Below, piece after piece: positions 1 through 64,000 of a stretch of DNA of 64,000 nucleotides; positions within the stretch are counted from its first letter, which is position 1; every line of letters starts with the position of its first letter. The stretch spans positions 2,728,001 to 2,792,000 of the forward strand of contig NZ_AP025628.1 of the NCBI RefSeq assembly GCF_025999835.1. Reading direction: 5' to 3'. The stretch is from Caldinitratiruptor microaerophilus (GTDB lineage: Bacteria > Bacillota > Sulfobacillia > Symbiobacteriales > ZC4RG38). The position numbers and the translations under genes are program-made. The notes beneath the pieces are model-generated. The model searched no databases. It saw only the letters and a program-made list of their open reading frames with translations, and was not told where the DNA came from.

Positions 1-1342
1 GGATCCCTGCCTCCTCCCGGTACTTGGCCACCGTCCGCCGGGAGATGCGGACGCCCTGGCGCGCCAGGGCCCGGGCGATCTCCTGGTCGCTCATCGGCCG
101 CAGGGGGTTCTCCGCCGCCACGAGGTCGGCGATGAGCCGCTTCACGCTCTCGGCCGAGATCCCTCCGTCGTGGCTCTCGACGCCGCTGGCGAAGAAGAAC
201 TTCAGCTCGAACAGGCCGTGCGGGGTCTGCACGTACTTGCCGGCGGTGGCCCGGGAGACCGTCGACTCGTGCACCCCGAGTTCTGCGGCGACCTGCCGCA
301 GCGTGAGGGGCTGGAGGTGCCGGGGCCCACGCTCGAAGAAGGGGCGCTGGAGCCGTACGATCGCCTCCGTGACCCGCAGGAGGGTCATCCGGCGCTGTTC
401 GATGCTCCGTAGCAGCCAGAGCGCGCTGTGAAGCTTGCGTTCGAGGAAGCTCCGCGTCTCGGGGTCGACGCCCGCCCCGGCGGCCAGCAGGCGCCGGTAG
501 GACGGGCTCAGGACCAGCCGGGCCGATGGCGCCTCGTTGACCAGGACCACGAAGTCGGGGCCGACCCGCTCCACCACGACGTCCGGATAGATGTAGCGGG
601 TGTCGCCCGGGCGGCCGAAGCGGCGCCCCGGCTTGGGGTCGAGGGCGCGCAGGGCGTCAGCGGCGCGCTGGACGGCGCCGGGGGTGACACCGAGGGCCTC
701 GGCGATCCGGCCGATCCGGCCCGCCGCCAGGTCGTTCAGGTGAGCGCGGATCAGGAGCGGCACCAGCGGGTTGCCGTCGCCCACGACCTCCCACTGCAGC
801 AGAAGACACTCCTCGAGGCTCCGGGCACCGACCCCGACCGGGTCGAGACCCTGCACCGTCCGCAGCGCCCGAAGAACCACCGGCAGCGGCTGTCCGCAGG
901 CAGCGGCCGCCTCCTCGAGGTCCAGCGTGAGGTAGCCGTTCTCGTCCAGGCTGTCGATGAGAAAGCGCGCCGCCGCGCGCTCCGGCGCGGGCAGGTCGAG
1001 GAGCCGGAGCTGGTCGTGCAGGTGCTCGTAGAGCGTCGGCGCGGGGGCGGCGAACCCCGCAGGGCCGTCCCCCTCGTCCTCGGTCCCCTCCGGCAGCGCG
1101 ACCTCGGGCTCCTGACCCAGGTAGTCCAGCCACTGCCGTACGAGGTCCGGACTTCCCGGTCCCGGCACCGGGTCGTCCCCGTCCTCCCGCACCTCCAGGA
1201 CGGGGTTCTCGAGGAGCTGCTGCTGGACGTACTGCTCGAGCTCGGCCACCGGCAACTGCAGGATCGCGAGGGCCTGGCGGAGCTCGGGAGTCATCAGAAG
1301 CTTCTGCTGCTGCTGAAGTGCAAGCTCGTACCCGAGCCGCAT
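1..1342 (-). CDS. rpoN: RNA polymerase sigma-54 factor (3' end cut by window edge)
   Basis: Sigma-54 recruits RNA polymerase to -24/-12 promoters, which open only with an AAA+ enhancer-binding activator. All 447 visible codons are open. The N-terminus has the Gln-rich activator-contact region (LALQQQQKLLMTPELRQAL, starting near residue 7). The C-terminal RpoN box that reads the -24 element is present at residues 434-443 as SRRTVAKYRE, so only the last few residues lie outside the window. The ATG start is preceded by a G-rich ribosome site and by a convincing sigma-A promoter. No enhancer-binding activator is encoded nearby. Identification is very secure. Confidence 0.95.
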   Translation of the reverse strand, partial: MRLGYELALQQQQKLLMTPELRQALAILQLPVAELEQYVQQQLLENPVLEVREDGDDPVPGPGSPDLVRQWLDYLGQEPEVALPEGTEDEGDGPAGFAAPAPTLYEHLHDQLRLLDLPAPERAAARFLIDSLDENGYLTLDLEEAAAACGQPLPVVLRALRTVQGLDPVGVGARSLEECLLLQWEVVGDGNPLVPLLIRAHLNDLAAGRIGRIAEALGVTPGAVQRAADALRALDPKPGRRFGRPGDTRYIYPDVVVERVGPDFVVLVNEAPSARLVLSPSYRRLLAAGAGVDPETRSFLERKLHSALWLLRSIEQRRMTLLRVTEAIVRLQRPFFERGPRHLQPLTLRQVAAELGVHESTVSRATAGKYVQTPHGLFELKFFFASGVESHDGGISAESVKRLIADLVAAENPLRPMSDQEIARALARQGVRISRRTVAKYREEAGI

Positions 1343-1383
1343 GGCGGGCGGACACCCCCCGGCTCACCCGCTGTCGCGTACCA

Positions 1384-1412
1384 ATTGTAAAGCGCATTCT
1401 CGGGCCAGTGAA
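1384..1412 (-). promoter_or_regulatory. Predicted sigma-A promoter of rpoN
   Basis: Read on the minus strand: -35 TTCACT, exactly 17 bases, -10 TACAAT. The predicted transcript start is about 35 bases upstream of the rpoN ATG. This AT-richer patch stands out from the surrounding GC-rich DNA. Confidence 0.6.
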
Positions 1413-1534
1413 GATTCGCCGCGGCGCGGGTGGTTTCCTCCGAGGCCTGCGCGCGGGCGCCCGCCCCGACCCCCACAAACGCCGCACGGCGGACGAACCC
1501 CCTCTGGCGGAAACCCGCGAAGGAGGCGAGCGCC

Positions 1535-3280
1535 GTGCGACTCCCGAGGCTCCTGACCCCCGTGCTGGCCCTCACGGTGGCGCTGGGCTCCATGGCCACC
1601 CCGGCCCTGGCCGCCCCCAAGGGCAAGGCGGTGGGGTACTGGAAACATGAGGGCCGCTTCTACATGCAGCAGTTCTTCGATCTTGGCGGCTACGACTGGG
1701 CCCTGCCGGGCATCGCCCGGATGGCAGCGTTCGGGCTGATGAAGGGCGTCGGGCAGGGGCAGTTCCAGCCGAACCGGCCCACCACCCGCCAGGAGGCCGT
1801 CGTGGTGGCCGTCCGCCTGATGGGCCGCGAGGACGAGGCGAAGGACGCAGGCCGGGTGACCGCCCGCGACCTGGCCGGGTACTTCACCGACGCGAACCGT
1901 ATCGCCGACTGGGCGCTCCCCTACGTGCTGGAGGCGGTGAAGCAGGAGATCGTGCCGGTGGCGGAGGACGGCCTGCTGCGGCCCCACGAACCCGCCTCCC
2001 GCCTCTGGGTCAGCGTGCTCCTGGTGCGGGCCCTCGGCCTGGAGGACGAGGCGGAGCAGGCCGCGGACGCCCGCCTCACCTTCCGCGACGCGGCGGCGAT
2101 CCCCGACCGGTACGTGGGCTATGTCGCGGTGGCGGTCCGCCGGGGGCTCGTCCTCGGTTACCCGGACGACACCTTCCGGCCCAACCAGCCGGTCACCCGG
2201 GCGGAGATGGCCCTGCTCCTCACCCGGACCGACGACCAGCTCGGCGACCTCGTCCCGGCGCGCCAGAACACGATCCGGGGGACCCTCAAGGCGGTGGACG
2301 CCGGTGACGGGGTCATCACCGTCGAGGCCCGAAGCGGCGAGCTGACGCTCGAGGTGGCGAGCAACGCGGCCATCTTCGTGGATGGGAAGCCCGCCGAGCT
2401 CGGCGACCTGGAGGCCGGGCTGGACGTCGTGATCGCCCTGAACCAGGACGCGGCGGTCCTCTACCTGGCCGCCCGCTCGGGCGTGACGAACCGGGACGAG
2501 GACACCCTGGAGGGGACAGTCACGGACCTGGAGCCGGCGACGAAGACCCGCCTGGCGTCGATCACGGTCGAGGACGCGCGCGGCCGTGACCACACCGTCC
2601 CGGTCGCCCCCGATGCGGAGATCGTGGACGCGGACCGCGAGGAGATCGACTTCGCCGACCTGCGGGAGGGCGACGAGGTCCGCGTCACGGTCCGGAGCGG
2701 CGTGGCGGTGAAGATCGAGGTCACGGAGCGGGCGGACGAAGCGACCGGGGTCTTCAAGGGCGTCATCCAGAACGTCGACGAGGCCACCTCCACCTCACCC
2801 GCCCGGATCGAGGTCAGGCTCCTGGACGCCGGTGGCGACCTGACCTCCCGGATCGAGACCTGGCCCGTCGCGCCGGACGCGACCATCCGGGACAGGAACG
2901 GGGACGACATCAAGTTCGACGACCTGGCGGAGGGCGACACGGTCCGCCTCGAGGTGCGCAACGGGATCGTGCTGGCGATCGAGGTCCTGGACGATCGCGA
3001 CGCTGCGGATGGAGACGGCGAGGAGCGCGCCGACACCCGGGAGGTCCGGGGCGTGCTGGTCTCCATCGCCACGGCACAGGGTAGCGGCCTCTCGTCCGTG
3101 ACGGTGGCCCTCATCGCCGGCGGCCGCGTGACGAACGACACCGAGACCTTCCTCGTGGCCCCCGGCGCCGGGATCCGGGACGAGGACGGCCGGCGGATCC
3201 GGCTCTCCGACCTGGACCTGGAGTCCACCGTCGAGCTCGAGGTGCGGCAGGGCGTCGCCGTCGAGATCCGGGTCCAGTAG
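1535..3280 (+). CDS. S-layer homology (SLH) domain protein with C-terminal beta-rich repeats
   Basis: A secreted cell-surface protein of 581 residues. The GTG start is chosen for its AAGGAGG site; it gives a basic N-terminus, hydrophobic core and ATPALA-A cleavage signal (cleavage near residue 26). Three SLH-like modules follow at about residues 50-98, 120-170 and 190-240; the third ends in the classical DDTFRPNQPVTRAEMA. SLH modules normally bind pyruvylated secondary cell-wall polymer. The remainder (about 250-581) is four tandem units of roughly 80 residues, each ending in a pattern like LREGDEVRVTVRSGVAVKIEV. They resemble DUF5666-like beta-barrel repeats, an inference from pattern only. 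The adhesive or structural role is unknown. Confidence 0.88.
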   Translation: MRLPRLLTPVLALTVALGSMATPALAAPKGKAVGYWKHEGRFYMQQFFDLGGYDWALPGIARMAAFGLMKGVGQGQFQPNRPTTRQEAVVVAVRLMGREDEAKDAGRVTARDLAGYFTDANRIADWALPYVLEAVKQEIVPVAEDGLLRPHEPASRLWVSVLLVRALGLEDEAEQAADARLTFRDAAAIPDRYVGYVAVAVRRGLVLGYPDDTFRPNQPVTRAEMALLLTRTDDQLGDLVPARQNTIRGTLKAVDAGDGVITVEARSGELTLEVASNAAIFVDGKPAELGDLEAGLDVVIALNQDAAVLYLAARSGVTNRDEDTLEGTVTDLEPATKTRLASITVEDARGRDHTVPVAPDAEIVDADREEIDFADLREGDEVRVTVRSGVAVKIEVTERADEATGVFKGVIQNVDEATSTSPARIEVRLLDAGGDLTSRIETWPVAPDATIRDRNGDDIKFDDLAEGDTVRLEVRNGIVLAIEVLDDRDAADGDGEERADTREVRGVLVSIATAQGSGLSSVTVALIAGGRVTNDTETFLVAPGAGIRDEDGRRIRLSDLDLESTVELEVRQGVAVEIRVQ

Positions 3281-3292
3281 GGTGGGACCGGG

Positions 3293-3490
3293 TCAGCCGC
3301 AACCCTGGGGCTCGGCCTCCGGAAGCCGCCGCGGAGGCGGCGTGCGGTACGGACTCTGCCGCTCCTCCGGCGGCACGGCGACCTCCGGCTCCTGCTCCCA
3401 CTCACCCGGTACCTGAGGCAGCACCCGCCGCTCGGGCGGGCCGGTGAACTCGGGCGCCGGACCGGGGAAGCCGTCGGGTCCTCGGACCAC
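3293..3490 (-). CDS. Small proline-rich hypothetical protein
   Basis: An open frame of 65 codons, rich in Pro, Glu and Arg, with no recognisable domain, signal peptide or membrane segment. The GTG start is chosen because a GAGGAG site lies 8 bases upstream; another in-frame GTG three codons earlier is too close to that site. It lies downstream of glnA on the same strand, separated by a strong hairpin. High GC makes spurious frames common here, so this is only a plausible gene. Confidence 0.4.
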   Translation of the reverse strand: MVRGPDGFPGPAPEFTGPPERRVLPQVPGEWEQEPEVAVPPEERQSPYRTPPPRRLPEAEPQGCG

Positions 3491-3551
3491 GGCGATCACT
3501 CCTCACATGGGCCTGCCCCTAGTATCCGCGGGCTTCGCTCCCGTAGCCGCG

Positions 3552-3596
3552 CCGCGCGGCAGGACCCCACCGGACGGGTGGGGTCCTGCCGCGCGG
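3552..3596 (-). terminator. Perfect 18-bp hairpin downstream of glnA
   Basis: Two 18-base arms (3552-3569 and 3579-3596) pair without mismatch around a 9-base loop, 17 bases past the glnA stop. No T-run follows on the minus strand, so it may need Rho or act as a transcript-stabilising 3' end. The position fits termination of glnRA. Confidence 0.6.
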
Positions 3597-3613
3597 ACGG
3601 CCATGAGCGACCG

Positions 3614-5062
3614 TCAGGCGTCGAAGAACAGGGCGAACTCGGCCGGGTGCGGGCGGAGCCGGACGGCGTCGGCCTCTTCTCGCTTGAGGTCGACCCAGGT
3701 CTCGAGGAACTCCTCGGTGAACACGCCGCCCCGCAGGAGGAACTCGTGGTCCTCCTCGAGGTGCCGCAGGGACTCCTCCAGGCTGGCGGGAACGCTGCGG
3801 ATGCGGGCCCGCTCCTCGCCGTCCAGCTTGTAGATGTTCTTGTCGATGGGGCCGTACCCCAGGGCGACGGGGTCGATCCCGTTCATGATGCCGTCCAGGC
3901 CGGCCATGAGCATCGCCGCGAAGGCCAGGTACGGGTTCGCCGTGGCGTCGGGCGTCCGGAACTCGATGCGCGCGGAGCGGGGCGAGGCGATCGAGATCGG
4001 GATCCGCACGGCGGCCGACCGGTTCCCCTTCGAGAACACGAGGTTGACGGGGGCCTCGTAGCCCGGAACCAGGCGGCGGTAGCTGTTCGTGGTGGGGTTG
4101 GTGAAGGCCGTGAGGGCAGGGGCGTGGTAGAGGATGCCGCCGATGTAGTGCAGGGCGAGCTGGCTGAGGTGGCCGTACCCGTTCTCGTCCCAGAAGAGGT
4201 TCGTGCCATTCTGCGACAGCGACTGGTGCACGTGCATGCCGGAACCGTTGTCGCCGTAGAGCGGCTTGGGCATGAAGGTGGCCGTCTTGCCGTGGCGGCG
4301 GGCCACGTTGCGGACGATGTACTTGTACGCCATCACGTTGTCGGCGGTCTGCACCAGCGATCCGGCGGCGAAGTTGATCTCGGCCTGGCCGGCCGTTGCC
4401 ACCTCGTGGTGGTGGCGCTCGACCCGGATCCCGGCCCGCTGCAGTTCGTCGCACATCTCGGTGCGCAGGTCCGTCATCGTGTCCGTCGGCGCCACGGGGA
4501 AGTAGCCCTGCTTGTGCCGGACCTGGTACCCGTTGCCCCCGGGCCGGCCGGTGTTCCAGGCCGCCTCGGCGGAGTCGACCAGGTGGAACGCCTCGTTGGG
4601 GCCGAGCCCGAACCGCACCTCGTCGAACACGAAGAACTCGAGCTCCGGGCCCCACCAGGACTGGTCGGCGATGCCGGTCTCCCGCAGGTACGCCTCCGCC
4701 TTCTGGGCGATGAAGCGGGGATCGCGCTCGTAGCGATCCCGGGCGCCCGGCAGGTACACGTCGCAGGCGATCGCCAGCGTCGGGGCAGCCGTGAACGGGT
4801 CCACGAACGCAGCGGCGGGGTCGGGCATCATCACCATGTCCGACTCCTCGATGCCCCGGAACCCGCGCACGCTCGAGCCGTCGAAGGGGACGCCGCGGCG
4901 GAAGGTGTCGAGGTCGACCTCGGCAGCCGGCACGGTCACGTGCTGCCACTGGCCGGGCAGGTCGACGAGGCGGAAGTCCACGTAGGCGATGCCGCGCTCC
5001 CGGATGAACTCGAGGACCTTCTCCGCAGTCCAGGTGCCAGGCGTCAACACCTCGGGCGTCAA
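3614..5062 (-). CDS. glnA: Glutamine synthetase, type I
   Basis: Makes glutamine from glutamate, ammonia and ATP; a cytoplasmic dodecamer in this family. The product is 482 residues. Recognisable motifs include the WWGPELEFFVF metal-binding segment, NGSGMHVHQSL of the ATP site, the NRSAAVRIP loop and EFRTPDATANPYLAFAAMLMAG. The TTG start follows AAAGGAG by 8-9 bases. It is the second gene of a glnR-glnA operon, so repression by GlnR under nitrogen excess is expected. The C-terminus carries NIYKLD with Tyr411 where beta-type enzymes have the adenylylated NLYDLP tyrosine, and the length also suits a beta-like form rather than the shorter Bacillus alpha form. Confidence 0.95.
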   Translation of the reverse strand: MTPEVLTPGTWTAEKVLEFIRERGIAYVDFRLVDLPGQWQHVTVPAAEVDLDTFRRGVPFDGSSVRGFRGIEESDMVMMPDPAAAFVDPFTAAPTLAIACDVYLPGARDRYERDPRFIAQKAEAYLRETGIADQSWWGPELEFFVFDEVRFGLGPNEAFHLVDSAEAAWNTGRPGGNGYQVRHKQGYFPVAPTDTMTDLRTEMCDELQRAGIRVERHHHEVATAGQAEINFAAGSLVQTADNVMAYKYIVRNVARRHGKTATFMPKPLYGDNGSGMHVHQSLSQNGTNLFWDENGYGHLSQLALHYIGGILYHAPALTAFTNPTTNSYRRLVPGYEAPVNLVFSKGNRSAAVRIPISIASPRSARIEFRTPDATANPYLAFAAMLMAGLDGIMNGIDPVALGYGPIDKNIYKLDGEERARIRSVPASLEESLRHLEEDHEFLLRGGVFTEEFLETWVDLKREEADAVRLRPHPAEFALFFDA

Positions 5063-5163
5063 GGCGGCCACTCCTTTCCCCGGGTCACCCCGGCCCGCCA
5101 GGGCGCTGCCGGAACCGGCAAGCCGGCGGGGCATTTTGTGAATTCAGTCGCATGAGGGTCCAG

Positions 5164-5184
5164 GAGCCGGCCGGGAGCCGGCTC
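5164..5184 (-). other. Hairpin in the glnR-glnA intergenic region
   Basis: Inverted repeat GAGCCGGC / GCCGGCTC with a 5-base loop, between the glnR stop and the glnA start. No T-run follows. It could trim or attenuate the glnRA transcript; function is not established. Confidence 0.35.
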
Positions 5185-5209
5185 AAGGCCCGGTTCCGTC
5201 GCGCGAAGT

Positions 5210-5578
5210 TCAGTCGCGGTCCCTGTCGATGAGCCGCAAGAGTTCGGCGCGGTGGGTGAGCGGGTACAGGCTGGTCACGCGTGGGGCGAGCCCCACGCGC
5301 TCGGCCGCCTCGGCCGGATCACGGGCCCGCCGGCGGGCCTCCCGGGCGGCCAGGTAGTGCTTGGCCCGCTGTAGCGTCATGCCGTCGGCCAGGAGGCGCT
5401 TGATCTCCTTCAGCAGGGCGATGTCCGCCTCGGAGTAGAGCCGCTGGCGCCCCTTAGTCCGGGCCGGCCGGATGAGCCCCTGCTGCTCCCAGTACCGGAT
5501 CTGGCGGCTCGTGAGACCGGTGAGGCGTTCCGCCACCCCCATCGAGTACACCGGCGCCGTGCTGAGCTCACGTTCCAC
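5210..5578 (-). CDS. glnR: GlnR-type MerR-family nitrogen regulator
   Basis: A 122-residue one-domain MerR protein. The winged-helix part reads YSMGVAERLTGLTSRQIRYWEQQGLI, then RQRLYSEADIALLKEIKRLLADGMTLQRAK, matching the GlnR/TnrA layout. The GTG start follows GAGGAGG by 7 bases. In Bacillus, GlnR is activated through feedback-inhibited glutamine synthetase and represses glnRA. Here the next gene is glnA, and two perfect GlnR/TnrA-type boxes flank its own promoter, making autorepression very likely. The C-terminal tail, which controls dimerisation in Bacillus GlnR, is present but diverged. Confidence 0.9.
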   Translation of the reverse strand: MERELSTAPVYSMGVAERLTGLTSRQIRYWEQQGLIRPARTKGRQRLYSEADIALLKEIKRLLADGMTLQRAKHYLAAREARRRARDPAEAAERVGLAPRVTSLYPLTHRAELLRLIDRDRD

Positions 5579-5607
5579 GGCTTCGACCTCCTCGCCACGC
5601 CGGCCCT

Positions 5608-5624
5608 TGTCAACTTTGTTAACA
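5608..5624 (-). promoter_or_regulatory. GlnR box, downstream operator
   Basis: Minus strand TGTTAACAAAGTTGACA is an exact match to the GlnR/TnrA consensus TGTNA-N7-TNACA. It lies at about +13 to +29 of the predicted glnRA transcript, a roadblock position. Confidence 0.85.
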
Positions 5625-5642
5625 ACGGCCCGATTCGTCCCC

Positions 5643-5671
5643 ACTATACGAGGCGCATCCCGCCGCGTCAA
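5643..5671 (-). promoter_or_regulatory. Sigma-A promoter of glnRA
   Basis: Minus strand -35 TTGACG, 17-base spacer, -10 TATAGT. Predicted start near base 5636, leaving a leader of about 57 bases before the glnR GTG. GlnR boxes sit just upstream of the -35 and just downstream of the start. Confidence 0.8.
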
Positions 5672-5676
5672 GGTTT

Positions 5677-5693
5677 TGTCAGATTTCCTTACA
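5677..5693 (-). promoter_or_regulatory. GlnR box, upstream operator
   Basis: Minus strand TGTAAGGAAATCTGACA is a second exact TGTNA-N7-TNACA match, at about -41 to -57, abutting the -35 hexamer. Box centres are 69 bases apart. Confidence 0.85.
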
Positions 5694-5708
5694 GATGGCC
5701 CCCCTTCC

Positions 5709-6539
5709 CTAGTCGCTTTCCTCGCGCAGCCGCCCGGCCGCCGCAAGAAACCGCACGGTGCGCGGGTCGGCCGGGCGTTCGAAGAAGCGCACCGTGTCGG
5801 CACACTCGACCAGTTCGCCCCCGATCAGGAGCGCGACGCGGTCCGCCAGCCGGCGGGCCTGATCCAGGTCGTGGGTGACGAGCACCAGGGTGTGCCGGCC
5901 CCGGAGCCCGGCGAGAAGGCGCTCCAGAAGCCCGGCGGAGGACGGGTCGAGGGCGGAGGTGGGCTCGTCCAGGAGGAGTACCTCGGGCTCGAGCGCCAGC
6001 GCACGGGCCAGGCACAGCCGCTGCTGCTGGCCGCCGGACAGGTCGGAGGCCGGACGGCCGAGGCGGCGGCGGACCTCGTCCCAGAGCCCGGCGCGGCGCA
6101 GGGCCCGCTCGGCGATCGCCTGCAGGCGCTCCGGGTCCCGGATTCCCCACAGCCGCGGCCCGAACGTGACATTGTCGGCGATGCTGCCGGGCAGGGGCAC
6201 CGGCCGCTGCATGACCATGCCGACGCGCCGGCGCACGGCTGCCGGGTCCACGCCGCGGGCGTAGATGTCCTCCCCGTCCAGGAGCACCCGGCCCGCCACC
6301 CGGACTGCCGGGTTCAGGTCGTGCAGGCGGTTCAGGCAGCGGAGGAGGGTGGACTTGCCGCAGCCCGACGGCCCCACCAGGGCCAGGATCTCCCCGGGAG
6401 CGACCTCGAGGGAGATGCCGCGCAGCGCCCGGGCGGTCCCGTACCACACGCTGAGCCCCACCACCCGGATCCCCGGGGGCCGGCCCGGCGCGGCGGGCGG
6501 CTCCTCCCCCCGCCTCACCGGCCCCGGGCGCCGCTCCAC
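5709..6539 (-). CDS. pstB: Phosphate ABC transporter ATP-binding protein
   Basis: The 276-residue ATPase that powers high-affinity phosphate import with PstC and PstA. Walker A GPSGCGKST is at residues 56-64, followed by a Q-loop region, signature LSGGQQQR, Walker B VLLLDEPTSALD and the switch histidine in LVTHD. The GTG start, behind GGGAGGG, overlaps the end of pstA by 25 bases. It has a Pro/Arg-rich N-terminal extension of about 22 residues before the canonical domain, so a later start cannot be excluded. It is the last gene of pstSCAB; no phoU follows. Confidence 0.92.
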   Translation of the reverse strand: MERRPGPVRRGEEPPAAPGRPPGIRVVGLSVWYGTARALRGISLEVAPGEILALVGPSGCGKSTLLRCLNRLHDLNPAVRVAGRVLLDGEDIYARGVDPAAVRRRVGMVMQRPVPLPGSIADNVTFGPRLWGIRDPERLQAIAERALRRAGLWDEVRRRLGRPASDLSGGQQQRLCLARALALEPEVLLLDEPTSALDPSSAGLLERLLAGLRGRHTLVLVTHDLDQARRLADRVALLIGGELVECADTVRFFERPADPRTVRFLAAAGRLREESD

Positions 6540-7402
6540 CGGCGTCCCTCCCCCCGACGACCCTGCCGGCGCCCGAGCCACGTGGCCGCCAGGTCCAGGC
6601 CGGCGGTGAGGATCACCAGCACGAGCGCCGCCGCGTGCAGGCGGTCCTGCGGGAGGCCGGGGACCTGGGTCGCCGCGGCGTAGACGTGATAGGACAGGAC
6701 CATGGTCCGCTCGCGCGGGTCGAGGGTCGGGCCGGGGCGCCACAGGGCGGCGGCGGTGTAAAGGAGCGGCGCGACCTCCCCCGCCACCCGGGCGAAGGCG
6801 AGCACCGCCCCCGTGAGGATCGTCCCCGCGGCGGCGGGAAGGACGGCGTGCCGCACCACCTGCCAGCGCGTGGCCCCGAGCGCGGCGGCGGCCTCCCGCA
6901 CTTCCGCCGGGACGGCCCGCAGGGCCTCCTCCGACGCCGCGACCACGAGCGGCAGCGCCAGGAGAGCCAGGGTGAGGCTGCCCGCGAGCACCGAGACGTC
7001 CAGCCCGAGCCCCCCCACCACCGCCGCCATGCCGAAGAGCCCCAGGACGGCGGCCGGCACGGCGCCCACGGCGGCGACGCCGGCGCGCAGGAGCCGGGTC
7101 ACGGGCCCGGGCGGGGCGTACTCGACAAGGTAGACGGCCGCCCCCACCCCCACTGGGACGGCAACCGCCACGGCCCCGCCGGACAGCATGACGCTCCCCC
7201 ACAGGGCGGGCCCGATCCCGCCCCGCCGCAGGAAGTCGGCCGGAGCCCCCACCAGGAAGTCCAGGTCCACCGCGGGCAGACCCCGGGCCACGAGCAGCCC
7301 CAGGATGGCCAGAGCGGGGAGCGCGGAGAGCACCAGCCCGAGGGCCAGGGCCGTCTGCCCGAGCCGCCCGGCCCGCCGCCGGCCGCCGAGCCCCGGTCTC
7401 AC
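6515..7402 (-). CDS. pstA: Phosphate ABC transporter permease PstA
   Basis: Integral membrane subunit of 295 residues with about six hydrophobic segments. The cytoplasmic coupling motif EALRAVPAEVREAAAALGATRWQ that docks onto PstB is clear, with LSYHVYAAATQVPG near the C-terminus, a region typical of PstA. The GTG start follows AGGAGG and overlaps the pstC stop as GTGA, implying translational coupling. Partner of PstC in the channel. Confidence 0.92.
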   Translation of the reverse strand: MRPGLGGRRRAGRLGQTALALGLVLSALPALAILGLLVARGLPAVDLDFLVGAPADFLRRGGIGPALWGSVMLSGGAVAVAVPVGVGAAVYLVEYAPPGPVTRLLRAGVAAVGAVPAAVLGLFGMAAVVGGLGLDVSVLAGSLTLALLALPLVVAASEEALRAVPAEVREAAAALGATRWQVVRHAVLPAAAGTILTGAVLAFARVAGEVAPLLYTAAALWRPGPTLDPRERTMVLSYHVYAAATQVPGLPQDRLHAAALVLVILTAGLDLAATWLGRRQGRRGEGRRWSGARGR

Positions 7403-8259
7403 GCGCCTTCCCTCCTGAGCCACCAGCGGCCCGCCGCGGCGTGAAGGAGGAGCCCGATGGCCAGGAGCACGAGGCCGAGGGCGAAGAGCGACTGGCGGTG
7501 CAGGCTGCCCGCGGGCGCCTCGCCCATCTCCCAGGCGATGGCGGCGCTGAGCGGCTCCACCCCGCGCAGGAGGCCGGGGGCATCCGGCCGGCTGCCGGCG
7601 ACCATCAGCACGACCATGGTCTCCCCCGCCGCGCGGGCGGCGGCGAGCGCGGCGACGGCCCGCAGGCCGGGAGCACCCGCCGGCAGCACCGCCCGCACGG
7701 CCACCTCCCAGGGCGTGGCCCCCAGGGACGCGGCCGCCTCGCGCAGGGCCTGGGGCACCTCGCGCAGGACGCCGGCGGCCAGCAGGGTGTACGTGGGGAG
7801 GACGACGGCGGCCAGGCACAGGCCAGCGGCGAGGGCCGTGTGTCCGTCGGGCAGACCCAGGAACGCGGCCAGCGCCGGCGCCACGTAGGTGCGCCCCATC
7901 AGGCCGATCACCACCGGCGGCAGGGCGGCGGCCGTCCGCAGCGCGACGTGACCTGCGCCCTTGAGGGGGCCAGGCGGCCCCTCGGAGAGGTAGAGGGCCG
8001 CCAGGGTTCCGACGGGCAGCGCCACGGCCATCGCCACCCCGGTGGTGAGAAGCGTCCCGGCGAGGAGGGGCAGCACCCCGAAGCGGGCGACCGGCGCCCG
8101 CGGAGCCCAGGCCGTCCCCAGCAGGAACTCCCGCAGGCCCACCGCGCGCAGGAACCCGGCGCTCTCCGACAGGAGGTACGCCGGGACGAGCAGCAGGAGG
8201 AAGGCGCCCAGCCACCCGCACGCCCGTACCGCCAGTTCGGCGGCCCGCTCCGCCCTCAC
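7399..8259 (-). CDS. pstC: Phosphate ABC transporter permease PstC
   Basis: Membrane subunit of 286 residues with about six helices and the coupling motif VPQALREAAASLGATPWE followed by VLPAGAPGL. The segment AARAAGETMVVLMVAG is characteristic of PstC. GTG start behind GGGGGGAGG, with a GTGA overlap with the pstS stop. Its position second in the operon and its pairing with PstA support the name. Confidence 0.92.
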   Translation of the reverse strand: MRAERAAELAVRACGWLGAFLLLLVPAYLLSESAGFLRAVGLREFLLGTAWAPRAPVARFGVLPLLAGTLLTTGVAMAVALPVGTLAALYLSEGPPGPLKGAGHVALRTAAALPPVVIGLMGRTYVAPALAAFLGLPDGHTALAAGLCLAAVVLPTYTLLAAGVLREVPQALREAAASLGATPWEVAVRAVLPAGAPGLRAVAALAAARAAGETMVVLMVAGSRPDAPGLLRGVEPLSAAIAWEMGEAPAGSLHRQSLFALGLVLLAIGLLLHAAAGRWWLRREGA

Positions 8260-9191
8260 CCCGGGCCTCCCCCCTGCCGGGCAGGAGTGCGAAGCGCCAG
8301 CGGCACGAAGCCGGCCTCGGCGACCCGGGCCTGCCCGTCGGGGCCCAGCGCGTAGTCGACGAAGGCCAGGGCGGCGGTGGAGGACGCCCCCGCCGTGTAC
8401 AGGAGGATCGGGCGGACGAGCGGGTAGCGCCCGCCAGCGATCAGGGGAACGGCCGGCGGCACGGGAGATTCCGCCGGCGTGCGGGCCACGGGCACCGCCC
8501 GGACCGCAGGGGTGACGTAACCGACCCCCACGTACCCGATGGCCTCCGGTGTTCGCGCGACGTCGTCGTGGAGGAGGGCGGAGCCGGGCACCTGGCGCGC
8601 CCGGGGGAGGCCGTCGGGGCCCGTGCGGGTCTCCGGCGGACCGAAGACGGCCTCCTCGAAGATCTGGCCGGTGCCGGAGCCGGCCCCGCGGCTCAGGGCG
8701 ACGACGGGCCGGTCGGGCCCCCCCACCTGGCGCCAGTTGGTTACCCGGCCCGAGTAGATCGCCCGCAGTTGCGGAAAGGTGAGGAACGGCACCGGGTTCG
8801 ACGGGTGGACGATCACGGCCACGGCGTCCAGGGCGGCGGGGTGGGCCCGAAGCGGCCGGCCGGCGGCCCGGGCGCGCGCCCGTTCTTCCGGCGCGGCCGG
8901 CCGGGATGAGGCGGCCACCTGGCAGAGCCCCTGCGCCAGACAGGCCAGGCCAACGGCCGAGCCGCCCCCCGTGACGGAGATCCGGACGTCCGGGCGGCGC
9001 CGGTGGAAGTCCTCCGCCCACCGCACGGCGAGGGGCAGCGCGGTGTCCGAACCCACCACGTCGACCCGGGACGGAGCCGCCGGCACGAGGCGGGCCCCCG
9101 CGCCGCGGGCCGGAGCCATCCGCGCGGCCAGGACGGCCAGCAGGATCGCTGCGGGCACCCGGGCTCCGCCAGGCAGTCCCGCCCGGCGCAC
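8256..9191 (-). CDS. pstS: Phosphate-binding protein PstS
   Basis: Extracytoplasmic phosphate receptor of 311 residues. The GTG start behind GGGAGGT gives a signal-like N-terminus (VRRAGLPGGARVPAAILLAVLAA). The ligand-binding signatures are visible: VVGSDTALPLAVRWAEDF, VTGGGSAVGL and ALSRGAGSGTGQIFEEAVFG. No clear lipobox cysteine is seen, so membrane anchoring may rely on an uncleaved signal segment. It is first in pstSCAB. I found no convincing Pho box or sigma-A promoter upstream. Confidence 0.88.
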   Translation of the reverse strand: MRRAGLPGGARVPAAILLAVLAARMAPARGAGARLVPAAPSRVDVVGSDTALPLAVRWAEDFHRRRPDVRISVTGGGSAVGLACLAQGLCQVAASSRPAAPEERARARAAGRPLRAHPAALDAVAVIVHPSNPVPFLTFPQLRAIYSGRVTNWRQVGGPDRPVVALSRGAGSGTGQIFEEAVFGPPETRTGPDGLPRARQVPGSALLHDDVARTPEAIGYVGVGYVTPAVRAVPVARTPAESPVPPAVPLIAGGRYPLVRPILLYTAGASSTAALAFVDYALGPDGQARVAEAGFVPLALRTPARQGGGPG

Positions 9192-9299
9192 GCGCGACAC
9201 CTCCCGAGCCGGGGCCCGGGCGAAGCGCCCGCCGCACCCCGGCGGCCTCGCTCGGGAGAGCATATGAGGCGGGGCGGGCTGGCAGCACCCCCGATCCGC

Positions 9300-10112
9300 T
9301 CAGTCCACCTGCACGCGGCGGGCGTGGACGTTCACGCTCACGACGTTGAGAGCAGTCATGTACTCGAGCTGCGCCTTGACCGCCTCCTGGGCCTGCCGGA
9401 GCGGGGCCCAGACCGGGAAGCCGAAGCGGAGCGCCACATCGAGCTCGACCTGCACGCCCTCCTCCCCGGACTCGACCACGGCGCGCAGCACCCGGGCGAT
9501 CCCCGGGACGGCCTCGGCCGCCCGGGCGGCGATCGCCGAGAGCACCGTGTCGGCGATGTAGAAGTGCCCGAGGGAGCTGAACGTCGGGCGGACGACGGAC
9601 TTCTCGACGGGGACGGGATCCCCCTCGCGCCGGCGCAGCAGGAAGCGCAGCGGGTCCACCATGTAGCCGGAGAAGGTCTTCTTCACCTCGAACGTCGGCG
9701 CCGGCACCACGTGCTTGCCCTCCAGCCGGCGCTTGCGCCGGGCCAGCCGGATCTGGGCGGGCGAGGCGACGTCCTCGATGCGAACCACCGTCTCCGGACG
9801 CGGCAGGTCGAGGGCGTCGGTGATGCGCACGATCATGTCCTCGGAGGTGCCGAGGATGAGGATGCGCCGGGGGCGCGCCCGGCGCACCGCGGCGAGGGCC
9901 TCGGCCCGGTGCGCCGGGTCGAGGAAGATCGCGCGCTTGACGGCGCCGACCCGGGTGTCCGCCCGCTTGGCGGACGACCCGGCCAGGATCTTGCCCTCCT
10001 GGATGATCAGACCGTCGTCGATGATGAGGTCGCAGCCGTACTGGTCAGCGACGAGCGAGGCGCGGTGGCTCTTGCCGCTCCCCGGCGGCCCCACGAAGGC
10101 GATGACCTCCAC
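9300..10112 (-). CDS. P-loop NTPase fused to an Asp23/Gls24 domain
   Basis: Residues 1-170 form a P-loop ATPase-like domain beginning MEVIAFVGPPGSGKS (Walker A at 8-15). Residues about 178-270 match the Asp23/Gls24 alkaline-shock fold (FSSLGHFYIADTVLSAIA through LNVVSVNVHARRVQVD). Asp23 proteins normally lack an ATPase and associate with membrane stress responses or cell-envelope upkeep. The GTG start sits 15 bases after the B3/4-domain gene, so the two are co-transcribed. What the NTPase acts on is unknown; GSSAKRADTRVGAVKRAIF looks like a conserved switch region. Confidence 0.8.
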   Translation of the reverse strand: MEVIAFVGPPGSGKSHRASLVADQYGCDLIIDDGLIIQEGKILAGSSAKRADTRVGAVKRAIFLDPAHRAEALAAVRRARPRRILILGTSEDMIVRITDALDLPRPETVVRIEDVASPAQIRLARRKRRLEGKHVVPAPTFEVKKTFSGYMVDPLRFLLRRREGDPVPVEKSVVRPTFSSLGHFYIADTVLSAIAARAAEAVPGIARVLRAVVESGEEGVQVELDVALRFGFPVWAPLRQAQEAVKAQLEYMTALNVVSVNVHARRVQVD

Positions 10113-10127
10113 GGGTCCACCTTCCCC

Positions 10128-10835
10128 TCAGACGCGCCGGCGCGCGGCCACGCGGCCGCCGGCGTGGCGGACCATGAGAGCGGCCGCCTGGTCCACTGCC
10201 GCCTCCAGGTCCGCCGCCGGGAACCCGGGAGGGGCGTAGAGGAGCATGAGCGCCCGCCGGGTGCCCTCTGTCACCTTCGTCCGTTCGGAGTCCGTGAGGG
10301 GTCCGCCGCACACCCCGGCGCCATCCCGCAGGACGGGCTTCCCGGCCGTCTCGATCTCCCGCCCGGACAGCGCCAGGTACACCTCGCCGGGCCGGCCCGC
10401 GCCGAACGTGAGCACCGGGCCCTGGAGGCGGTCGGCGTCGTAGAGGCCGATCGGCAGTCCGGACCGGAGGGAGACGAGGTTGTTCACGTCGACCACCGCG
10501 TTCACGGCGGGCAGGGGCTTCCCCTGGACCGCCCGCCGCAGCAGGGCCTCGCTCGACGGGCGGTAGCGCGCCGGGTCGGTACCCAGCGCCTTGAGCACCC
10601 GGCGCCAGCCGGCGACGCCGGGCAGCGCGGTCACGCCACCCTCGCCGAGCCGCGCCGCCGCCTCCGCCGCCTCGCGGGCGAGCGCCTCCGTCAGCTCCGG
10701 CCCGGCCGGGCCGGCCTGTACGCCCTCGAACAGGAGCGCGCCGATCGCCACGCCGGGCGCGACGGCCGAGAGGTCGTCCCCGATGCGGATGTCGAACGGG
10801 AGCTGCGCCGGTAGCCCTCCGTGCTCACCCGACAA
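10128..10835 (-). CDS. B3/4-domain (phenylalanyl-tRNA synthetase beta-like) protein
   Basis: A 235-residue free-standing B3/B4 domain protein. The core WRRVLKALGTDPARYRPSSEALLRR, followed by LPAVNAVVDVNNLVSLRSGLPIGLYDADRL, is the hallmark of this domain, which in PheRS beta edits mischarged tRNA. Stand-alone versions are common but their substrate is unknown; trans-editing is one idea. The start is uncertain: TTG with a G-rich upstream sequence is used here, and a GTG three codons later is possible. Probably in an operon with the downstream P-loop/Asp23 gene. Confidence 0.78.
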   Translation of the reverse strand: MSGEHGGLPAQLPFDIRIGDDLSAVAPGVAIGALLFEGVQAGPAGPELTEALAREAAEAAARLGEGGVTALPGVAGWRRVLKALGTDPARYRPSSEALLRRAVQGKPLPAVNAVVDVNNLVSLRSGLPIGLYDADRLQGPVLTFGAGRPGEVYLALSGREIETAGKPVLRDGAGVCGGPLTDSERTKVTEGTRRALMLLYAPPGFPAADLEAAVDQAAALMVRHAGGRVAARRRV

Positions 10836-10930
10836 GCCCCTTCACCCCCGGTCGATGGTACTTCCGCGGCCGGCACCACCTTTCCTCTCACTGAGGATCT
10901 CCCGCCGGGGACGTAGGGCCAACGCCTCTG

Positions 10931-12226
10931 TTATCGGACGAGCGACGGCGCCGCGGCCGCCCGGCCGCGACCTCCCAGGACGGGCATGACGGTCAGGACG
11001 AGGTTCACCGCGAACAGGATCGCCGCCAGGGCGCACAGGGTGGCGAAGGAGCCGAAGATCGCCGGCCAGGGCCACGCCGGGAACCGGTCCCTGAGGAGGA
11101 ACGTGGCCGCCACGCCCGCCACCCCGGGGAGGGCCAGGGCCAGCTGGGCGCGGTAGAGCCCCGGCCGGGCGAACGGGACCCCGGCCAGGAGCGGCAGCAG
11201 CCACCCGGCCACGCCATAGGCGAGGAGGGTCTGCCAGCCGAGGAGGTAGAGGTGGGTCATCGCCAGGAACCAGCCCGCCGGCATGCCGGCGAGGGCCCAG
11301 GTGAGCCCCGCGGCGCCGGCGGCGGCCAGGCTCAGCCCGCTCGCCGCGATGAAGGCGCCGCTCGTCGTGCGGCCGCGGGACACTCCCCGGTCCGGCAGCG
11401 GATGGAACATGCAGCCCCACACGTTCGCGGAGAACACCAGGGCCGCCGCCGCGATCAGCGTCACCCCGGTCCGGACGGCGAGGCCCCAGCCGCCGAGCGC
11501 GCCCGCGGCCGCCACGAGCGTGCCCGCTACCGCCAGGACGAGCTGCCAGCGGACGGCCGCCAGGCTCCGGGGCAGGACCCCGCTCCAGCGGGGCAGCATG
11601 TGGTACGCCGTGCCCCAGGCCAGCAGGCTCATCCAGCCGTAGCGGAGGAGGTAGCCGCCCGCCGCGTCGCCCCCGGCGCCGGCGCGTCCCGCCCAGGCCA
11701 GGGCCATGAGGGCCCCGCCGGCGACGAGGAGCAGCACGCTCGTCTCCGTGTAACGCCGGGCCAGCCGGTCGACCGCCCGCATCGCCTCCGGGTCGAGCGC
11801 GGGGTGGGCCAGGCGCCGGGCGCGTTCCTCCCCGTCCGCAGCGGCGGCGCCCCGCCTCGCGGAGAGGACGATGTTGAGGAGAAACAGCACGCCGGCCGCC
11901 GCCAGGAGCACCCAGCCGGCCACGACGGCGCGAGGGCTGCCTGCCGCGTGGCCGGCGAAGACCGCCGCTACCCCGGCGTTGGCGGCGAGCCACTGGGCAG
12001 GTACCCACGGCCCCTGCACGACCTGGCGGCGGATGAACACCGGGATCACCAGGAGCGTCATGGCGAACATCAGCATCGTCATCCAGCCCACCGTGACGAC
12101 CGCCACGTGGGCGGGCTTGAGCCGCAGCCAGGCGCCCGGCCAGGCAGCCATCAGCAGCCCGAGGACGGCGCCCGTCACCAGCCAGGCGGCCGCGGCGGGG
12201 ATGAACGCTCCGGCCCTCCGATCCAA
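10931..12226 (-). CDS. Polytopic membrane protein resembling haem-copper oxidase subunit I
   Basis: A 431-residue protein with about twelve hydrophobic segments. Several have the histidine-bearing helix pattern of oxidase subunit I-like proteins: HVAVVTVGWMTMLMFAMTLL, YGWMSLLAWGTAYHMLPRWSG and THLYLLGWQTLLAYGVAGWL. The binuclear-centre histidine pair and Tyr cross-link of true oxidases are not evident, so it is more likely a haem-binding relative than an oxidase. TTG start behind GGGAGGTGG. No subunit II or cytochrome gene is adjacent. Function not assigned. Confidence 0.65.
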   Translation of the reverse strand: MDRRAGAFIPAAAAWLVTGAVLGLLMAAWPGAWLRLKPAHVAVVTVGWMTMLMFAMTLLVIPVFIRRQVVQGPWVPAQWLAANAGVAAVFAGHAAGSPRAVVAGWVLLAAAGVLFLLNIVLSARRGAAAADGEERARRLAHPALDPEAMRAVDRLARRYTETSVLLLVAGGALMALAWAGRAGAGGDAAGGYLLRYGWMSLLAWGTAYHMLPRWSGVLPRSLAAVRWQLVLAVAGTLVAAAGALGGWGLAVRTGVTLIAAAALVFSANVWGCMFHPLPDRGVSRGRTTSGAFIAASGLSLAAAGAAGLTWALAGMPAGWFLAMTHLYLLGWQTLLAYGVAGWLLPLLAGVPFARPGLYRAQLALALPGVAGVAATFLLRDRFPAWPWPAIFGSFATLCALAAILFAVNLVLTVMPVLGGRGRAAAAPSLVR

Positions 12227-12376
12227 CGGGGTTCCACCTCCCGTGCACCATCGTAACCGAAGCGCCGTAAGACCTCGGTGCCCCCGGTCACACGTCCCGG
12301 CGCCCGGCAACCCGACAGGATTCGGGCGGTGCACATCGAAAAAAGGTGCCAAATCGAGAGCGGGGGGCCGTGATCC

Positions 12377-14017
12377 GTGTACAGCGTCAACTTCGCGCCG
12401 CTCACCCCGATCACCTTCCTGGACCGCACCGCCCTGGTGTTTCCGGAGCGGACCGCGGTCGTCTACGGGGAGCGGCGGTACACCTACCGGCACCTGCGCG
12501 AGCGGGTGCACCGGCTGGCCGCAGCCCTCCGGCAGGCCGGCATCCGGAAGGACGACCGCGTCGCCGTCCTCTGCCCCAACACGCCCCCGATCCTGGAGGC
12601 GCACTTCGGGGTGCCGCTGGCGGGCGGCGTGCTCGTGGCGATCAACACCCGGCTGAGCCCGGGGGAGATCGAGTACATCCTGGCCCACTCGGGGGCCCGG
12701 GTCCTCATCGCCGACGCCGACCTCCTCCACCTCGTGGAACCGATCCGGCACCGGCTGCCGGCCCTCGAGCGGATCGTCGTCGACCCCCTGCCCGGCCAGC
12801 CCGGCTCCTCCGGCAACCCCGGCGATCCCGCGGAGCCCCCCGCCGGCCCCGACACGACCTACGAGGCCTTCCTCGCCGCCGCCCCGGCGGGCGACGTGCA
12901 GCCGCCCGACCTCGACGAGCGGGACATGATCACCATCAACTACACGAGCGGGACCACGGGCAAGCCCAAGGGCGTGGTCTACCACCACCGGGGGGCGTAC
13001 CTGAACGCGCTGGCGGAGATCATCGAGACCGGCCTCACCCCCGGGAGCGTGTACCTGTGGACCCTGCCGATGTTCCACTGCAACGGCTGGTGCTTCCCCT
13101 GGGCGGTGACGGCCATCGGGGCCACCCACGTGCTGCTGCGCAAGGTGGTGCCGGCGGACGTGCAGCGGCTCATCGAGAGCGAGGGCGTGACCCACTTCTG
13201 CGGCGCCCCCACGGTGCTCACCGGCCTGGCCACCCACCTCGAGAGCCAGGGGGCCCGGCTGCCCCACCCGGTCCGGATCATCACCGCGGCGGCCCCGCCC
13301 TCGCCCCAGATCATCCGCACCATGGAGCGGCTCGGCGCCCAGATCACCCACGTGTACGGCCTGACCGAGGTGTACGGCCCGTTCACGATCTGCGAGTGGC
13401 ACGCCGAGTGGGACGAGCTGCCGCTGGAGGAGCGCGCCCGGCTCAAGGCGCGGCAGGGGGTGCCCTACATCGCCCTGGGGGAGCACCGGGTGGTGGACCC
13501 CAAGACCGGGCAGGACGTGCCGAGGGACGGGCAGACGATCGGCGAGGTCTGGCTGCGGGGCAACGGGGTCATGCTCGGCTACTTCGAGAACCCCGACGCC
13601 ACCGAGAAGGCCTTCGCTGGCGGCTGGTTCCACACCGGCGACCTGGCCGTGTGGCACCCGGACGGGTACATCGAACTCAAGGACCGGGCGAAGGACATCA
13701 TCATCTCGGGAGGCGAGAACATCTCCACCCAGGAGGTGGAGAAGGTGATCGCCGAGCACCCGGCGGTGCTCGAGGTCGCCGTCGTCGGCATCCCGGACCC
13801 CAAGTGGGGCGAGGTCCCCAAGGCCTTCGTCACCCTTCGCCCGGGGGCCACCGCCACGGCCGAGGAGATCATCGCGTTCTGCCGGGAGCGCATCGCCCAC
13901 TTCAAGTGCCCCAAGGCCGTGGAGTTCGGCGAGCTGCCCAAGACGTCGACCGGCAAGATCCAGAAGTTCGTCCTGCGGGAGCGGGAGTGGGCAGGGTACG
14001 AGAAGCGGATCAACTGA
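12377..14017 (+). CDS. Acyl-CoA synthetase (AMP-binding, fatty-acid type)
   Basis: Activates a carboxylic acid, probably medium or long chain, to acyl-CoA via an acyl-adenylate. The 546-residue protein has the P-loop signature YTSGTTGKPKGV, the motif YGLTEVYGP, the hinge region WFHTGDLAVWHPDGYIELKDRAKDIIISGGENIS, and the C-terminal lysine in PKTSTGKIQK. GTG start. The FHCNGW motif after WTLPM is typical of the FadD-like/AlkK subgroup. It is monocistronic, with a good terminator behind it. The substrate cannot be read from sequence; acyl-CoA dehydrogenase and CoA transferases elsewhere in the window suggest organic-acid catabolism. Confidence 0.9.
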   Translation: MYSVNFAPLTPITFLDRTALVFPERTAVVYGERRYTYRHLRERVHRLAAALRQAGIRKDDRVAVLCPNTPPILEAHFGVPLAGGVLVAINTRLSPGEIEYILAHSGARVLIADADLLHLVEPIRHRLPALERIVVDPLPGQPGSSGNPGDPAEPPAGPDTTYEAFLAAAPAGDVQPPDLDERDMITINYTSGTTGKPKGVVYHHRGAYLNALAEIIETGLTPGSVYLWTLPMFHCNGWCFPWAVTAIGATHVLLRKVVPADVQRLIESEGVTHFCGAPTVLTGLATHLESQGARLPHPVRIITAAAPPSPQIIRTMERLGAQITHVYGLTEVYGPFTICEWHAEWDELPLEERARLKARQGVPYIALGEHRVVDPKTGQDVPRDGQTIGEVWLRGNGVMLGYFENPDATEKAFAGGWFHTGDLAVWHPDGYIELKDRAKDIIISGGENISTQEVEKVIAEHPAVLEVAVVGIPDPKWGEVPKAFVTLRPGATATAEEIIAFCRERIAHFKCPKAVEFGELPKTSTGKIQKFVLREREWAGYEKRIN

Positions 14018-14039
14018 GGGCGTATCGGCGAGGCATGCC

Positions 14040-14080
14040 GGCGCGGCCCCGGGCTGTCCTGGCGGGCCGCGCCTTCTTGT
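14040..14080 (+). terminator. Intrinsic terminator of the acyl-CoA synthetase gene
   Basis: A 10-bp stem GGCGCGGCCC / GGGCCGCGCC with a 14-base loop, followed by TTCTTGT. It overlaps the -35 region of the marR promoter. Confidence 0.7.
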
Positions 14081-14105
14081 GCGCGAGCGCGGCGCGCATT
14101 ATACT
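14077..14105 (+). promoter_or_regulatory. Predicted promoter of the marR-ABC exporter operon
   Basis: -35 TTGTGC, 17-base spacer, -10 TATACT. Predicted start near base 14112, inside the inverted repeats that likely bind the MarR protein. Confidence 0.6.
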
Positions 14106-14107
14106 CT

Positions 14108-14136
14108 GTTCGAAAGCGAACGTTCTCCATCGAACG
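14108..14136 (+). promoter_or_regulatory. Probable MarR operator
   Basis: Two adjacent inverted repeats built from the same GTTC/GAAC half-sites: GTTCG-AAAG-CGAAC, then CGTTC-N6-GAACG. They cover the predicted transcription start, a position suited to autorepression by the first gene of the operon. Confidence 0.55.
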
Positions 14137-14146
14137 GGGGGCTGCC

Positions 14147-14626
14147 GTGTCCACGTACGCCGAGGAGATCGTGGACCTGCTGCGGGAGGTCAACCGCCTG
14201 GTCCGGGAGCGGATGGCCCGATTCCTGCAAGAGCAGGGACTTCCGCACTCGCCGAGCTGGGCCCCCGTGGTGCGGCACGTGGCGATGTGCCCGGGGGTGA
14301 CGGTGAACGAGCTCAGCCGCCGGCTCGGGATGGCCAAGAGCCACGTCTCCATCCTGGCCGAGCAGCTGCAGGGCGAGGGGATCCTGCGCAAAGAGCCCGA
14401 CCCGCACGACCAGCGGCTGGTCCGGCTCTTCCTGACCGACGAGGGGGCGCGCCTCCGGGGCCGGTGGCAGGAGACGTACCGGGCCTTCCTCGCCGCGACC
14501 GTGCGGTCGCTGCCGGAGGATCGGGCGGAGCACCTGCTCGACGGCCTGCGCGCCCTGCGCGCGGCGTTGAGCGCCGAGCGGCAGGGCGGGGCGGGGGCGG
14601 AGCGGGAAGGGGGTGGCGCCGGGTGA
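14147..14626 (+). CDS. MarR-family transcriptional regulator
   Basis: A 159-residue dimeric winged-helix repressor. The DNA-binding segment reads VTVNELSRRLGMAKSHVSILAEQLQGEGILRKEPDPHDQRLVRLFLTDEG, with the wing DPHDQRLVRL. N- and C-terminal helices would form the dimer and the phenolic-ligand pocket. GTG start; its stop overlaps the ABC ATPase start as GTGA. Genetic linkage to a DrrAB-like exporter and the operator in front suggest that a small hydrophobic or antibiotic ligand induces the operon. Confidence 0.88.
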   Translation: MSTYAEEIVDLLREVNRLVRERMARFLQEQGLPHSPSWAPVVRHVAMCPGVTVNELSRRLGMAKSHVSILAEQLQGEGILRKEPDPHDQRLVRLFLTDEGARLRGRWQETYRAFLAATVRSLPEDRAEHLLDGLRALRAALSAERQGGAGAEREGGGAG

Positions 14627-15609
14627 CACGCCCCGTGATCGAGGTCGAGGACCTGGTGAGGCGCTTCGGCTCCCTCGAGGCGGTCCGGGGGGTGAGCTTC
14701 GAGGTCCGCGAGGGTGAGATCTTCGGCTTCCTGGGGCCCAACGGGGCAGGGAAGTCCACCACCATCAACATCCTGGCGACCCTGCTGCGGCCCACCTCCG
14801 GCCGCGCCCTTCTCGCCGGGCACGACGTGGTCAGGGAGCCGGTCGCCGTCCGCCGCGCCATCGGCCTGGTCTTCCAGGACCCGACCCTGGACATCCGGCT
14901 GACGGCCCAGGAGAACCTCTACATCCACGGCATGCTGTACGGGGTGACCGGCGCCCGGCTCCGGGAACGGATCGATCAGGTCCTGCGGATGGTCGGGCTG
15001 GAGGACCGGCGTCACTCGATCGTCCGCACCTTCTCCGGCGGGATGAAGCGGCGGCTGGAGATCGCCCGGGGCTTCCTCCACCGCCCGCGCGTGCTGTTCC
15101 TGGACGAGCCGACGGTGGGCCTCGACCCCCAGACCCGCGCCGCCATCTGGGAGCACGTCCACCGGCTGCGCGACCAGGAAGGCGTCACCGTCTTCATGAC
15201 GACCCACTACATGGACGAGGCCGAGCACTGCGACCGGATCGCCATCATCGACCACGGACGGATCGTCGCGCTGGACACGCCGGCGGCACTGAAGCGGCAG
15301 GTCGGGGGCGAGGTGATCGTCCTGCGGACGGAGGACGGTGCCGCGCTGTCCGAAGCCATCGAGCGGCGGTTCGGGATCCGCCCGCAGCCCGACCCGGAGG
15401 GCCTGCGCCTGGAGGTGCCGGACGCGGCCGCCCTGCTCCCCCGGCTGGCGGCGGCCTACGACCGGCAGATCCGCGGCCTCCTCGTCCACGAGCCGACGCT
15501 CGACGACGTGTTCCTGAAGCTCACCGGCCGGGCCATCCGGGACGAGGAGGGCGGCGCTGCGGATGCCATGCGGCACCGGCACCGGGCCCGGATGTGGCAT
15601 GGGAGGTGA
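14623..15609 (+). CDS. ABC exporter ATP-binding protein (DrrA-like)
   Basis: A 328-residue ATPase. Walker A GPNGAGKST is at 38-46, the signature is FSGGMKRRLEIARG, Walker B is VLFLDEPTVGLDPQTR and the H-loop is MTTHYMDEAEHCDRIAIIDHG. The C-terminal extension ending VHEPTLDDVFLKLTGR is diagnostic of the DrrA/CcmA-like export group. GTG start overlaps the marR stop. It pairs with the following ABC-2 permease to form an efflux pump for drugs or lipophilic compounds. Confidence 0.92.
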   Translation: MTRPVIEVEDLVRRFGSLEAVRGVSFEVREGEIFGFLGPNGAGKSTTINILATLLRPTSGRALLAGHDVVREPVAVRRAIGLVFQDPTLDIRLTAQENLYIHGMLYGVTGARLRERIDQVLRMVGLEDRRHSIVRTFSGGMKRRLEIARGFLHRPRVLFLDEPTVGLDPQTRAAIWEHVHRLRDQEGVTVFMTTHYMDEAEHCDRIAIIDHGRIVALDTPAALKRQVGGEVIVLRTEDGAALSEAIERRFGIRPQPDPEGLRLEVPDAAALLPRLAAAYDRQIRGLLVHEPTLDDVFLKLTGRAIRDEEGGAADAMRHRHRARMWHGR

Positions 15610-15613
15610 TCCC

Positions 15614-16399
15614 GTGGACAGCCTGCGCGTCGTGTACACGATCTGGTACCGGGAGACGCGGCGCTTCCTGCGGGAACGCAGCCGGATCGCCGGCATGGTC
15701 ATGCAGCCGCTCCTCTACCTCCTCCTGGTCGGCAACGGCATCGCCAGCGCGATGACCTTCCGGGGGGCGCCGGCCGGGGCGGGGGTGGGGTACATCACCT
15801 TCATGTACCCGGGCATCATCGGGATGTCCGTCCTGTTCACCTCGGTCTTCTCGGCCGTCAGCATCATCTGGGACCGGGAGTTCGGCTTCCTGCGGGAGGT
15901 GCTGGTGGCCCCGGCGCCCCGCTGGGCTGTCGCTCTGGGCAAGGTGCTGGGTATCGCCACCGTCTCGACCACCCAGGCCGCCATCCTGCTCGCCCTCGCC
16001 CCGCTGGCCCACGTGCCGCTCACGATCGGCTCCGTCGCCGCCCTCCTCCTCACCTGTGCCCTGATCGCCGTGGCCCTGGGCTCGCTCGGCATCGCCATCG
16101 CCTCCCGGATGGAGTCGATGGAGGGCTTCCAGATGATCATGAACTTCCTCGTCATGCCGATGTTCTTCCTGAGCGGCGCCATGTTCCCGCTCCGGGGTGT
16201 ACCCGACTGGCTCGGCGCCCTGATGCGGGTGAACCCCCTCACTTACGGCGTCGACGCCCTCCGCGGGATCCTCCTCGGGGCGACCCCCGCCGCGCCGTTC
16301 CTCGTCCAGTTCGCGCTCGGCCTCGACCTGGCGGTGGTGGCCGCCCTGGCCCTGGTCCTCCTCGTGATGGGGTCCTGGGCGTTCAGCCGCCAGGGGTGA
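15614..16399 (+). CDS. ABC-2 type exporter permease
   Basis: A 261-residue membrane partner of the upstream ATPase, with six hydrophobic segments and the conserved ABC-2 region FLVMPMFFLSGAMFPLRGVPDWLGALMRVNPLTYGVDALRG. The GTG start is behind GGGAGGTGAT, 4 bases after the ATPase stop. The DrrB-like order regulator-ATPase-permease is typical of self-resistance or multidrug export operons. Confidence 0.9.
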   Translation: MDSLRVVYTIWYRETRRFLRERSRIAGMVMQPLLYLLLVGNGIASAMTFRGAPAGAGVGYITFMYPGIIGMSVLFTSVFSAVSIIWDREFGFLREVLVAPAPRWAVALGKVLGIATVSTTQAAILLALAPLAHVPLTIGSVAALLLTCALIAVALGSLGIAIASRMESMEGFQMIMNFLVMPMFFLSGAMFPLRGVPDWLGALMRVNPLTYGVDALRGILLGATPAAPFLVQFALGLDLAVVAALALVLLVMGSWAFSRQG

Positions 16400-16517
16400 G
16401 GGGCGGCAGGAGGCCGGAGGCGGGTGGGCGAACACTGTCTTTCGACCGGCTCGCAGGGGCCGGAACCGGCGGTCCCGGCTCCAGGACCCAGGGCCGCGTT
16501 CCGGGGAGGTTTCGCCA

Positions 16518-16823
16518 GTGGCTGGCAAACGGGTCTCCCTCGCCGATGCGATCGCCCGGATCCCCGACGGCGCCTCGGTGGCCATCGGCGGCAACACGCT
16601 GCACCGCGCCCCGGGCGCGGCCATCCACGAGCTGATCCGGCAGGGCAAGAAGGGGCTGCGCCTGGTCAAGACGGCGGGGGCGTACGACGTCGACGTCCTC
16701 GTCGGCGCCGGGGCGGTCGCGCACGTGACGGCCGCCTACGTCGGCTTCGAGACGCTGGGCCTGGCGCCCCGGTTCCGCCGGGCCGTCGAGTCGGGCCAGG
16801 TGACCCTGTGGGAGCACACCTGA
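16518..16823 (+). CDS. CoA transferase alpha subunit, N-terminal part (ends at in-frame TGA)
   Basis: Residues 1-101 match the N-terminal third of family I CoA transferase alpha subunits: LADAIARIPDGASVAIGGNTLHRAP, then the glycine-rich GKKGLRLVKTAGAYDVDVLVGAGAV. GTG start behind GGGGAGG. Translation stops at TGA codon 102 in the middle of the fold. The same frame continues with homologous sequence for another 170 codons, giving a normal-sized subunit of 271 sense codons if the TGA were read through. Possibilities are a nonsense mutation, a sequencing error, a genuinely split subunit or recoding. Confidence 0.7.
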   Translation: MAGKRVSLADAIARIPDGASVAIGGNTLHRAPGAAIHELIRQGKKGLRLVKTAGAYDVDVLVGAGAVAHVTAAYVGFETLGLAPRFRRAVESGQVTLWEHT

Positions 16824-16857
16824 GCGTCCGTGCACGCAGGGTTGCGGGCCGCAATCC
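16821..16857 (+). other. In-frame TGA followed by a hairpin
   Basis: The TGA (16821-16823) is followed by a hairpin with stem GGGTTGC (16839-16845) / GCAATCC (16851-16857), containing one G-U pair, and loop GGGCC. The first loop G lies 23 bases after the TGA. That geometry falls within the loose bacterial SECIS rules, but GC-rich DNA forms such hairpins often. See findings. Confidence 0.35.
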
Positions 16858-17333
16858 AGGGTGTCTCCTTCATGCCGATGGCCGGTCTGGCCGGCTCCGA
16901 CCTCGTGCGGGCCTCCGGCTTCCGCACCGTCGCCGACCCGTACACCGGACAGGAGTGGGTGGCGATCCCGGCGATCGCCCCGGACTGGTGCATCATCCAC
17001 GTCCACGAGGCCGACGACCAGGGAAACAGCCGCATCGTGGGCCCGAAGTATGACGACGTGCTCAAGGCCCGTGCCGCCCGGAACCTCATCGTGACGGCGG
17101 AGCGGATCGTCGACGGCCGGGAGCTCGCCGCCCGCCCCGAGCTCACGGACATTCCCGGCTTCCTGGTCACGGCCGTGGTGCACGCGCCCGGCGGCGCCTG
17201 GCCCCACGGGTGCCACGGCTGCTACCCGCCGGACGAGGCGTTCTTCGAGGCGTACCTCGCCGCCTGCGCCGACGAGGAGGCGTGGGAGCGCTTCGTGCGG
17301 GAACGGGCGCTCGGGGGGGTCCGGGCGTCGTGA
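16830..17333 (+). CDS. CoA transferase alpha subunit, C-terminal part
   Basis: Continues the alpha subunit in the same frame, starting with VHAGLRAAIQGVSFMPMAGLAGSDLVR. A GTG six bases after the TGA could serve as a restart, so reinitiation could make a 167-residue fragment. Features such as VADPYTGQEWVAIPAIAPDWCIIHVHEADDQGN are typical of the glutaconate/3-oxoacid CoA transferase alpha fold. The stop overlaps the beta-subunit start as GTGA, so the operon organisation is intact. No ribosome site of its own is visible, which argues against an independent gene. Confidence 0.65.
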   Translation: MHAGLRAAIQGVSFMPMAGLAGSDLVRASGFRTVADPYTGQEWVAIPAIAPDWCIIHVHEADDQGNSRIVGPKYDDVLKARAARNLIVTAERIVDGRELAARPELTDIPGFLVTAVVHAPGGAWPHGCHGCYPPDEAFFEAYLAACADEEAWERFVRERALGGVRAS

Positions 17334-18079
17334 GCAGCGGCATGCCCCCGGCAGCCGCGCCCGGCGGGGTCGCCGACCTCATGTGCGTGGCCACCGCCCG
17401 CCTCCTGCGGGACGGGGAGACCGTCTTCTTCGGGCTGGCCTCGCCCCTCGTCATGGTCAGCGTGCTGCTGGCCCGGGCGACCCACGCCCCGAACCTCACC
17501 TTCCTCTCGATCCCGGGGAGCGTGGACGCGGCACTGGAGGTCCTCCCCCGGTCGACCGTGGACGGTCTCCTCCTCACCGGCAGCAAGGGGATCTTTCCCC
17601 TGGCCGACATCTTCGACCTCTCCGCCCGGGGGCGTCTGGACACCGTGTTCCTCAGCGGCGTCCAGATCGACGCCCGCGGGGCCATCAACATGTCGGCGAT
17701 CGGCGGCGATCCGCACCGGCCCCGGGTGCGCCTCCCGGGCGGCGCCGGGTCGGCCCTCCTGCTCCCCACGGCCCGGCGGGCGATCCTCTGGCGCACCCGC
17801 CACGACACCCGCACCTTCGTGGAGCGGCTCGACTTCACCACCGCCAGCGGGAACACCAGCCACGTCGTCACGCCGCTGTGCGTCTTCGAGCGGGGCCCCG
17901 ACGGCCGGCTGCGGGTCGCCAGCATCCACCCGTGGACGAGCCCGGAGGAGGTCCGGGAGCGCACGGGCTTCGCGGTGGAGATCGGCGGGGACGTCCCCGT
18001 CACCCCGGCGCCCACCCCCGATGAGCTGGCGCTCCTGGAGCGGATCGACCCCGGGAGGGTGCGGGCGGCGGAGTTCTGA
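17330..18079 (+). CDS. CoA transferase beta subunit
   Basis: A 249-residue subunit of a family I (glutaconate/ketoacid-type) CoA transferase, which swaps CoA between carboxylic acids. Visible family features are the N-terminal LMCVATARLLRDGETVFFGLASPLVMVSVLLAR, GSKGIFPLADIFDLSARGRLDTVFLSGVQID and GGAGSALLLPTARRAILW. The usual catalytic glutamate of the beta chain is not in its classical EnGxxG context, so activity is uncertain. GTG start overlapping the alpha-subunit stop. The frame is intact, unlike its partner. Confidence 0.82.
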   Translation: MSSGMPPAAAPGGVADLMCVATARLLRDGETVFFGLASPLVMVSVLLARATHAPNLTFLSIPGSVDAALEVLPRSTVDGLLLTGSKGIFPLADIFDLSARGRLDTVFLSGVQIDARGAINMSAIGGDPHRPRVRLPGGAGSALLLPTARRAILWRTRHDTRTFVERLDFTTASGNTSHVVTPLCVFERGPDGRLRVASIHPWTSPEEVRERTGFAVEIGGDVPVTPAPTPDELALLERIDPGRVRAAEF

Positions 18080-18084
18080 ACCAT

Positions 18085-18999
18085 ATGGCAGGCTCGATCC
18101 TTTCCGGCACGGGCGCGGGGGCACTGTTCGCCGTGCTCGCCGCGCTCTCGTTCGCCTTGTGGAACATCTACCTGCAGCGCGGGCTCGAAAAGGGCGGCGG
18201 ACCCCGCCTGTCCATGCTCACGCTGTCGCTGAGCGTCACGGCCGCGTTTCTGCCGCTCAGCCTGTGGCTCGGCTCGCGCGGCGCGCTGCCCCCCGTCAGG
18301 GCCGCGGGGGTGGCCTGGTTTCTGGTCGCCGGCCTCCTGACCGCGGCCGCCGGGCCGCTCTGCGCCGCGCACGCGACGCGCCGCATCGGGGCGACCCGGA
18401 CGACCGCCCTGCGCCTCCTGGATCCGTTCTTCGCCTACCTGCTCGCCTCCGTCTTCCTGGGGGAGAGGCTGGGCGGGCGCGCGGTCGGAGGGATCGTCCT
18501 GATCGTGGCGGCACTCCTCCTGCTGCGGCTCGACGGCCGGCGCGGCGCCGCCGCGTCGGGCGGCGGGGTCGCCGCCGGGGTGGCATTCGCCGTGGCGGCG
18601 TCGCTTCTCTTCACCCTCGGCAGCGTGGCCCGGAAGGCCGGGCTCGGCATCGTGCCCTCGGCCGTCGTCGCCGGGGCGGGCGAGGGCGTCGCCGGCGTGC
18701 TGGCCGTCCTGCCCGCGATCGCGGCCGCGCGGGCGTGGGGCGAGCTGCGGGCCGCCTTCCGGCCGGAGGCGCTCGACCTGTGGTGGTCCGGGCTCTCCGC
18801 CGCCGCCGGGACGCTCTTCCTCAACCTGGCCCTTCAGCGCGCCCCGGTGCCGGTGGCCGTCGCCCTGCGCAACACGTCGCCCTGGTTCGCGCTTGTCCTG
18901 GTGCCGCTCCTCATCGGCCGCCAGCACCGCCCCGGCCCGTGGATCTGGGCCAGCACCGCCCTGCTGACGGCCGGGATGCTCCTCATCGTGACGGGCTGA
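18085..18999 (+). CDS. EamA/DMT-family transporter
   Basis: A 304-residue inner-membrane protein with ten predicted helices in two repeated halves. The first half ends IGATRTTALRLLDPFFAYLLASVFLGERLGGRAVGGIVLIVAALLLL and the second ends VALRNTSPWFALVLVPLLIGRQ, the two EamA signatures. Such proteins export metabolites such as amino acids or purines. The gene starts 6 bases after the CoA transferase beta stop and its 3' end overlaps the convergent adenine deaminase gene by 17 bases. Substrate unknown. Confidence 0.85.
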   Translation: MAGSILSGTGAGALFAVLAALSFALWNIYLQRGLEKGGGPRLSMLTLSLSVTAAFLPLSLWLGSRGALPPVRAAGVAWFLVAGLLTAAAGPLCAAHATRRIGATRTTALRLLDPFFAYLLASVFLGERLGGRAVGGIVLIVAALLLLRLDGRRGAAASGGGVAAGVAFAVAASLLFTLGSVARKAGLGIVPSAVVAGAGEGVAGVLAVLPAIAAARAWGELRAAFRPEALDLWWSGLSAAAGTLFLNLALQRAPVPVAVALRNTSPWFALVLVPLLIGRQHRPGPWIWASTALLTAGMLLIVTG

Positions 19000-20758
19000 G
19001 CGAAGCTGAGGCCGCCAGCCCCACCAGCCGGCCGGAGCCGGGGTCGACGAGGCCCCGGTCGGTGAGCTTCAGCTCGGGGATGACCGACAGGGCCAGGAAC
19101 GAGAGTGCCATGAAGGGCGAAGCGATGGTCACGCCCAGGGAGCGCGCCGCCGCCTCCAGCCGGTCCAGCTCCTCCACGACCTCCGGCAGGGGCCGCTGCG
19201 ACATGAGCCCGGCGACGGGCAGGGCGAGGCGGCTCAGCACCCGGCCGCCCAGGACCGCGGCGAACCCGCCGCCGGTCTCGGCGACGGCCCGGGCGGCCGC
19301 GAGGATGTCGTCATCGGACGTCCCCGCCACGATCACGTTGTGTGCGTCGTGGGCGACCGTCGAGGCCAGCGCCCCGCGCTGCAGCCCCAGGCCCTGCAGG
19401 AGTCCGACCCCGACCCCGCCCCCGCGACCGTGCCGCTCGATCACCACGAGCTTCACCAGGTCCCGCTCGGGGTCGGCCACGACCTCCCCGCCACGCACGG
19501 CGGGCTGGACCACCAGGCTCCGGGTGACGATCTGCCCGGGCACGAGGCCGATCGCCCGCACCGGCCCGCCCGGGTCGGGCAGGCGCAGCCGCTCCGGACC
19601 GAGCGCCGGCAGCCGCACGGTGTTCAGGAGGCGCGGGTCGGTGGGGACGGAGACGTCGACCAGGAGGTGCCCGTCCCGCGCGACCAGCCGGCCTTCCTTG
19701 AACACGAGGCGGGCCTGAAGGGTCTCGGGGTCGAGCACCGCCAGGTCGGCCCAGTACCCCGGCGCGACAGCGCCCTTGCGCCGCAGGCCGAAGTACCGGC
19801 TCGGGTTCAGGGTCGCCAGCTGCACGGCGGCGGCGACGTCGAGCCCGAGGGACACCGCCCGGCGCACGGCGTGGTCGACCCCGCCCTCCCGGACGAGATC
19901 GTGCGGGTGGCGGTCGTCGGTGACGAAGCAGAACCGGCTGCGGACCGCCGGAGTCACCAGCGGCAGCAGGTCCGCCAGGTTGCGGGCTGCGGACCCCTCG
20001 CGGATGAAGACCATCATGCCGAGGCGCAGCTTCGCCCGGGCCTCCTCCACCGCCACCGACTCGTGGTCCGACCCGACCCCGGCCGCCACGTACGCCTGCA
20101 GGCCCCGGCCGCCCAGGAGGGGCGCGTGGCCGTCGACCACCTTGCCGGTCCGCTCCGCCCGCCACGCCTTCTCCAGCTCCGGCGGGTTGCCGGCGACCGT
20201 GCCGGGGAAGTTCATGAGCTCCGCCAGGCCCACGACGCGCGCTCCGGCCAGCACCGGGTCCAGATCGTCGGGCCCGAGCTCCGCGCCCGCCGTCTCCAGC
20301 GGACTGGCGGGGACGCAGGAGGACGCGGTCAGGTACACGTCCAGCGGCAGGCCCCGCGTGGCGGCGAGGGCCGCCTCGAAGGCCACCGCCCCGACCACGT
20401 TCGCCCACTCGTGCGGGTCCCACACCACCGCCGTGACGCCCCGGGGGACCACCGCCCGGGCGTACTCGCGCGGCTCCACCAGGGACGACTCCAGGTGCAC
20501 GTGGGCGTCCACGAAGCCGGGGACCACGAGGCCCCCGCCGAGGTCGAGCACTTCCCGGGCCTCCGCGCCCTCGACCGCCTCGCCGACCCCGGCGATCAGC
20601 CGCCCGGCCAGGAGCACGGGGCCGGGCAGGATCTCGCCGGTGAAGACGTTCACGACCCGCACCCCGCGCAGGAGCACCGTCCCGGGCTCCCGCCCCGCCG
20701 CCACCGCCACGGCGCGGCGGACCTCGTCGGGCTGAAGCGGTGTTCCGAAGTCGGCCAT
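18983..20758 (-). CDS. ade: Adenine deaminase
   Basis: Converts adenine to hypoxanthine plus ammonia for purine salvage. The 591-residue protein has the amidohydrolase metal motif PGFVDAHVHLESSLV, followed by VTAVVWDPHEWANVVG, GHAPLLGG, GSDHESVAVEEA and FVTDDRHPHDL, in the order of AdeC-type enzymes. The C-terminal domain carries VAHDAHNVIVAGTSDDDI. The start is the ATG 9 bases after AGGGAGG; another ATG two codons earlier is only 3 bases from it. I looked for a purine riboswitch upstream and saw none. Confidence 0.93.
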   Translation of the reverse strand: MADFGTPLQPDEVRRAVAVAAGREPGTVLLRGVRVVNVFTGEILPGPVLLAGRLIAGVGEAVEGAEAREVLDLGGGLVVPGFVDAHVHLESSLVEPREYARAVVPRGVTAVVWDPHEWANVVGAVAFEAALAATRGLPLDVYLTASSCVPASPLETAGAELGPDDLDPVLAGARVVGLAELMNFPGTVAGNPPELEKAWRAERTGKVVDGHAPLLGGRGLQAYVAAGVGSDHESVAVEEARAKLRLGMMVFIREGSAARNLADLLPLVTPAVRSRFCFVTDDRHPHDLVREGGVDHAVRRAVSLGLDVAAAVQLATLNPSRYFGLRRKGAVAPGYWADLAVLDPETLQARLVFKEGRLVARDGHLLVDVSVPTDPRLLNTVRLPALGPERLRLPDPGGPVRAIGLVPGQIVTRSLVVQPAVRGGEVVADPERDLVKLVVIERHGRGGGVGVGLLQGLGLQRGALASTVAHDAHNVIVAGTSDDDILAAARAVAETGGGFAAVLGGRVLSRLALPVAGLMSQRPLPEVVEELDRLEAAARSLGVTIASPFMALSFLALSVIPELKLTDRGLVDPGSGRLVGLAASASLSPSR

Positions 20759-21001
20759 CGGCATGAGCCTCCCTGAGATAGCGATTGCGGGCGGTTCAGC
20801 CACGACGAGACCGTGTTCCGGCACCGGCAGCCCGCCGGCCTTCCCGCATCCGGTCCCTGGTGGCTCTTTCCGGTTCCACCAGTTCTACTTTACGCCTGCC
20901 GGCACGGAGTGCAAATGCCGGCCCCGGGCGCTTTTGCAAGGGGGTGCCCCAATCGGGTGCAGTCGATTCCTCCTGACGGGACGCCGTCGTCCCTGGTGGA
21001 A

Positions 21002-21026
21002 CGAAACGCAGAACTTGACCGGGCAA
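21002..21026 (+). repeat. Direct repeat, copy 1
   Basis: Begins CGAAACGCAGAACTTGAC and continues to GGGCAA. It matches copy 2 at all but a few positions over about 24 bases, 160 bases away. The TTGACC inside it resembles a -35 hexamer, but a -10 is only found with a 19-base spacer. Confidence 0.5.
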
Positions 21027-21161
21027 GGTCTCTGTCGACTATCAATTTCTGCGCCGGACGGCCGGTATGGCGGCCGGAAAACACGGCGTTGGGCAAGAGA
21101 GCGAGGCCGAAGGTTACCGAAACTCCATATTCTGTCGACCGGAAGGGCAGTGGTCGCGGGC

Positions 21162-21185
21162 CGAAACGCAAAACTTGACAGGCAA
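21162..21185 (+). repeat. Direct repeat, copy 2
   Basis: Begins CGAAACGCAAAACTTGACA and continues to GGCAA; partner of copy 1. Both copies lie near a CTGTCGAC motif (21031-21038 and 21132-21139), though in opposite relative order. Confidence 0.5.
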
Positions 21186-21469
21186 ACGCCCGTCTTGCCG
21201 CGCGAGTTGTGCGCCTTGGTGGCGCAGACGTCGTGCTCACGGCGTCACGCCCCTGGGCGGGCAGTCTTCTCCCCGGCCCTTGCGAGAAGCACCCGCGCGG
21301 TACCCCGGAGCGCCTCCGTGATGACGGCCCAGACGTACAGGATGGCGCAATCCGCCTTGTCCAGGGTGGCCACCCCATGAGCGCGTGGACGGCCGGACCC
21401 ACGCCAGCCCCCGGCGCAACCGGAAGAGGAGCACGGTGTTGACGTCCGGCATCCGAGTCCGGACTCAGC

Positions 21470-24022
21470 TCAAGTCCGGGACCCACCTCCAGGCCGCATC
21501 GCCCTCCCGTCGCGCGCGACCTCCCCGGTACTGCCCCCCGAACCGGGATCCGCCCCCGGCGGACGCCGTCGTCCGAGCCACCGCGCTGCCCCCGCCGCCG
21601 CCAGGAGCCCCAGGCCGACGACCGGCCCGGCCAGCCAGAGGCCCAGTGCGACGGGGATCAGGAGGAACCGGCTTTGCCGCGGTCCCCCGCCCGCGGCGGC
21701 GACCGCCCGCGCCAGGTTGCGGATCGTGCGGTACCCGAGGCGGGCCAGCCGGGGGGCGGGCAGGTCGAGCACGCCTTCCTCCCCCACCCGGTGGTACCGC
21801 TCCAGGTACTCCCTCAGGACCTCGTAGGGCGCCCGGGCCACGAGGTCGGGCAGAGGGAGGCGATCGGCGTCCGGGGCGCAGAGCCCGCCCCCGGCCGGAA
21901 GCCGCCGCAGGAGCGCCCGGAGCGCCCGGCCGTCCAGCGCCTCCGCTTCCTCGACCAGGATCTCCCGGTGGGAGGCCGCGACGAGTTCCGGGACCTGCTG
22001 CGCCAGTGCGGCGGCCTCGGCGGGAGGCAGGTGCCTGGCGGCGGTCGCGGCGACCAGACGGATCAGGAGTTCGGCGGTGTCGAGGCGCCCCCACATGTGG
22101 TCGCTGCGCCGCCACCGCTCGTCCAGGAAGCCGCCGAAGTGGGCGAGGATCTCGCCGGCCAGCTTGCGCCGGGCCTGCACCCGGATGCTCGTGGGGGCGG
22201 CCGGAGACAGGCGGCCCACCTCGACCTCGTCCCACTCGCCGAGGCCCCCGTACTCGGCCAGCGGAAAGAGCAGGACATCCCGCTCGGCAAAGCCCGCCCA
22301 GGCCCGGACCAGGGTCGCCGCCAGCCCGTCCCGGGCGGCCGTGGCCCCACCCGGCAGCCCGGACGCGAACTGCCAGGCCTGCTCGAGCCGCTCCGCCGCC
22401 GCCCGCTCGCAGGCCTTGAGCCGGCGGCGCACTGCCGCGGCCAGTGCGCGGAGGGCCGGCACGCCGGACCCCGGCGAGGTGGCGGCAAGGGCCTCGAAGG
22501 CATCCCGGAGCGGGTCGCCGGGGGGCAGCGCGCCGGGGTGGAAGATCTCCCATTCCACCTGGCGCCAGAGTTCGTGGACCTCCCAGAGCATCGCCTCCAG
22601 CCTGCCGATGGCCGCCACGTCGCCGGGCGGGCCGCCGCGGGGATAGAAGGTCCCCACCAGGTGGATGAGGTACTGGAGCCGGCGCTGCTGGTACGGCGGA
22701 TCGAGCCGGTCGAGGTCGGCGGGGGGTCCACCGTTCCGGTCCGTGCCGTCCAGCAGGGCGTCCAGGAAGGCCTCGGCGGGGACCAGGGCGGCCCCGAAGC
22801 CCGTCCGGTAGTACTCCTCCAGGCGCTGGCGCCGGAGCGCCCGGTAGGCGGTCATGCCGGCCGGGCCCGCCGCGGGTGGGCCACCGGCGGAGGCCTCCCC
22901 TTCGAGGAGCGCCCGGCGGTAGTGGCGGACGCGCCGGTTGTGCTCCCGTACCTCGGCGATGTACCGGCGGATGTCCTCGTTCCACGGCAGGCCGGCCACC
23001 GCCGCGAGCACGCGGTCGAGCCCCGGCCGTCCGCCGCGGGGCTCCGGCCCGGACGGTTCGGGATCCGGGTCGAGGTACAGGAGCACCCGCTCCACGGGCC
23101 GGTCCGCCACGCGTCCGAATACCGTGCGGATCACCGGAGGGAACGGCCGGTTCAGGAGCAGCCCGCCGTCGGTGAGCCAGCGCTCCCTCGGGCCGGCCGG
23201 GTCGTCCGGCCACAGGTCGGGCAGCCCGCCCCGCCGGACGGCGTCGCGCTGCAGCCGGACGGGCGGGAACGCCACCGGGAAGGCCGAGGTCGCTCGGCCG
23301 AGCCGGGCCAGGAGGCGGTCGCGGCGGCGCGCGAGGGCCGGCCTGGGGGCGGTGAAGTCGTTGCGCTCGTAGCCGAGGCGGGGCCCCCGGTCGTCCGGGA
23401 AGGCGCGGGGAAGCGGCGAGCGCTTGCGCAGGTGGAACAGGAGGAGGTTCTCGCGGCCCCGCACGGGCTGCCCGAAGACGTCCCGGACTCCGAGGTCGCG
23501 CCCCGCCTCCCAGCCGACCCCGCCGAGGTCGGTCGCGGTGAGGAACAGGTCGAGCACGGGCACCTGCATGGCCAGGCCGGGTTCGGCCCGCCGGTCCAGC
23601 CGGCGCAGCGCCCGCCAGAGCTGGCGCTCCAGGTACTCGCCGCGCAGGAGGGCCTCCGGGGAGGGCCGGTGCAGGAGCGCCTCCGCCCCGGCCTTCTCGA
23701 TCCACAGCCGGCCGGCCTCCGCCAGGTCGGGCGCCCCGCAGGCCAGCGCCTTCGCCAGGATGAGGCCGTTCAGGCCGCCGGCCGATGTGCCGGCGATGAT
23801 GTCGACCACCGGGCGCACGGAAGCCTGACGCAGGAGGGCGGCGTACGGCCCCTCACCGGCCCGGCCCGGCTCCGGCGCGGCAGCCGGCGGCCAGGACCGG
23901 ACCAGCCGGAGGATCTCCTGCGCCGCGCCGGCCATGTAGATCGCCAGGGATACGCCCCCGTACAGGACGAGCCCGATCCGCAGCTCGCAGCGCGCCTCGC
24001 CGGTGCCCGCCACCTTCCCCAC
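21470..24022 (-). CDS. Patatin-like phospholipase-family protein (DUF3376 type)
   Basis: An 850-residue protein. The N-terminal third is patatin-like: the oxyanion motif LYGGVSLAIYMAGA, nucleophile elbow GTSAGG with Ser80, and the catalytic aspartate in TDGGLLLNRP. The long helical remainder suits the DUF3376-containing group. A hydrophobic segment near the C-terminus (SRFLLIPVALGLWLAGPVVGLGLL) could anchor it in the membrane. Predicted serine acyl hydrolase acting on lipids; the substrate is unknown. The GTG start is uncertain: another GTG three codons later is possible. Single gene, convergent with nothing and divergent from nifS. Confidence 0.8.
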   Translation of the reverse strand: MGKVAGTGEARCELRIGLVLYGGVSLAIYMAGAAQEILRLVRSWPPAAAPEPGRAGEGPYAALLRQASVRPVVDIIAGTSAGGLNGLILAKALACGAPDLAEAGRLWIEKAGAEALLHRPSPEALLRGEYLERQLWRALRRLDRRAEPGLAMQVPVLDLFLTATDLGGVGWEAGRDLGVRDVFGQPVRGRENLLLFHLRKRSPLPRAFPDDRGPRLGYERNDFTAPRPALARRRDRLLARLGRATSAFPVAFPPVRLQRDAVRRGGLPDLWPDDPAGPRERWLTDGGLLLNRPFPPVIRTVFGRVADRPVERVLLYLDPDPEPSGPEPRGGRPGLDRVLAAVAGLPWNEDIRRYIAEVREHNRRVRHYRRALLEGEASAGGPPAAGPAGMTAYRALRRQRLEEYYRTGFGAALVPAEAFLDALLDGTDRNGGPPADLDRLDPPYQQRRLQYLIHLVGTFYPRGGPPGDVAAIGRLEAMLWEVHELWRQVEWEIFHPGALPPGDPLRDAFEALAATSPGSGVPALRALAAAVRRRLKACERAAAERLEQAWQFASGLPGGATAARDGLAATLVRAWAGFAERDVLLFPLAEYGGLGEWDEVEVGRLSPAAPTSIRVQARRKLAGEILAHFGGFLDERWRRSDHMWGRLDTAELLIRLVAATAARHLPPAEAAALAQQVPELVAASHREILVEEAEALDGRALRALLRRLPAGGGLCAPDADRLPLPDLVARAPYEVLREYLERYHRVGEEGVLDLPAPRLARLGYRTIRNLARAVAAAGGGPRQSRFLLIPVALGLWLAGPVVGLGLLAAAGAARWLGRRRPPGADPGSGGSTGEVARDGRAMRPGGGSRT

Positions 24023-24170
24023 CCCCGCCCCGTCGCTGTCTTCTCTCTCGGCACACTCAACAGACGAATTCGCCCAACGTCCGGCCCGCCCCTGGCGCGG
24101 CTCGCACGCCCCCCGGGCTCATGCTACACTTGGGAGGGAGACCGACCACGCCGCAAAGGGGCGGGCCCGC

Positions 24171-25325
24171 GTGCACTATCTTGACAACGCCGCGACCACG
24201 CCCGTCCGGCCCGAGGCCGTGCGGGCCATCGAGGAAGCGCTGACGGAGAACTTCGGCAACCCGTCCTCCCTCCACGGACTGGGGGTGAAGGCCGAGCGCA
24301 CCCTCAAGGCCGCCCGCGAGGCTGTGGCCCGCCTCGTGGAGGCGTCACCCGGGGAGATCGTCTTCACGTCGGGCGGGACGGAGGCCATCAACCTGGCGAT
24401 CAAGGGGGCCGCGGGCCGGCCGGGCCGGCGCGGCAACCACATCGTCACCACCCGGGCGGAGCACCCGGCGACGCTCGAGGCCTGCCGGGCCCTCGAGGAC
24501 GAGGGCTTCGAGGTCACCTACCTGCCCGTCACCCCGGCGGGCAACGTCGCCGTGGAGGCCGTGCAGGCGGCGCTGCGGCCCGACACCGTGCTCGTGACCC
24601 TGATGTACGTCAACAACGAGCTGGGCGCGGTGAACCCGGTCGCCGAGGTCGGCCGCCTCCTGCAGGGCCACCCCGCCCTCTTCCACGTCGACGCCGTGCA
24701 GGCCGCGGGGAAGCTGCCGGTGCGGGTGCGGGAGATCGGCTGCGATCTCCTGAGCGTGAGCGCCCACAAGATCCACGGCCCGAAGGGCGTGGGCGGCCTG
24801 TACATCCGCTCCGGGCTGAAGCTCCGGCCCCTCCTCCACGGGGGCGGGCAGGAAGGGGGCCTGCGCTCCGGCACCGAGAACCTGCCCGGCATCGCCGGGT
24901 TCGGCGCGGCGGCCGCCGCGGCGGCGGCCGAGCAGCCTGCCGGCCTGGAGCGCCTCCGGGAGTTGCGAGAGCGCCTCCTGGCGGGGCTGGCGGCCAGCGG
25001 CCTGGAATACTGGGTGAACGGCCCCGATCCGGCCGCCCCCGAGGCTGCGCCCCACATCCTGAACCTCAGCTTCCGCGGGGTGCCGCGGGGCGAGGTGCTG
25101 GTCCACGCGCTGGAGCAGCGGGGGATCTACGTCAGCACCGGCTCGGCTTGCCACAGCAGGCACCGGACCGTCAGCCACGTCCTCGAGGCCATCCGCCTCC
25201 CCCGGGAGCGGGCGGAGGGGGCCATCCGCGTCAGCCTCTCGCCCCTCAGCCGGCCGGAGGACGTGGACGCGTTCGTGGAGGCGGTGCGCCACATCGTCCC
25301 CGAACTCGGGGTCCTGTACCGCTGA
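24171..25325 (+). CDS. Cysteine desulfurase (NifS/IscS family)
   Basis: PLP enzyme that removes sulfur from cysteine and passes it as persulfide to acceptors. The 384-residue protein has YLDNAATTPVRPEAV at the start, the PLP lysine K200 in SAHKIHGPKGVG, and the persulfide cysteine C327 in STGSACHSRHRTVS. The GTG start is behind AAAGGGG. An extended -10 (TGCTACACT) lies about 40 bases upstream. With thiI immediately downstream, it is probably the dedicated sulfur donor for 4-thiouridine and/or thiamine, like NifZ of Bacillus. Confidence 0.93.
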   Translation: MHYLDNAATTPVRPEAVRAIEEALTENFGNPSSLHGLGVKAERTLKAAREAVARLVEASPGEIVFTSGGTEAINLAIKGAAGRPGRRGNHIVTTRAEHPATLEACRALEDEGFEVTYLPVTPAGNVAVEAVQAALRPDTVLVTLMYVNNELGAVNPVAEVGRLLQGHPALFHVDAVQAAGKLPVRVREIGCDLLSVSAHKIHGPKGVGGLYIRSGLKLRPLLHGGGQEGGLRSGTENLPGIAGFGAAAAAAAAEQPAGLERLRELRERLLAGLAASGLEYWVNGPDPAAPEAAPHILNLSFRGVPRGEVLVHALEQRGIYVSTGSACHSRHRTVSHVLEAIRLPRERAEGAIRVSLSPLSRPEDVDAFVEAVRHIVPELGVLYR

Positions 25326-25409
25326 CGGGTCCCGACCGCCCTGCCGGGCCCCGGCGGCAGGGGCGCACCGGGGCGGGCGGCGGCGACGCGGGAGAGGGAT
25401 GAGCAACGC

Positions 25410-26678
25410 GTGGAATCCGTGATCATCGTCCGGTACGGCGAGCTGAGCCTGAAGGGAAAGAACCGGCCGGAGTTCGAGGACCTGCTGGCCACGCGGCTGC
25501 GCCAGGCCCTGCGGGGCGATCCGGGCGTCCGGGTCCGCAAGGGATACGGCCGGTTCTTCGTCGAGCCGGCGCAGGACCCCGCAGCGGCCCTGGAGCGCGT
25601 GGTCCGCGTGTTCGGGGTCGTTTCGGCGAGCGCCGCCTGGCGGGTCCCGGCCGACCTCGACGCCATCCGCGCCGCGGCCCGGTCGGCCCTGGACGCCCGC
25701 CTCGGTCCGGGCGACGTCCCCGCGCGCTTCAGGGTCGACGCCCGCCGGGCGGACAAGCGCTTCCCCCTCAGCTCCCAGCAGCTCAACGAGACCCTGGGGG
25801 CAGACCTGCTCTCGGCCCGCCCGGGGCTGAAGGTCGACCTCCGTCATCCGGACGTGACGGTGTCGGTCGAGGTCCGGGAAGGGCAGGCCTACATCTTCAC
25901 CGATACGCTGCCGGGCCCCGGCGGGCTCCCCTACGGCTCCGGCGGGCGCGCCCTCCTCCTCCTCTCGGGCGGCATCGACAGCCCGGTGGCCGGATGGCTC
26001 GCCATGCGGCGCGGGGTGGAGATCGAGCCCGTGCACTTCCACAGCTTCCCGTTCACCAGCCAGCGCTCCCAGGAGAAGGTCCTCGACCTCGCCCGCGTCC
26101 TGGCCGGCTGGGTCGGGCCGGTGCGGGTGCACATGGTCTCCGTCACCGAGGTCCAGAAGGCGATCCGGCTCCACTGCCCGGACAACCTTCACATCACGAT
26201 CCTGCGGCGCTTCATGCTGCGGATCGCCGAGGCGATCGCCCGGAAACGGGGGGCGCTCGCGCTCGTCACCGGCGAGAGCGTGGGGCAGGTCGCCAGCCAG
26301 ACGCTGGAGAGTCTCCGGACCATCGAGGCCGTGACCCGTCTGCCGGTGCTCAGGCCGGTGATCGCCATGGACAAGGCGGAGATCATCGCGCTGGCCCGGC
26401 GGATCGGCACTTACGACCTCTCGATCCTGCCCTACGAGGACTGCTGCAGCCTGTTCGTTCCCAAGAACCCGAAGACCCGCCCCAGACCGGAGCAGGCGGA
26501 GCGGGCCGAAGAGAAGCTGGACGTGGACGGGCTCGTGGCGGCCGCGGTGGAGGCGGCCGAGCTGGTCGAAGTGGACGCGCCGCAGGGAGGTCCGCCCGCC
26601 GGACCCGCCCCGGAACCGGCGGATGCGCCGTCCCGCGCTCCGGGCGTGTTCCTCCCCCTCACCCGCCTGGGCGAGTGA
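25410..26678 (+). CDS. thiI: tRNA 4-thiouridine / thiamine sulfurtransferase
   Basis: Adenylates U8 of tRNA and inserts sulfur; it may also feed thiamine thiazole synthesis. The 422-residue protein has an N-terminal ferredoxin-like/THUMP region, then the PP-loop LLLSGGIDSPVAGWLAMRRG and the thiolation-domain segment YEDCCSLFVPKNPKTRP. There is no rhodanese domain, as usual for Gram-positive ThiI, where the partner desulfurase supplies the persulfide directly. GTG start, 84 bases after the desulfurase gene. The C-terminus has an Ala/Pro-rich tail beyond the usual end. Confidence 0.93.
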   Translation: MESVIIVRYGELSLKGKNRPEFEDLLATRLRQALRGDPGVRVRKGYGRFFVEPAQDPAAALERVVRVFGVVSASAAWRVPADLDAIRAAARSALDARLGPGDVPARFRVDARRADKRFPLSSQQLNETLGADLLSARPGLKVDLRHPDVTVSVEVREGQAYIFTDTLPGPGGLPYGSGGRALLLLSGGIDSPVAGWLAMRRGVEIEPVHFHSFPFTSQRSQEKVLDLARVLAGWVGPVRVHMVSVTEVQKAIRLHCPDNLHITILRRFMLRIAEAIARKRGALALVTGESVGQVASQTLESLRTIEAVTRLPVLRPVIAMDKAEIIALARRIGTYDLSILPYEDCCSLFVPKNPKTRPRPEQAERAEEKLDVDGLVAAAVEAAELVEVDAPQGGPPAGPAPEPADAPSRAPGVFLPLTRLGE

Positions 26679-26772
26679 GTGGGGCGGGAAGCAGGAAGAG
26701 GCTGCCATGACGGAGAATTCCTTGCCGGAAGAAGTGTAACCGTCTGCCAACCCGGAGGAGGGGGGGATCCGG

Positions 26773-27810
26773 GTGCACGTGTTGCGCGTGGTGCGGGTCG
26801 CCGTACTGGCCGTGGCCGCGGGAGCGGTGGCGGTCGGGCTGGCGTCTCTCCCCTCCGCACCCTGGCACTGGCCGGCGGTCGCCCTGGCGGTCGCGGCCGT
26901 GGCCCTCGTCCCCCCGGTCCGGGTGCAGCGGATCTTGCCTGCCCTTCTGGCGGCGGCCCTCGCCGCGGTGGCCGCCGGCCTCCGGGCGACCCTGCGGGTC
27001 CCCCCGGCCCCCGGCCTGAGCGGATCGTCCCCTGGCGGCGCCCTCGGACCGGGGGCCTTGCACGTTCTGCTCTTTCACCTGCTCGCCGGTTACTCGGCGG
27101 CGGCCTTGCCGGCCTCCGTCTCCTGGGCGGCCGGTCCATTCGCCTTCCTCTTCCTCGCCGCTTCCATGGAGCGCTGGGGCCCCGGTCACGTCGACCTCTC
27201 CCCGGCCACCGCCCTCTACCTGGTGAGCCTGACGGCCCTGGCGCTCGGCGTGCGGTCCGCGGTGATCGCCGGCCAGCAGGTTCACCGCCACATGGAGCAG
27301 TTGCGGCGGCAGGCCGATACGGACTTCCTCACGGGGCTGGCCAACCACCGCAGCATCTACCGCCGCCTTCACAGTGAAGTCGAGCGGGCGCTGGCGTCCG
27401 GCCGGCCTCTGTCCGTGCTCCTCCTGGACCTCGACCGCTTCAAGTCCTACAACGACACGTACGGCCACCTGGCCGGGGACAGCGTGCTCCGCAGCGTCGG
27501 CCGGGCGCTGCGCGAGGCGTGCCGGGGCCCCGACGAGGTGCCCGGCCGCTACGGTGGGGACGAGTTCCTGGTCGTGCTCCCGGGCAAGGACGCGCAGGCC
27601 GCCCTGGAGGTCGCCGAGCGGATCGTCGCCCGGCTGGCTCAGGAGCGCCTGCCCACCGGCACCGGCCGCCTCGTGGCGCTGGGCGCCTCGGTGGGCGTGG
27701 CGGCCCTGCCGCGGGACGGCTCCACTGCCACGGAGCTCATCGCGGCCGCCGACGCGGCCATGTACGCGCAGAAGGCCCGCAGCCACGCCGGCGCGATCGC
27801 CCCGCCCTGA
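26773..27810 (+). CDS. Membrane-anchored diguanylate cyclase (GGDEF)
   Basis: Makes cyclic di-GMP. The 345-residue protein has five or six hydrophobic segments in the first 170 residues, then a GGDEF domain beginning QADTDFLTGLANHRSIYRRL. The active-site motif YGGDEF has GGDEF at residues 261-265, and metal/substrate residues appear in LLLDLDRFKSYNDTYGHLAGD. A possible RxxD inhibitory motif (RGPD) is one residue further from GGDEF than usual, so product inhibition is uncertain. GTG start behind GGAGGAGGGGGG. No EAL domain or PilZ protein is nearby. Confidence 0.9.
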   Translation: MHVLRVVRVAVLAVAAGAVAVGLASLPSAPWHWPAVALAVAAVALVPPVRVQRILPALLAAALAAVAAGLRATLRVPPAPGLSGSSPGGALGPGALHVLLFHLLAGYSAAALPASVSWAAGPFAFLFLAASMERWGPGHVDLSPATALYLVSLTALALGVRSAVIAGQQVHRHMEQLRRQADTDFLTGLANHRSIYRRLHSEVERALASGRPLSVLLLDLDRFKSYNDTYGHLAGDSVLRSVGRALREACRGPDEVPGRYGGDEFLVVLPGKDAQAALEVAERIVARLAQERLPTGTGRLVALGASVGVAALPRDGSTATELIAAADAAMYAQKARSHAGAIAPP

Positions 27811-27835
27811 CCGCTCCCCCAGGAGGCGCGAAGCA

Positions 27836-27866
27836 AGGCGGGACGGCGCGGCGCGCCGTCCCGCCT
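27836..27866. terminator. Bidirectional hairpin between convergent genes
   Basis: A 14-bp perfect stem (27836-27849 with 27853-27866) and a 3-base loop between the diguanylate cyclase and DUF1294 genes. No T-run on either side. Confidence 0.55.
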
Positions 27867-27881
27867 GCGCGAGACCCACTC

Positions 27882-28178
27882 TCACCAGCGAAGGAAGCGA
27901 CCTGTAAGCCAGGCCTGGAGCAGCATGAGCGCCGGCAGGCCCCAGCCGAACAGCGCGTGCCGCGTCTTGTGCCGGAACAGGAGCATTCCCAGGACGACTC
28001 CGGGCGTGCCCCCGGCCAGCGCCACCGCCAGCAGCACCCGCTCCGGGACCCGCCGCCCCCCGCGCCGGGCCTGCCACTTGTCCCAGGCCATCAGGACGAG
28101 GCCGGCCAGACTGAACACGAGCACGACCCCGCCGAGCCGGTAGGGGGGTGGAACGATCCGGAGGGGCGGGCTCATCAC
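27882..28178 (-). CDS. DUF1294 family membrane protein
   Basis: A 98-residue protein with three hydrophobic segments. The family core is clear: LVLMAWDKWQARRGGRRVPERVLL, then LAGGTPGVVLGMLLFRHKTRH. Function of DUF1294 is unknown. The GTG start overlaps the preceding gene's stop (GTGATG), and the ATG one codon later is equally possible. Last gene of the acyl-CoA dehydrogenase operon. Confidence 0.85.
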   Translation of the reverse strand: MMSPPLRIVPPPYRLGGVVLVFSLAGLVLMAWDKWQARRGGRRVPERVLLAVALAGGTPGVVLGMLLFRHKTRHALFGWGLPALMLLQAWLTGRFLRW

Positions 28179-29065
28179 AAGCCCTCGGACGCCACCCGGG
28201 CGTCACCGAGGTCCTCGTGGCCCAGGGCCCACGCCTGGACGAGGGCGGCCGCCTCCTCCGGACCGGGTGCCGCCTCCAGCGCTCGCACGAGCCGGTTCAT
28301 CTCCTCTCCGACCCGCCGCACCCGGTCGCGGGCGCCAGCGTTCTTGCAGATGAACTGGATGGCGCTGTGGTATCCCTCGTCCTGGCCGTACTCGGCGTAG
28401 GCGAGGATCTCCACCTCCGCCGGCAACGCCCACACCGGGGTCTCCAGGCGCCCTCGGACCGTGATCGCCCGGGCGATCTCCTCCAGGGTGACGTCCGGAC
28501 GCGCCGCGTAGAACCAGGTGCTGCGGACGGCGTTGTCGCGGCCCGTCCCCAGGGCGAGCTCCGCCAGCAGGTCCTCCCAGCGCGCCGGCGCCGCCAGGAG
28601 CACCTTCCCCGGCTGCCAGCGGGCCCGGCACGCCAGTGGCGTGCGGTCGGGCATCACCTGACCGGTCAGCTCGAAGGGGACCGTAAGCACCGGGAAACGG
28701 GACGCGATGCGCGCGATCTCCGCCGCCGGCCGTTGCCACACGGTGCCGTCGCCCAGCGGCCGTTCGGTATCCCACTCCTGGTGCTGCACGAACACGCGCC
28801 CGCCGGCCCGCAGCCGCCAGAGGAAGGCGTACCCCAGGCAGGCCTCCAGGGTGAAGGCGCCCCCGAGGTGAAGCACCTCCCTGAAGGGATCGGGGGGCTC
28901 CTCCGGGCGCCTGAGCCACGGGAGCGGCACCCGCTCCCGCACCCGCCCGTCCGGCCCCGGCTCGCCGGCGAAGTAGGGGCTGGAGCCCGGGGGGCCGTAC
29001 ATCTTCCACTCGAGCACGTGCGTCTTGCCCTTGCGGGTGATGTCAAGGGCCACGAAATCGGCCAT
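28175..29065 (-). CDS. Conserved-looking protein of unknown function
   Basis: A 296-residue soluble protein that I do not recognise. The ATG start is 6 bases behind GGAGG. No signal peptide or membrane segment is present. Notable stretches include MADFVALDITRKGKTHVLEWKMYG, FVQHQEWDTERPLGDG and EILAYAEYGQDEGYHSAIQFICKN. The opening looks like a beta-rich domain and the end is helical. It overlaps the CoA transferase gene by 23 bases, so it is translated with the CaiB-acyl-CoA dehydrogenase operon and may relate to that pathway. Confidence 0.7.
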   Translation of the reverse strand: MADFVALDITRKGKTHVLEWKMYGPPGSSPYFAGEPGPDGRVRERVPLPWLRRPEEPPDPFREVLHLGGAFTLEACLGYAFLWRLRAGGRVFVQHQEWDTERPLGDGTVWQRPAAEIARIASRFPVLTVPFELTGQVMPDRTPLACRARWQPGKVLLAAPARWEDLLAELALGTGRDNAVRSTWFYAARPDVTLEEIARAITVRGRLETPVWALPAEVEILAYAEYGQDEGYHSAIQFICKNAGARDRVRRVGEEMNRLVRALEAAPGPEEAAALVQAWALGHEDLGDARVASEGL

Positions 29066-30356
29066 CGATGTCCTCCAGCGCCTCAGGGTCGGGGGCGCGC
29101 GGCGCCTCCAGCGCACGCACGACCCCAGCGGCGACCAGCGCAGTCACCTCAGCGGGAGTATACCCGACCTCGGCGAGCACTTCCAGCGTGTGCTCGCCCA
29201 ACCGGGGCGGGGGTCGCCGGACGCGTCCCGGGGTGTCGCCGAACTTGAACGGGATGCCCACGAGCTTGAGCGCTCCCGCCGCCGGGTGGTCCACCTCCAC
29301 CAGCATCTCCCGGTGGCGCACCTGCGGGTCGTCGAAGACCTCCGGGATGGTCCGCACCGGACCGCCCGGGATGCCCATCTCCCGCATGCCTGCCAGCCAG
29401 TACCCTGCCGGCCGGGTTCGCAACACCTCGTCGAGGAGCGCAACCAGTTCGTCCCGGTGAAGCACCCGGGCCGCGTTGGTCGCGAAGCGGGGGTCGGAGG
29501 CGAGCTCCGGCCGCCCGAGCAGCATGACGAACCGCTCGAACTGCCGGTCGTTCCCCACGGCGACCACGAAGGGCCGGTCCTGCGCGTGCAGCACCTGGTA
29601 GGGGACGATGTTGGCGTGGGCGTTGCCGTAACGGCGCGGGGGCTTGCCCGTCACCAGGTAGTTCTGAGCCACGTTGGCCAGCCACCCGACCTGGGTCTCC
29701 AGAAGACTCAGGTCGACCCGCTGGCCCTGACCGGTGAGCTGGCGGCGCCAGAGGGCCGCCAGGATGGCGAAGGCGCAGAGCATGCCGGTGGTCAGGTCGC
29801 TCACGGCGACCCCGACCTTCATGGGCTCGCCGTCCGGCTCGCCGGTGATGCTCATCAGCCCTGCGGCCGCCTGGACCACGAAGTCGTAACCCGGAAGCTC
29901 CGCGTCGGGGCCGTCGCGGCCGAAGCCCGAGATGCTGGCGTACACGAGGCGGGGGTTGAGGGGCCGGAGGACGTCCTCGTACCCCAGCCCCCACCGCTCC
30001 ATGGTCCCCAGCTTGAAGTTCTCGACCACCACGTCCGCCCGGGCGGCCAGGCGCCGGACGATCTCCTGGCCCTCGGGTGTGCGCAGGTCGACCGCGATCC
30101 CCCGCTTGTTGCGGTTGCAACTGGCGAAGTAGGCGCTGTCGCCGGGGTACCCCTCCCGGGGCTCACAGCCCGGCAAGTAGGGAGGTCCCCACGCGCGGGT
30201 GTCGTCCCCGGCCGGCGGTTCGACCTTGATCACGTCGGCCCCGGCGTCCGCAAGGAGCATGGTGCAGTAAGGACCCGCCAGCACCCGGGAGAGGTCCAGC
30301 ACCCGGAGCCCGGTGAGCGGCCCCGCCGGGGCGGACTCACCACTTGAGGAGGCCAT
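29043..30356 (-). CDS. CaiB/BaiF (type III) CoA transferase
   Basis: Transfers CoA between carboxylates through an aspartyl-CoA intermediate. The 437-residue protein opens LRVLDLSRVLAGPYCTMLLADAGADVIKVE, carries NRNKRGIAVDL, and the probable catalytic aspartate lies in LPGYDFVVQAAAGLMS. ATG start behind GGGAGGG. It overlaps the acyl-CoA dehydrogenase stop by 20 bases. The pair suggests a catabolic route in which an acid is activated by CoA transfer and then oxidised; the acid is unknown. Confidence 0.92.
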   Translation of the reverse strand: MASSSGESAPAGPLTGLRVLDLSRVLAGPYCTMLLADAGADVIKVEPPAGDDTRAWGPPYLPGCEPREGYPGDSAYFASCNRNKRGIAVDLRTPEGQEIVRRLAARADVVVENFKLGTMERWGLGYEDVLRPLNPRLVYASISGFGRDGPDAELPGYDFVVQAAAGLMSITGEPDGEPMKVGVAVSDLTTGMLCAFAILAALWRRQLTGQGQRVDLSLLETQVGWLANVAQNYLVTGKPPRRYGNAHANIVPYQVLHAQDRPFVVAVGNDRQFERFVMLLGRPELASDPRFATNAARVLHRDELVALLDEVLRTRPAGYWLAGMREMGIPGGPVRTIPEVFDDPQVRHREMLVEVDHPAAGALKLVGIPFKFGDTPGRVRRPPPRLGEHTLEVLAEVGYTPAEVTALVAAGVVRALEAPRAPDPEALEDIDGRFRGP

Positions 30357-31500
30357 CCGCCAGGGCCCTCCCGATGATCGTCTTCTGGATCTGGCTCGTC
30401 CCCTCCACGATGGTCAGCTGCCGGGCGTCCCGGACGTACCGCGCCAGGGGATAGTCCTCCATGTACCCCACGGCGCCCATCATCTGGAGGCTGTCGTTGG
30501 CGGCCTTCACGGCGAGCTCCGTGGCCTTGAGCTTGGCCATGGAAAGGAAGTGCGCGTACTCCTTGCCGAACTTGCCCTCGTCCACCAGCGCCGCCGCCCG
30601 GTAGGTGAGCAGCCGGGCAGCCTCGATCTCGGCGGCCAGTTCGGCGGCCATCCACTGCAGCCCCTGGTGCTCGACGATGGGCCTGCCGAAGGTGTGCCGC
30701 TGGTGCGCGTAGTCCAGCCAGATCATGAGCGCCCCCTCGGCCAGGCCGATGCCGCGGGCGGCGACGACCGGCCGGACCGAGTTGAGGGTCTCCATGATGA
30801 TCCGGAAGCCCTTGTTCTCCTCGCCCAGGCGGCTCGTGGCTGGCACCCGCGCCTCCTCGAAGATCACCTGGTTGACCGGCACGCCGCGGACGCCCATCTT
30901 CTTCTCCTTCCGGCCCACGGTCACGCCGGGGGTGTCGCGGTCGACCACGAAGACGCTGTACCCCTTCGAGCCGGGCGCCTCCGGGTCGGTCTTCGTCGCC
31001 ACCACGAAGAAGTCGGCCACCGCGGCGCCGGAGATCCAGTTCTTCGTGCCGGTGATCACGTACTCGTCGCCCTTGCGGACCGCCCGGGTCCGGATGGCCT
31101 GGGTATCCGAGCCGGCGTCCGGCTCCGAAAGGCAGAAGGCCCCGCGGCGGCGGCCGGCGGCCGTTCCGCCCAGGTACTCCTTCTTCTGCTCCTCGGTCCC
31201 CGCCAGGAGGATGGACATGGTGGAGAGCCGGGTCAGGAGCAGCATGAGCCCGGCCGAGCAGTCGTACTTGGCGACCTCCTCGACAGCCAGGACCAGCCCC
31301 GTGCAGCCCAGCCCCGCCCCGCCGTACTGCTCCGGGATGGCGACGCCCAGGAGGCCCGTCTCCCGGAAGGCCTGGAAGTAGTCCTCGGGGTACTCGCCCT
31401 TCTCGTCGACCTCGGCGGCCCGGGGGGCGATGACATCCTTGGCGACCTGACGTGCGAGACCGATCAGCGCTTCCTGCTCCGGTGTGAAGTGAAAGTTCAA
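30337..31500 (-). CDS. Acyl-CoA dehydrogenase
   Basis: FAD enzyme introducing an alpha,beta double bond into an acyl-CoA. The 387-residue length fits the short-chain family. Visible are LNFHFTPEQEALIGLARQ at the N-terminus, FCLSEPDAGSD (FAD/substrate loop), ITGTKNWISG and the C-terminal ARQLTIVEGTSQIQKTIIGR with the catalytic-base glutamate. The TTG start follows AAGGGGTGG; an ATG eight codons upstream is an alternative. It is the first gene of an operon with the CaiB-type CoA transferase. Confidence 0.92.
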   Translation of the reverse strand: MNFHFTPEQEALIGLARQVAKDVIAPRAAEVDEKGEYPEDYFQAFRETGLLGVAIPEQYGGAGLGCTGLVLAVEEVAKYDCSAGLMLLLTRLSTMSILLAGTEEQKKEYLGGTAAGRRRGAFCLSEPDAGSDTQAIRTRAVRKGDEYVITGTKNWISGAAVADFFVVATKTDPEAPGSKGYSVFVVDRDTPGVTVGRKEKKMGVRGVPVNQVIFEEARVPATSRLGEENKGFRIIMETLNSVRPVVAARGIGLAEGALMIWLDYAHQRHTFGRPIVEHQGLQWMAAELAAEIEAARLLTYRAAALVDEGKFGKEYAHFLSMAKLKATELAVKAANDSLQMMGAVGYMEDYPLARYVRDARQLTIVEGTSQIQKTIIGRALADGLLKW

Positions 31501-31723
31501 CTGCCCCACCCCTTGTGACTGCATGGGCCGCAAGGCGGCCGGCCAGCCTCCTGCTGCCGGGCCGCGGCTTCTCCCTGGGCAATTCGCCAGACAGCGCGCC
31601 CGAACCTGCAAGGCAGCAGTTGGCCAGCCGCTGGGGAACGCCATGGGCCGGCAACACGGGAGGGGCACGGGACGGCCTTCCCGATCTCTAGGCGCAGACG
31701 GGCGGCGTGGGCTGCCGCGGGCC

Positions 31724-33427
31724 TCAGCGGCGGCGGCGGAGGCGCGCCCGCAGGCGCCGGGGGCCGGGCGGCGCGCTGCCGGGCTCGTCCTCGCCGGCCT
31801 GCGCGCGGCCCAGGGAGAGGATCTCCCCGGCTGCCCACGGGGAGTGTCCGAACAGCTCCCAGCGCGCGGTGTGGTTCCAGAGGTCCACCATCGCCTGCTT
31901 CAGGGTGTCGCCCATGGCCAGTCCCTGGTGGATCGCCTCCTCCAGCCACTGGCGGAAGGCCGTCAGGGCGTCTTCCGCGCCCCGCATGGCCATCTGCAGG
32001 CGGGCGATCCGCTCGGGCTGCGCCAGCGCCTCCGGGAGGAGCCCGAGGAGGCGGTCGGCTGCCTCCTCCTCCTGGGCCGTCCAGGCGAGGTGTGCCAGCC
32101 CGCGCGCGGCCAGCGCCATCGTACGCAGCGAGACGAGCGCGGGGGCCAGGCCCGTCTCCTCGCGGTGTTCGAGGATGAGATCGACGCGCTCCACCCCACT
32201 CAGCGCGCACACGCGCCCCGGGAACACCCGCAGCCGCGGGTCGGCCTCCAGCGCGGGCCACAGCTCCTCCTCCGGGGGCGGGGTCAGCCCGGCGAGAGCC
32301 AGCACCTGGCGCACCTCGCCGGCCCGCAGGGCGCCGTAGTAGTGGAGGGCCCCGTACGTGTAGTCGCGGTAGCGGGTCAGGCGGGGGCCGGTCCCGCGGC
32401 CGGAGAGCCTGTCGTCCAGTTCCAGCAGCTGCTCCCGGGCGTACCAGTCCACCGCGCCGGGGTCCGCACGCTCCTGGCGGGAGAGCGCCTCAAGCCCTTC
32501 CTGCACCCAGTCCGCGGCCTGCGCCTCCAGGCCCGCGCCCAGGAGCTCGCGGGCGCCCGCCGCCAGGTCGGCAGCCCACTCGGGGTCTTCCCGGGCGAGG
32601 GCCGGTGGGGCGGCAGTCCCGGCGGGCTGTCCCATCTGAAACAGGGCGATCCGGCACCGGGCCCAGGCCCGCCGGCCCGATGCGGCCGCGGCCTCCGCCC
32701 GCAGGAGCGGGGCGAACTCCGGGTCCCCGTAGGCGCCGAGGGCGCCGGCGAGCGGCCAGCGCGAGCCGGGCGGCAGCGCCTCCCAGGCGCTGCGCAGCGC
32801 CGCGGCGACGCCCGGGCCGCGGGGCGCGTGGGCCAGCGCCTCGGCCAGGGTGACGCGCAGGTCCGGGTCCTCCGTGCGGCGAAGCGCGCGGATGAGGGCG
32901 TCCGCGGCTGCCGCCCCCGAGCGGCCCAGAGCGATCCCCGCCTCCCGCCGGACCGCGGGCAGGTCGTGCACCAGGAGCGCCAGCAGGGCGGTGGCTGCCG
33001 CCGCGCCACCCCGGCCGGCGAGGAGGTCGATCACCGCCCGTGCTTCGGGCGGCACACCGCCGGACTCGTCCTCGGAGGCGGTGTCCCCCTGCAGCAGCTC
33101 GGCCGCCAGGGCCTGCGCGAGGGCCGCTCCGGCCGTGTCGGGGGCAGCCAGGCGGCGGTGCGCCTCCTCGACCACCAACCGTGCCGGGGCGCCGCCCCGC
33201 TCGCGCGCCGACTCGATGAGGAGCGCGGCCAGGTCCGGGTCGTCAAGCGCCCGGACGGCCTCCGCGGGGGCGGGTTCCGTCCCCGCAGCCGCCGTGTCCA
33301 GCGCCCAGCGGCGGTACAGGTCCTCGTCGCGCTCGGCAGCGGCCGGCTCGGCGTCCGGGCCCTCCCGGCCCGCGGCCAGGGCAGCCCGGTGCAGCGATTC
33401 GTCGAGGTCTCGTGCGCGGATGTCCAC
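31724..33427 (-). CDS. HEAT-repeat domain protein
   Basis: A 567-residue, Ala/Leu/Glu-rich, wholly helical protein. Roughly residues 110-250 contain HEAT/PBS-lyase-like repeats such as LLALLVHDLPAVRREAGIALGRSGAAAADALIRAL and TEDPDLRVTLAEALAHAP. The C-terminal half is helical without a recognised domain and ends in a basic tail of arginines. HEAT arrays usually bind proteins. The GTG start is behind GGAGA; the frame is open further upstream, but that part lies in the transposon relic. Function unknown. Confidence 0.65.
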   Translation of the reverse strand: MDIRARDLDESLHRAALAAGREGPDAEPAAAERDEDLYRRWALDTAAAGTEPAPAEAVRALDDPDLAALLIESARERGGAPARLVVEEAHRRLAAPDTAGAALAQALAAELLQGDTASEDESGGVPPEARAVIDLLAGRGGAAAATALLALLVHDLPAVRREAGIALGRSGAAAADALIRALRRTEDPDLRVTLAEALAHAPRGPGVAAALRSAWEALPPGSRWPLAGALGAYGDPEFAPLLRAEAAAASGRRAWARCRIALFQMGQPAGTAAPPALAREDPEWAADLAAGARELLGAGLEAQAADWVQEGLEALSRQERADPGAVDWYAREQLLELDDRLSGRGTGPRLTRYRDYTYGALHYYGALRAGEVRQVLALAGLTPPPEEELWPALEADPRLRVFPGRVCALSGVERVDLILEHREETGLAPALVSLRTMALAARGLAHLAWTAQEEEAADRLLGLLPEALAQPERIARLQMAMRGAEDALTAFRQWLEEAIHQGLAMGDTLKQAMVDLWNHTARWELFGHSPWAAGEILSLGRAQAGEDEPGSAPPGPRRLRARLRRRR

Positions 33428-33479
33428 GCGAAACCGTTCTCCTTTCCATGGCCGAGTACCGTTCTGCAACTCATGGACA

Positions 33480-33690
33480 AATGTATCATCACACCTGCCC
33501 CGGTTGCTTCCTGCTTCATCCACCGGCACTGGCCTTGCGGCCTGTAACCCCCGATGTCCACAGGCGTCACGTCCCGACGAACTGGCGGTACCGACGCTCA
33601 GCCGGCCATCGCCAGGAGCTTCCTGGCGGCGTTCACGTCCCGGTCGTGCGGTGCGCCGCAGGCGGGCAATTCCCGCCCTGGACCACAGCC
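33480..33690 (-). mobile_element. Relic of an IS200/IS605-family (TnpB-type) element, right end
   Basis: On the minus strand a decayed tnpB 3' end runs into a sequence resembling the 3' end of such elements: GTGACGCCTGTGG, then GGGGTTACAGG and GATGAAGCAGGAAGC. In intact elements this right end also encodes the omega RNA scaffold. The 5' two-thirds of tnpB and the left end are missing, replaced by the pilin-like gene. The resemblance is recalled from family knowledge, not aligned. Confidence 0.6.
33598..33690 (-). pseudogene. tnpB C-terminal remnant
   Basis: About 30 codons remain. They read ELPACGAPHDRDVNAARKLL followed by a short tail and a stop. The CG-x-HDRDVNAARxxL pattern is the hallmark of the TnpB/OrfB zinc-ribbon end, including the catalytic aspartate of the RuvC third motif. 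No initiator or upstream RuvC motifs survive in frame, so it is non-functional. Confidence 0.75.
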
Positions 33691-33728
33691 CACCGCCCCT
33701 GGGCCAGCAGGGCAGCCTCGACGCATGC

Positions 33729-33917
33729 CTACCGGCGCGGCACGGCCTGCTCCAGGAGGCGCCCGACCGCCCCGGTGAACCGGGACGGAAGCGACTTGTT
33801 CCCCCGCACCGCGCCGGTGAACCCCGCGAGGAGCACGACGACCAGGAGGCCGAGCGCCAGCCACTCCACGCTCTGGGCGCCCGCCTCACCCCCGAGCAGA
33901 CGACGTTTCCCCGCCAT
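33729..33917 (-). CDS. Small membrane protein resembling Flp/type IVb pilin
   Basis: A 62-residue protein with a basic start (MAGKRRLLGGE), then GAQSVEWLALGLLVVVLLAGF. The G-x-Q-S-x-V-E motif followed by one hydrophobic helix is the layout of Flp-family pilins and TadE-like proteins. ATG start behind GGGGAGGG. No prepilin peptidase or tad genes are in the window, so assembly into a pilus is not shown. It lies downstream of, and on the same strand as, the HtrA-like gene. Confidence 0.55.
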   Translation of the reverse strand: MAGKRRLLGGEAGAQSVEWLALGLLVVVLLAGFTGAVRGNKSLPSRFTGAVGRLLEQAVPRR

Positions 33918-33953
33918 GGGCAATCCCTCCCCGGCACCCCTTCTCCAGGGAGA

Positions 33954-33988
33954 GGAATTCTACCCGCGGGCGGGAATTCCTTGTTTTT
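33954..33988 (+). terminator. Hairpin with T-run between the HtrA-like and pilin-like genes
   Basis: Stem GGAATTC / GAATTCC (7 bp, 13-base loop) followed on the plus strand by TTGTTTTT. Oriented as a plus-strand terminator although no plus-strand gene lies upstream. On the minus strand the same DNA contains a TAGAAT -10-like sequence. Confidence 0.4.
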
Positions 33989-34012
33989 CCTTGAAAGGAT
34001 TTTTCGATCAGC

Positions 34013-34939
34013 TCAGCCGGATTTATTCAGCTTCGGGATCTCCTCGACCGGGAACCCCAGCTCCAGAAGCTCTCCGCCGCGGAGCACCGTGACCGGCACC
34101 CGTTCGCCGGGGCGGTGGGCCGCCAGCACCTGGCGCAACTGGCCCAGGTGGATCGCCGGCCGGTCGTCGATGCGGACGACCATGTCCATCGTCTCGAGGC
34201 CGGCGCGGGCCGCGGGCCCGTCGGGGTTCAGGGTCTGGACCACCACGCCCCGGTCGGCGGGCAGCTCGAGCGCCTGGACCACGGTGGGGTCGATCACCTC
34301 GGGCTGACCCGAAAACCCCAGCCAGGGATGGGTGGCGGACCCGTATTCGATGATCTGGTTGGCCAGGCGCGCGGCGACCGAGAAACGCACGGCCAGGCTC
34401 AGACCCTGCACCCAGGCCAGGCCGTTCAGTCCCACGATGCGGCCCTCCAGGTCGATGAGGGGACCGCCCACGTTGCCCGGGTGCACGGCGGCGTCGGTCA
34501 CGATCAGCCCGTCCACCGGGAACCGCTCGGGCCGGTAGACCGTGTGGTCGCTGGCGCTGACGATGCCGGCGCTGGCCGTCAGTTCGACGCCGAGGGCGAA
34601 ACCCACCGCCAGCACCACGCGGCCGACGACGATCTCGGAGTCGGGCGCCAGAGCCGGCGGTTCGACGGGAAGCCGCCCCTGCACCCGCAGGACCGAGACG
34701 AAGTAGAGCGGGTCGACCGCGATGCACTCGGCGCTGAACTTCCGCCCTTCGGGGGTGCGGACCGTGACCTCGTCTCCCATCCCGGCGATCTGCCCCGACG
34801 TCACCACGTGGTAGTTGTCGAGGATGACCCCCGTGCCCAGCGTCAGGCTCTTCTCCTGGGGGTCGAAGGCGGCCACGTGCATGACGGCGCTCCGCGCCCG
34901 CTCGAGCGCGCGGATGTGACTCTCCGACCACGCATCCAT
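34013..34939 (-). CDS. HtrA/DegP-like protein with all three catalytic residues replaced
   Basis: A 308-residue trypsin-like domain plus PDZ domain, in the arrangement of HtrA. The protease fold is recognisable (GTGVILDNYHVVTSGQIAG; VDPLYFVSVLRVQG; DAAVHPGNVGGPLIDLEGRIVGLNGL). However, Gln50 stands where the His should be, Phe80 for the Asp and Val157 for the Ser of GNSGGP. The PDZ domain (about 215-300) is intact (GVVVQTLNPDGPAARAGLETMDMVVRIDDRP). No signal peptide. Likely a non-proteolytic scaffold or chaperone. The start is the ATG 9 bases after GAGGT; one two codons earlier is possible. Confidence 0.85.
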   Translation of the reverse strand: MDAWSESHIRALERARSAVMHVAAFDPQEKSLTLGTGVILDNYHVVTSGQIAGMGDEVTVRTPEGRKFSAECIAVDPLYFVSVLRVQGRLPVEPPALAPDSEIVVGRVVLAVGFALGVELTASAGIVSASDHTVYRPERFPVDGLIVTDAAVHPGNVGGPLIDLEGRIVGLNGLAWVQGLSLAVRFSVAARLANQIIEYGSATHPWLGFSGQPEVIDPTVVQALELPADRGVVVQTLNPDGPAARAGLETMDMVVRIDDRPAIHLGQLRQVLAAHRPGERVPVTVLRGGELLELGFPVEEIPKLNKSG

Positions 34940-34988
34940 GGGCATAGACCTCAGCCCCGTCCCCAGTCACTTCATCGATTTTACCATT

Positions 34989-35312
34989 TTATCCGTACGC
35001 CTTCGGCGCCTGGAACACCAGGACGACGGCGGGCCCAGGCCCGTCGTTGGCAATCGCGTGCGGCACTCCGGGCCCGGCGAGGGCCGCCCAGCCGGGGCCC
35101 AGGACCCGTTCCTCCTCCCCGATCCGCACGCGCGCCTCTCCCTCCAGGATGACGTAGTACTTGTCCGTCTCCGCGTGGGTGTGTAGCCGCTGGCTCTGGC
35201 CGGGCAGGAGGCAGTAGACGTCGACGGCGCTGCGCTCGGTCGCCAGCAGCGTCACCTTCTGGTACTTGTCCGGGTCGAAGCGCCGGGCCGCGCGGCTGTC
35301 GGCGAAAGGCAC
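34989..35312 (-). CDS. Cupin-domain protein
   Basis: A 107-residue single cupin barrel. Motif 1 reads SQRLHTHAETDKYYVILEGEARVRIGEE and motif 2 is GPGVPHAIANDG, supplying the His/Glu ligands of a metal site. GTG start behind GGGAGGG. It is separated from the upstream regulator by a terminator. Small cupins may be sugar isomerases, dioxygenases or binding proteins; no specific role can be given. Confidence 0.85.
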   Translation of the reverse strand: MPFADSRAARRFDPDKYQKVTLLATERSAVDVYCLLPGQSQRLHTHAETDKYYVILEGEARVRIGEEERVLGPGWAALAGPGVPHAIANDGPGPAVVLVFQAPKAYG

Positions 35313-35364
35313 GTGGGATCCCTCCCACCCGCATGGTACCGCGCCGGGTCCCCCAAACGCCAGA

Positions 35365-35387
35365 AGGAGAGGGCACCTCCCTCTCCT
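35365..35387 (-). terminator. Terminator of the SufR-like regulator gene
   Basis: Stem AGGAGAGGG / CCCTCTCCT with a 5-base loop. On the minus strand it is followed by TCTGGCGTTT, a weak T-rich tail. It lies between the regulator stop and the cupin gene. Confidence 0.55.
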
Positions 35388-35451
35388 CCGCGGTGTGACG
35401 TTCATGCACCGGTGGCTCGCCGCCTGCCGTTTCGCGGATGGAAACCCGGCT

Positions 35452-36153
35452 TCAGTGGCCGTCTCGGGGGCCGGACTCCTCCGGGGTGGCCTCCGCAGCG
35501 TGCGGAGTGCGGATGACGTACTTGCAGGCGGGCTGGCCGTCGGCGATGCACTCGACACGCTCGACCTGATCGGTTCCGAGAACTGTCTTGAAGAACTTCA
35601 ACTCATGCTTACACGCCTGTGGATACTTCCTTGAAACTGCGTGCACCGGGCAGTTGAATTCCCGTAGCACGAACTCCCCGGGGCCGTCGCCCTTCTCCCA
35701 GGAGGCGAGGTACCCGTTGGCCGCCTGGAGCTCGGCCAGCCGGGCTACCCGTTCCCGGACGTCCTTGCCCCGGGTCACCTGCGGCCCGTAGTTCTCCGTG
35801 AGGCGCTCCCAGCGGCGGGCGAAGAACTCGTCCACCATCCTCTGGTCCGGTGCCTGCTCCGCCATGAAGTCCACCATCTCCACGGCAAGGGTGCTGTACT
35901 TCTTGGGGAACAGGTCGTCCGCCGCCTCAGTGAGGGAGTAGAGCCGTGTGGGCCGGCCCATGGGCTGGCGCATCAGGGTGGACGTCACGAGATCGTCCCG
36001 CTCCAGGGCCGTCAGGTGGCGGCGTACGGCGACGTGGGTGATCCCGAGCCTCTCGCCCAGTTCGCTCACCGTAAGCGGACCGGCCGTCCGCAAAAGGTAG
36101 ATGATCTCCCGCCGGGTGGAGCGGTCCTCGGAGGGTTCCACGTTGGAGACCAC
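35452..36153 (-). CDS. SufR-like winged-helix regulator with four conserved cysteines
   Basis: A 233-residue regulator. The N-terminal DeoR/ArsR-type helix-turn-helix reads LRTAGPLTVSELGERLGITHVAVRRHLTALERDDLV. The C-terminal domain carries four cysteines at about residues 168, 181, 202 and 210 (FNCPVHAVSRKYPQACKHE; ERVECIADGQPACKY), the pattern of SufR-type Fe-S repressors. GTG start 10 bases after AAAGGAG; a GTG three codons earlier is too close. An extended -10 (TGTTAGAAT) and an inverted repeat lie just upstream. No suf genes are adjacent, so the target may be itself or the divergent zinc-ribbon gene. Confidence 0.82.
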   Translation of the reverse strand: MVSNVEPSEDRSTRREIIYLLRTAGPLTVSELGERLGITHVAVRRHLTALERDDLVTSTLMRQPMGRPTRLYSLTEAADDLFPKKYSTLAVEMVDFMAEQAPDQRMVDEFFARRWERLTENYGPQVTRGKDVRERVARLAELQAANGYLASWEKGDGPGEFVLREFNCPVHAVSRKYPQACKHELKFFKTVLGTDQVERVECIADGQPACKYVIRTPHAAEATPEESGPRDGH

Positions 36154-36178
36154 AGATCTCACGCTCCTTTCGCTACGT

Positions 36179-36199
36179 TGATTCTAACATAGTTAATCA
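36179..36199 (-). promoter_or_regulatory. Promoter/operator of the SufR-like gene
   Basis: Imperfect palindrome TGAT-TC-TAAC-ATA-GTTA-ATCA overlapping the extended -10 TGTTAGAAT on the minus strand, about 25 bases before the start codon. A second perfect palindrome, GTACTAGTAC, lies at 36253-36262. Both are candidate regulator sites. Confidence 0.5.
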
Positions 36200-36305
36200 C
36201 TGGGGAAAGACCGCCACTTGAGCCATTTTGGCGGGTGCAGCATAGGTCATTCGTACTAGTACCGCCCTCCTCTCTCGCCCGGTGGGCGCCGGAGGCGCCC
36301 GCGCC

Positions 36306-36334
36306 TTGACGTGGCCTGAGCCCGCGGCTATCTT
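36306..36334 (+). promoter_or_regulatory. Promoter of the small zinc-ribbon gene
   Basis: -35 TTGACG, 17-base spacer, -10 TATCTT, about 30 bases upstream of the ATG. Confidence 0.65.
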
Positions 36335-36365
36335 GAAGGCGAAATGCAACAGGGAGGCAAGCGGG

Positions 36366-36656
36366 ATGTTCGTCTGCTCGGGCTGCGAACAGCAATACGA
36401 GGATCAGGAACTCAAGTATACGCTCTTACACCACAGCCGTGCGAGCCACCCGGCCCGGGAGATGTTTCTCCGCCGCTTCCACAGCGCTCGCTGTCTCGAG
36501 TCCTTCCTGCACCGTCTCGAACGCCACGCCGACCGGTACATCCTGACCGACCTGACCGGCCCGGAGCCGGTCACCCTGGGCCCGGCCCTGCCGGGCGACC
36601 TGCGTGAGCAGCTCTTCGGCCACCCCGCGGGGACCGGCGGACCCCGCGCCCGCTGA
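36366..36656 (+). CDS. Small zinc-ribbon-like protein
   Basis: A 96-residue cytoplasmic protein. The ATG is behind AGGGAGG and a good sigma-A promoter. The N-terminus has a CxxC pair (MFVCSGCEQQYEDQELKYTLLHH). A further Cys at ARCLESF could complete a metal site with His residues. The remainder is helical. It is divergent from the SufR-like regulator and convergent with lysS. Function unknown. Confidence 0.7.
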   Translation: MFVCSGCEQQYEDQELKYTLLHHSRASHPAREMFLRRFHSARCLESFLHRLERHADRYILTDLTGPEPVTLGPALPGDLREQLFGHPAGTGGPRAR

Positions 36657-36684
36657 GCCGGGGGGAGGCCGATCCCTGCGAGGT

Positions 36685-38208
36685 TCAGCGGCCCGGCCGG
36701 GCCTGGTCGCGGGCCTGAGCGATGAGCTCGCGCACCCGGTCCTTCCCGATCAGCGTCACGAAGCCCCCGACCCGGGGGCCACTGTCACTCCCCAGGAGCA
36801 CCCCGTACAGGATGCGGAACACGTCGCGCGCCGGCAATCCCCGGTCCCGGGCGATCTGGAACACGCCGCCCTGGATCCCGTCGGCGCTTTCTTCGCGGTC
36901 GAGGAGCGCCAGGAAGTCGTCCACCACGGCCCACTGCTCGGGCGTCAGGTCCGGCACCCGGCGGGTGGGCAGGACGAAGTCCTCGTGATAAGCGACGGCC
37001 TTCTCCAGGAGCTCCCGCACGTAGCCCCAGTGCTCCCCGACCTGCTTGTGGCCGAAGCTGCGCTCGAGATACGGGCGCAGGAGGTCGGGGTCGGTCACCC
37101 CGATCGCGTTCACCAGCCCGAGGAGGTCGCTGAAGCGCAGCCCGCCGAGGTCAGGGCGGTCGCCGTGGTAGTAGATGTAGCGGTACTGGGGGTCCTCCTT
37201 CGGCAGGGTGAGGACCTCGTCCATGTACCGGACCACCGTCTCCGGGCCCAGGCGCTTCTGCTCCCGCGGGTTCTTGAACATGAGGAGGTTCACCGCGTCC
37301 TGGGTGCCCCAGCGGTGGAAGTTCTCCAGGGAGATGCCCTCGCCCACGGACTTCGAGATCTTCCGGCCCTCTTCCGTGAGGAACATCTCGTAGAACATCT
37401 GCACGGGCGGCTCGCCGCCGGCCAGCCGCACGATCTCGCTGGAGATCCGGGCCGAGTCGATGAGGTCCTTCCCGTACATCTCGTAACGAACGGGGAAGTA
37501 GAGCCAGCGGGCCGCCCAGTCGATCTTCCATCCCAGCTTCCCCTTGCCGCCCAGGGCGTCCTGCTCGCCGGCGTACCCGCACCCCCGGACCCCCCGGAAC
37601 GCCCCCGTGCAGGTGTAGCGCACGCGGGTGGTCTCCGGGTCCCACTCCCGGACGACCGTGGTGTTCACGCGCCCGCAGTTCTCGCACCGGGGCTGCCAGA
37701 AGAACCACCCTTCCCGGTTCTCCTCCCGGAGGGTCGGCAACATGAGGTCGAGGATCGCCTGGCCGTGGCGGAACAGGCGGCGGATCACGTCGTCGAAGTG
37801 GCCGCCCTGGTACATCGACGCCGAGGACACCAGGCGGTGGGGGATGCCCGTCCGGGCGAGCATCTCCGCCAGCTCGCGGTTCATGTGGGCCGAGTACGAC
37901 GCGCAGCACCCGTACGGGTCCGGGATGCTGGAGACGGGCTTGCCCAGATGTTCCTCGAGCCACGGGGCGTCGATGTTCTTCGGGATCTTCCGGAGCCCAT
38001 CCATGTCGTCCGAGAACACGACGATCTCCGGGTCCTTGCCGAGGTCCCGGAGCGCCATCGCCACGTAGTGCGTCCGGACGACCTCCCCCACCGTGCCCAT
38101 GTGCGGGTGGCCGGACGGGCCGAACCCGGTCTCCAGCACCGGGCGCGCCTCGTCCGGCCAGCGCTCGACGATCCGTGCGGCCTCCCGTTCCGGCCACAGC
38201 GTTGCCAT
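36685..38208 (-). CDS. lysS: Lysyl-tRNA synthetase, class I
   Basis: Charges tRNA-Lys. The 507-residue protein is the class I form: HIGH-type motif GHPHMG at residues 33-38, KMSKS-type motif RKISKS around residue 285, and a zinc-binding insertion with CENCGRVNT and CTGAFRGVRGCGYAG. Domain order matches archaeal-type LysRS-I, and it bears no resemblance to class II enzymes. ATG start behind GGGAGG and a strong promoter. Most Firmicutes use class II LysRS. Whether a class II copy also exists in this genome cannot be seen here. Confidence 0.94.
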   Translation of the reverse strand: MATLWPEREAARIVERWPDEARPVLETGFGPSGHPHMGTVGEVVRTHYVAMALRDLGKDPEIVVFSDDMDGLRKIPKNIDAPWLEEHLGKPVSSIPDPYGCCASYSAHMNRELAEMLARTGIPHRLVSSASMYQGGHFDDVIRRLFRHGQAILDLMLPTLREENREGWFFWQPRCENCGRVNTTVVREWDPETTRVRYTCTGAFRGVRGCGYAGEQDALGGKGKLGWKIDWAARWLYFPVRYEMYGKDLIDSARISSEIVRLAGGEPPVQMFYEMFLTEEGRKISKSVGEGISLENFHRWGTQDAVNLLMFKNPREQKRLGPETVVRYMDEVLTLPKEDPQYRYIYYHGDRPDLGGLRFSDLLGLVNAIGVTDPDLLRPYLERSFGHKQVGEHWGYVRELLEKAVAYHEDFVLPTRRVPDLTPEQWAVVDDFLALLDREESADGIQGGVFQIARDRGLPARDVFRILYGVLLGSDSGPRVGGFVTLIGKDRVRELIAQARDQARPGR

Positions 38209-38249
38209 TCCCTATCCTCCCAGCGTCGCCCTCGCGGTTGCCTGCCGAC

Positions 38250-38278
38250 AGTATAAGGATGCTGCCCGCCCGGTTCAA
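38250..38278 (-). promoter_or_regulatory. Sigma-A promoter of lysS
   Basis: Minus strand -35 TTGAAC, 17-base spacer, -10 TATACT. The -35 overlaps the stop codon of the upstream TRAP permease gene. Confidence 0.7.
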
Positions 38279-40212
38279 GCCGGCCGGGGCTGCCGCCGGG
38301 CCCGCAGGAACTGGACCGCGAACACCCCCACCACCACCGCGGCGCCGGCCAGGTCGGTCATCAGCCCGGGGTCGACAAGCAGGATACCCCCGACCGCCAG
38401 GGCCAGCCGTTCCAGGGCGCGCAGGGAGGTGCTCAGGTGGCCGGTCACCGCTGCCCCCAGGGCCGCCATCCCGGTGGTGGCGGTGAGAAGGATCAGCAGG
38501 ATCTTGAGGGGCGTCGCCCCCACCAGCACGAGGCTCGGGGAGACGGCGAAGATGTAGGGCACCAGGAACGCTCCCAGGGCCAGCTTCACCGACTCGACGC
38601 CCGTCTTCATCGGGTTCGCCCCGGCGATCGCCGCCCCCGCGTAGGAGGCCAGCGCCACGGGCGGCGTGATGTCCGCGACGATCCCGAAGTAGAAGACGAA
38701 GAGATGGGCGGCGATGGGCGCCACCCCCAGCTTCTCCAGGGCCGGGGCGGCCATGGTGGCCAGCACGATGTACGTCGCTGTGGTGGGCAGCCCCATCCCC
38801 AGGACCAGCGAGGCGATCATGGTGAAGAAGAGCGCCACCCAGAGGTTCTGCCCCGCCAGGTCCAGCAGGTTGTTGGACAGCTTGAGGCCGATCCCGGTCA
38901 GGGTCACCACGCCGACGATGATGCCGGCGGTCGCGCAGGCCGCGATCACCCCGAGGGCGCTGCGGGCCGCTTCTTCCAGGGTCCGGAGGATCGCACGGAT
39001 GCCCATCCGGGTCGCCGGCCGCAAGAGTCCGAAGACCCAGGCCAGGGCCATGCCGTAGACCGCGGCCCGGGCGGGGCTGAAGCCGGCGTCCATGAGCCAG
39101 AAGATCACCACCAGCGGGATCACCAGGTACCCCTGCTTCAGGACCACGTCCTTCAGCCGGGGCAACTGGTCGCGGGGAAGCCCCGTGAGACCGCTGCGCA
39201 GGGCCTCGAGGTGGACCATCAGGAAGACCCCGGTGAAGTAGAGGAGGGCGGGGATCGCCGCCGCCTTGGCGATCTCGATGTACGGGATGTTCAGGAACTC
39301 CACCATCACGAAGGCGGCGGCGCCCATGATCGGCGGCATCAGCTGCCCGCCCGTGGAGGCCGACGCCTCCACCGCCGCCGCGAACTCCGGCCGGTAGCCC
39401 AGTCGCTTCATCATCGGGATGGTGAAGGAGCCCGACCCCGCGGTGTTGGCGATCGAGGACCCCGAGATGGTCCCCTCCAGGGCGCTGGAGACCACGGCCA
39501 CCTTGGCCGGCCCGCCCGGGCTCTGCCCCGTCAGCGCCATGGCAATGTCGACGAAGAACTGCCGGATGCCCGTCTTCTCCAGGAACTGGGCGAACAGCAG
39601 GTAGACGAAGATCACCGTGGCCGAGACGCCGAGAGGGATGCCGAAGATGCCCTCCAGGCCCAGGTAGGTGTGCTCCAGGAGCCTGGCCAGGGAGTAGCCG
39701 CGGTGGCGGAAGAGCCCGGGCAGCAGGTTGCCCCACAGGGCATAGGCCAGAAAGCCCAGGGCCACCAGCACCATCGGCCATCCGGCCACGCGCCGGGTGG
39801 CCTCCAGCACCAGGAGCGTCCCCACCGCCGCCACCGTCAGGTCGAGGGTCGTCACCAGCCCGGCCCGGGCCACCAGGTCCTCGTAGAACACGACCGGGTA
39901 GAAGCCCGCGGCCAGGCCGAGGATGGCCAGCAGCACGTCGTACCAGGGCACGCGGCCCTTGATGTCGCCCCTGCGGGCCGGGTAGAGCAGGAAGATCATG
40001 CCCAGCGCGATCGCCAGCTGGGTCGCCCGCTGCATCTGCGCCGGCAGCGGGAGCGTGGCGGCCGTGTACAGGTGGAAGAGGCCCAGGGCCACCCCCAGGA
40101 ACGCGATGGCCACGGCCCACTTCCCGGTCAGCCGCCGGTACCCCGACTCCCGGTCGAGCTTCACCATCAGCTCCTCTTCGGCGTTCCGCGCAGGGGTCGG
40201 GTGTTGCGCCAT
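38275..40212 (-). CDS. TRAP transporter fused permease (4TM/12TM)
   Basis: The membrane part of a TAXI-type TRAP carrier: small DctQ-like and large DctM-like subunits fused in 645 residues, with about 16 hydrophobic segments. Family markers are PAKVAVVSSALEGTISGSSIANTAGSGSFTIPMM, ASASTGGQLMPPIMGAAAFVM, VLGMGLPTTATYIV and FGIVADITPPVALASYAGAAIA. Driven by an ion gradient and supplied by the TAXI binding protein encoded two genes upstream. ATG start behind GGAGG, overlapping the DUF1850 gene by 46 bases. Confidence 0.93.
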   Translation of the reverse strand: MAQHPTPARNAEEELMVKLDRESGYRRLTGKWAVAIAFLGVALGLFHLYTAATLPLPAQMQRATQLAIALGMIFLLYPARRGDIKGRVPWYDVLLAILGLAAGFYPVVFYEDLVARAGLVTTLDLTVAAVGTLLVLEATRRVAGWPMVLVALGFLAYALWGNLLPGLFRHRGYSLARLLEHTYLGLEGIFGIPLGVSATVIFVYLLFAQFLEKTGIRQFFVDIAMALTGQSPGGPAKVAVVSSALEGTISGSSIANTAGSGSFTIPMMKRLGYRPEFAAAVEASASTGGQLMPPIMGAAAFVMVEFLNIPYIEIAKAAAIPALLYFTGVFLMVHLEALRSGLTGLPRDQLPRLKDVVLKQGYLVIPLVVIFWLMDAGFSPARAAVYGMALAWVFGLLRPATRMGIRAILRTLEEAARSALGVIAACATAGIIVGVVTLTGIGLKLSNNLLDLAGQNLWVALFFTMIASLVLGMGLPTTATYIVLATMAAPALEKLGVAPIAAHLFVFYFGIVADITPPVALASYAGAAIAGANPMKTGVESVKLALGAFLVPYIFAVSPSLVLVGATPLKILLILLTATTGMAALGAAVTGHLSTSLRALERLALAVGGILLVDPGLMTDLAGAAVVVGVFAVQFLRARRQPRPA

Positions 40213-40715
40213 TGCCACACCTCCGTCACGAGGATCCGGATGAAGGGCAGTCGCTCTGCGGCCAGCCGGACGGACCGGTCTGCCCCCGCCCCGGCGAGGA
40301 GGTCCCACTCCCGGCCCCCCACCTGCAGCCAGTGGCCGTAGGGCGCCACCCCCAGGTAGAGGCGGTCCAGCACCGTGTCGTAGCCGGTGACGACGATCCG
40401 GTCCCGCTCGATGCGCCAGGTCGTGCCCCCCTCGGGGCGATGGGGCAGGTTGGCGCCGAACTGGTCGAAGACCATCTCGACGAGGCGAAGGCGGCCGCCC
40501 GCGGTGACAGCGTAGGTTTCGGTGACCGGGCGCCGGGTGACGGTGTGGATCCAGGTGAGGCGGAACTCCTCGCCCGCCCGGACGGGCGCCGCCCAGATCA
40601 GGTCTCCGTCGCGGGCCCCTCGCACCGTCAGGGCCCGCGACGGGAACAGGAGGAGGGCGACGGCCGCCAGGGCCGCCGCCCCCACCGCGCAGCGACGCTT
40701 ACTTGACGTCGACAC
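40167..40715 (-). CDS. DUF1850 protein of the TRAP-TAXI operon
   Basis: A 182-residue protein with an N-terminal signal/anchor segment (CAVGAAALAAVALLLFPSRAL). The family core is FRLTWIHTVTRRPVTETYAV, then MVFDQFGANLPHRPEG and a C-terminal strand-rich part. DUF1850 proteins almost always sit between the TAXI binding protein and the fused permease, but their role is unknown. GTG start overlapping the TAXI gene stop by 17 bases. Confidence 0.85.
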   Translation of the reverse strand: MSTSSKRRCAVGAAALAAVALLLFPSRALTVRGARDGDLIWAAPVRAGEEFRLTWIHTVTRRPVTETYAVTAGGRLRLVEMVFDQFGANLPHRPEGGTTWRIERDRIVVTGYDTVLDRLYLGVAPYGHWLQVGGREWDLLAGAGADRSVRLAAERLPFIRILVTEVWQWRNTRPLRGTPKRS

Positions 40716-41724
40716 CCTTCTCCTTCAGGTACTTCGCCGCGCCCGGGTGGAACGGAATGGTAACGCCGTCGGCTGCCTGCTTCACGTCGAACTCCTTCGC
40801 CTTGGCGTGGCCGATGTCGCCCGCCTTCTCGAAGAGCACCTTCGTCATCTGGTAGACCAGGTCCTCAGGCAGTTCGTCCCGGACCACCAGGGTCGCCTTG
40901 AGGGCGACCACGTCGGTGTCCTGGGTCATGCCCTTGTACGTGCCGGCCTTGACGGTGTACTTCACGAAGAACGGGTAGACCTGCTTCACCTTCTCCGCGT
41001 CGACCGGGAGGAGCCGGATGTTCGTCGCGGTCTCCAGGTCGGCCAGGGAGGCGGTGGGCACGCCGGAGACGATGACGAGGGCGTCGGCCTGCTTGTCCTT
41101 CATCGCCGCGGCGCCCTCGGCGAAGGAGAGGTAGAGCGGCTCGAGGTCCTTGCGGTCCTTGTAGTCCAGCCCGTAGGTACCGAAGATCTGGCGGGCGTTC
41201 AGCTCCGTGCCGGAACCGGCGGCGCCCACCACCACCCGCTTGCCCCTCAGGTCCTCGATCGTCTTGACGGGGCTGTCGGCCGGCACCACGATCTGGACGA
41301 CCTCAGGATAGAGAGCGGCGACGGCGAGGTAGTTCGTGTACTTCTCGTTCTTCTCGGCGAAGGCTTCCTTGCCGCTCCTGCCGTAGTCCGCGGTGTCGTT
41401 CTGGATCAGGGCCAGGTCGGCTTCCTTCTTGCCCAGGGCCCGGATGTTGGCCACCGAAGCGCCGGTGGACTGGACCGTCACGTTCAGGCCGGGGATGTTG
41501 TCGGCCCACACCTTGGCCATGCCGCCGCCCAGAGGATAGTAAGTACCGCCGGTTCCGCCCGTGGCGAAGATGAGTTCGGTCTTCTGGGCCGGCTTCGAGG
41601 ACTGCGCCTGGCTCGAGCCGCCGGCGCCGCCGGTCCCGCCCGTGCTCTGGGAGCCGCCGCAGCCCGCCAGCAGGCTGGCGCTCAGCAGGGCGGCGAGCAG
41701 GAGAACTCCGCTACGCTTGCGCAA
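40699..41724 (-). CDS. TAXI-family TRAP solute-binding lipoprotein
   Basis: Captures the solute outside the membrane for the fused TRAP permease. The 341-residue protein has a lipoprotein signal with lipobox LLAGC (Cys22), a Gly/Ser linker, then the TAXI fold: ELIFATGGTGGTYYPLGGGMAKVWADNIPGLNVTVQSTGASVANI and GKRVVVGAAGSGTELNARQIF. The TTG start is behind GAGGGGG. TAXI ligands include glutamate and other dicarboxylates in a few studied cases; the ligand here is unknown. Confidence 0.92.
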   Translation of the reverse strand: MRKRSGVLLLAALLSASLLAGCGGSQSTGGTGGAGGSSQAQSSKPAQKTELIFATGGTGGTYYPLGGGMAKVWADNIPGLNVTVQSTGASVANIRALGKKEADLALIQNDTADYGRSGKEAFAEKNEKYTNYLAVAALYPEVVQIVVPADSPVKTIEDLRGKRVVVGAAGSGTELNARQIFGTYGLDYKDRKDLEPLYLSFAEGAAAMKDKQADALVIVSGVPTASLADLETATNIRLLPVDAEKVKQVYPFFVKYTVKAGTYKGMTQDTDVVALKATLVVRDELPEDLVYQMTKVLFEKAGDIGHAKAKEFDVKQAADGVTIPFHPGAAKYLKEKGVDVK

Positions 41725-41851
41725 CAGAAAAGCCCCCTCTGTACGCGCTTCTGTCTGTCCGGCTAATAGTTCTGCGGTGAACCGGGCTTCCCCTCTTGGA
41801 AGGGAGCACCGCCTGTCCGGCGAATCGCGATCCGCACGGAGGTGACGGCCC

Positions 41852-42086
41852 ATGCCGGTGGAACCGTTCCGTCCCCACCGGCTACAAGGTGATCGCCATC
41901 CCGTTCCGCGCCGGGCGGCCCGCAGGGCCCCCCGCCGACTTCCTCGCCGGGTTCCTCCGGGGCCGCGAGGCATGGGGGCGGCCGGTCGACGTGCTGGTGG
42001 CGCCGGACGGCGCTCTCCTGGTCACGGACGACCGCGCGGGGGCGATTTACCGGATCACCTGGGAAGGTTCGCCCGGCGCGCCGTAA
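41852..42086 (+). pseudogene. Remnant of a PQQ-dependent sugar (sorbosone) dehydrogenase
   Basis: Only the C-terminal end of the beta-propeller remains: GYKVIAIPFRAGRPAGPPAD, FLAGFLRGREAWGRPVDVLV and APDGALLVTDDRAGAIYRIT, a stretch typical of glucose/sorbosone dehydrogenases. A GGAGGTGA site and ATG sit just upstream but in a different frame, so a start followed by a one-base slip and loss of about 300 codons is apparent. Treated as a deletion relic. Confidence 0.6.
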
Positions 42087-42151
42087 CCTTCCGGACGGCT
42101 CGGGCGTTCCGGATATGGAGTCACCGTTCGGGTACCGGGAGGGGAAGTCGG

Positions 42152-42727
42152 TTGGAGGTCGCCGAGCGGCCCAGCACGTCCGTCGACTTCGAGCACGAGG
42201 TCGCCCGCTGCGAGGGGCAGATGCTCCGCCTGGCCATGGGGCTGATGGGAAACGAGCCGGACGCCCTGGACGCCGTTCAGGAAGCGCTCATCCGCGCCTA
42301 CACCCACCTCGGTCAGTTCCGGGGCGACTCCCAGTTCTCCACCTGGCTCTGCCGCATCGTCCACCGCACGTGCTATGATGAACTGCGCCGTCGCCGCCGG
42401 CGCCCGGTGCCCCTGGGCGATGGGGCGCCGGGCGCCGATCCGGTCGCGCCGGCCGCCGGCCCTGCGCCGGCCGTGCCGGTGCTGGCCGCCGAGTCACCCC
42501 CCGATCCGGCCGAGGTGGCGGAGCGCCGCGAGGTCCAGCGCTGCGTCCGCCGGGCCGTCAGCCTCCTGGAGCCGCCGTACCGGGAGGTCGTCATCCGCCG
42601 GGACCTGCGCGGGCAGTCGTACGTGGAGATCGCCCGGGCCCTGCGCGTCCCCGAGGGTACCGTCAAGTCCCGCCTCTTCCGGGCGCGCACTCGCCTGCGC
42701 CAGGAGATCGAGCGGGTCAGCGCCTAG
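42152..42727 (+). CDS. ECF-type RNA polymerase sigma factor
   Basis: A 191-residue sigma-70-family factor with only regions 2 and 4. Region 2 includes NEPDALDAVQEALIRAYTHLGQFRGDSQFSTWLCRIVHRTCYDELRRR and region 4 includes GQSYVEIARALRVPEGTVKSRLFRARTRLRQ. A Pro/Ala-rich linker of about 45 residues is longer than usual. TTG start behind GGGAGGGG. No anti-sigma factor gene follows; the next gene is on the opposite strand and its 3' end overlaps by 11 bases. The inducing signal is unknown. Confidence 0.9.
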   Translation: MEVAERPSTSVDFEHEVARCEGQMLRLAMGLMGNEPDALDAVQEALIRAYTHLGQFRGDSQFSTWLCRIVHRTCYDELRRRRRRPVPLGDGAPGADPVAPAAGPAPAVPVLAAESPPDPAEVAERREVQRCVRRAVSLLEPPYREVVIRRDLRGQSYVEIARALRVPEGTVKSRLFRARTRLRQEIERVSA

Positions 42728-44060
42728 CCCCCTCCGTGCTCCACGTCCACCGCAGGGCGGCGGGAAGGTCCCGCCGCCACATGGCCATCGTGTGTCCGGC
42801 CGGCCGCTCGCCGCCCGCCAGCGGGAAGCCCCCCACCCGGAGGTCGCGGTAGAGCCGGCGCGCGTCGGCGGCGATGTCCAGCCCGAAGATGTTCCGCTCG
42901 TAGCTGCCCCAGGTCAACCAGACCCGGGGGGGCGCTCCGCGAAGGCGCGCCACCGCCTCGGCGAGGACCGGGGGCAGGGAGGCCGGCGACTGCGCGATCA
43001 CCCGGCCGAAGTCGTCCGGCCGGACGAGCGCGGCGTGGAGCATCCCCGCCGCCCCCGCCGAGAGGCCCAGCAGCGCCCGGTTCTCCCGGCCGCCGCGGAC
43101 CGGGAGGCGGGTCTCCACGGCCGGAAGGAGCTCCTCGGCGAGAAACCGCGGCCAGGCGTCCCCCAGGACCCCCGGCAAGAGCTCGGCGGTGCGGCGGAAG
43201 GGGTCCGGGGGCGGGTCGATCGCCACCAGCACCAGCGCCGGCACCCGGCCTGCCGCCGCCTCGGCCGCCAGGATGGCGGGGAGGCGGCCTTCGCCGGTGT
43301 AATCGGGGCCGTCGGCCGCGTAGAGGACGGGACAGGGGGTGCGGCGGGAACACGCTCCGGGCACGTGGACGGCTGCCGTCACGGTGCGCTCCAGGTACCG
43401 GCTGCGAACTTCCAGGCGCGTGGCGGCGGTCCGTGCCGGAAGCCCCGCCGGGGGCTCCTCGCCGGGCGCGCGGGGGCCCATGATCACGGAGAAGTCGAGC
43501 CCCAGGCCGCGCGTGCGGCGGGGGTTCAGCGGATCGGCCTGGGAGCGGCCGTCCACGAGGAGGCGGTACGAGACGACCGCCGTGTCCGGCAGGTCCGCGC
43601 CGATGACCCAGAGGTCCGTGCCGGCAACGGGGCGGAGCGGGGCCGCGTGCCAGTCGGTGAAGTCGCCGGCGACCTCGACCTGCCGGGCCGTGCCGGCGAA
43701 GAACAGGTAGGCCCGCCCCGCCTCCCACACCGGGGTGCCGGCGCGGCGAAGATGCCCTGCCCAGGCGGCCGCCAGGGCGCGGCGGTCCTCCGGGGGGAGG
43801 GCTTCCAGTCGCGCGGCCACTCGGACCCAGGACCCGCCCGGGTCGGGGGAAGCGGGCGCCGCGGGCCGTTCGCCGGCCGACGCACCCGGCCCGGAAAGCG
43901 CGGGCGGATCCGGTCGGGCCCCGGACGGCCCCCGGACGGGCGCAGCGCCTGGGCCGAGCGTCACGGGGCCGCGCGGGACGGCGCCGTCCAGGCGAGGCCG
44001 CAAGACCAGGAAACCCACCGCCACCAGGGCGGCCAGGGCCAGGCCCTTGGGAAGGTGCAA
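42717..44060 (-). CDS. Secreted esterase-like protein with N-terminal E-set domain
   Basis: A 447-residue alpha/beta hydrolase of the putative-esterase (Fes/esterase D) family. After an N-terminal signal/anchor segment (GLALAALVAVGFLVL) and a Pro-rich linker comes an E-set/CBM48-like domain (YLFFAGTARQVEVAGDFTDWHAAPLRPV). The hydrolase follows, with nucleophile LLGLSAGAAG and the probable catalytic His in PAGHTMAMWRRDLPAAL. TTG start. Enterochelin-esterase-like layout, but no siderophore genes are nearby, so the substrate is open. Confidence 0.82.
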   Translation of the reverse strand: MHLPKGLALAALVAVGFLVLRPRLDGAVPRGPVTLGPGAAPVRGPSGARPDPPALSGPGASAGERPAAPASPDPGGSWVRVAARLEALPPEDRRALAAAWAGHLRRAGTPVWEAGRAYLFFAGTARQVEVAGDFTDWHAAPLRPVAGTDLWVIGADLPDTAVVSYRLLVDGRSQADPLNPRRTRGLGLDFSVIMGPRAPGEEPPAGLPARTAATRLEVRSRYLERTVTAAVHVPGACSRRTPCPVLYAADGPDYTGEGRLPAILAAEAAAGRVPALVLVAIDPPPDPFRRTAELLPGVLGDAWPRFLAEELLPAVETRLPVRGGRENRALLGLSAGAAGMLHAALVRPDDFGRVIAQSPASLPPVLAEAVARLRGAPPRVWLTWGSYERNIFGLDIAADARRLYRDLRVGGFPLAGGERPAGHTMAMWRRDLPAALRWTWSTEGARR

Positions 44061-44132
44061 CGCCAGATCACCCGGGGAGCGCGGTTCGGTACCGATTCAT
44101 CCTGCCCGGCAACCCCCGGTCCCATACCCCGG

Positions 44133-45413
44133 TCAGACGCCGGCGATGTCCGGCCGGCTCACCGGCCCCACGGCCGCCGTGACGAGCGGGCCCGCCCCCC
44201 AGATCGCCCGGGCGGCCGCCTGCACGTCTTCGGCGGTGACGGCGTCGATGCGCGCGATCAGCTCCTCCGGGTCCGTCACGCGCCCCAGGAGCAGGAGCTG
44301 CTCGCCCATGCGGTTCATCCGCTCGACCATCGACTCGAGGCCGAAGACCACGCTGCTCTTGAGCTGCATCCGGGCACGCTCGAGCTCCCCGGGATCGATC
44401 GGCCCCTGCGCGAGCCGCTCGAATTCCGCCCGGATGAGGGACGCAGCCCGGACGGCGCCGTCCGGGCGTACGGCCGCGTAGACGCCGGCCGCACCGCTGC
44501 CGCGGTACGCCTCGTGAAAGCTGTACACGGTGTACGCCAGCGCCTCGTCCTCGCGGATCCGCTGGAAGAGCCGGGAGCTCTGCCCGCCGCCGAGCAGGGT
44601 GCTGAGGACCAGGGCGGGGTACAGCTCCCGCGTGCCGAGCCCCGGCCCCGGCGAACCGAAGACCAGGTGGGCCTGGTCGAGGCGCCGGCGGCGCACCCCC
44701 ACGCCGCCCACAGGCCTGGGCGGGCGCCCTGGCCGCCGGGCCCGGCGGCCGGTCCACCCGCCGAAGGCCGCGCGCACGGCCTCGACGGCGGCGTCCGGGT
44801 CGACGTTGCCGGCCAGGCTCACGACGGCGTTGTCCGGGGTGTACAGCTCTTCCTTGAGGCGCAGGAGCTGTTCCCGGGTCAGCCGCGAGGCGCTCCGCAC
44901 CGTGCCGGCGATCGGCCGGCCGTAGGGATGCCGGCCCCAGAGCAGGCGGTCGAGGTCCATGAGGGCGCGGCTCTCGGGCGCCTCCTCCTCGCCCCGGATC
45001 TCCTCCAAGATGACCAGGCGCTCCTGCTCCACCGCCGCCGCGTCGATCCGGCTCTCCAGCAGGAGCTCGGCGAGGATCGAGACGGCGCGGGGCCACTGGT
45101 CGGCCAGGACCCAGCCGTAGTAGCACGTGGTCTCCCGGCCCGTGACCGCGTTGAACTCGCCGCCGGTGGCGTCCATCAGGTCGGCCAGGGCCCGGCCGCT
45201 CCGGCGGATGGTCCCCTTGAACAACATGTGCTCCAGGAAGTGGGCCGCGCCCGCCTCCCCGGGCCGTTCGTAGAGCGAGCCTGCTCCCAGCCACACCCCG
45301 ACGGCCACCGACCGCGCGTGGTGCACACGTTCGACCGCCACCCGGAGCCCGTTGGGCAGGACCTCCACCCGGGGCCCGGCCGCCCTCGGTGGGTCGCGAA
45401 GCGTCTCCTGCAC
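44133..45413 (-). CDS. M16-family zinc metallopeptidase
   Basis: A 426-residue processing-peptidase-like protein. The inverted zinc motif HxxEH is H58-F-L-E61-H62, preceded by SLYERPGEAGAAHF, with the third-ligand region in VILEEIRGEEE. The C-terminal half has the family's inactive repeat (GLGTRELYPALVLSTLLGGGQSSRLFQRIREDEALAYTVYS). Single-gene M16B type. GTG start behind AGGAGG. In spore formers this gene (mlpA/ymxG-like) often lies near DNA-repair or sporulation genes; here it is next to greA. Confidence 0.9.
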   Translation of the reverse strand: MQETLRDPPRAAGPRVEVLPNGLRVAVERVHHARSVAVGVWLGAGSLYERPGEAGAAHFLEHMLFKGTIRRSGRALADLMDATGGEFNAVTGRETTCYYGWVLADQWPRAVSILAELLLESRIDAAAVEQERLVILEEIRGEEEAPESRALMDLDRLLWGRHPYGRPIAGTVRSASRLTREQLLRLKEELYTPDNAVVSLAGNVDPDAAVEAVRAAFGGWTGRRARRPGRPPRPVGGVGVRRRRLDQAHLVFGSPGPGLGTRELYPALVLSTLLGGGQSSRLFQRIREDEALAYTVYSFHEAYRGSGAAGVYAAVRPDGAVRAASLIRAEFERLAQGPIDPGELERARMQLKSSVVFGLESMVERMNRMGEQLLLLGRVTDPEELIARIDAVTAEDVQAAARAIWGAGPLVTAAVGPVSRPDIAGV

Positions 45414-45476
45414 GTCGAGCCTCCTGTCGGCGCCGGCACGGGGCCCGCGGCGGCCGCCGCGGACCCCGGCGGGCGC

Positions 45477-45956
45477 TCAGTGCACGATTTCCACGATCTC
45501 GTACTTGATGGGGCCCATGGGCGCCTCGACGGTGACAACGGTGCCGGGCTTCTTGCCCAGGATCGCGCGCCCGACAGGCGACTCGTTGGAGATCCGCCTC
45601 TCCGCGGGACTGGCCTCGACCGAGCTGACGATGGTGTACTCCTCGATCTCGCCGAACTCCAGGTCACGCAGCTTGACCCGGGAGCCGAGGCGAACGACGT
45701 CCTCGCCGCCCTCCTCGGTGAGGGTCATCACCCGGGCGTTGCGCAGCGTCTTCTCCAGCTGCGCGATGCGGCCCTCGATGAAGCCCTGCTCGTTGCGGGC
45801 GTCGTCGTACTCGGCGTTCTCGCTGAGGTCGCCGAGCGACCGGGCCTCCTTGAGCCGCTGGGCGACTTCCTTCCGGCGAACGTTCTTGAGGTAGTCCAGC
45901 TCCTCCTGGATGCGGCGCAGGCCTTCCGGGGACAGGATGATCTCCCGTTCCTCCAT
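45477..45956 (-). CDS. greA: Transcription elongation factor GreA
   Basis: Rescues backtracked RNA polymerase by stimulating transcript cleavage. The 159-residue protein has the N-terminal coiled coil (LSPEGLRRIQEELDYLKNVRRKEVAQRLKEARSLGDLSENAEYDDARNEQGF) with the acidic tip residues in GDLSENAEYDDA. The C-terminal FKBP-like domain includes SNESPVGRAILGKKPGTVVTVEAP. ATG behind GGGGAGA; one further upstream in-frame start is less well placed. Confidence 0.96.
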   Translation of the reverse strand: MEEREIILSPEGLRRIQEELDYLKNVRRKEVAQRLKEARSLGDLSENAEYDDARNEQGFIEGRIAQLEKTLRNARVMTLTEEGGEDVVRLGSRVKLRDLEFGEIEEYTIVSSVEASPAERRISNESPVGRAILGKKPGTVVTVEAPMGPIKYEIVEIVH

Positions 45957-46083
45957 CCGCGTGTCTCTCCCCAACCTTCCCGTGTGACAATGAAGCCGGA
46001 GCCCCTGCCGGTGCAGGTGCCCCGAGGCTCACATCATTTATACACCGCCACCCCGGGGCTGTCCAAGCCCCCGTCCCCGCCCG

Positions 46084-46911
46084 CTATCGTCGCTGCAGAA
46101 GGGTATGCTGCAGGGAACCTTCCGGGTCCTCGGTGTCCAGCAGCACCGCGTGCAGCGGCTCCCCCTGCCCCGGGTTGAGGCACAGCGTGCGGCCCACATG
46201 GTCCCAGTAACGCCCCGAGACCCACGGCGCCTCGTGGATGTGACCGAAGAGGGCGAGCGCGGGTTGCTCACGGGCCAGGAAGGCCCGCAGGGCCCGGCTC
46301 CCCACGGAGAGGCCGTCTCCCGTCCGGTCCAGGGCGGTCGCGTGGGGCGGGCCGTGCACGACGTACACCGACCGCGCCGGGTCGCGAGGGCGCGGGAGCG
46401 CCTCGAGCTCCTCGGCGATGCTGGGGAGCTCCCGCAGCCACCGGCGGGCGTCCACCTCCACCGCCCGGTTCGCACCGCTCACCCAGGCGCGGCCCTCGGG
46501 CAGGGCATCGTCCGGGAGGTCCCGCCGCTCGTGATCCTTCAGGGGGAACGGAGTCACCGGAACGCAGCTGTACCCGACCACCTGCCAGCCGTCGCCGAGG
46601 TCGGCGACGGCCCCGTCGATCAGCCGCAGGAGGCCCTGGCGCTCGAGCACGGCGAGGGCCGGCCGGGCGGCAGCCCAGTCGTGGTTGCCGAGGACGGCGA
46701 AGACCGGCACCCCGGCCTCGGCCTGGAAGGACGCCAGGAGCGAGCGGAACTCCCCCTGGACGTACTGGACCTGCCCCCACGGGCTGCGGGCCTGGGGGAG
46801 CAGGTCGCCGCCCAGGAGGACCGCTCCGGCCCGAGCCCTGCAGGCGAGCGTGAACATCGCCCGGTAGAGGGAGGTACGGCCGTGGAGATCGGTGGCAAAG
46901 AGGATCCGCAT
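46084..46911 (-). CDS. Calcineurin-like metallophosphoesterase
   Basis: A 275-residue dinuclear metal phosphoesterase. Motifs in order: D8-L-H10-G in MRILFATDLHG, GGDLL, VLGNHDW, VVHGPPHAT and ALFGHIHEAPWVSG. ATG start behind GGGGTGG. No signal peptide. The substrate could be a nucleotide, phosphoprotein or phospholipid; sequence does not decide. It is divergent from the cytochrome c biogenesis operon. Confidence 0.88.
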   Translation of the reverse strand: MRILFATDLHGRTSLYRAMFTLACRARAGAVLLGGDLLPQARSPWGQVQYVQGEFRSLLASFQAEAGVPVFAVLGNHDWAAARPALAVLERQGLLRLIDGAVADLGDGWQVVGYSCVPVTPFPLKDHERRDLPDDALPEGRAWVSGANRAVEVDARRWLRELPSIAEELEALPRPRDPARSVYVVHGPPHATALDRTGDGLSVGSRALRAFLAREQPALALFGHIHEAPWVSGRYWDHVGRTLCLNPGQGEPLHAVLLDTEDPEGSLQHTLLQRR

Positions 46912-47058
46912 CCAGCCACCCCTCGCGGCGCCGCCGGGCCGCACTGGTCCGGCGGAATCACTTGTCGCTATTTCGAGGCGACGGAGACGGGATCCTCCAC
47001 CGCACGAACAGTCTAACAGGGCTCCCGCCGCGTCCGCAGGCTTCTTTCGCGCGATTCC

Positions 47059-47103
47059 GGTCTAGACCGCCGCGTGGTTCGCCCGGGCACTAGACCTTTT
47101 TTT
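47059..47103 (+). terminator. Orphan intrinsic terminator upstream of the resA-like gene
   Basis: Stem GGTCTAG (47059-47065) pairs perfectly with CTAGACC (47090-47096), followed immediately by seven T residues. No plus-strand gene lies upstream, as the metallophosphoesterase is on the minus strand. It would end a short transcript begun after about 46930, which suggests a leader attenuator or a small RNA. GGTCTAGACC at 47059-47068 is itself a perfect palindrome that could compete with this fold. Confidence 0.55.
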
Positions 47104-47194
47104 CATGGCGGAAAGAGCCGAATGGCGCATGGTGGCCCGCCGGGAGTTCCTGCTAGCGTGAAATCGGCGGACGTTTCACGGAGAGGTGGGATCG

Positions 47195-47767
47195 ATGGCT
47201 CGCCCCAACCCGGCCATGACGGGTCCCGCCGTGCGGCCGCGGAGGCTGGCGGCTGCGGCGGCCCTCGCCCTCGGCCTGGCGGGGATCCTCTACCTGCTGG
47301 TGCGGCCGGCGCGCGCCCCGGGCCTGGGAAGCGGGTTGGCCGTGGGCAGCCCGGCCCCCGACTTCACGGCCACGACCCTGGACGGGAAGCCCGTCGCCCT
47401 GCGCCAGCTATCGGGCCGGCTCGTCGTGCTCAACTTCTGGGGCTCGTGGTGTCCCCCGTGCCGCGAGGAGATGCCGTACTTCGACGAGGCGTACCGCCGC
47501 TACCGCGACCGGGGACTCGTCATCCTGGGCGTCAACCTCGGCGAGAGCGAGGTGGCCGTCAAGGCCTTCCTGGAGCGGGTCGGGGTGAACTTCCCCGTGG
47601 TCATCGACCGCCGGGGCCAGCTCGCGCGCCTGTACGACGTGGTGCCGCTCCCGACCACGTACGTCATCGATGCGGAGGGGCGCATCCGGGCGCGGGTCGC
47701 CGGCATGGTCCCCCGGCAGCAGCTGGAGGCGTGGGTGGCACAGTACCTGGAGGCGGATCGGCCATGA
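47195..47767 (+). CDS. resA: ResA-like membrane-anchored thiol-disulfide oxidoreductase
   Basis: Reduces the haem-binding cysteines of apocytochrome c outside the membrane. The 190-residue protein has an N-terminal membrane anchor ([19 protein letters not shown]) and a thioredoxin fold with the active site [16 protein letters not shown] (C86, C89). The downstream cis-Pro region is [19 protein letters not shown] start behind GAGAGGTGG. It overlaps the resB-like gene as ATGA, forming the resA-resB-ccsA set. Confidence 0.88.
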
Positions 47768-49266
47768 CGGTGAGCTGTATCTGCGGCCACGTGAGCGACG
47801 CCGGCGCGCGCTACTGCGCCAACTGCGGCCGGCCGCTGGCGGCCGCCCGGCCGGCGGAGAAGGCGCACGGCCCGAACGCGGCCCGCCGCCCGCGTGGGCT
47901 GCTGGACCGGGTGTGGGACTTCTTCGCCTCGGTACCGGTGGCCGTCGTGCTCCTGTTCCTCCTTGCGGCCGCGGCGGTGCTCGGCACCCTGATCGACCAG
48001 GAGGGGCAGTACAGCTCCTGGATGCCGCCGGACCAGTACTACCCGGCCCGGTACGGTCCGCTCTGGGGGCGGATCATCCTCGCCACCGGGCTGAGTCACG
48101 CCTACACGTCCTGGTGGTTCCTCACCCTGATGGGGATGCTGGGGCTGAGCCTCACGGTCTGCACCCTTCAGCGCGGCATCCCCCTGTACCGTGCGCTCCA
48201 CCGCCCCACCGTCGCTCCGCCTCCGGGGTTCTTCCACCACGCGCCGCAGCGGTTCACCTTCCCGGCGGGCCCCGATCCGCTGGCCCCGCTGGCCGGCGCC
48301 CTCCGCCGCAGGCGCTACCGCGTGACGATCCTCGGTGACCGCCTCTTCGCCGAGCAGGGGCGGTGGGGGCGCTGGGGGCCGTACATCCTGCACGCCGGCC
48401 TCATCGTGGTCCTTCTCGGCGGGATGTCCCGGGCGATCCCCGGTTGGTACCGCGAGGACTTCCTCTGGGTGCGCGACGGGGAGACCGTCCCCGTGCCGGG
48501 CACGGGGTGGTCGGTCCACAGCCGGGGGTTCACCGCCGAGTTCTACCCCGACGGCCGCCCGAAGCTGTACGCCACCGACGCGGTGGTCATCGAGAACGGC
48601 CAGCCCGTCAAGGAGCACCGGATCCTCATGAACGAGCCGCTGGCCCACCGCGGGGTGGAGCTGTACCAGAGCAGCTACCGGACCGAACTCGACAAGGCGG
48701 TCATCCAGATCCGGGCCCGCGGGACCGAGAAGGTCCTCGGCGAGTTCTCCGTCGACCTCACCAATCCCGCCCCGCAGTACCGCGCCGGCGACCTCGAGGT
48801 GGCGGTGCTGGACTACTACCCGGACTTCGCCCTGGACGCCGCCAACCGTCCGACCACGCGCTCCCCCGACCCCCTCAACCCGGCCTTCGTCTTCCGGGTG
48901 ACCGCGGCCGGCGGCACGGTGCACGGTCCTACCTGGTTCTTCCCCTTCTACCCCGACGTCCACTTCGACCAGAGCCTCCCCTTCGAGTTCGTGGTCCGCG
49001 AGCTCACCGAGGTGAACGTGACCGGCCTGCGCGTCAAGCAGGACCGGGGGGTACCCATCATCTACCTGGGCCTGGCGATCGCGACCGCGGGTGTGTTCCT
49101 GACCTTCTACCTGTCCCACCGGCGGATCTGGGCGATGGTCGACGGCTCCGAGGTGCACGTGGCCGGACAGGCCCACCGGGGCCGAGCGCTGTTCGCCCGC
49201 GAGTTCGCCCGCCTGGCCGCCAGCCTGGGGGCCACCCCCGCGGCGCCGGCCCCCGCAGGGAGGTGA
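47764..49266 (+). CDS. resB: ResB-like cytochrome c biogenesis protein with N-terminal zinc ribbon
   Basis: Together with CcsA/ResC it exports haem and attaches it to cytochrome c (System II). The 500-residue protein has the ResB core: DFFASVPVAVVLLFLLAAAAVLGTLIDQ, four transmembrane helices and a large extracytoplasmic domain (WSVHSRGFTAEFYPDGRPK; EPLAHRGVELYQSSY), with VPIIYLGLAIATAGVFLTFYLSHRRIWAM near the end. Unusually, residues 5-22 form a zinc-ribbon motif (CIC...CANCG; Cys 5, 7, 18, 21) before the first helix. The ATG overlaps the resA stop. Confidence 0.92.
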   Translation: MTVSCICGHVSDAGARYCANCGRPLAAARPAEKAHGPNAARRPRGLLDRVWDFFASVPVAVVLLFLLAAAAVLGTLIDQEGQYSSWMPPDQYYPARYGPLWGRIILATGLSHAYTSWWFLTLMGMLGLSLTVCTLQRGIPLYRALHRPTVAPPPGFFHHAPQRFTFPAGPDPLAPLAGALRRRRYRVTILGDRLFAEQGRWGRWGPYILHAGLIVVLLGGMSRAIPGWYREDFLWVRDGETVPVPGTGWSVHSRGFTAEFYPDGRPKLYATDAVVIENGQPVKEHRILMNEPLAHRGVELYQSSYRTELDKAVIQIRARGTEKVLGEFSVDLTNPAPQYRAGDLEVAVLDYYPDFALDAANRPTTRSPDPLNPAFVFRVTAAGGTVHGPTWFFPFYPDVHFDQSLPFEFVVRELTEVNVTGLRVKQDRGVPIIYLGLAIATAGVFLTFYLSHRRIWAMVDGSEVHVAGQAHRGRALFAREFARLAASLGATPAAPAPAGR

Positions 49267-49272
49267 GCGGCG

Positions 49273-50457
49273 GTGTCGATGCTCACGCTGAGCCGCACCC
49301 TGTTCCTCGTCGCCTTCGTGGCGTACGTGGTGTCCGCCGTGCTCTTCGTGTACCGGCTCGTCCGCCGGCGCGCCCGGGACAGCCGGCCGCTCGCCACCTG
49401 GGCGAACGGGTTCCTGGGAGCCGGGCTGGTGGCCCAGGCCGCGGGGATCGTCACCCGGTGGGTGGGCTCCGGCCAGGCCCCCCTCAGCAACATGTACGAG
49501 TACATGAGCTTCACCGGCTGGTCGGTGATGCTCTTCTACCTGCTCCTCAACGCCTGGTACCGGCTTCCGGCGCTGGGCGCCTTCGTGGCCCCGGTCGGCG
49601 TGATCGTGATCGCCTACGCCTCGGTGTTCCCCACCGACGTCCAGCCCCTGGTGCCCGCCCTCCAGAGCTACTGGCTCGTGCTCCACGTCAGCTTCGCCGC
49701 GCTGGGGGAAGGGGCGTTCGCGGTGTCCTTCGGGGCCGCGCTCATGTACCTCCTGCGGACCCGCAGCGAGGAGGAGCGGGCAGGCGAACGGGCGCTCGAG
49801 GCGATCCTCTTCTGCGGCCTCGTGCTCGTCGCCTTCATCGCCCTCGCCCTGGGCATGAAGCTGGCGGGCTACCGCGTGCCCGTGGCGGGCCCCTTCGGCG
49901 ACGTGGTCGAGTACGGCCTGCCGCCCTTCGCCGGCCCGCAGGGCGTGGCGCCCGGGTCCCTGGGGACCTTCCTCGGGGTCCCGCTGCCCCTCTTCCAAAC
50001 GCCAGCGTGGATGGCCGGGGCGAACGCGGCCCGCAAGCTCAACACCCTCCTGATCTCGCTGGCCGGGGGGCTGGTGCTGTACGGTGTCCTGCGCCTCGCC
50101 CTGCGGGTGCCGCTCCGGGTCGCCGCCGCGCGCACGGTCGCCACGCTCGACCCGGCGATCCTCGACGAGATCAGCTACCGCGGCGTGGCGGTCGGGTTCC
50201 CGCTCTTCACGCTCGGCGGGCTGGTGTTCGCCATGATCTGGGCGCAGAAGGCCTGGGGATCGTACTGGAGCTGGGACCCGAAGGAGACGTGGGCGCTCAT
50301 CTCCTGGCTCTTCTACTCAGGGTACCTGCACATGCGGATCGTCCGGGGCTGGGAGGGCAGAAAGGCGGCCTGGGTCAACGCCCTCGGGTTCGTCGTCATC
50401 CTGTTCACCCTGGTGGGCGTCAACCTCCTCATCTCGGGCCTGCACGCGTACGTGTGA
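49273..50457 (+). CDS. ccsA: Cytochrome c biogenesis protein CcsA/ResC
   Basis: Haem-handling membrane partner of ResB. The 394-residue protein has eight or more helices, the tryptophan-rich haem-binding WWD-type motif WGSYWSWDPKETWALISWL, and histidines that ligate haem in the flanking loops (LHVSFAALGEGAF; YSGYLHMRIVRGW). SNMYEYMSF in the N-terminal half is also typical. GTG start behind GGGAGGTGA, 6 bases after the resB-like gene. Confidence 0.94.
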   Translation: MSMLTLSRTLFLVAFVAYVVSAVLFVYRLVRRRARDSRPLATWANGFLGAGLVAQAAGIVTRWVGSGQAPLSNMYEYMSFTGWSVMLFYLLLNAWYRLPALGAFVAPVGVIVIAYASVFPTDVQPLVPALQSYWLVLHVSFAALGEGAFAVSFGAALMYLLRTRSEEERAGERALEAILFCGLVLVAFIALALGMKLAGYRVPVAGPFGDVVEYGLPPFAGPQGVAPGSLGTFLGVPLPLFQTPAWMAGANAARKLNTLLISLAGGLVLYGVLRLALRVPLRVAAARTVATLDPAILDEISYRGVAVGFPLFTLGGLVFAMIWAQKAWGSYWSWDPKETWALISWLFYSGYLHMRIVRGWEGRKAAWVNALGFVVILFTLVGVNLLISGLHAYV

Positions 50458-50496
50458 AGTGGGTATCGGACTCCACGGACGCGGGTTGCGGGTGCA

Positions 50497-50525
50497 AAAA
50501 GCCCGGCGGGTAGTTCCCCGCCGGG
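50497..50525 (-). terminator. Intrinsic terminator of the spore protein gene
   Basis: Read on the minus strand: stem CCCGGCGGG / CCCGCCGGG with a 6-base loop, then one base and TTTTT. The same stem may also end the ccsA transcript on the plus strand. Confidence 0.8.
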
Positions 50526-50575
50526 AATAGCCGGTTTCGGAGGGCGCCTGCCGGCGCCCGATGCCGCCGGGGAAC

Positions 50576-50788
50576 TTACACGGTGCCGGTCCCGCCGGCG
50601 ATCTGGGTCTCGGCCAGGCGGATCATCTTCCGCACCATGTTGCCCCCGACCGCACCGTTGATCTTCGAAGGCAGGTCGCCCTTGTAGCCCTGGTAGTTGG
50701 AGATCCCGAGCTCCTGGGCGGTCTCGAACTTCAGGTTCTCGAGGGCGCCCCGGGCCTGGGGAACCACGGCCTGATTCCGGTTCGGCAT
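50576..50788 (-). CDS. Small acid-soluble spore protein, alpha/beta type
   Basis: Coats and protects forespore DNA and is degraded at germination by GPR protease. The 70-residue protein has both family signatures: ALENLKFETAQELGI, containing the GPR cleavage region around KFE-TAQE, and GDLPSKINGAVGGNMVRKMI. ATG start behind AGGAGGTG. A forespore-type promoter and a strong terminator make it a one-gene unit. It is direct proof that the organism belongs to an endospore-forming lineage. Confidence 0.97.
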   Translation of the reverse strand: MPNRNQAVVPQARGALENLKFETAQELGISNYQGYKGDLPSKINGAVGGNMVRKMIRLAETQIAGGTGTV

Positions 50789-50819
50789 CGTTCGTCACCT
50801 CCTCGGCTGCTGCTGGCTA

Positions 50820-50848
50820 TAGCATGGCGCGTTGACGGCGCGTTATGA
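50820..50848 (-). promoter_or_regulatory. Forespore sigma-G/F-type promoter of the spore protein gene
   Basis: Minus strand TCATA, 17 bases, CATGCTA. It fits the sigma-G pattern gyATA-N17/18-cATnnTA apart from the first G. The -10 ends 31 bases before the ATG. Confidence 0.65.
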
Positions 50849-51037
50849 AAACCAGTTGTTGGCGCCGCCGCGCGGCCGCTGGCGCCGGCGGGAGCGGATC
50901 CCTGCGCTGCCGCCGGCTTCGGCGCGCGTCGCGGCAGCAGGGCAGGGAGCGCAAGTCGCGAAGGAGAAATCTCCGTCGATTCCACAGCGCGCCGCCGTCA
51001 CGGCGCCGCGCGCGCCGATCGGTCGTACGGGACGGGG

Positions 51038-52303
51038 GTGATCGCCACGCCGGTTCCTGGCGCCGGCCGGGCACCGCAGGCCGGCCTGACCCTGCTGCAA
51101 GACCTGCTGCCGGACCTGCCCTTGCAGGCGGGCGAGCGGGTCCGCGCCTGGGTCGCCGACGTGTCCGGCGACCTCGCGCTGCTCGTCCTCGGCGGCCGGC
51201 AGGTGCGCGCGCGGACCGAGGTGCCGCTCAGGCCCGGCCAGTCCCTCCTGCTCGAGGTGCGGCGGACGGAACCGCAGGTCCTCCTCCGGCCGGTCGCGGC
51301 CCGCCCGGCCGCTGACGTCGCGGCCGGACCTGCCTGGGGGCACGCCGAGCAGGCGGTTCGCCGTGCCCTGGTCTCACTTCGCCGTCCTCTGGACCCCCAG
51401 GCGGTCGGCGCCCTGACCGCGGTGGTCCGCCGGTTCCCGGCGGCACAGCAGGAGGCCGCCGCGGCGGCCGCCGCGTGGCTCCATGCGACCGGCGCCTCCG
51501 TCACGTTCGAGGAAGTGCTGAACCTCACCCGGGCGGGCGAACCGCCTGCCCCCTGGTCGCTGGCAGTGCGCCTGCGAGCCCTGGCGGACCGGCTCGCGGC
51601 GGCGGCCCGGGCGGCTGCGGGCCGGGGCGTCGGGGACAGCACGCCGCTCCTGGCCCTCGCCGGGCAGCTCCGGGCGTGGGGCTGGCGACCACCCGAAGAC
51701 GGGCAACCACCCGGGCACGTGGGCGCGCAGAGAGGGGGCCCGGCGCCTGAACCCCTGCCCGGCGAGGCCCCTGCCGCCACCGATCTCCCGGCGGTGCTCG
51801 CCCGCGCGGAGGCACTTCTCTCCGGCGAGGCTGCCGGGGCGGCCGGCAGGCAGGCAAGCGAACTCCTCGGCGAGATCCGGGCCATCTTGCGGGCGGTCTC
51901 CGGCGGTGCCCGGGCGGACATCCCCGCGCCGCTGGTCGTCCCCCTGCCCGTGCTGCACCCTCACCTGGGGGACGAGGTCGTGGTGGTCCGCAAGCGGGAT
52001 GGAAAGCGCAGGGTGTCCGCAGGAGAGAGCGAGGCGGAGGTCGAGCTGTTCCTGACCACCCCCAGTCTCGGGCCGCTCCGGATCCGGGTCCGGAGGGCAG
52101 ACACGGTGTCCGTCACGGTGGTGGCAGCCGACCCTGGCGCCAGGGATTGGCTGGACGCCGCCCTGCCGGACCTGCGGCAGGGGCTCAGCGGCCGGGGGCT
52201 CCGCCCAGGCCGCCTCGAGGCCACCCTGGGCGACGCGGCGCCGCCATCCCTCGTCCCGGCCCCCGCTGCGGGCCTTCCCCCCGGGCTCGACCGGCGGGTA
52301 TGA
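51038..52303 (+). CDS. FliK/YlqG-like hook-length-control-related protein
   Basis: A 421-residue Ala/Pro-rich protein. The C-terminal 100 residues carry a FliK-C-like domain (VELFLTTPSLGPLRIRVRRADTVSVTVVAADPGARDWLDAALPDLRQGLSGRGL). The long N-terminal region is low-complexity and helical, as in FliK. GTG start. It overlaps the FlhB-like gene as ATGA. The YlqG-YlqH pair of Bacillus has the same order and lies outside the flagellar operon, so this is the likely equivalent; no flagellar genes are in the window. Confidence 0.72.
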   Translation: MIATPVPGAGRAPQAGLTLLQDLLPDLPLQAGERVRAWVADVSGDLALLVLGGRQVRARTEVPLRPGQSLLLEVRRTEPQVLLRPVAARPAADVAAGPAWGHAEQAVRRALVSLRRPLDPQAVGALTAVVRRFPAAQQEAAAAAAAWLHATGASVTFEEVLNLTRAGEPPAPWSLAVRLRALADRLAAAARAAAGRGVGDSTPLLALAGQLRAWGWRPPEDGQPPGHVGAQRGGPAPEPLPGEAPAATDLPAVLARAEALLSGEAAGAAGRQASELLGEIRAILRAVSGGARADIPAPLVVPLPVLHPHLGDEVVVVRKRDGKRRVSAGESEAEVELFLTTPSLGPLRIRVRRADTVSVTVVAADPGARDWLDAALPDLRQGLSGRGLRPGRLEATLGDAAPPSLVPAPAAGLPPGLDRRV

Positions 52304-52692
52304 ACCGGGCAGGACGGAGGGACCGGGGTAGCGAGGTGAGACGGGTGGCTGCACACCAGGACGCGGACCGGGAGCGAGGGAGCGAAGAACGCGCGGGTCA
52401 CGGGGGAATGCCGCCGGCCAGGCGCGTGCGCGAGGCCGCCGCACTACGCTACGACCCGGGGCAGGAGGCGCCTCAGGTGGTCGCCGCGGGGCGGGGTCGT
52501 GTGGCCGATCGCATCGTGGAAACCGCGGCCGAGGCCGGGGTACCGATCCGCCGGGAGCCCGGCCTCGCGGCGGCGCTGGTAGCCCTCGGCGCGGGGGCGA
52601 TCATCCCGCCGGCGCTCTACGAGGCGGTCGCCGAGGTGCTGCTGTGGGTCGCCCGGCAGGACGCCGAGCGCGCCCGGCGCTGGCTCGGCTGA
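52300..52692 (+). CDS. FlhB C-terminal-domain-like protein (YlqH type)
   Basis: A 130-residue protein equivalent to only the cytoplasmic switch domain of FlhB/type III export proteins: AAALRYDPGQEAPQVVAAGRGRVADRIVETAAEAGVPIRREPGLAAALVALGAGAIIPPALYEAVAEVLLWV. The NPTH autocleavage site of true FlhB is upstream of this region and absent. The ATG overlaps the FliK-like stop; a later GTG behind GAGGTGA or an ATG at MPPARRV are alternatives. Confidence 0.78.
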   Translation: MNRAGRRDRGSEVRRVAAHQDADRERGSEERAGHGGMPPARRVREAAALRYDPGQEAPQVVAAGRGRVADRIVETAAEAGVPIRREPGLAAALVALGAGAIIPPALYEAVAEVLLWVARQDAERARRWLG

Positions 52693-52705
52693 CCGTCACG
52701 ACCTC

Positions 52706-53359
52706 TCAGCCTGCCGGCGTGAGCGAGCGGTACAGGTCTGCCCAGCGGAGCATCGCCTGGTCACCCACGTCGATGCCCCACCGCCACAGCACGAGGTCCA
52801 CCTCGCGCCGGCGCTCGCCCACCAGGAGCCCGATCTCGTCGCACAGTTCCTCCGCGTCGTAACCGAAGAACTCCGCCAGGCGCACCACGGGCCCGCTGCG
52901 CGCGACCGTGTCCCAGCCCAGGTTCCGGGCCAGGTGGAAGGCGTTGGTCGGACCGATGAAGGGCCACTGCCGGAACCGTTCCAGCACCGGTGCCAGGGCG
53001 CCCTCGCGGGCCAGCGTGCCCATGATCCCGGGGCTTTCCGCCAAGACCCGGGCCAGCCACAGGATGGCCTCGACCTTCCTGCGGTTGCGGAGGACGGCGA
53101 GCGCAGGTTCCGGCCCGGCTTGCAGCGCGGCCTCCGGGTCCCAGCCGCCCAGGGCGGAGCCGAGCGCCTCCCAGCGGGGCTCGATCGCCCGCGCCGTCAG
53201 CCCGCACGTCGCCACGACCCAGCCGTACTCGCGCAGCAGGTCCCGGTCGTCCATCCGGTCCGGCGTCTCCCGGCGCCACCCCTCCAGCATGGCCTCCCCC
53301 TCCGGGTAACGGCGGAGGAGGTGCCCCTTCGCGTGCTCCCAGAGCCCCTCCAGATCCAT
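52706..53359 (-). CDS. HhH-GPD-superfamily-like protein
   Basis: A 217-residue soluble protein. The segment FIGPTNAFHLARNLGWDTVARSGPVVRLAEFFGYDAEELC, followed by GERRREVDLVLWRWGIDVGD, resembles the helix-hairpin-helix and following region of DNA glycosylase relatives. The usual catalytic Lys/Asp of HhH-GPD enzymes is not certain, since the family match is by pattern only. ATG start about 11 bases behind AGGAGG. Base-excision repair or DNA-binding role is conjectural. Confidence 0.6.
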   Translation of the reverse strand: MDLEGLWEHAKGHLLRRYPEGEAMLEGWRRETPDRMDDRDLLREYGWVVATCGLTARAIEPRWEALGSALGGWDPEAALQAGPEPALAVLRNRRKVEAILWLARVLAESPGIMGTLAREGALAPVLERFRQWPFIGPTNAFHLARNLGWDTVARSGPVVRLAEFFGYDAEELCDEIGLLVGERRREVDLVLWRWGIDVGDQAMLRWADLYRSLTPAG

Positions 53360-53550
53360 GCCCTTCCGCAACCTCCTGCCCGGCCCCCGTCCGCCGCTGT
53401 CTCGGATCCCGGCGCTGGAGTGCCGGGGATTCCTGTTCATCCCATCTCTTACAACGAGGCCCTGCCCCCGCGGGTTCGGTCTCCCCGCGCCCGTACTAAG
53501 CGAAAAGTCTACGCCGGAATAGCCTCTATGTGGCTACCGGCCTAGATACC

Positions 53551-53562
53551 CATACCCGTATG
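53551..53562. promoter_or_regulatory. Possible operator of the dsrE-tusA operon
   Basis: Inverted repeat CATAC-CC-GTATG, overlapping a TATGAT -10-like hexamer (53559-53564) and preceded by another ATACCC half-site. It resembles the ATACCC element in the nearby uspA promoter. No good -35 was found. Confidence 0.4.
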
Positions 53563-53602
53563 ATCAAGTTGTCACAAGGACATTCGAGGAGGGCATGGCG
53601 GC

Positions 53603-54016
53603 ATGGCGAACCGGCTCTCGATGATCGTCTTCTCGGGCACGGTCGACAAGCTGTACCCCGTCGCGATCCTGGCGTCCGGCGCCGTCGCGATGGGGCAGGA
53701 GGTCCGCATCTTCCTGACCTTCTGGGGCCTCATGGCACTGAAGAAGGGGGCAGGCGCCCAGCTGCAGGTGAGTAAGGACTACGAGGCGATGGGCGCCGAG
53801 ATGGCCCGGATCATGCAGGAGAAGAAGGTCCCGTCCTGGCTCGACACCCTCCGGACCGCCAAGGAACTCGGCGACGTCAAGGTGTACGCCTGTGGGATGA
53901 CCATGGACCTGTTCCAGCTCAAGCTGGAGGACCTCGAGGACGTGGTCGACGGCGTCGCCGGGGTCGGCGAGTTCATCGAGGAGGCCCGGCAGGGCGAGAT
54001 CAGCCTCTTCATCTGA
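53603..54016 (+). CDS. DsrE/DsrF-like sulfur-relay family protein (DsrE2 type)
   Basis: A 137-residue protein. Visible family features: a Rossmann-like start MANRLSMIVFSGTVDKLYPVAILASGAVAMGQEVRIFLTFWG, and the probable persulfide-carrying cysteine Cys97 in VKVYACGMTMDLF. A hydrophobic segment suggests possible membrane association, common in DsrE2. ATG behind GAGGAGGG. With tusA just downstream it likely forms a sulfur-transfer pair in oxidation of reduced sulfur or in sulfur trafficking. Confidence 0.85.
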   Translation: MANRLSMIVFSGTVDKLYPVAILASGAVAMGQEVRIFLTFWGLMALKKGAGAQLQVSKDYEAMGAEMARIMQEKKVPSWLDTLRTAKELGDVKVYACGMTMDLFQLKLEDLEDVVDGVAGVGEFIEEARQGEISLFI

Positions 54017-54063
54017 ACCCGGACCTGAACCCGGGCCACACGAGTAGCGGGGGTGTACCGGTA

Positions 54064-54303
54064 ATGGCAGAAGTGAAGCCTGACATCGTCGTGGATGCCC
54101 GCGGCGCCTACTGCCCCGGCCCCATGATGGAGCTCATCCGGGCGGTGAAGAACGCCCAGGTGGGGCAGACGGTGGCTGTTCTCTCCTCCGATTCGGGATC
54201 GCTGAAGGACATCCCTCTCTGGGCCCAGAAGGCGGGCCACGAGTACATCGGGGCCTACCCGCGGGACGGCTACAACGAGATCATCGTCCGCAAGATGCGC
54301 TGA
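54064..54303 (+). CDS. tusA: TusA-family sulfurtransferase
   Basis: A 79-residue small sulfur carrier. The active CPxP motif is C17-P-G-P in VDARGAYCPGPMMELIRAVKNA, and VLSSDSGSLKDIPLWAQKAGHEY fits the family fold. It presumably passes persulfide sulfur to or from the DsrE2-like protein. The gene starts 47 bases after dsrE2 with a modest ribosome site, and the operon ends in a strong hairpin. Confidence 0.93.
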   Translation: MAEVKPDIVVDARGAYCPGPMMELIRAVKNAQVGQTVAVLSSDSGSLKDIPLWAQKAGHEYIGAYPRDGYNEIIVRKMR

Positions 54304-54342
54304 CACTCCCTCCCTGTCCATAGATCCCTCCCTCCCTCCCAC

Positions 54343-54370
54343 CCCGGGCCGGCCGCGGAGCCGGCCCGGG
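54343..54370 (+). terminator. Terminator of the dsrE-tusA operon
   Basis: A 10-bp perfect stem CCCGGGCCGG / CCGGCCCGGG with an 8-base loop, followed by CCTCTTCC. Confidence 0.65.
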
Positions 54371-54406
54371 CCTCTTCCGGGCAGGTGACGGCGCCGCGCG
54401 GCGCCG

Positions 54407-54435
54407 TTGACTGCACATACCCATGGGGGTACATT
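54407..54435 (+). promoter_or_regulatory. Promoter of the uspA-like gene with an embedded palindrome
   Basis: -35 TTGACT, 17-base spacer, -10 TACATT. Inside the spacer and -10 lies TACCC-ATGG-GGGTA (54418-54431), matching the G-tract inverted repeat recognised by CsoR/CstR/RcnR-type repressors. Repression would be direct. CstR-type regulators respond to persulfides, which fits the sulfur genes beside it. Confidence 0.65.
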
Positions 54436-54466
54436 GGGATCACAGACCGCCCCGGAGGTGGGTAGG

Positions 54467-54898
54467 ATGCGGTGCATCCTGGGGACCGACGGATCGCCTG
54501 CCAGCCTCAAGGCCGCGCAGTGGATCGCCCGGTACCTGAACTTCAACGAGGCGTCCGAGCTGTTCCTCGTCTACGTCTTTCCGCTCCCCGCCGACGCATC
54601 GGCCTACGAGGGAATCTTCGACGTCCCCGCCTCCGGCAACGACCCGCGCGTGCAGAAGGTGGCCGCCCCCGTCCTGGCCCGCACCCGGGAGGCCCTCGGG
54701 GCGACGAAGGCCCGCGTCCACGACGTGAGCCTGGTGGGAGTGCCGGCCGAGTCCATCGTCCAGTTCGCGGCGGAGATGCGAGCCGACCTCGTCGTGGTCG
54801 GCAGCCGCGGCCGCAGCCCGCACCGGGAGATCCTCCTCGGCAGCGTGTCCGGTGCGGTGGCGAATCGGGCCCGTTGCCCTGTGCTGGTGGTGAGGTGA
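54467..54898 (+). CDS. Universal stress protein (UspA family)
   Basis: A 143-residue ATP-binding Usp. The N-terminal strand reads MRCILGTDGSPASLKAAQWIA. The C-terminal ATP motif G-x2-G-x9-G-(S/T) appears in VVVGSRGRSPHREILLGSVSGAVANRARCPVLVVR, so it should bind ATP. ATG behind GGAGGTGG, with the transcript start only about 25 bases upstream. It likely serves as a stress-linked partner of the neighbouring sulfur-relay operon. Confidence 0.92.
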   Translation: MRCILGTDGSPASLKAAQWIARYLNFNEASELFLVYVFPLPADASAYEGIFDVPASGNDPRVQKVAAPVLARTREALGATKARVHDVSLVGVPAESIVQFAAEMRADLVVVGSRGRSPHREILLGSVSGAVANRARCPVLVVR

Positions 54899-54907
54899 TG
54901 CGCAGGT

Positions 54908-54949
54908 GCGGAGGCGGCCGTCCCGGCCCGGGACAGCCGCCTCCGCTTT
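54908..54949. terminator. Terminator between the uspA-like and dppC genes
   Basis: Outer stem GCGGAGGCGGC / GCCGCCTCCGC plus an inner GTCCCGG / CCGGGAC stem, followed by TTTCCCC on the plus strand. Serves convergent transcription. Confidence 0.7.
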
Positions 54950-54967
54950 CCCCGCTCCAGCGGCGCC

Positions 54968-55876
54968 TCAACCCCCGCGCAACCGGGGGTCCAACGCGTC
55001 CCGCAGCGCGTCGCCCAGGAGATTCAGGGAGAGTACCGTCGCGAAGATGGCCAGGCCCGGCCAGATGGCCATCCACGGAGCCATGGTGAGATACCCCTGC
55101 GCTTCGCGGAGCGCCGAGCCCCAGCTCGGAGCGGGCGGCTGGACGCCGAGCCCCAGGTAGCTGAGGCCCGCCTCGGCGATGATGGCCGACGCCACGGCGA
55201 GCGTTGTCTGCACGAGCACGGGCGCCAGACAGTTCGGCAGCACGTGCCGGAGCAGGATCCGCCCCGAGGTGGCACCAGCGGCTCGTGCGGCCTGAACGTA
55301 GTCTTGTTCACGGACCACCAACACCGCCCCGCGCACGATCCGGACGAAGGCTGGGGTGTATCCGAGACCGATGGCGACCATGGCGTTGGTGAAGCCCGGC
55401 CCCAGGGCGGCAGCCACCGCCAGGGCCAGAATGAGGAAAGGAAACGCCTGCAGGCCGTCCACCACCCGCATCACCACGTATTCGTCCCAGAATCCCCGGT
55501 AGTAGCCGGTGAGAAGCCCCACCGGGAGCCCCACGGACAGGGCGATGCCCACGGAGATGAGCCCCGCCAGCAAGGACACCCGTGCTCCGTAAACCACACG
55601 GGACAAAACGTCGCGCCCCAGGGCGTCGGTCCCGAAAGGGTGATTCGGGCCTGGCGGCCGCATCAGGGCGGAATAGTCCTGTTTCAGCGGGTCATGCGGC
55701 GCCAGGTACGGCGCCAGGACCGCAACCAGGACAAAGAACCCGACGGCCGACAGGGCGATCACCCCGGCCCGATTGCGACGGAACCGGACCCAGTAGTCGC
55801 GCAGCGGGGCCTTCGGGGCGCTGTGCGGGCTCATGTCCACCCGGAGCGATGCCGGGGACTGCGGTTCCGCCGCCAT
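54968..55876 (-). CDS. Dipeptide/oligopeptide ABC permease (DppC-like)
   Basis: A 302-residue inner-membrane subunit. The N-terminal part has RFRRNRAGVIALSAVGFFVLVAVLAPYLAPHDP, then HPFGTDALGRDVLSRVVYGARVSL, and the coupling loop EQDYVQAARAAGATSGRILLRHVLPN that contacts an ATPase. About six helices. The ATG is preferred for its spacing from GGGGGTGA and overlaps the dppB-like stop (TGATG). No DppD/DppF ATPase gene follows. Confidence 0.9.
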   Translation of the reverse strand: MAAEPQSPASLRVDMSPHSAPKAPLRDYWVRFRRNRAGVIALSAVGFFVLVAVLAPYLAPHDPLKQDYSALMRPPGPNHPFGTDALGRDVLSRVVYGARVSLLAGLISVGIALSVGLPVGLLTGYYRGFWDEYVVMRVVDGLQAFPFLILALAVAAALGPGFTNAMVAIGLGYTPAFVRIVRGAVLVVREQDYVQAARAAGATSGRILLRHVLPNCLAPVLVQTTLAVASAIIAEAGLSYLGLGVQPPAPSWGSALREAQGYLTMAPWMAIWPGLAIFATVLSLNLLGDALRDALDPRLRGG

Positions 55877-56835
55877 CACCGCTCACCCCCGCCGCCGAGT
55901 TTCACCCGGGGATCGACCAGGGAGTACACGACGTCCACGACGAGGTTCACGACCACGACCATGACGGCAGCCACGAGCACCGCTCCCTGGACAACCGTGA
56001 TGTCCCGGCTGAAGATGGCGTCCACGATCAGCCGCCCGAAGCCAGGGATCACGAAGATGGTCTCCGTGATGACGAGACCGCCCAGCAGACCAGCGATCTG
56101 CAGCCCGCTGGCGGTGATCACGGGAACCAGCGCGTTCCGGATGGCATGGCGGTAGATCACGACGCGCTCCGACAACCCCTTGGCGCGGGCCGTCCGCACG
56201 TAGTCGCTGCGCAGCACCTCCAGGAGGCTGCTCCGCATGAAGCGGGCAACCACTCCGGACTCCCGCAGCCCGGTGGCCATAGCAGGGAGGGCCATCGCCA
56301 TCAAGTTCGCCCGGAGGTCCTGCGTCAGCGGCACGTAGCCGGAGGCCGGCAGCCACTGGAGCTTGGCGGCGAACAGAAGGATCAGCATCATACCGAGCCA
56401 GAAGTGAGGGACCGAGAGCCCCACCAGGGCGACACCCGAGCTCAGATAGTCGACCACCGTGGCACGTCGCACGGCGGCGGCAACCCCCAGGGGAACGGCG
56501 ATCAGCGTCGACACCGCGAACGTCAGAACAGTCAGTTCCAGGGTGGCCGGCAGGCGCTGGGCGATGAGCCCGGCCACCGGGCTACCGTCGACCAGGGATT
56601 CGCCGAGGTTTCCTTGCACCACCCTCGCCAGCCAACGGCCATACTGCACGTGGAGCGGAAGATTGAGGCCGAGTTTGACCCGCAGGGCCTCCTTGACCTC
56701 TCGCGGCGCTTCGGGACCCAGGATCACGTCGGCGGGGTCCCCGGGAAGGAAGTGAACGAGGCCGAAGGCCACAAATGACACCACGAAGAGTAGGGGGATG
56801 GTGAGGAGCAAGCGCCTGCCGAGGTAGGCGAGCAC
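55876..56835 (-). CDS. Dipeptide/oligopeptide ABC permease (DppB-like)
   Basis: A 319-residue membrane subunit: MLAYLGRRLLLTIPLLFVVSFVAFGLVHFLPGDPAD at the start, coupling loop RSDYVRTARAKGLSERVVIYRHAIRNALVPV, and GLLGGLVITETIFVIPGFGRLIVDAI. Six helices. GTG start behind AAAGGGGG. Second gene of the operon, following the peptide-binding protein. Confidence 0.92.
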   Translation of the reverse strand: MLAYLGRRLLLTIPLLFVVSFVAFGLVHFLPGDPADVILGPEAPREVKEALRVKLGLNLPLHVQYGRWLARVVQGNLGESLVDGSPVAGLIAQRLPATLELTVLTFAVSTLIAVPLGVAAAVRRATVVDYLSSGVALVGLSVPHFWLGMMLILLFAAKLQWLPASGYVPLTQDLRANLMAMALPAMATGLRESGVVARFMRSSLLEVLRSDYVRTARAKGLSERVVIYRHAIRNALVPVITASGLQIAGLLGGLVITETIFVIPGFGRLIVDAIFSRDITVVQGAVLVAAVMVVVVNLVVDVVYSLVDPRVKLGGGGER

Positions 56836-56944
56836 GCTCGAGCCCCCTTTCCAGACGAGATTCGCAAAGCCCGGGGCCGGCCGGGTTCTCCCCGTCCAGC
56901 CCCGGGCGTGGGGCAGCCACCGCCGGCTGTCAAGAGTTCGGTCG

Positions 56945-58528
56945 CTATTCCTTGGTGACGTTCTCGAGACGGATCATGCCGTCAGGGTGATTCGTCAGCC
57001 CCTTGACCTTCGGGCTGTAGGCGAGTTTCTGGGCCGGGTAGTACAGGTAGATGTACGGCACGTCGTCGCGCAGGATCTCCAGGACCTGCCGGAAGACCTG
57101 CTCTCGCTCGGTGCCCTGGGTAACCCGTGACTTGTCGAGCAGCTGGTCGACGACCGGGTTGCTGTAACCCGAGTTGTTGAAGCCGCCGCCGGTGTAGTGG
57201 AACGCGTAGATGTTCTGGTCGGGCTCTGCTCGCCCGCTCCAACCCACCGCACCGGCCTGGTGACGGAGGTTGTCGAGGTCGTCCAGCAGCTGGCCCCACT
57301 CGACCTGCTGGATGTTCATCCGGATCCCCGCCTCGGCCAGCATGCCCTGGATCACCTGGGCCATCTTCTGGGTCTCGGGGCTCGGGGCGATGCTGAGGGT
57401 GAACTCGAAGCCGTTCGGCTTCCCGCCCTTCTCGAGGAACTCCCGGGTCTTGGCCAGGTCACGCTTGGGCACCTGCCCGTCGTAGAGCGGGCTGGACGGC
57501 GGGAACGGCCCCCAACCCGGTTTCGCCGCGTCTCCGAAGACCACCTTCACGAGCGTTTCGCGGTCGATGGCGGCGTCCACCGCCTTGCGCAGCCACTTGT
57601 TGTCGAACGGGGGTTTCGTCACGTTCAACCACAGACCCTGATATCCCAGCCCGGAACGCACGTCGAGGACGACTCGCTTGTCCTGCCGCAGGGAGGGCAA
57701 CTGCTGGTCGGGGATCGTGCGGGTATCCAGGATGTCGACCTGTCCGCTTTGAAGATTCACGACGGCCACGTTCTGATCCGTTATGACCTTGTAGATCACC
57801 TTATCGGCCTTGGGCAGGCCCTGTCGCCAGTACGACTCGTTTTTCACGAGAGTGATGCTGTCGCCCTTGATCCGGCTCTCGAACTTGAAGGGGCCGGTGC
57901 CGACCGGGTGGTTGAGAAAGCCGTCGTTCCCGTACTTCTGGACCGCCGCTGGCGACACCATCATACCGGCCCGGTCGGTCAGGATCCCCAGGAAGGGCGA
58001 GAACGGCTTCTGGAGCGTGATCGCCACCGTGTAGGGGTCGAGGACCTCCACCTTCTCGACCATGCTGACCTCGTTGCGGCGCGGCGACTTGAGCTCCGGG
58101 TTCAACATGCGCTCGAAGTTGAACTTCACGGCCTCGGCGTTGAAGTCCGTACCATCATGGAACTTCACGCCCTGCCGAAGCTTGAACGTGTACACCTTGC
58201 CGTCCTCCGAAATCTTCCACTCGGTGGCAAGCTCCGGCACGACGTTCAGCTTCTCGTCGAGCTCCACCAGCTTGTCAAAGATGTTGTTCTGCACCTGGCG
58301 GTCGATGGCCGACGACGACAGGTGCGGGTCCAGTTTCGGAGGATCCGCGTCCAGCGCGACCCGAAGCACGATGGGCTCCCGAGGTCCTTGCGCCGGGGCC
58401 GCCTGCCCTTCACCTGCGGCGGCAGGCGCCCCCGTCTGGCCGGCCGGTTGGGCACCTCTACCGCATCCGGTCCAGATGATACTGGAAATTACGAGAAAGA
58501 CAAAAATGCGTGGCAACCGACCCCTCAC
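56945..58528 (-). CDS. Peptide-binding lipoprotein (DppA/OppA-like, SBP family 5)
   Basis: A 527-residue extracytoplasmic receptor. The signal ends in a lipobox-like SIIWTGC (Cys22). Family-5 features are VALDADPPKLDPHLSSSAIDRQVQNNIFDKLVELD, LRQGVKFHDGTDFNAEAVKFNFERM, NHPVGTGPFKFES and NVTKPPFDNKWLRKAVDAAIDRE. Likely binds short peptides, possibly glutathione or gamma-glutamyl peptides given the gamma-glutamyltransferase nearby. The GTG start lacks an obvious ribosome site; a TTG four codons later follows GAGGGG more closely. Confidence 0.9.
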   Translation of the reverse strand: MRGRLPRIFVFLVISSIIWTGCGRGAQPAGQTGAPAAAGEGQAAPAQGPREPIVLRVALDADPPKLDPHLSSSAIDRQVQNNIFDKLVELDEKLNVVPELATEWKISEDGKVYTFKLRQGVKFHDGTDFNAEAVKFNFERMLNPELKSPRRNEVSMVEKVEVLDPYTVAITLQKPFSPFLGILTDRAGMMVSPAAVQKYGNDGFLNHPVGTGPFKFESRIKGDSITLVKNESYWRQGLPKADKVIYKVITDQNVAVVNLQSGQVDILDTRTIPDQQLPSLRQDKRVVLDVRSGLGYQGLWLNVTKPPFDNKWLRKAVDAAIDRETLVKVVFGDAAKPGWGPFPPSSPLYDGQVPKRDLAKTREFLEKGGKPNGFEFTLSIAPSPETQKMAQVIQGMLAEAGIRMNIQQVEWGQLLDDLDNLRHQAGAVGWSGRAEPDQNIYAFHYTGGGFNNSGYSNPVVDQLLDKSRVTQGTEREQVFRQVLEILRDDVPYIYLYYPAQKLAYSPKVKGLTNHPDGMIRLENVTKE

Positions 58529-58577
58529 TTCACAGGCCCCCCATCAAGCCAGATTGGCTGAGCCTATCCGGTCCGGC

Positions 58578-59240
58578 CTACCCTCCCTGTTCCCGGATCC
58601 GGCCCAAAAGCGCCTCTCGAACCATCGCCAGGTGCTCCCGCACCACATTCTCGGCCGCCAGGGCGTTGCCGGAACGAACCGCCTCCAGGATGCGCCGGTG
58701 CTGGTCCAGGACCGTCGCACCGTCGATCCGCAGGTCCCGGGCCATGTTCCGGAGCTGGGCGATGCGGTAGTGGATGTGCTCCATCAGCTCCGCCAGCGTC
58801 CGGTTGCCGGCCGCCGCGACCAGAAGGTCGTGGAACCGGGTGTCCAGATCGCGCACCGCACTGGCGTCCCCTCGCCGGTAGGCTTCCTCCATCCCGGCCA
58901 GACAGCGCTCCATCTCGTCGTGCTCGCTGACCGGCCCCCGCCGGGACGCAAGCTGAGCCGCCAGCACCTCGAGCGCGGTCCGGCACTCGTACAGCTCGAC
59001 CACGTCCTGCGCCGTGGGCCTGTACACCCGGAAGCTGGAGCCGGACGGGACCACGAGCCGGTCCCTCTCCAGCCGGCGCAGGGCGTCCCGGACCGGGGTG
59101 CGGCTGACCCCCAGTTCCAGGGCCAGCACGGTCTCGCGCATGAGCTGGCCCGGCGGGTAGACCCCCCGGATGATCCCCTCCTTCAGGTAGGCGTAGACCT
59201 TTTGGTTGATGGGTTCGCTGCGAAAGTCCGGCAACTCCAT
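58578..59240 (-). CDS. GntR-family (FadR/FCD) transcriptional regulator
   Basis: A 220-residue regulator. The N-terminal winged helix reads LKEGIIRGVYPPGQLMRETVLALELGVSRTPVRDALRRLERDRLV. The C-terminal FCD ligand domain is helical, with metal-ligand candidates in DLDTRFHDLLVAAAGN and MEHIHYRIAQLR. ATG start with a weak ribosome site. Likely controls the adjacent peptide transporter and/or the divergent chromate transporter-gamma-glutamyltransferase genes, in response to an organic acid. Confidence 0.9.
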   Translation of the reverse strand: MELPDFRSEPINQKVYAYLKEGIIRGVYPPGQLMRETVLALELGVSRTPVRDALRRLERDRLVVPSGSSFRVYRPTAQDVVELYECRTALEVLAAQLASRRGPVSEHDEMERCLAGMEEAYRRGDASAVRDLDTRFHDLLVAAAGNRTLAELMEHIHYRIAQLRNMARDLRIDGATVLDQHRRILEAVRSGNALAAENVVREHLAMVREALLGRIREQGG

Positions 59241-59266
59241 TGCGGCAGGAATTCCACCTTCGTCGT

Positions 59267-59281
59267 GGAATGCGGTATTCC
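59267..59281. promoter_or_regulatory. Possible GntR operator in the divergent intergenic region
   Basis: Inverted repeat GGAAT-GCGGT-ATTCC between the gntR gene and the divergent chromate-transporter gene, with further GAAT/ATTC half-sites on both sides. Confidence 0.45.
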
Positions 59282-59384
59282 GTATTCTGCGATTCTGCGG
59301 TTCCGAGCGAATTCCTGCGGGTCGCCGTCGCCTTGTAAGGTAAAATGGAGTAACGGTGACGATTCACGGGAAGGAGCAACCGAC

Positions 59385-59939
59385 TTGCCGTCTCTGCATG
59401 TACTGTGGGACCTGTTCGTGGGCTTCGGCAGGGCCACGCTCCTGGGCTACGGCGGCGGGCCGTCGATCATCCCCCTGTACGAGATGGAAGCCGTCGACAC
59501 CTATCACTGGGTCACGAAGGAGGAGTTCGCCAGCGCTCTCGCCTTCGGCAATACGCTCCCCGGTCCGATCGCCACCAAGCTGACCGCTTACATCGGCTAC
59601 CGGGTCGCCGGGGTGCCCGGGGCGCTCGTCGCCCTGGCCGCCGTCGTGCTCCCCACGGCGATCCTCATGATCGCCCTCTTCGCGGTGCTGTACAAGTTCC
59701 GCGAGCATACCGTCGTGAAGGGGATCGTCAAGGCGGCGCGGCCCGTCGTGTTCGTCATGCTGGCCTCCCTGGCGGCCGACTACGCCCAGTACGCCTTCAG
59801 CGGCACGTGGGCTGCCTTCGCCCTCGCCGCCCTGTTCTTCGTGGCGGTCCGTTACTTCGGCGTCCACCCGGGGCTGGCGGTGGCGGCCGCCCTCGTCCTC
59901 GGGATCCTCATCGAGTACGCGGCACCGCGAGCCCTCTGA
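59385..59939 (+). CDS. Chromate transporter, single CHR domain
   Basis: A 184-residue half-size ChrA-family protein with six hydrophobic segments. It has the CHR signature FVGFGRATLLGYGGGPSIIPLYEMEAVDTYHWVTKEEFASALAFGNTLPGPIATKLTAYIGYRVAGVPGALVA. The TTG start is behind AAGGAG. Such short CHR proteins usually occur as tandem pairs. No second CHR gene is adjacent, so a homodimer or a distant partner would be required. Substrate may be sulfate-like anions rather than chromate. Confidence 0.9.
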   Translation: MPSLHVLWDLFVGFGRATLLGYGGGPSIIPLYEMEAVDTYHWVTKEEFASALAFGNTLPGPIATKLTAYIGYRVAGVPGALVALAAVVLPTAILMIALFAVLYKFREHTVVKGIVKAARPVVFVMLASLAADYAQYAFSGTWAAFALAALFFVAVRYFGVHPGLAVAAALVLGILIEYAAPRAL

Positions 59940-59966
59940 TCCCCAGATCCGAAAGGAGTGTCGTCC

Positions 59967-61595
59967 GTGAGCTCCCGGAGCGCAGCAGTCACCGGTCGCT
60001 CCCCCGTGCTCGCCCAAGGCGGGATGGTGGCCTCCTCGCATCCGCTGGCGACGCTGGCCGGCGTCGAGGTGCTGGCGGCGGGCGGGAACGCCGCCGACGC
60101 CGCGGTGGCCGCCGCGGCCGTCACCTGGGTCACCCTGCCGATGATGTGCGGCCCCGGCGGCGACGCGTTCATCCTCGTCTACGAGGCGCGCTCGGGAAAG
60201 CTCACGGGGATCGGCGGGAGCGGCATCGTCGGCGCCATGGCCACCCGGGAGTACTTCGTCGAACGCGGTTACAGGACCATGCCCCTCGACGGGGCGCCGG
60301 CCGTCTCCGTCCCCGGCGCCGTCGACGCCCTGGAGCAGCTGAGCCGGCGCTTCGGCACGAAGGGCTGGGACGAGCTGTTCGCCGCCGCCATCCGGTACGC
60401 CGAGGAGGGATTCCCGGTTTCGGCGAAGCTGGCCGAGTGGTTCCGGGAGGGCGCGCCCCGCATCGCCGGCGACCCGGAGAGCGCCCGCATCTACCTGCGG
60501 GAGGGGCGTCCGCCCCAGCACGGCGAGATCCTCGTGCAGCCGGACCTCGGCCGGACGCTCCGCATCCTCGCCCGGGGCGGCGCGGAGCGCTTCTACCGGG
60601 GCGACCTCGGCGAGGCGATCGCCCGCTTCATGGCCGAGCGGGGTGGCCTGTTCACCGCGGACGACCTTGCCGCCCACCGGAGCGACGTGTACACCCCCAT
60701 CTCCACCACGTACCGGGGCTACGAGATCCACCAGACGGCGCCGCCGTCGCAGGGGCTCATCCACCTGGAGGCGATGAACATCGTCGAGGGCTTCGACCTG
60801 GGCGCCCTCGGGCCGGACAGCGACCTGGCCCAGCATCTCATGGTCGAGGCGAAGCGGCTGGCCTTCGCCGACCGCCTCCGCTACGCCGGCGACCCGCGGC
60901 TGGTCCCCTTCCCCCTCCGTGAGATCCTGTCGAAGGAGCACGCGGCGCGGCAGCGGTCCCGGATCGACCCCGACCGGGCCCTGGCCGGCGACCTCGCCGG
61001 CCACGCGGAAGGCGACACGACCTACCTGTGCGCGGTCGACCGCGACGGCAACGCAGTGTCGCTCATCCACAGCCTGTCGATGCTCTTCGGCGCCGGCGTC
61101 ACCGTGCCGGGGACCGGCATCCTCCTCAACAACCGGGCCGGCCGCGGCTTCACGCTGGAAGAAGGTCACCCGAACTGCATCGCCCCCGGCAAGCGGACGA
61201 TGCACACGCTGAACTGCTACATCGTGACCCGGGGCGGCCGGCCCGTGATCGTCGGCGGCACGCCGGGGGGCGACGGACAGCCCCAGTGGAACATGCAGGT
61301 GCTGGTCAACCTGATCGACTTCGGCATGGACCCCCAGGAGGCCGTCGAGGCCCCGCGCTGGACCCACACCCCCGGCACCGATCCCGCCACGCTGGGTGAT
61401 CCGGTCACCCTGGCGATGGAAAGCCGGTTCCCCGCGTCCGTCGTGGAGGGCCTGCGGCGCCGCGGCCACCCGGTCCAGGTGATCGGCCCGTATGCCGCCG
61501 GGGGCTCGGCCCAGGTCATCCGGATCGACCACGAGCGCGGTGTCCTCTGGGGTGGCTCCGACCCCCGGGCCGACGGCTGCGCGCTGGGGCGGTGA
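59967..61595 (+). CDS. Gamma-glutamyltransferase family protein
   Basis: An Ntn-hydrolase of 542 residues that would cleave gamma-glutamyl bonds. Visible features are GGMVASSHPLATLAGVEVLAAGGNAADAAVAAAA at the start, the self-processing/nucleophile threonine in EGDTTYLCAVDRDGNAVSLIHS, and the C-terminal glycine-rich GGTPGGDGQPQWNMQVLVN. No obvious signal peptide, so the location is uncertain. GTG start behind AAAGGAG; an overlapping GTG three codons earlier is rejected. The nearby peptide transporter suggests peptide or glutathione scavenging. Confidence 0.9.
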   Translation: MSSRSAAVTGRSPVLAQGGMVASSHPLATLAGVEVLAAGGNAADAAVAAAAVTWVTLPMMCGPGGDAFILVYEARSGKLTGIGGSGIVGAMATREYFVERGYRTMPLDGAPAVSVPGAVDALEQLSRRFGTKGWDELFAAAIRYAEEGFPVSAKLAEWFREGAPRIAGDPESARIYLREGRPPQHGEILVQPDLGRTLRILARGGAERFYRGDLGEAIARFMAERGGLFTADDLAAHRSDVYTPISTTYRGYEIHQTAPPSQGLIHLEAMNIVEGFDLGALGPDSDLAQHLMVEAKRLAFADRLRYAGDPRLVPFPLREILSKEHAARQRSRIDPDRALAGDLAGHAEGDTTYLCAVDRDGNAVSLIHSLSMLFGAGVTVPGTGILLNNRAGRGFTLEEGHPNCIAPGKRTMHTLNCYIVTRGGRPVIVGGTPGGDGQPQWNMQVLVNLIDFGMDPQEAVEAPRWTHTPGTDPATLGDPVTLAMESRFPASVVEGLRRRGHPVQVIGPYAAGGSAQVIRIDHERGVLWGGSDPRADGCALGR

Positions 61596-61756
61596 TCCGC
61601 CAGAGGATTAGCCCTTTTGGCACACCCGGATGGCCACTTTCGGCGGATGGTCGTTTCGGGTCCCGGTATGGTACCGTGGCGCCAGGGAGACCCTGTGCTC
61701 CTCGCCCGGCGCAGGCCCCGCCCGCCTCGTGGCGACCGGTCCGGGGGGTGGCGCCC

Positions 61757-62272
61757 GTGTACCGCCGGTGGTTCGTGGCCCTCTCCGTCGCCACCTACGC
61801 CCTGGTGCTCGCCGGGCTGGTCCGCGCCCGCCCGTCCCCCGCCGGGGCGCCGGGCGACTGCATCGCCGGGGGGTTTCCCCCGGTGTGGAACGGCATGACC
61901 CTCAAGGCCCACACGGCGGGCGACGCCGCACTGGCCGCCCTCGACAGCCACCACGGCCGCCCGCTCCAGCTCGCCGGCGCGCAGATGGCCAGGTACGAGG
62001 GCGAGGACGCGGACCTCACCGTCTGGGTCGCGGTGGCCGGCGACCCCGGCGAGGCGTGGGACCTGGTGGACCGGATGACCCGGAAGATCTCGTCCGCGGC
62101 GGGACGGCTGGGTCCCCCGGTGGCGCTGCACCTGGGCGACCTGGTGATCCACAAGGCCATCGGCGGTGAGTGGCAGCACTTCTATTACGTCCGCGGCGAC
62201 CGCGTGTACTGGCTGGCGATCCGCTCTCCCGAGGCGGATCGACTGGCCCTTGAGGCCGCGCGCGCCTTCTGA
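61757..62272 (+). CDS. Unknown exported or membrane-anchored protein
   Basis: A 171-residue protein. The GTG start behind GGGGTGG gives a single hydrophobic N-terminal segment (FVALSVATYALVLAGLV), then a soluble extracytoplasmic part with VWNGMTLKAHTAGDAALAALDSHHG and GGEWQHFYYVRGDRVYWLAI. No known domain was recognised. It is followed closely by another unknown membrane protein, so the two may act together. Confidence 0.6.
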   Translation: MYRRWFVALSVATYALVLAGLVRARPSPAGAPGDCIAGGFPPVWNGMTLKAHTAGDAALAALDSHHGRPLQLAGAQMARYEGEDADLTVWVAVAGDPGEAWDLVDRMTRKISSAAGRLGPPVALHLGDLVIHKAIGGEWQHFYYVRGDRVYWLAIRSPEADRLALEAARAF

Positions 62273-62305
62273 GGGGGGACGACGGGCACGCTGGACCGAG
62301 GAGTC

Positions 62306-63235
62306 GTGACGACCGGCTTCGCCCTCCTGGCCGCCGGGGCCGTGGGTCTGACGGTGGCCGGTTACCTGGCGGAGCGCGCGCCCCGGGCTCCGGACCCCCG
62401 CGCGGGGCCGGAGCCGGCGACGCCTCTTGCCTGGCTCTTTCTCGCCCGGGCGTCCCTGGCCGCCGCGGCGGGCGCGCTCCTGGCCGTGCCCGCCTACCCG
62501 GTCCTGGCCGGCAACGGGAAACCTCCGCCGCCGTGCCTCGGGCTCAGCGCGCTCGCCCTGCTGCCGTTCGCCGTGGCGGCGGGTGGGCGGGCGCTGGCGC
62601 CGGCGCTCGGCCGTCCGTGCCGGCAGCCCGGCGGCGGATCCCCGCCTGCCCCCGCATCCGAGTGGCTCGAACCCGCCCTCTACACCGGTGTGATCGGCCT
62701 GGCGGCGACCGCAGCCGTCTTCGAGCTTCTCGTGCGGCCGCCGTGGCCGAGTTCGGTCCTGCTGACCAGCCTCGCCGCGACCGGCGCTCTCGCCGGGGGG
62801 CTGACCCTGATGCTCCTGACCCCGCCCGATCCCGACACCGTCTCCCCCTCGAGCCGGCCGGACGGCCGGCGCGCGCCGGCGCCCGTCCCGGCACCGGGGT
62901 CGGTGGCCAAGGCGGCCGTGCTGCCGCCGGTCGACCCCGGCCCGGCCATGGCCGCCGCGGGCGTCCTCCTCAGCACCCTTGCCCTGGCGCAGGTCGGCTG
63001 GGGGTGGCTATGCCTCGGCGCCTTCCGGATGCCCCCCGGACCGCTTCTGCTGTGGCTCGCCGGCTCGATCCCGCTGCCCGGCGTCGCGCTCCTGCTGGCC
63101 TGCCGGACGCCGTCCCGCCCCGCGCTCGCCCGGATGCTGGCCGGGCTCGCGCTCGCCGCAGCGCTGGCCGGCCAGGGGGCGGCACTCTCGGTGTCCCTGG
63201 GCTTCTCGCCGATCGTCCCGCCGCCCGGCGGCTAG
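62306..63235 (+). CDS. Unknown polytopic membrane protein
   Basis: A 309-residue protein with eight or so hydrophobic segments rich in Ala, Leu and Pro, such as LVRPPWPSSVLLTSLAATGALAGGLTLMLL and LALAQVGWGWLCLGAFRMPPGPLLLWLAGSIPLP. No family could be assigned; a link to anchor subunits of molybdopterin reductases was considered but not supported. The GTG start has an AGGAG only 2 bases away, so the true start is uncertain. Confidence 0.55.
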   Translation: MTTGFALLAAGAVGLTVAGYLAERAPRAPDPRAGPEPATPLAWLFLARASLAAAAGALLAVPAYPVLAGNGKPPPPCLGLSALALLPFAVAAGGRALAPALGRPCRQPGGGSPPAPASEWLEPALYTGVIGLAATAAVFELLVRPPWPSSVLLTSLAATGALAGGLTLMLLTPPDPDTVSPSSRPDGRRAPAPVPAPGSVAKAAVLPPVDPGPAMAAAGVLLSTLALAQVGWGWLCLGAFRMPPGPLLLWLAGSIPLPGVALLLACRTPSRPALARMLAGLALAAALAGQGAALSVSLGFSPIVPPPGG

Positions 63236-63296
63236 CGGCCGTCGTGGCCGCCGGGTCGCGGCATATGCCGCGCGGGGCCCGGCGCTGCCGGCGCTC

Positions 63297-64000
<704 letters not shown>

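Follow-up and report, generated by a model that had tools for sequence, protein, structure and literature searches.

An alpha/beta gene pair with an in-frame TGA

The window, a 64,000-nucleotide stretch of DNA from Caldinitratiruptor microaerophilus, carries a two-gene locus in which the first gene is crossed by a TGA codon in its own reading frame. The locus and its neighbourhood comprise the following features.

12377..14017, + strand: putative AMP-forming acyl-CoA synthetase (AMP-binding match, 1.1e-90), a likely pathway partner
16518..17333, + strand: alpha subunit of a CoA-transferase-fold enzyme, 271 residues in one frame from a GTG start, with a putative selenocysteine (Sec) at 102
16812..16814, + strand: Glu99 codon, the invariant acidic residue of an [E/D]xxU/C motif
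16821..16823, + strand: in-frame TGA, codon 102, putative selenocysteine codon in a conserved TGA/Cys column
16839..16857, + strand: bacterial SECIS-like hairpin of 7 bp, or of 8 bp with a 3-nt loop
17330..18079, + strand: beta subunit of the same fold as alpha, intact, its GTG start overlapping the alpha stop
17510..17512, + strand: Ile61 codon of beta, where true CoA transferases have their catalytic Glu

Both subunits match Pfam CoA_trans (PF01144) in profile searches (alpha, 1.9e-23; beta, 2.8e-16), beta additionally matches AibB (2e-39), and the locus thus combines the class I CoA-transferase fold with a two-subunit gene pair. The TGA at codon 102 and the undamaged beta subunit, both noted in the sequence-only reading, were confirmed, as was the continuation of the alpha frame, which extends for 169 sense codons to its own TGA stop at 17331-17333. 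The tight GTGA overlaps that the same reading had ascribed to the flanking genes hold for alpha and beta, but not for the ABC permease upstream, which ends at 16399 and thereby 118 bases short of alpha, or for the EamA-type open reading frame downstream, which starts at 18085, beyond the end of beta.

In a first search, column 102 was Cys (TGC or TGT) or again TGA among the nearest homologs, at 44-64% identity, with TGA in loci L002, L004 and L017, while more remote homologs had Asn, His or Ser, and one at 33% identity (L070) had TGA. A scan of 398 genomes from the window's phylum, Bacillota, added 14 TGA loci, and a scan of 395 genomes from the phylum of a deltaproteobacterial MAG (G044) added 21 more, so that the putative Sec form occurs in 15/398 and 22/395 sampled genomes, respectively. 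Altogether, 40 distinct TGA loci (the window and 39 other genomes) stand beside about 37 homologous loci with Cys. Each of the 40 contains exactly one in-frame TGA, always at the same alignment column and never replaced there by TAA or TAG, and this column is shared down to about 33% protein identity. The flanking motif [E/D]xxU occurs in the variants EHTU, EHSU, ETMU/ETIU, EGSU, DHTU, EYPU, DSTU and DQVU; its acidic position, Glu99, is invariant in alignment set A1 and is E or D across all Sec groups. With residue 102 left out, a quickly built tree of 78 alpha subunits, some of whose branches are long, requires at least three changes between Sec and non-Sec forms. Viral contigs were also searched, and no relatives were found among them. 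Acetoanaerobium noterae was considered as a Sec carrier and rejected, since its residue is Cys.

The sequence-only reading had favoured a nonsense mutation or a sequencing error as the simplest explanation, in which case the gene would be decaying and beta would be intact by chance. A single TGA in a single assembly would indeed look identical, and a truly broken-looking relative does exist: the Asn-type alpha of L196 has two in-frame TAA codons and is probably a true pseudogene or an assembly fault. Decay does not, however, account for the recurrence of TGA at one column in 39 other genomes, where neither TAA, TAG nor a second TGA is seen. Protein identity is similar on both sides of the TGA, and dN/dS downstream of it lies between 0.04 and 0.36 where computable, many synonymous distances being saturated, which points to purifying selection past the TGA. 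The sel genes and the covarying hairpin described below likewise speak against decay. We therefore judge it very improbable for the window gene, and for the family as a whole the comparative evidence refutes it.

Selenocysteine machinery and the SECIS-like hairpin

The host genome, a single contig of 3.6 Mb, encodes selA and selB, both above their cut-offs in the profile search, as well as tRNA-Sec, whose gene has the anticodon tca (UCA). It also has two selD genes (C1:2013538-2014461 and 1648211-1649131), one of which adjoins selA and each of which contains one in-frame TGA. Non-Cys residues in relatives together with a genome lacking sel genes had been named as the outcome that speaks against selenocysteine; both checks, of residue 102 in close homologs and of the genome, gave the opposite result. 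Across the family, selA was found in 39 of the 40 genomes that carry an alpha TGA. The exception, a draft assembly (G711) with a TGA-bearing alpha (L184) and no selA candidate found, is a counterpoint to the selenocysteine reading. As selA is also common among non-carriers, this co-occurrence is necessary support and not proof.

The hairpin described in the sequence-only reading is present as claimed, with arms GGGTTGC (16839-16845) and GCAATCC (16851-16857) enclosing the loop GGGCC (16846-16850). It starts 15 nt after the TGA, and its loop begins at the 23rd nt. The bSECIS model of a 2026 review specifies a stem of 4-16 bp, a G at the first or second position of a 3-9 nt loop, a location 16-37 nt after the UGA and an energy of at most -7.5 kcal/mol; with -9.6 kcal/mol and its loop start at 23, the window hairpin conforms to this model. 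Compared with synonymous-codon shuffles, it is not significant alone (p 0.10), and p < 0.05 was reached by 7/19 Sec loci of the first set versus 1/37 Cys loci. The mean energy of the best hairpin was -9.8 kcal/mol in these 19 Sec loci and -4.0 kcal/mol in the 37 Cys homologs (Mann-Whitney p 1e-6), although the loci are related to each other and pooled p-values are therefore optimistic. The apical loop lies 21-23 nt past the UGA without exception in the first set (19/19) and in 19/21 loci of the second. The energy cut-off of -7.5 is reached by 26 of the 40 TGA loci, the other 14 ranging from -4 to -7.4 kcal/mol; fixed-register scoring under-rates the EGSU group, whose 3' arm lies two bases out of register. 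Among eight sequences aligned in one register, four of seven pairs have changed on both sides in a compensatory manner and 96% of cells pair. The covariation score of 0.58 was attained by none of 500 shuffles and fell to 0.08 or less when the register was slid by 1-3 bases.

Two further explanations accept that the downstream frame is translated. According to the first, translation stops after residue 101 and restarts at a GTG six bases past the TGA, the two chains then assembling into a split subunit. This GTG does exist, at 16830, and termination-reinitiation is common in operons. The idea fails at family level: ATG, GTG or TTG follows in frame within five codons in only 17 of the 40 TGA loci and is absent elsewhere for 15 codons, and a restart would leave both the Cys of the homologs and the SECIS-like hairpin unexplained, so that we give it hardly any chance. 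The second explanation, by which UGA is read as Trp or another amino acid through a code change or leaky termination, has nothing specific in its favour and appears similarly implausible: many genes here, alpha and beta included, end in TGA, relatives have Cys and not Trp, TGA occurs at no other column, and sel genes are present.

Close homologs with Cys or TGA, the complete sel machinery and a conserved, covarying hairpin together reverse the earlier order of preference, in which decay or error ranked first and selenocysteine was merely speculative. We consider it highly probable (about 93%) that UGA 102 encodes selenocysteine and that alpha is an intact gene for a selenoprotein. SelB and tRNA-Sec would decode UGA 102 as Sec, guided by the hairpin downstream. 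Alpha resembles known prokaryotic selenoproteins in its UGA, its downstream bSECIS and its Cys homologs, and differs from most of those listed (PMC13188914) in that they are thioredoxin-like or redox enzymes.

The putative active site and its distribution between subunits

The predicted alpha structure (pLDDT 92.7) matches IpdA (Z 35.8), AibA (Z 34.9) and GctA (Z 34.4). Residue 102 opens a predicted helix (102-114) shortly after a strand (96-99), and a helix N-terminus is a usual site for a reactive thiolate. Aligned to IpdA, residue 102 falls on the position that differs between 6co6 (wild type, Glu) and 6coj (Ala), the latter bearing the PDB title "IpdAB E105A COCHEA-COA complex". Sec102 thus corresponds to IpdA Glu105, whose standing as the key residue of IpdA we take from this title and sequence difference.

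IpdAB is a ring-cleaving hydrolase of steroid degradation, described as a retro-Claisen or retro-aldol C-C hydrolase (PDB 6CO6, 6CO9, 6COJ, 6CON). It shares the fold of the window pair (rmsd 1.9 over 270 residues) and, like it, has a beta subunit without the catalytic Glu (Gly57 in IpdAB beta). The two differ at the alpha position, which is Glu105 in IpdA, Sec102 in the window and Sec or Cys across the family; identity is 31%, and no steroid genes stood out near the window pair on casual inspection. By sequence, the nearest solved relative of both subunits is AibAB (PDB 5MZW and others), again no CoA transferase but a 3-methylglutaconyl-CoA decarboxylase. AibA has Gly at position 102, and AibB has Cys56 where the window beta has Ile. 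A change of this Cys56 did not abolish activity, so in the CoA-transferase fold a thiol in the active site is not necessarily catalytic. IpdAB and AibAB, both of them without the beta Glu, are known as a hydrolase and a decarboxylase, respectively.

Class I CoA transferases such as GctAB, the glutaconate CoA-transferase (PDB 1POI), have the fold and the alpha/beta gene order of the window pair. In those that truly transfer CoA, the covalent intermediate is made by a Glu of beta (Glu54 of GctB). By column comparison, this residue matches Ile61 of the window beta, which also aligns with Cys56 of AibB, and Sec/Cys-type pairs have Ile, Val, Leu or Tyr in place of the Glu. The beta Glu was present in none of 52 pairs with Sec or Cys in alpha and in all nine pairs with Asn, Ser or His (Fisher 6e-11, kinship not corrected for), and every further Asn-type pair of a second scan retains it. 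A third type combines Glu at alpha column 102 with a beta subunit without Glu (L144, L146, L153, L158), as in IpdAB. In L153, this Glu-type alpha is naturally fused to its beta in one chain of about 600 residues.

This pattern looks like that of one scaffold with two alternative seats for the working residue: beta, where it is Glu, and alpha, where it is Glu, Cys or Sec. The window enzyme may accordingly be pictured as a heterodimer that is built on a class I CoA-transferase fold but no longer has the beta Glu, its key active-site residue having moved into alpha. Because beta lacks the catalytic Glu whenever alpha has Sec or Cys, the pair is probably no CoA transferase but an acyl-CoA-processing enzyme with a selenol or thiol as key residue in alpha, and the label "CoA transferase", which annotation would give it, is unsupported. 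Sec102 would hold the place of IpdA Glu105 and provide a selenol where the Cys homologs provide a thiol. The enzyme presumably binds an acyl-CoA as substrate, and Sec102, with Glu99 nearby, could act as nucleophile or acid/base in its cleavage or processing. That Sec102 takes a catalytic part in acyl-CoA processing is, in our view, reasonably likely.

Gene neighbourhood and significance

Homologs of the window's acyl-CoA synthetase, 59-65% identical, adjoin alpha and beta in 13 Cys-type loci of Chloroflexota/Thermomicrobiota. Six loci, three of them Cys-type (L025, L031 and L179) and three others (L173, L176 and L178), have CoA-disulfide-reductase-like genes directly beside the pair, the A. 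noterae neighbour giving one NCBIfam CoA-disulfide reductase match above cut-off; in nine Sec loci, HdrABC-like genes are located no more than about 9 kb from alpha. Neither kind of neighbour was found at 43 outgroup loci, most of them with 4 kb flanks. Together with the synthetase, these neighbours hint that an acid is first activated to its CoA ester and that thiol redox chemistry is involved in some lineages. The disulfide-reductase-like and HdrABC-like genes also lend some weight to another function for the selenocysteine, by which Sec102 would be redox-active or protective, for example by forming a selenenylsulfide with CoA that is resolved by a disulfide reductase. No such neighbour was found at the window gene or at most Cys loci, and residue 102 aligns with the key Glu of IpdA, which makes a purely redox or protective Sec102 rather unlikely within the selenocysteine reading.

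More broadly, and as a tentative proposal that we hold at slightly below even odds, the pair may represent a widespread selenoenzyme family whose catalytic residue changed subunits, from beta to alpha, and was replaced by a selenol. This selenol would attack a CoA-bound substrate through a covalent Se intermediate, which the CoA-disulfide-reductase-like or Hdr-like partners might reset. None of the 119 prokaryotic selenoprotein families catalogued in 2026 (PMC13188914) has the CoA-transferase fold, term searches of the deep-Sep, 2005 and 2006 papers likewise turned up no such protein, and NCBIfam offers generic CoA-transferase models only. Among the openly accessible journal papers searched, no Sec-containing CoA transferase was found, although one may have been reported elsewhere. 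On these grounds, we propose that alpha probably represents a new selenoprotein family.

Should this hold, Sec in the active site of a CoA-transferase fold would extend selenium chemistry into acyl-CoA metabolism. Most selenoproteins are redox enzymes, many of them with thioredoxin-like folds. The present case would furthermore suggest that a catalytic residue can move between subunits and that Glu, Cys and Sec serve as alternatives at one site. Many annotations would have to be corrected, as a standard gene caller would truncate such genes at the TGA. Since the family is common and its Cys forms occur in cultured bacteria, among them Acetoanaerobium noterae and Ktedonosporobacter rubrisoli, Sec and Cys can be compared directly.

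Several neighbourhoods deserve mention in their own right. In L166 (4206-9873), an operon-like HdrC-B-A-C-B-like electron-carrier cluster lies beside the Sec pair, and similar clusters occur in L165, L167, L168, L170-L172 and L174. In several of these Hdr-like clusters, a further CoA-transferase-like pair and an MFS transporter are present, and L168 has a PrdR-like sigma-54 regulator; together with the Sec pair, such a cluster looks like an undescribed anaerobic pathway. In A. noterae (L179:1952-16714), the Cys-type pair directly follows the CoA-disulfide reductase gene, with a microcompartment locus to one side and methylthioribose genes to the other. A 2.6-Mb A. noterae record (NZ_CP154629.1) is labelled plasmid pTPELB2, is chromosome-sized and almost unannotated, and may be a mislabelled chromosome. 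An adenine-deaminase-like gene lies near the Sec pair in two Sec clades (window, 18983-20824; L169:9825-11624; L175:6468-8270).
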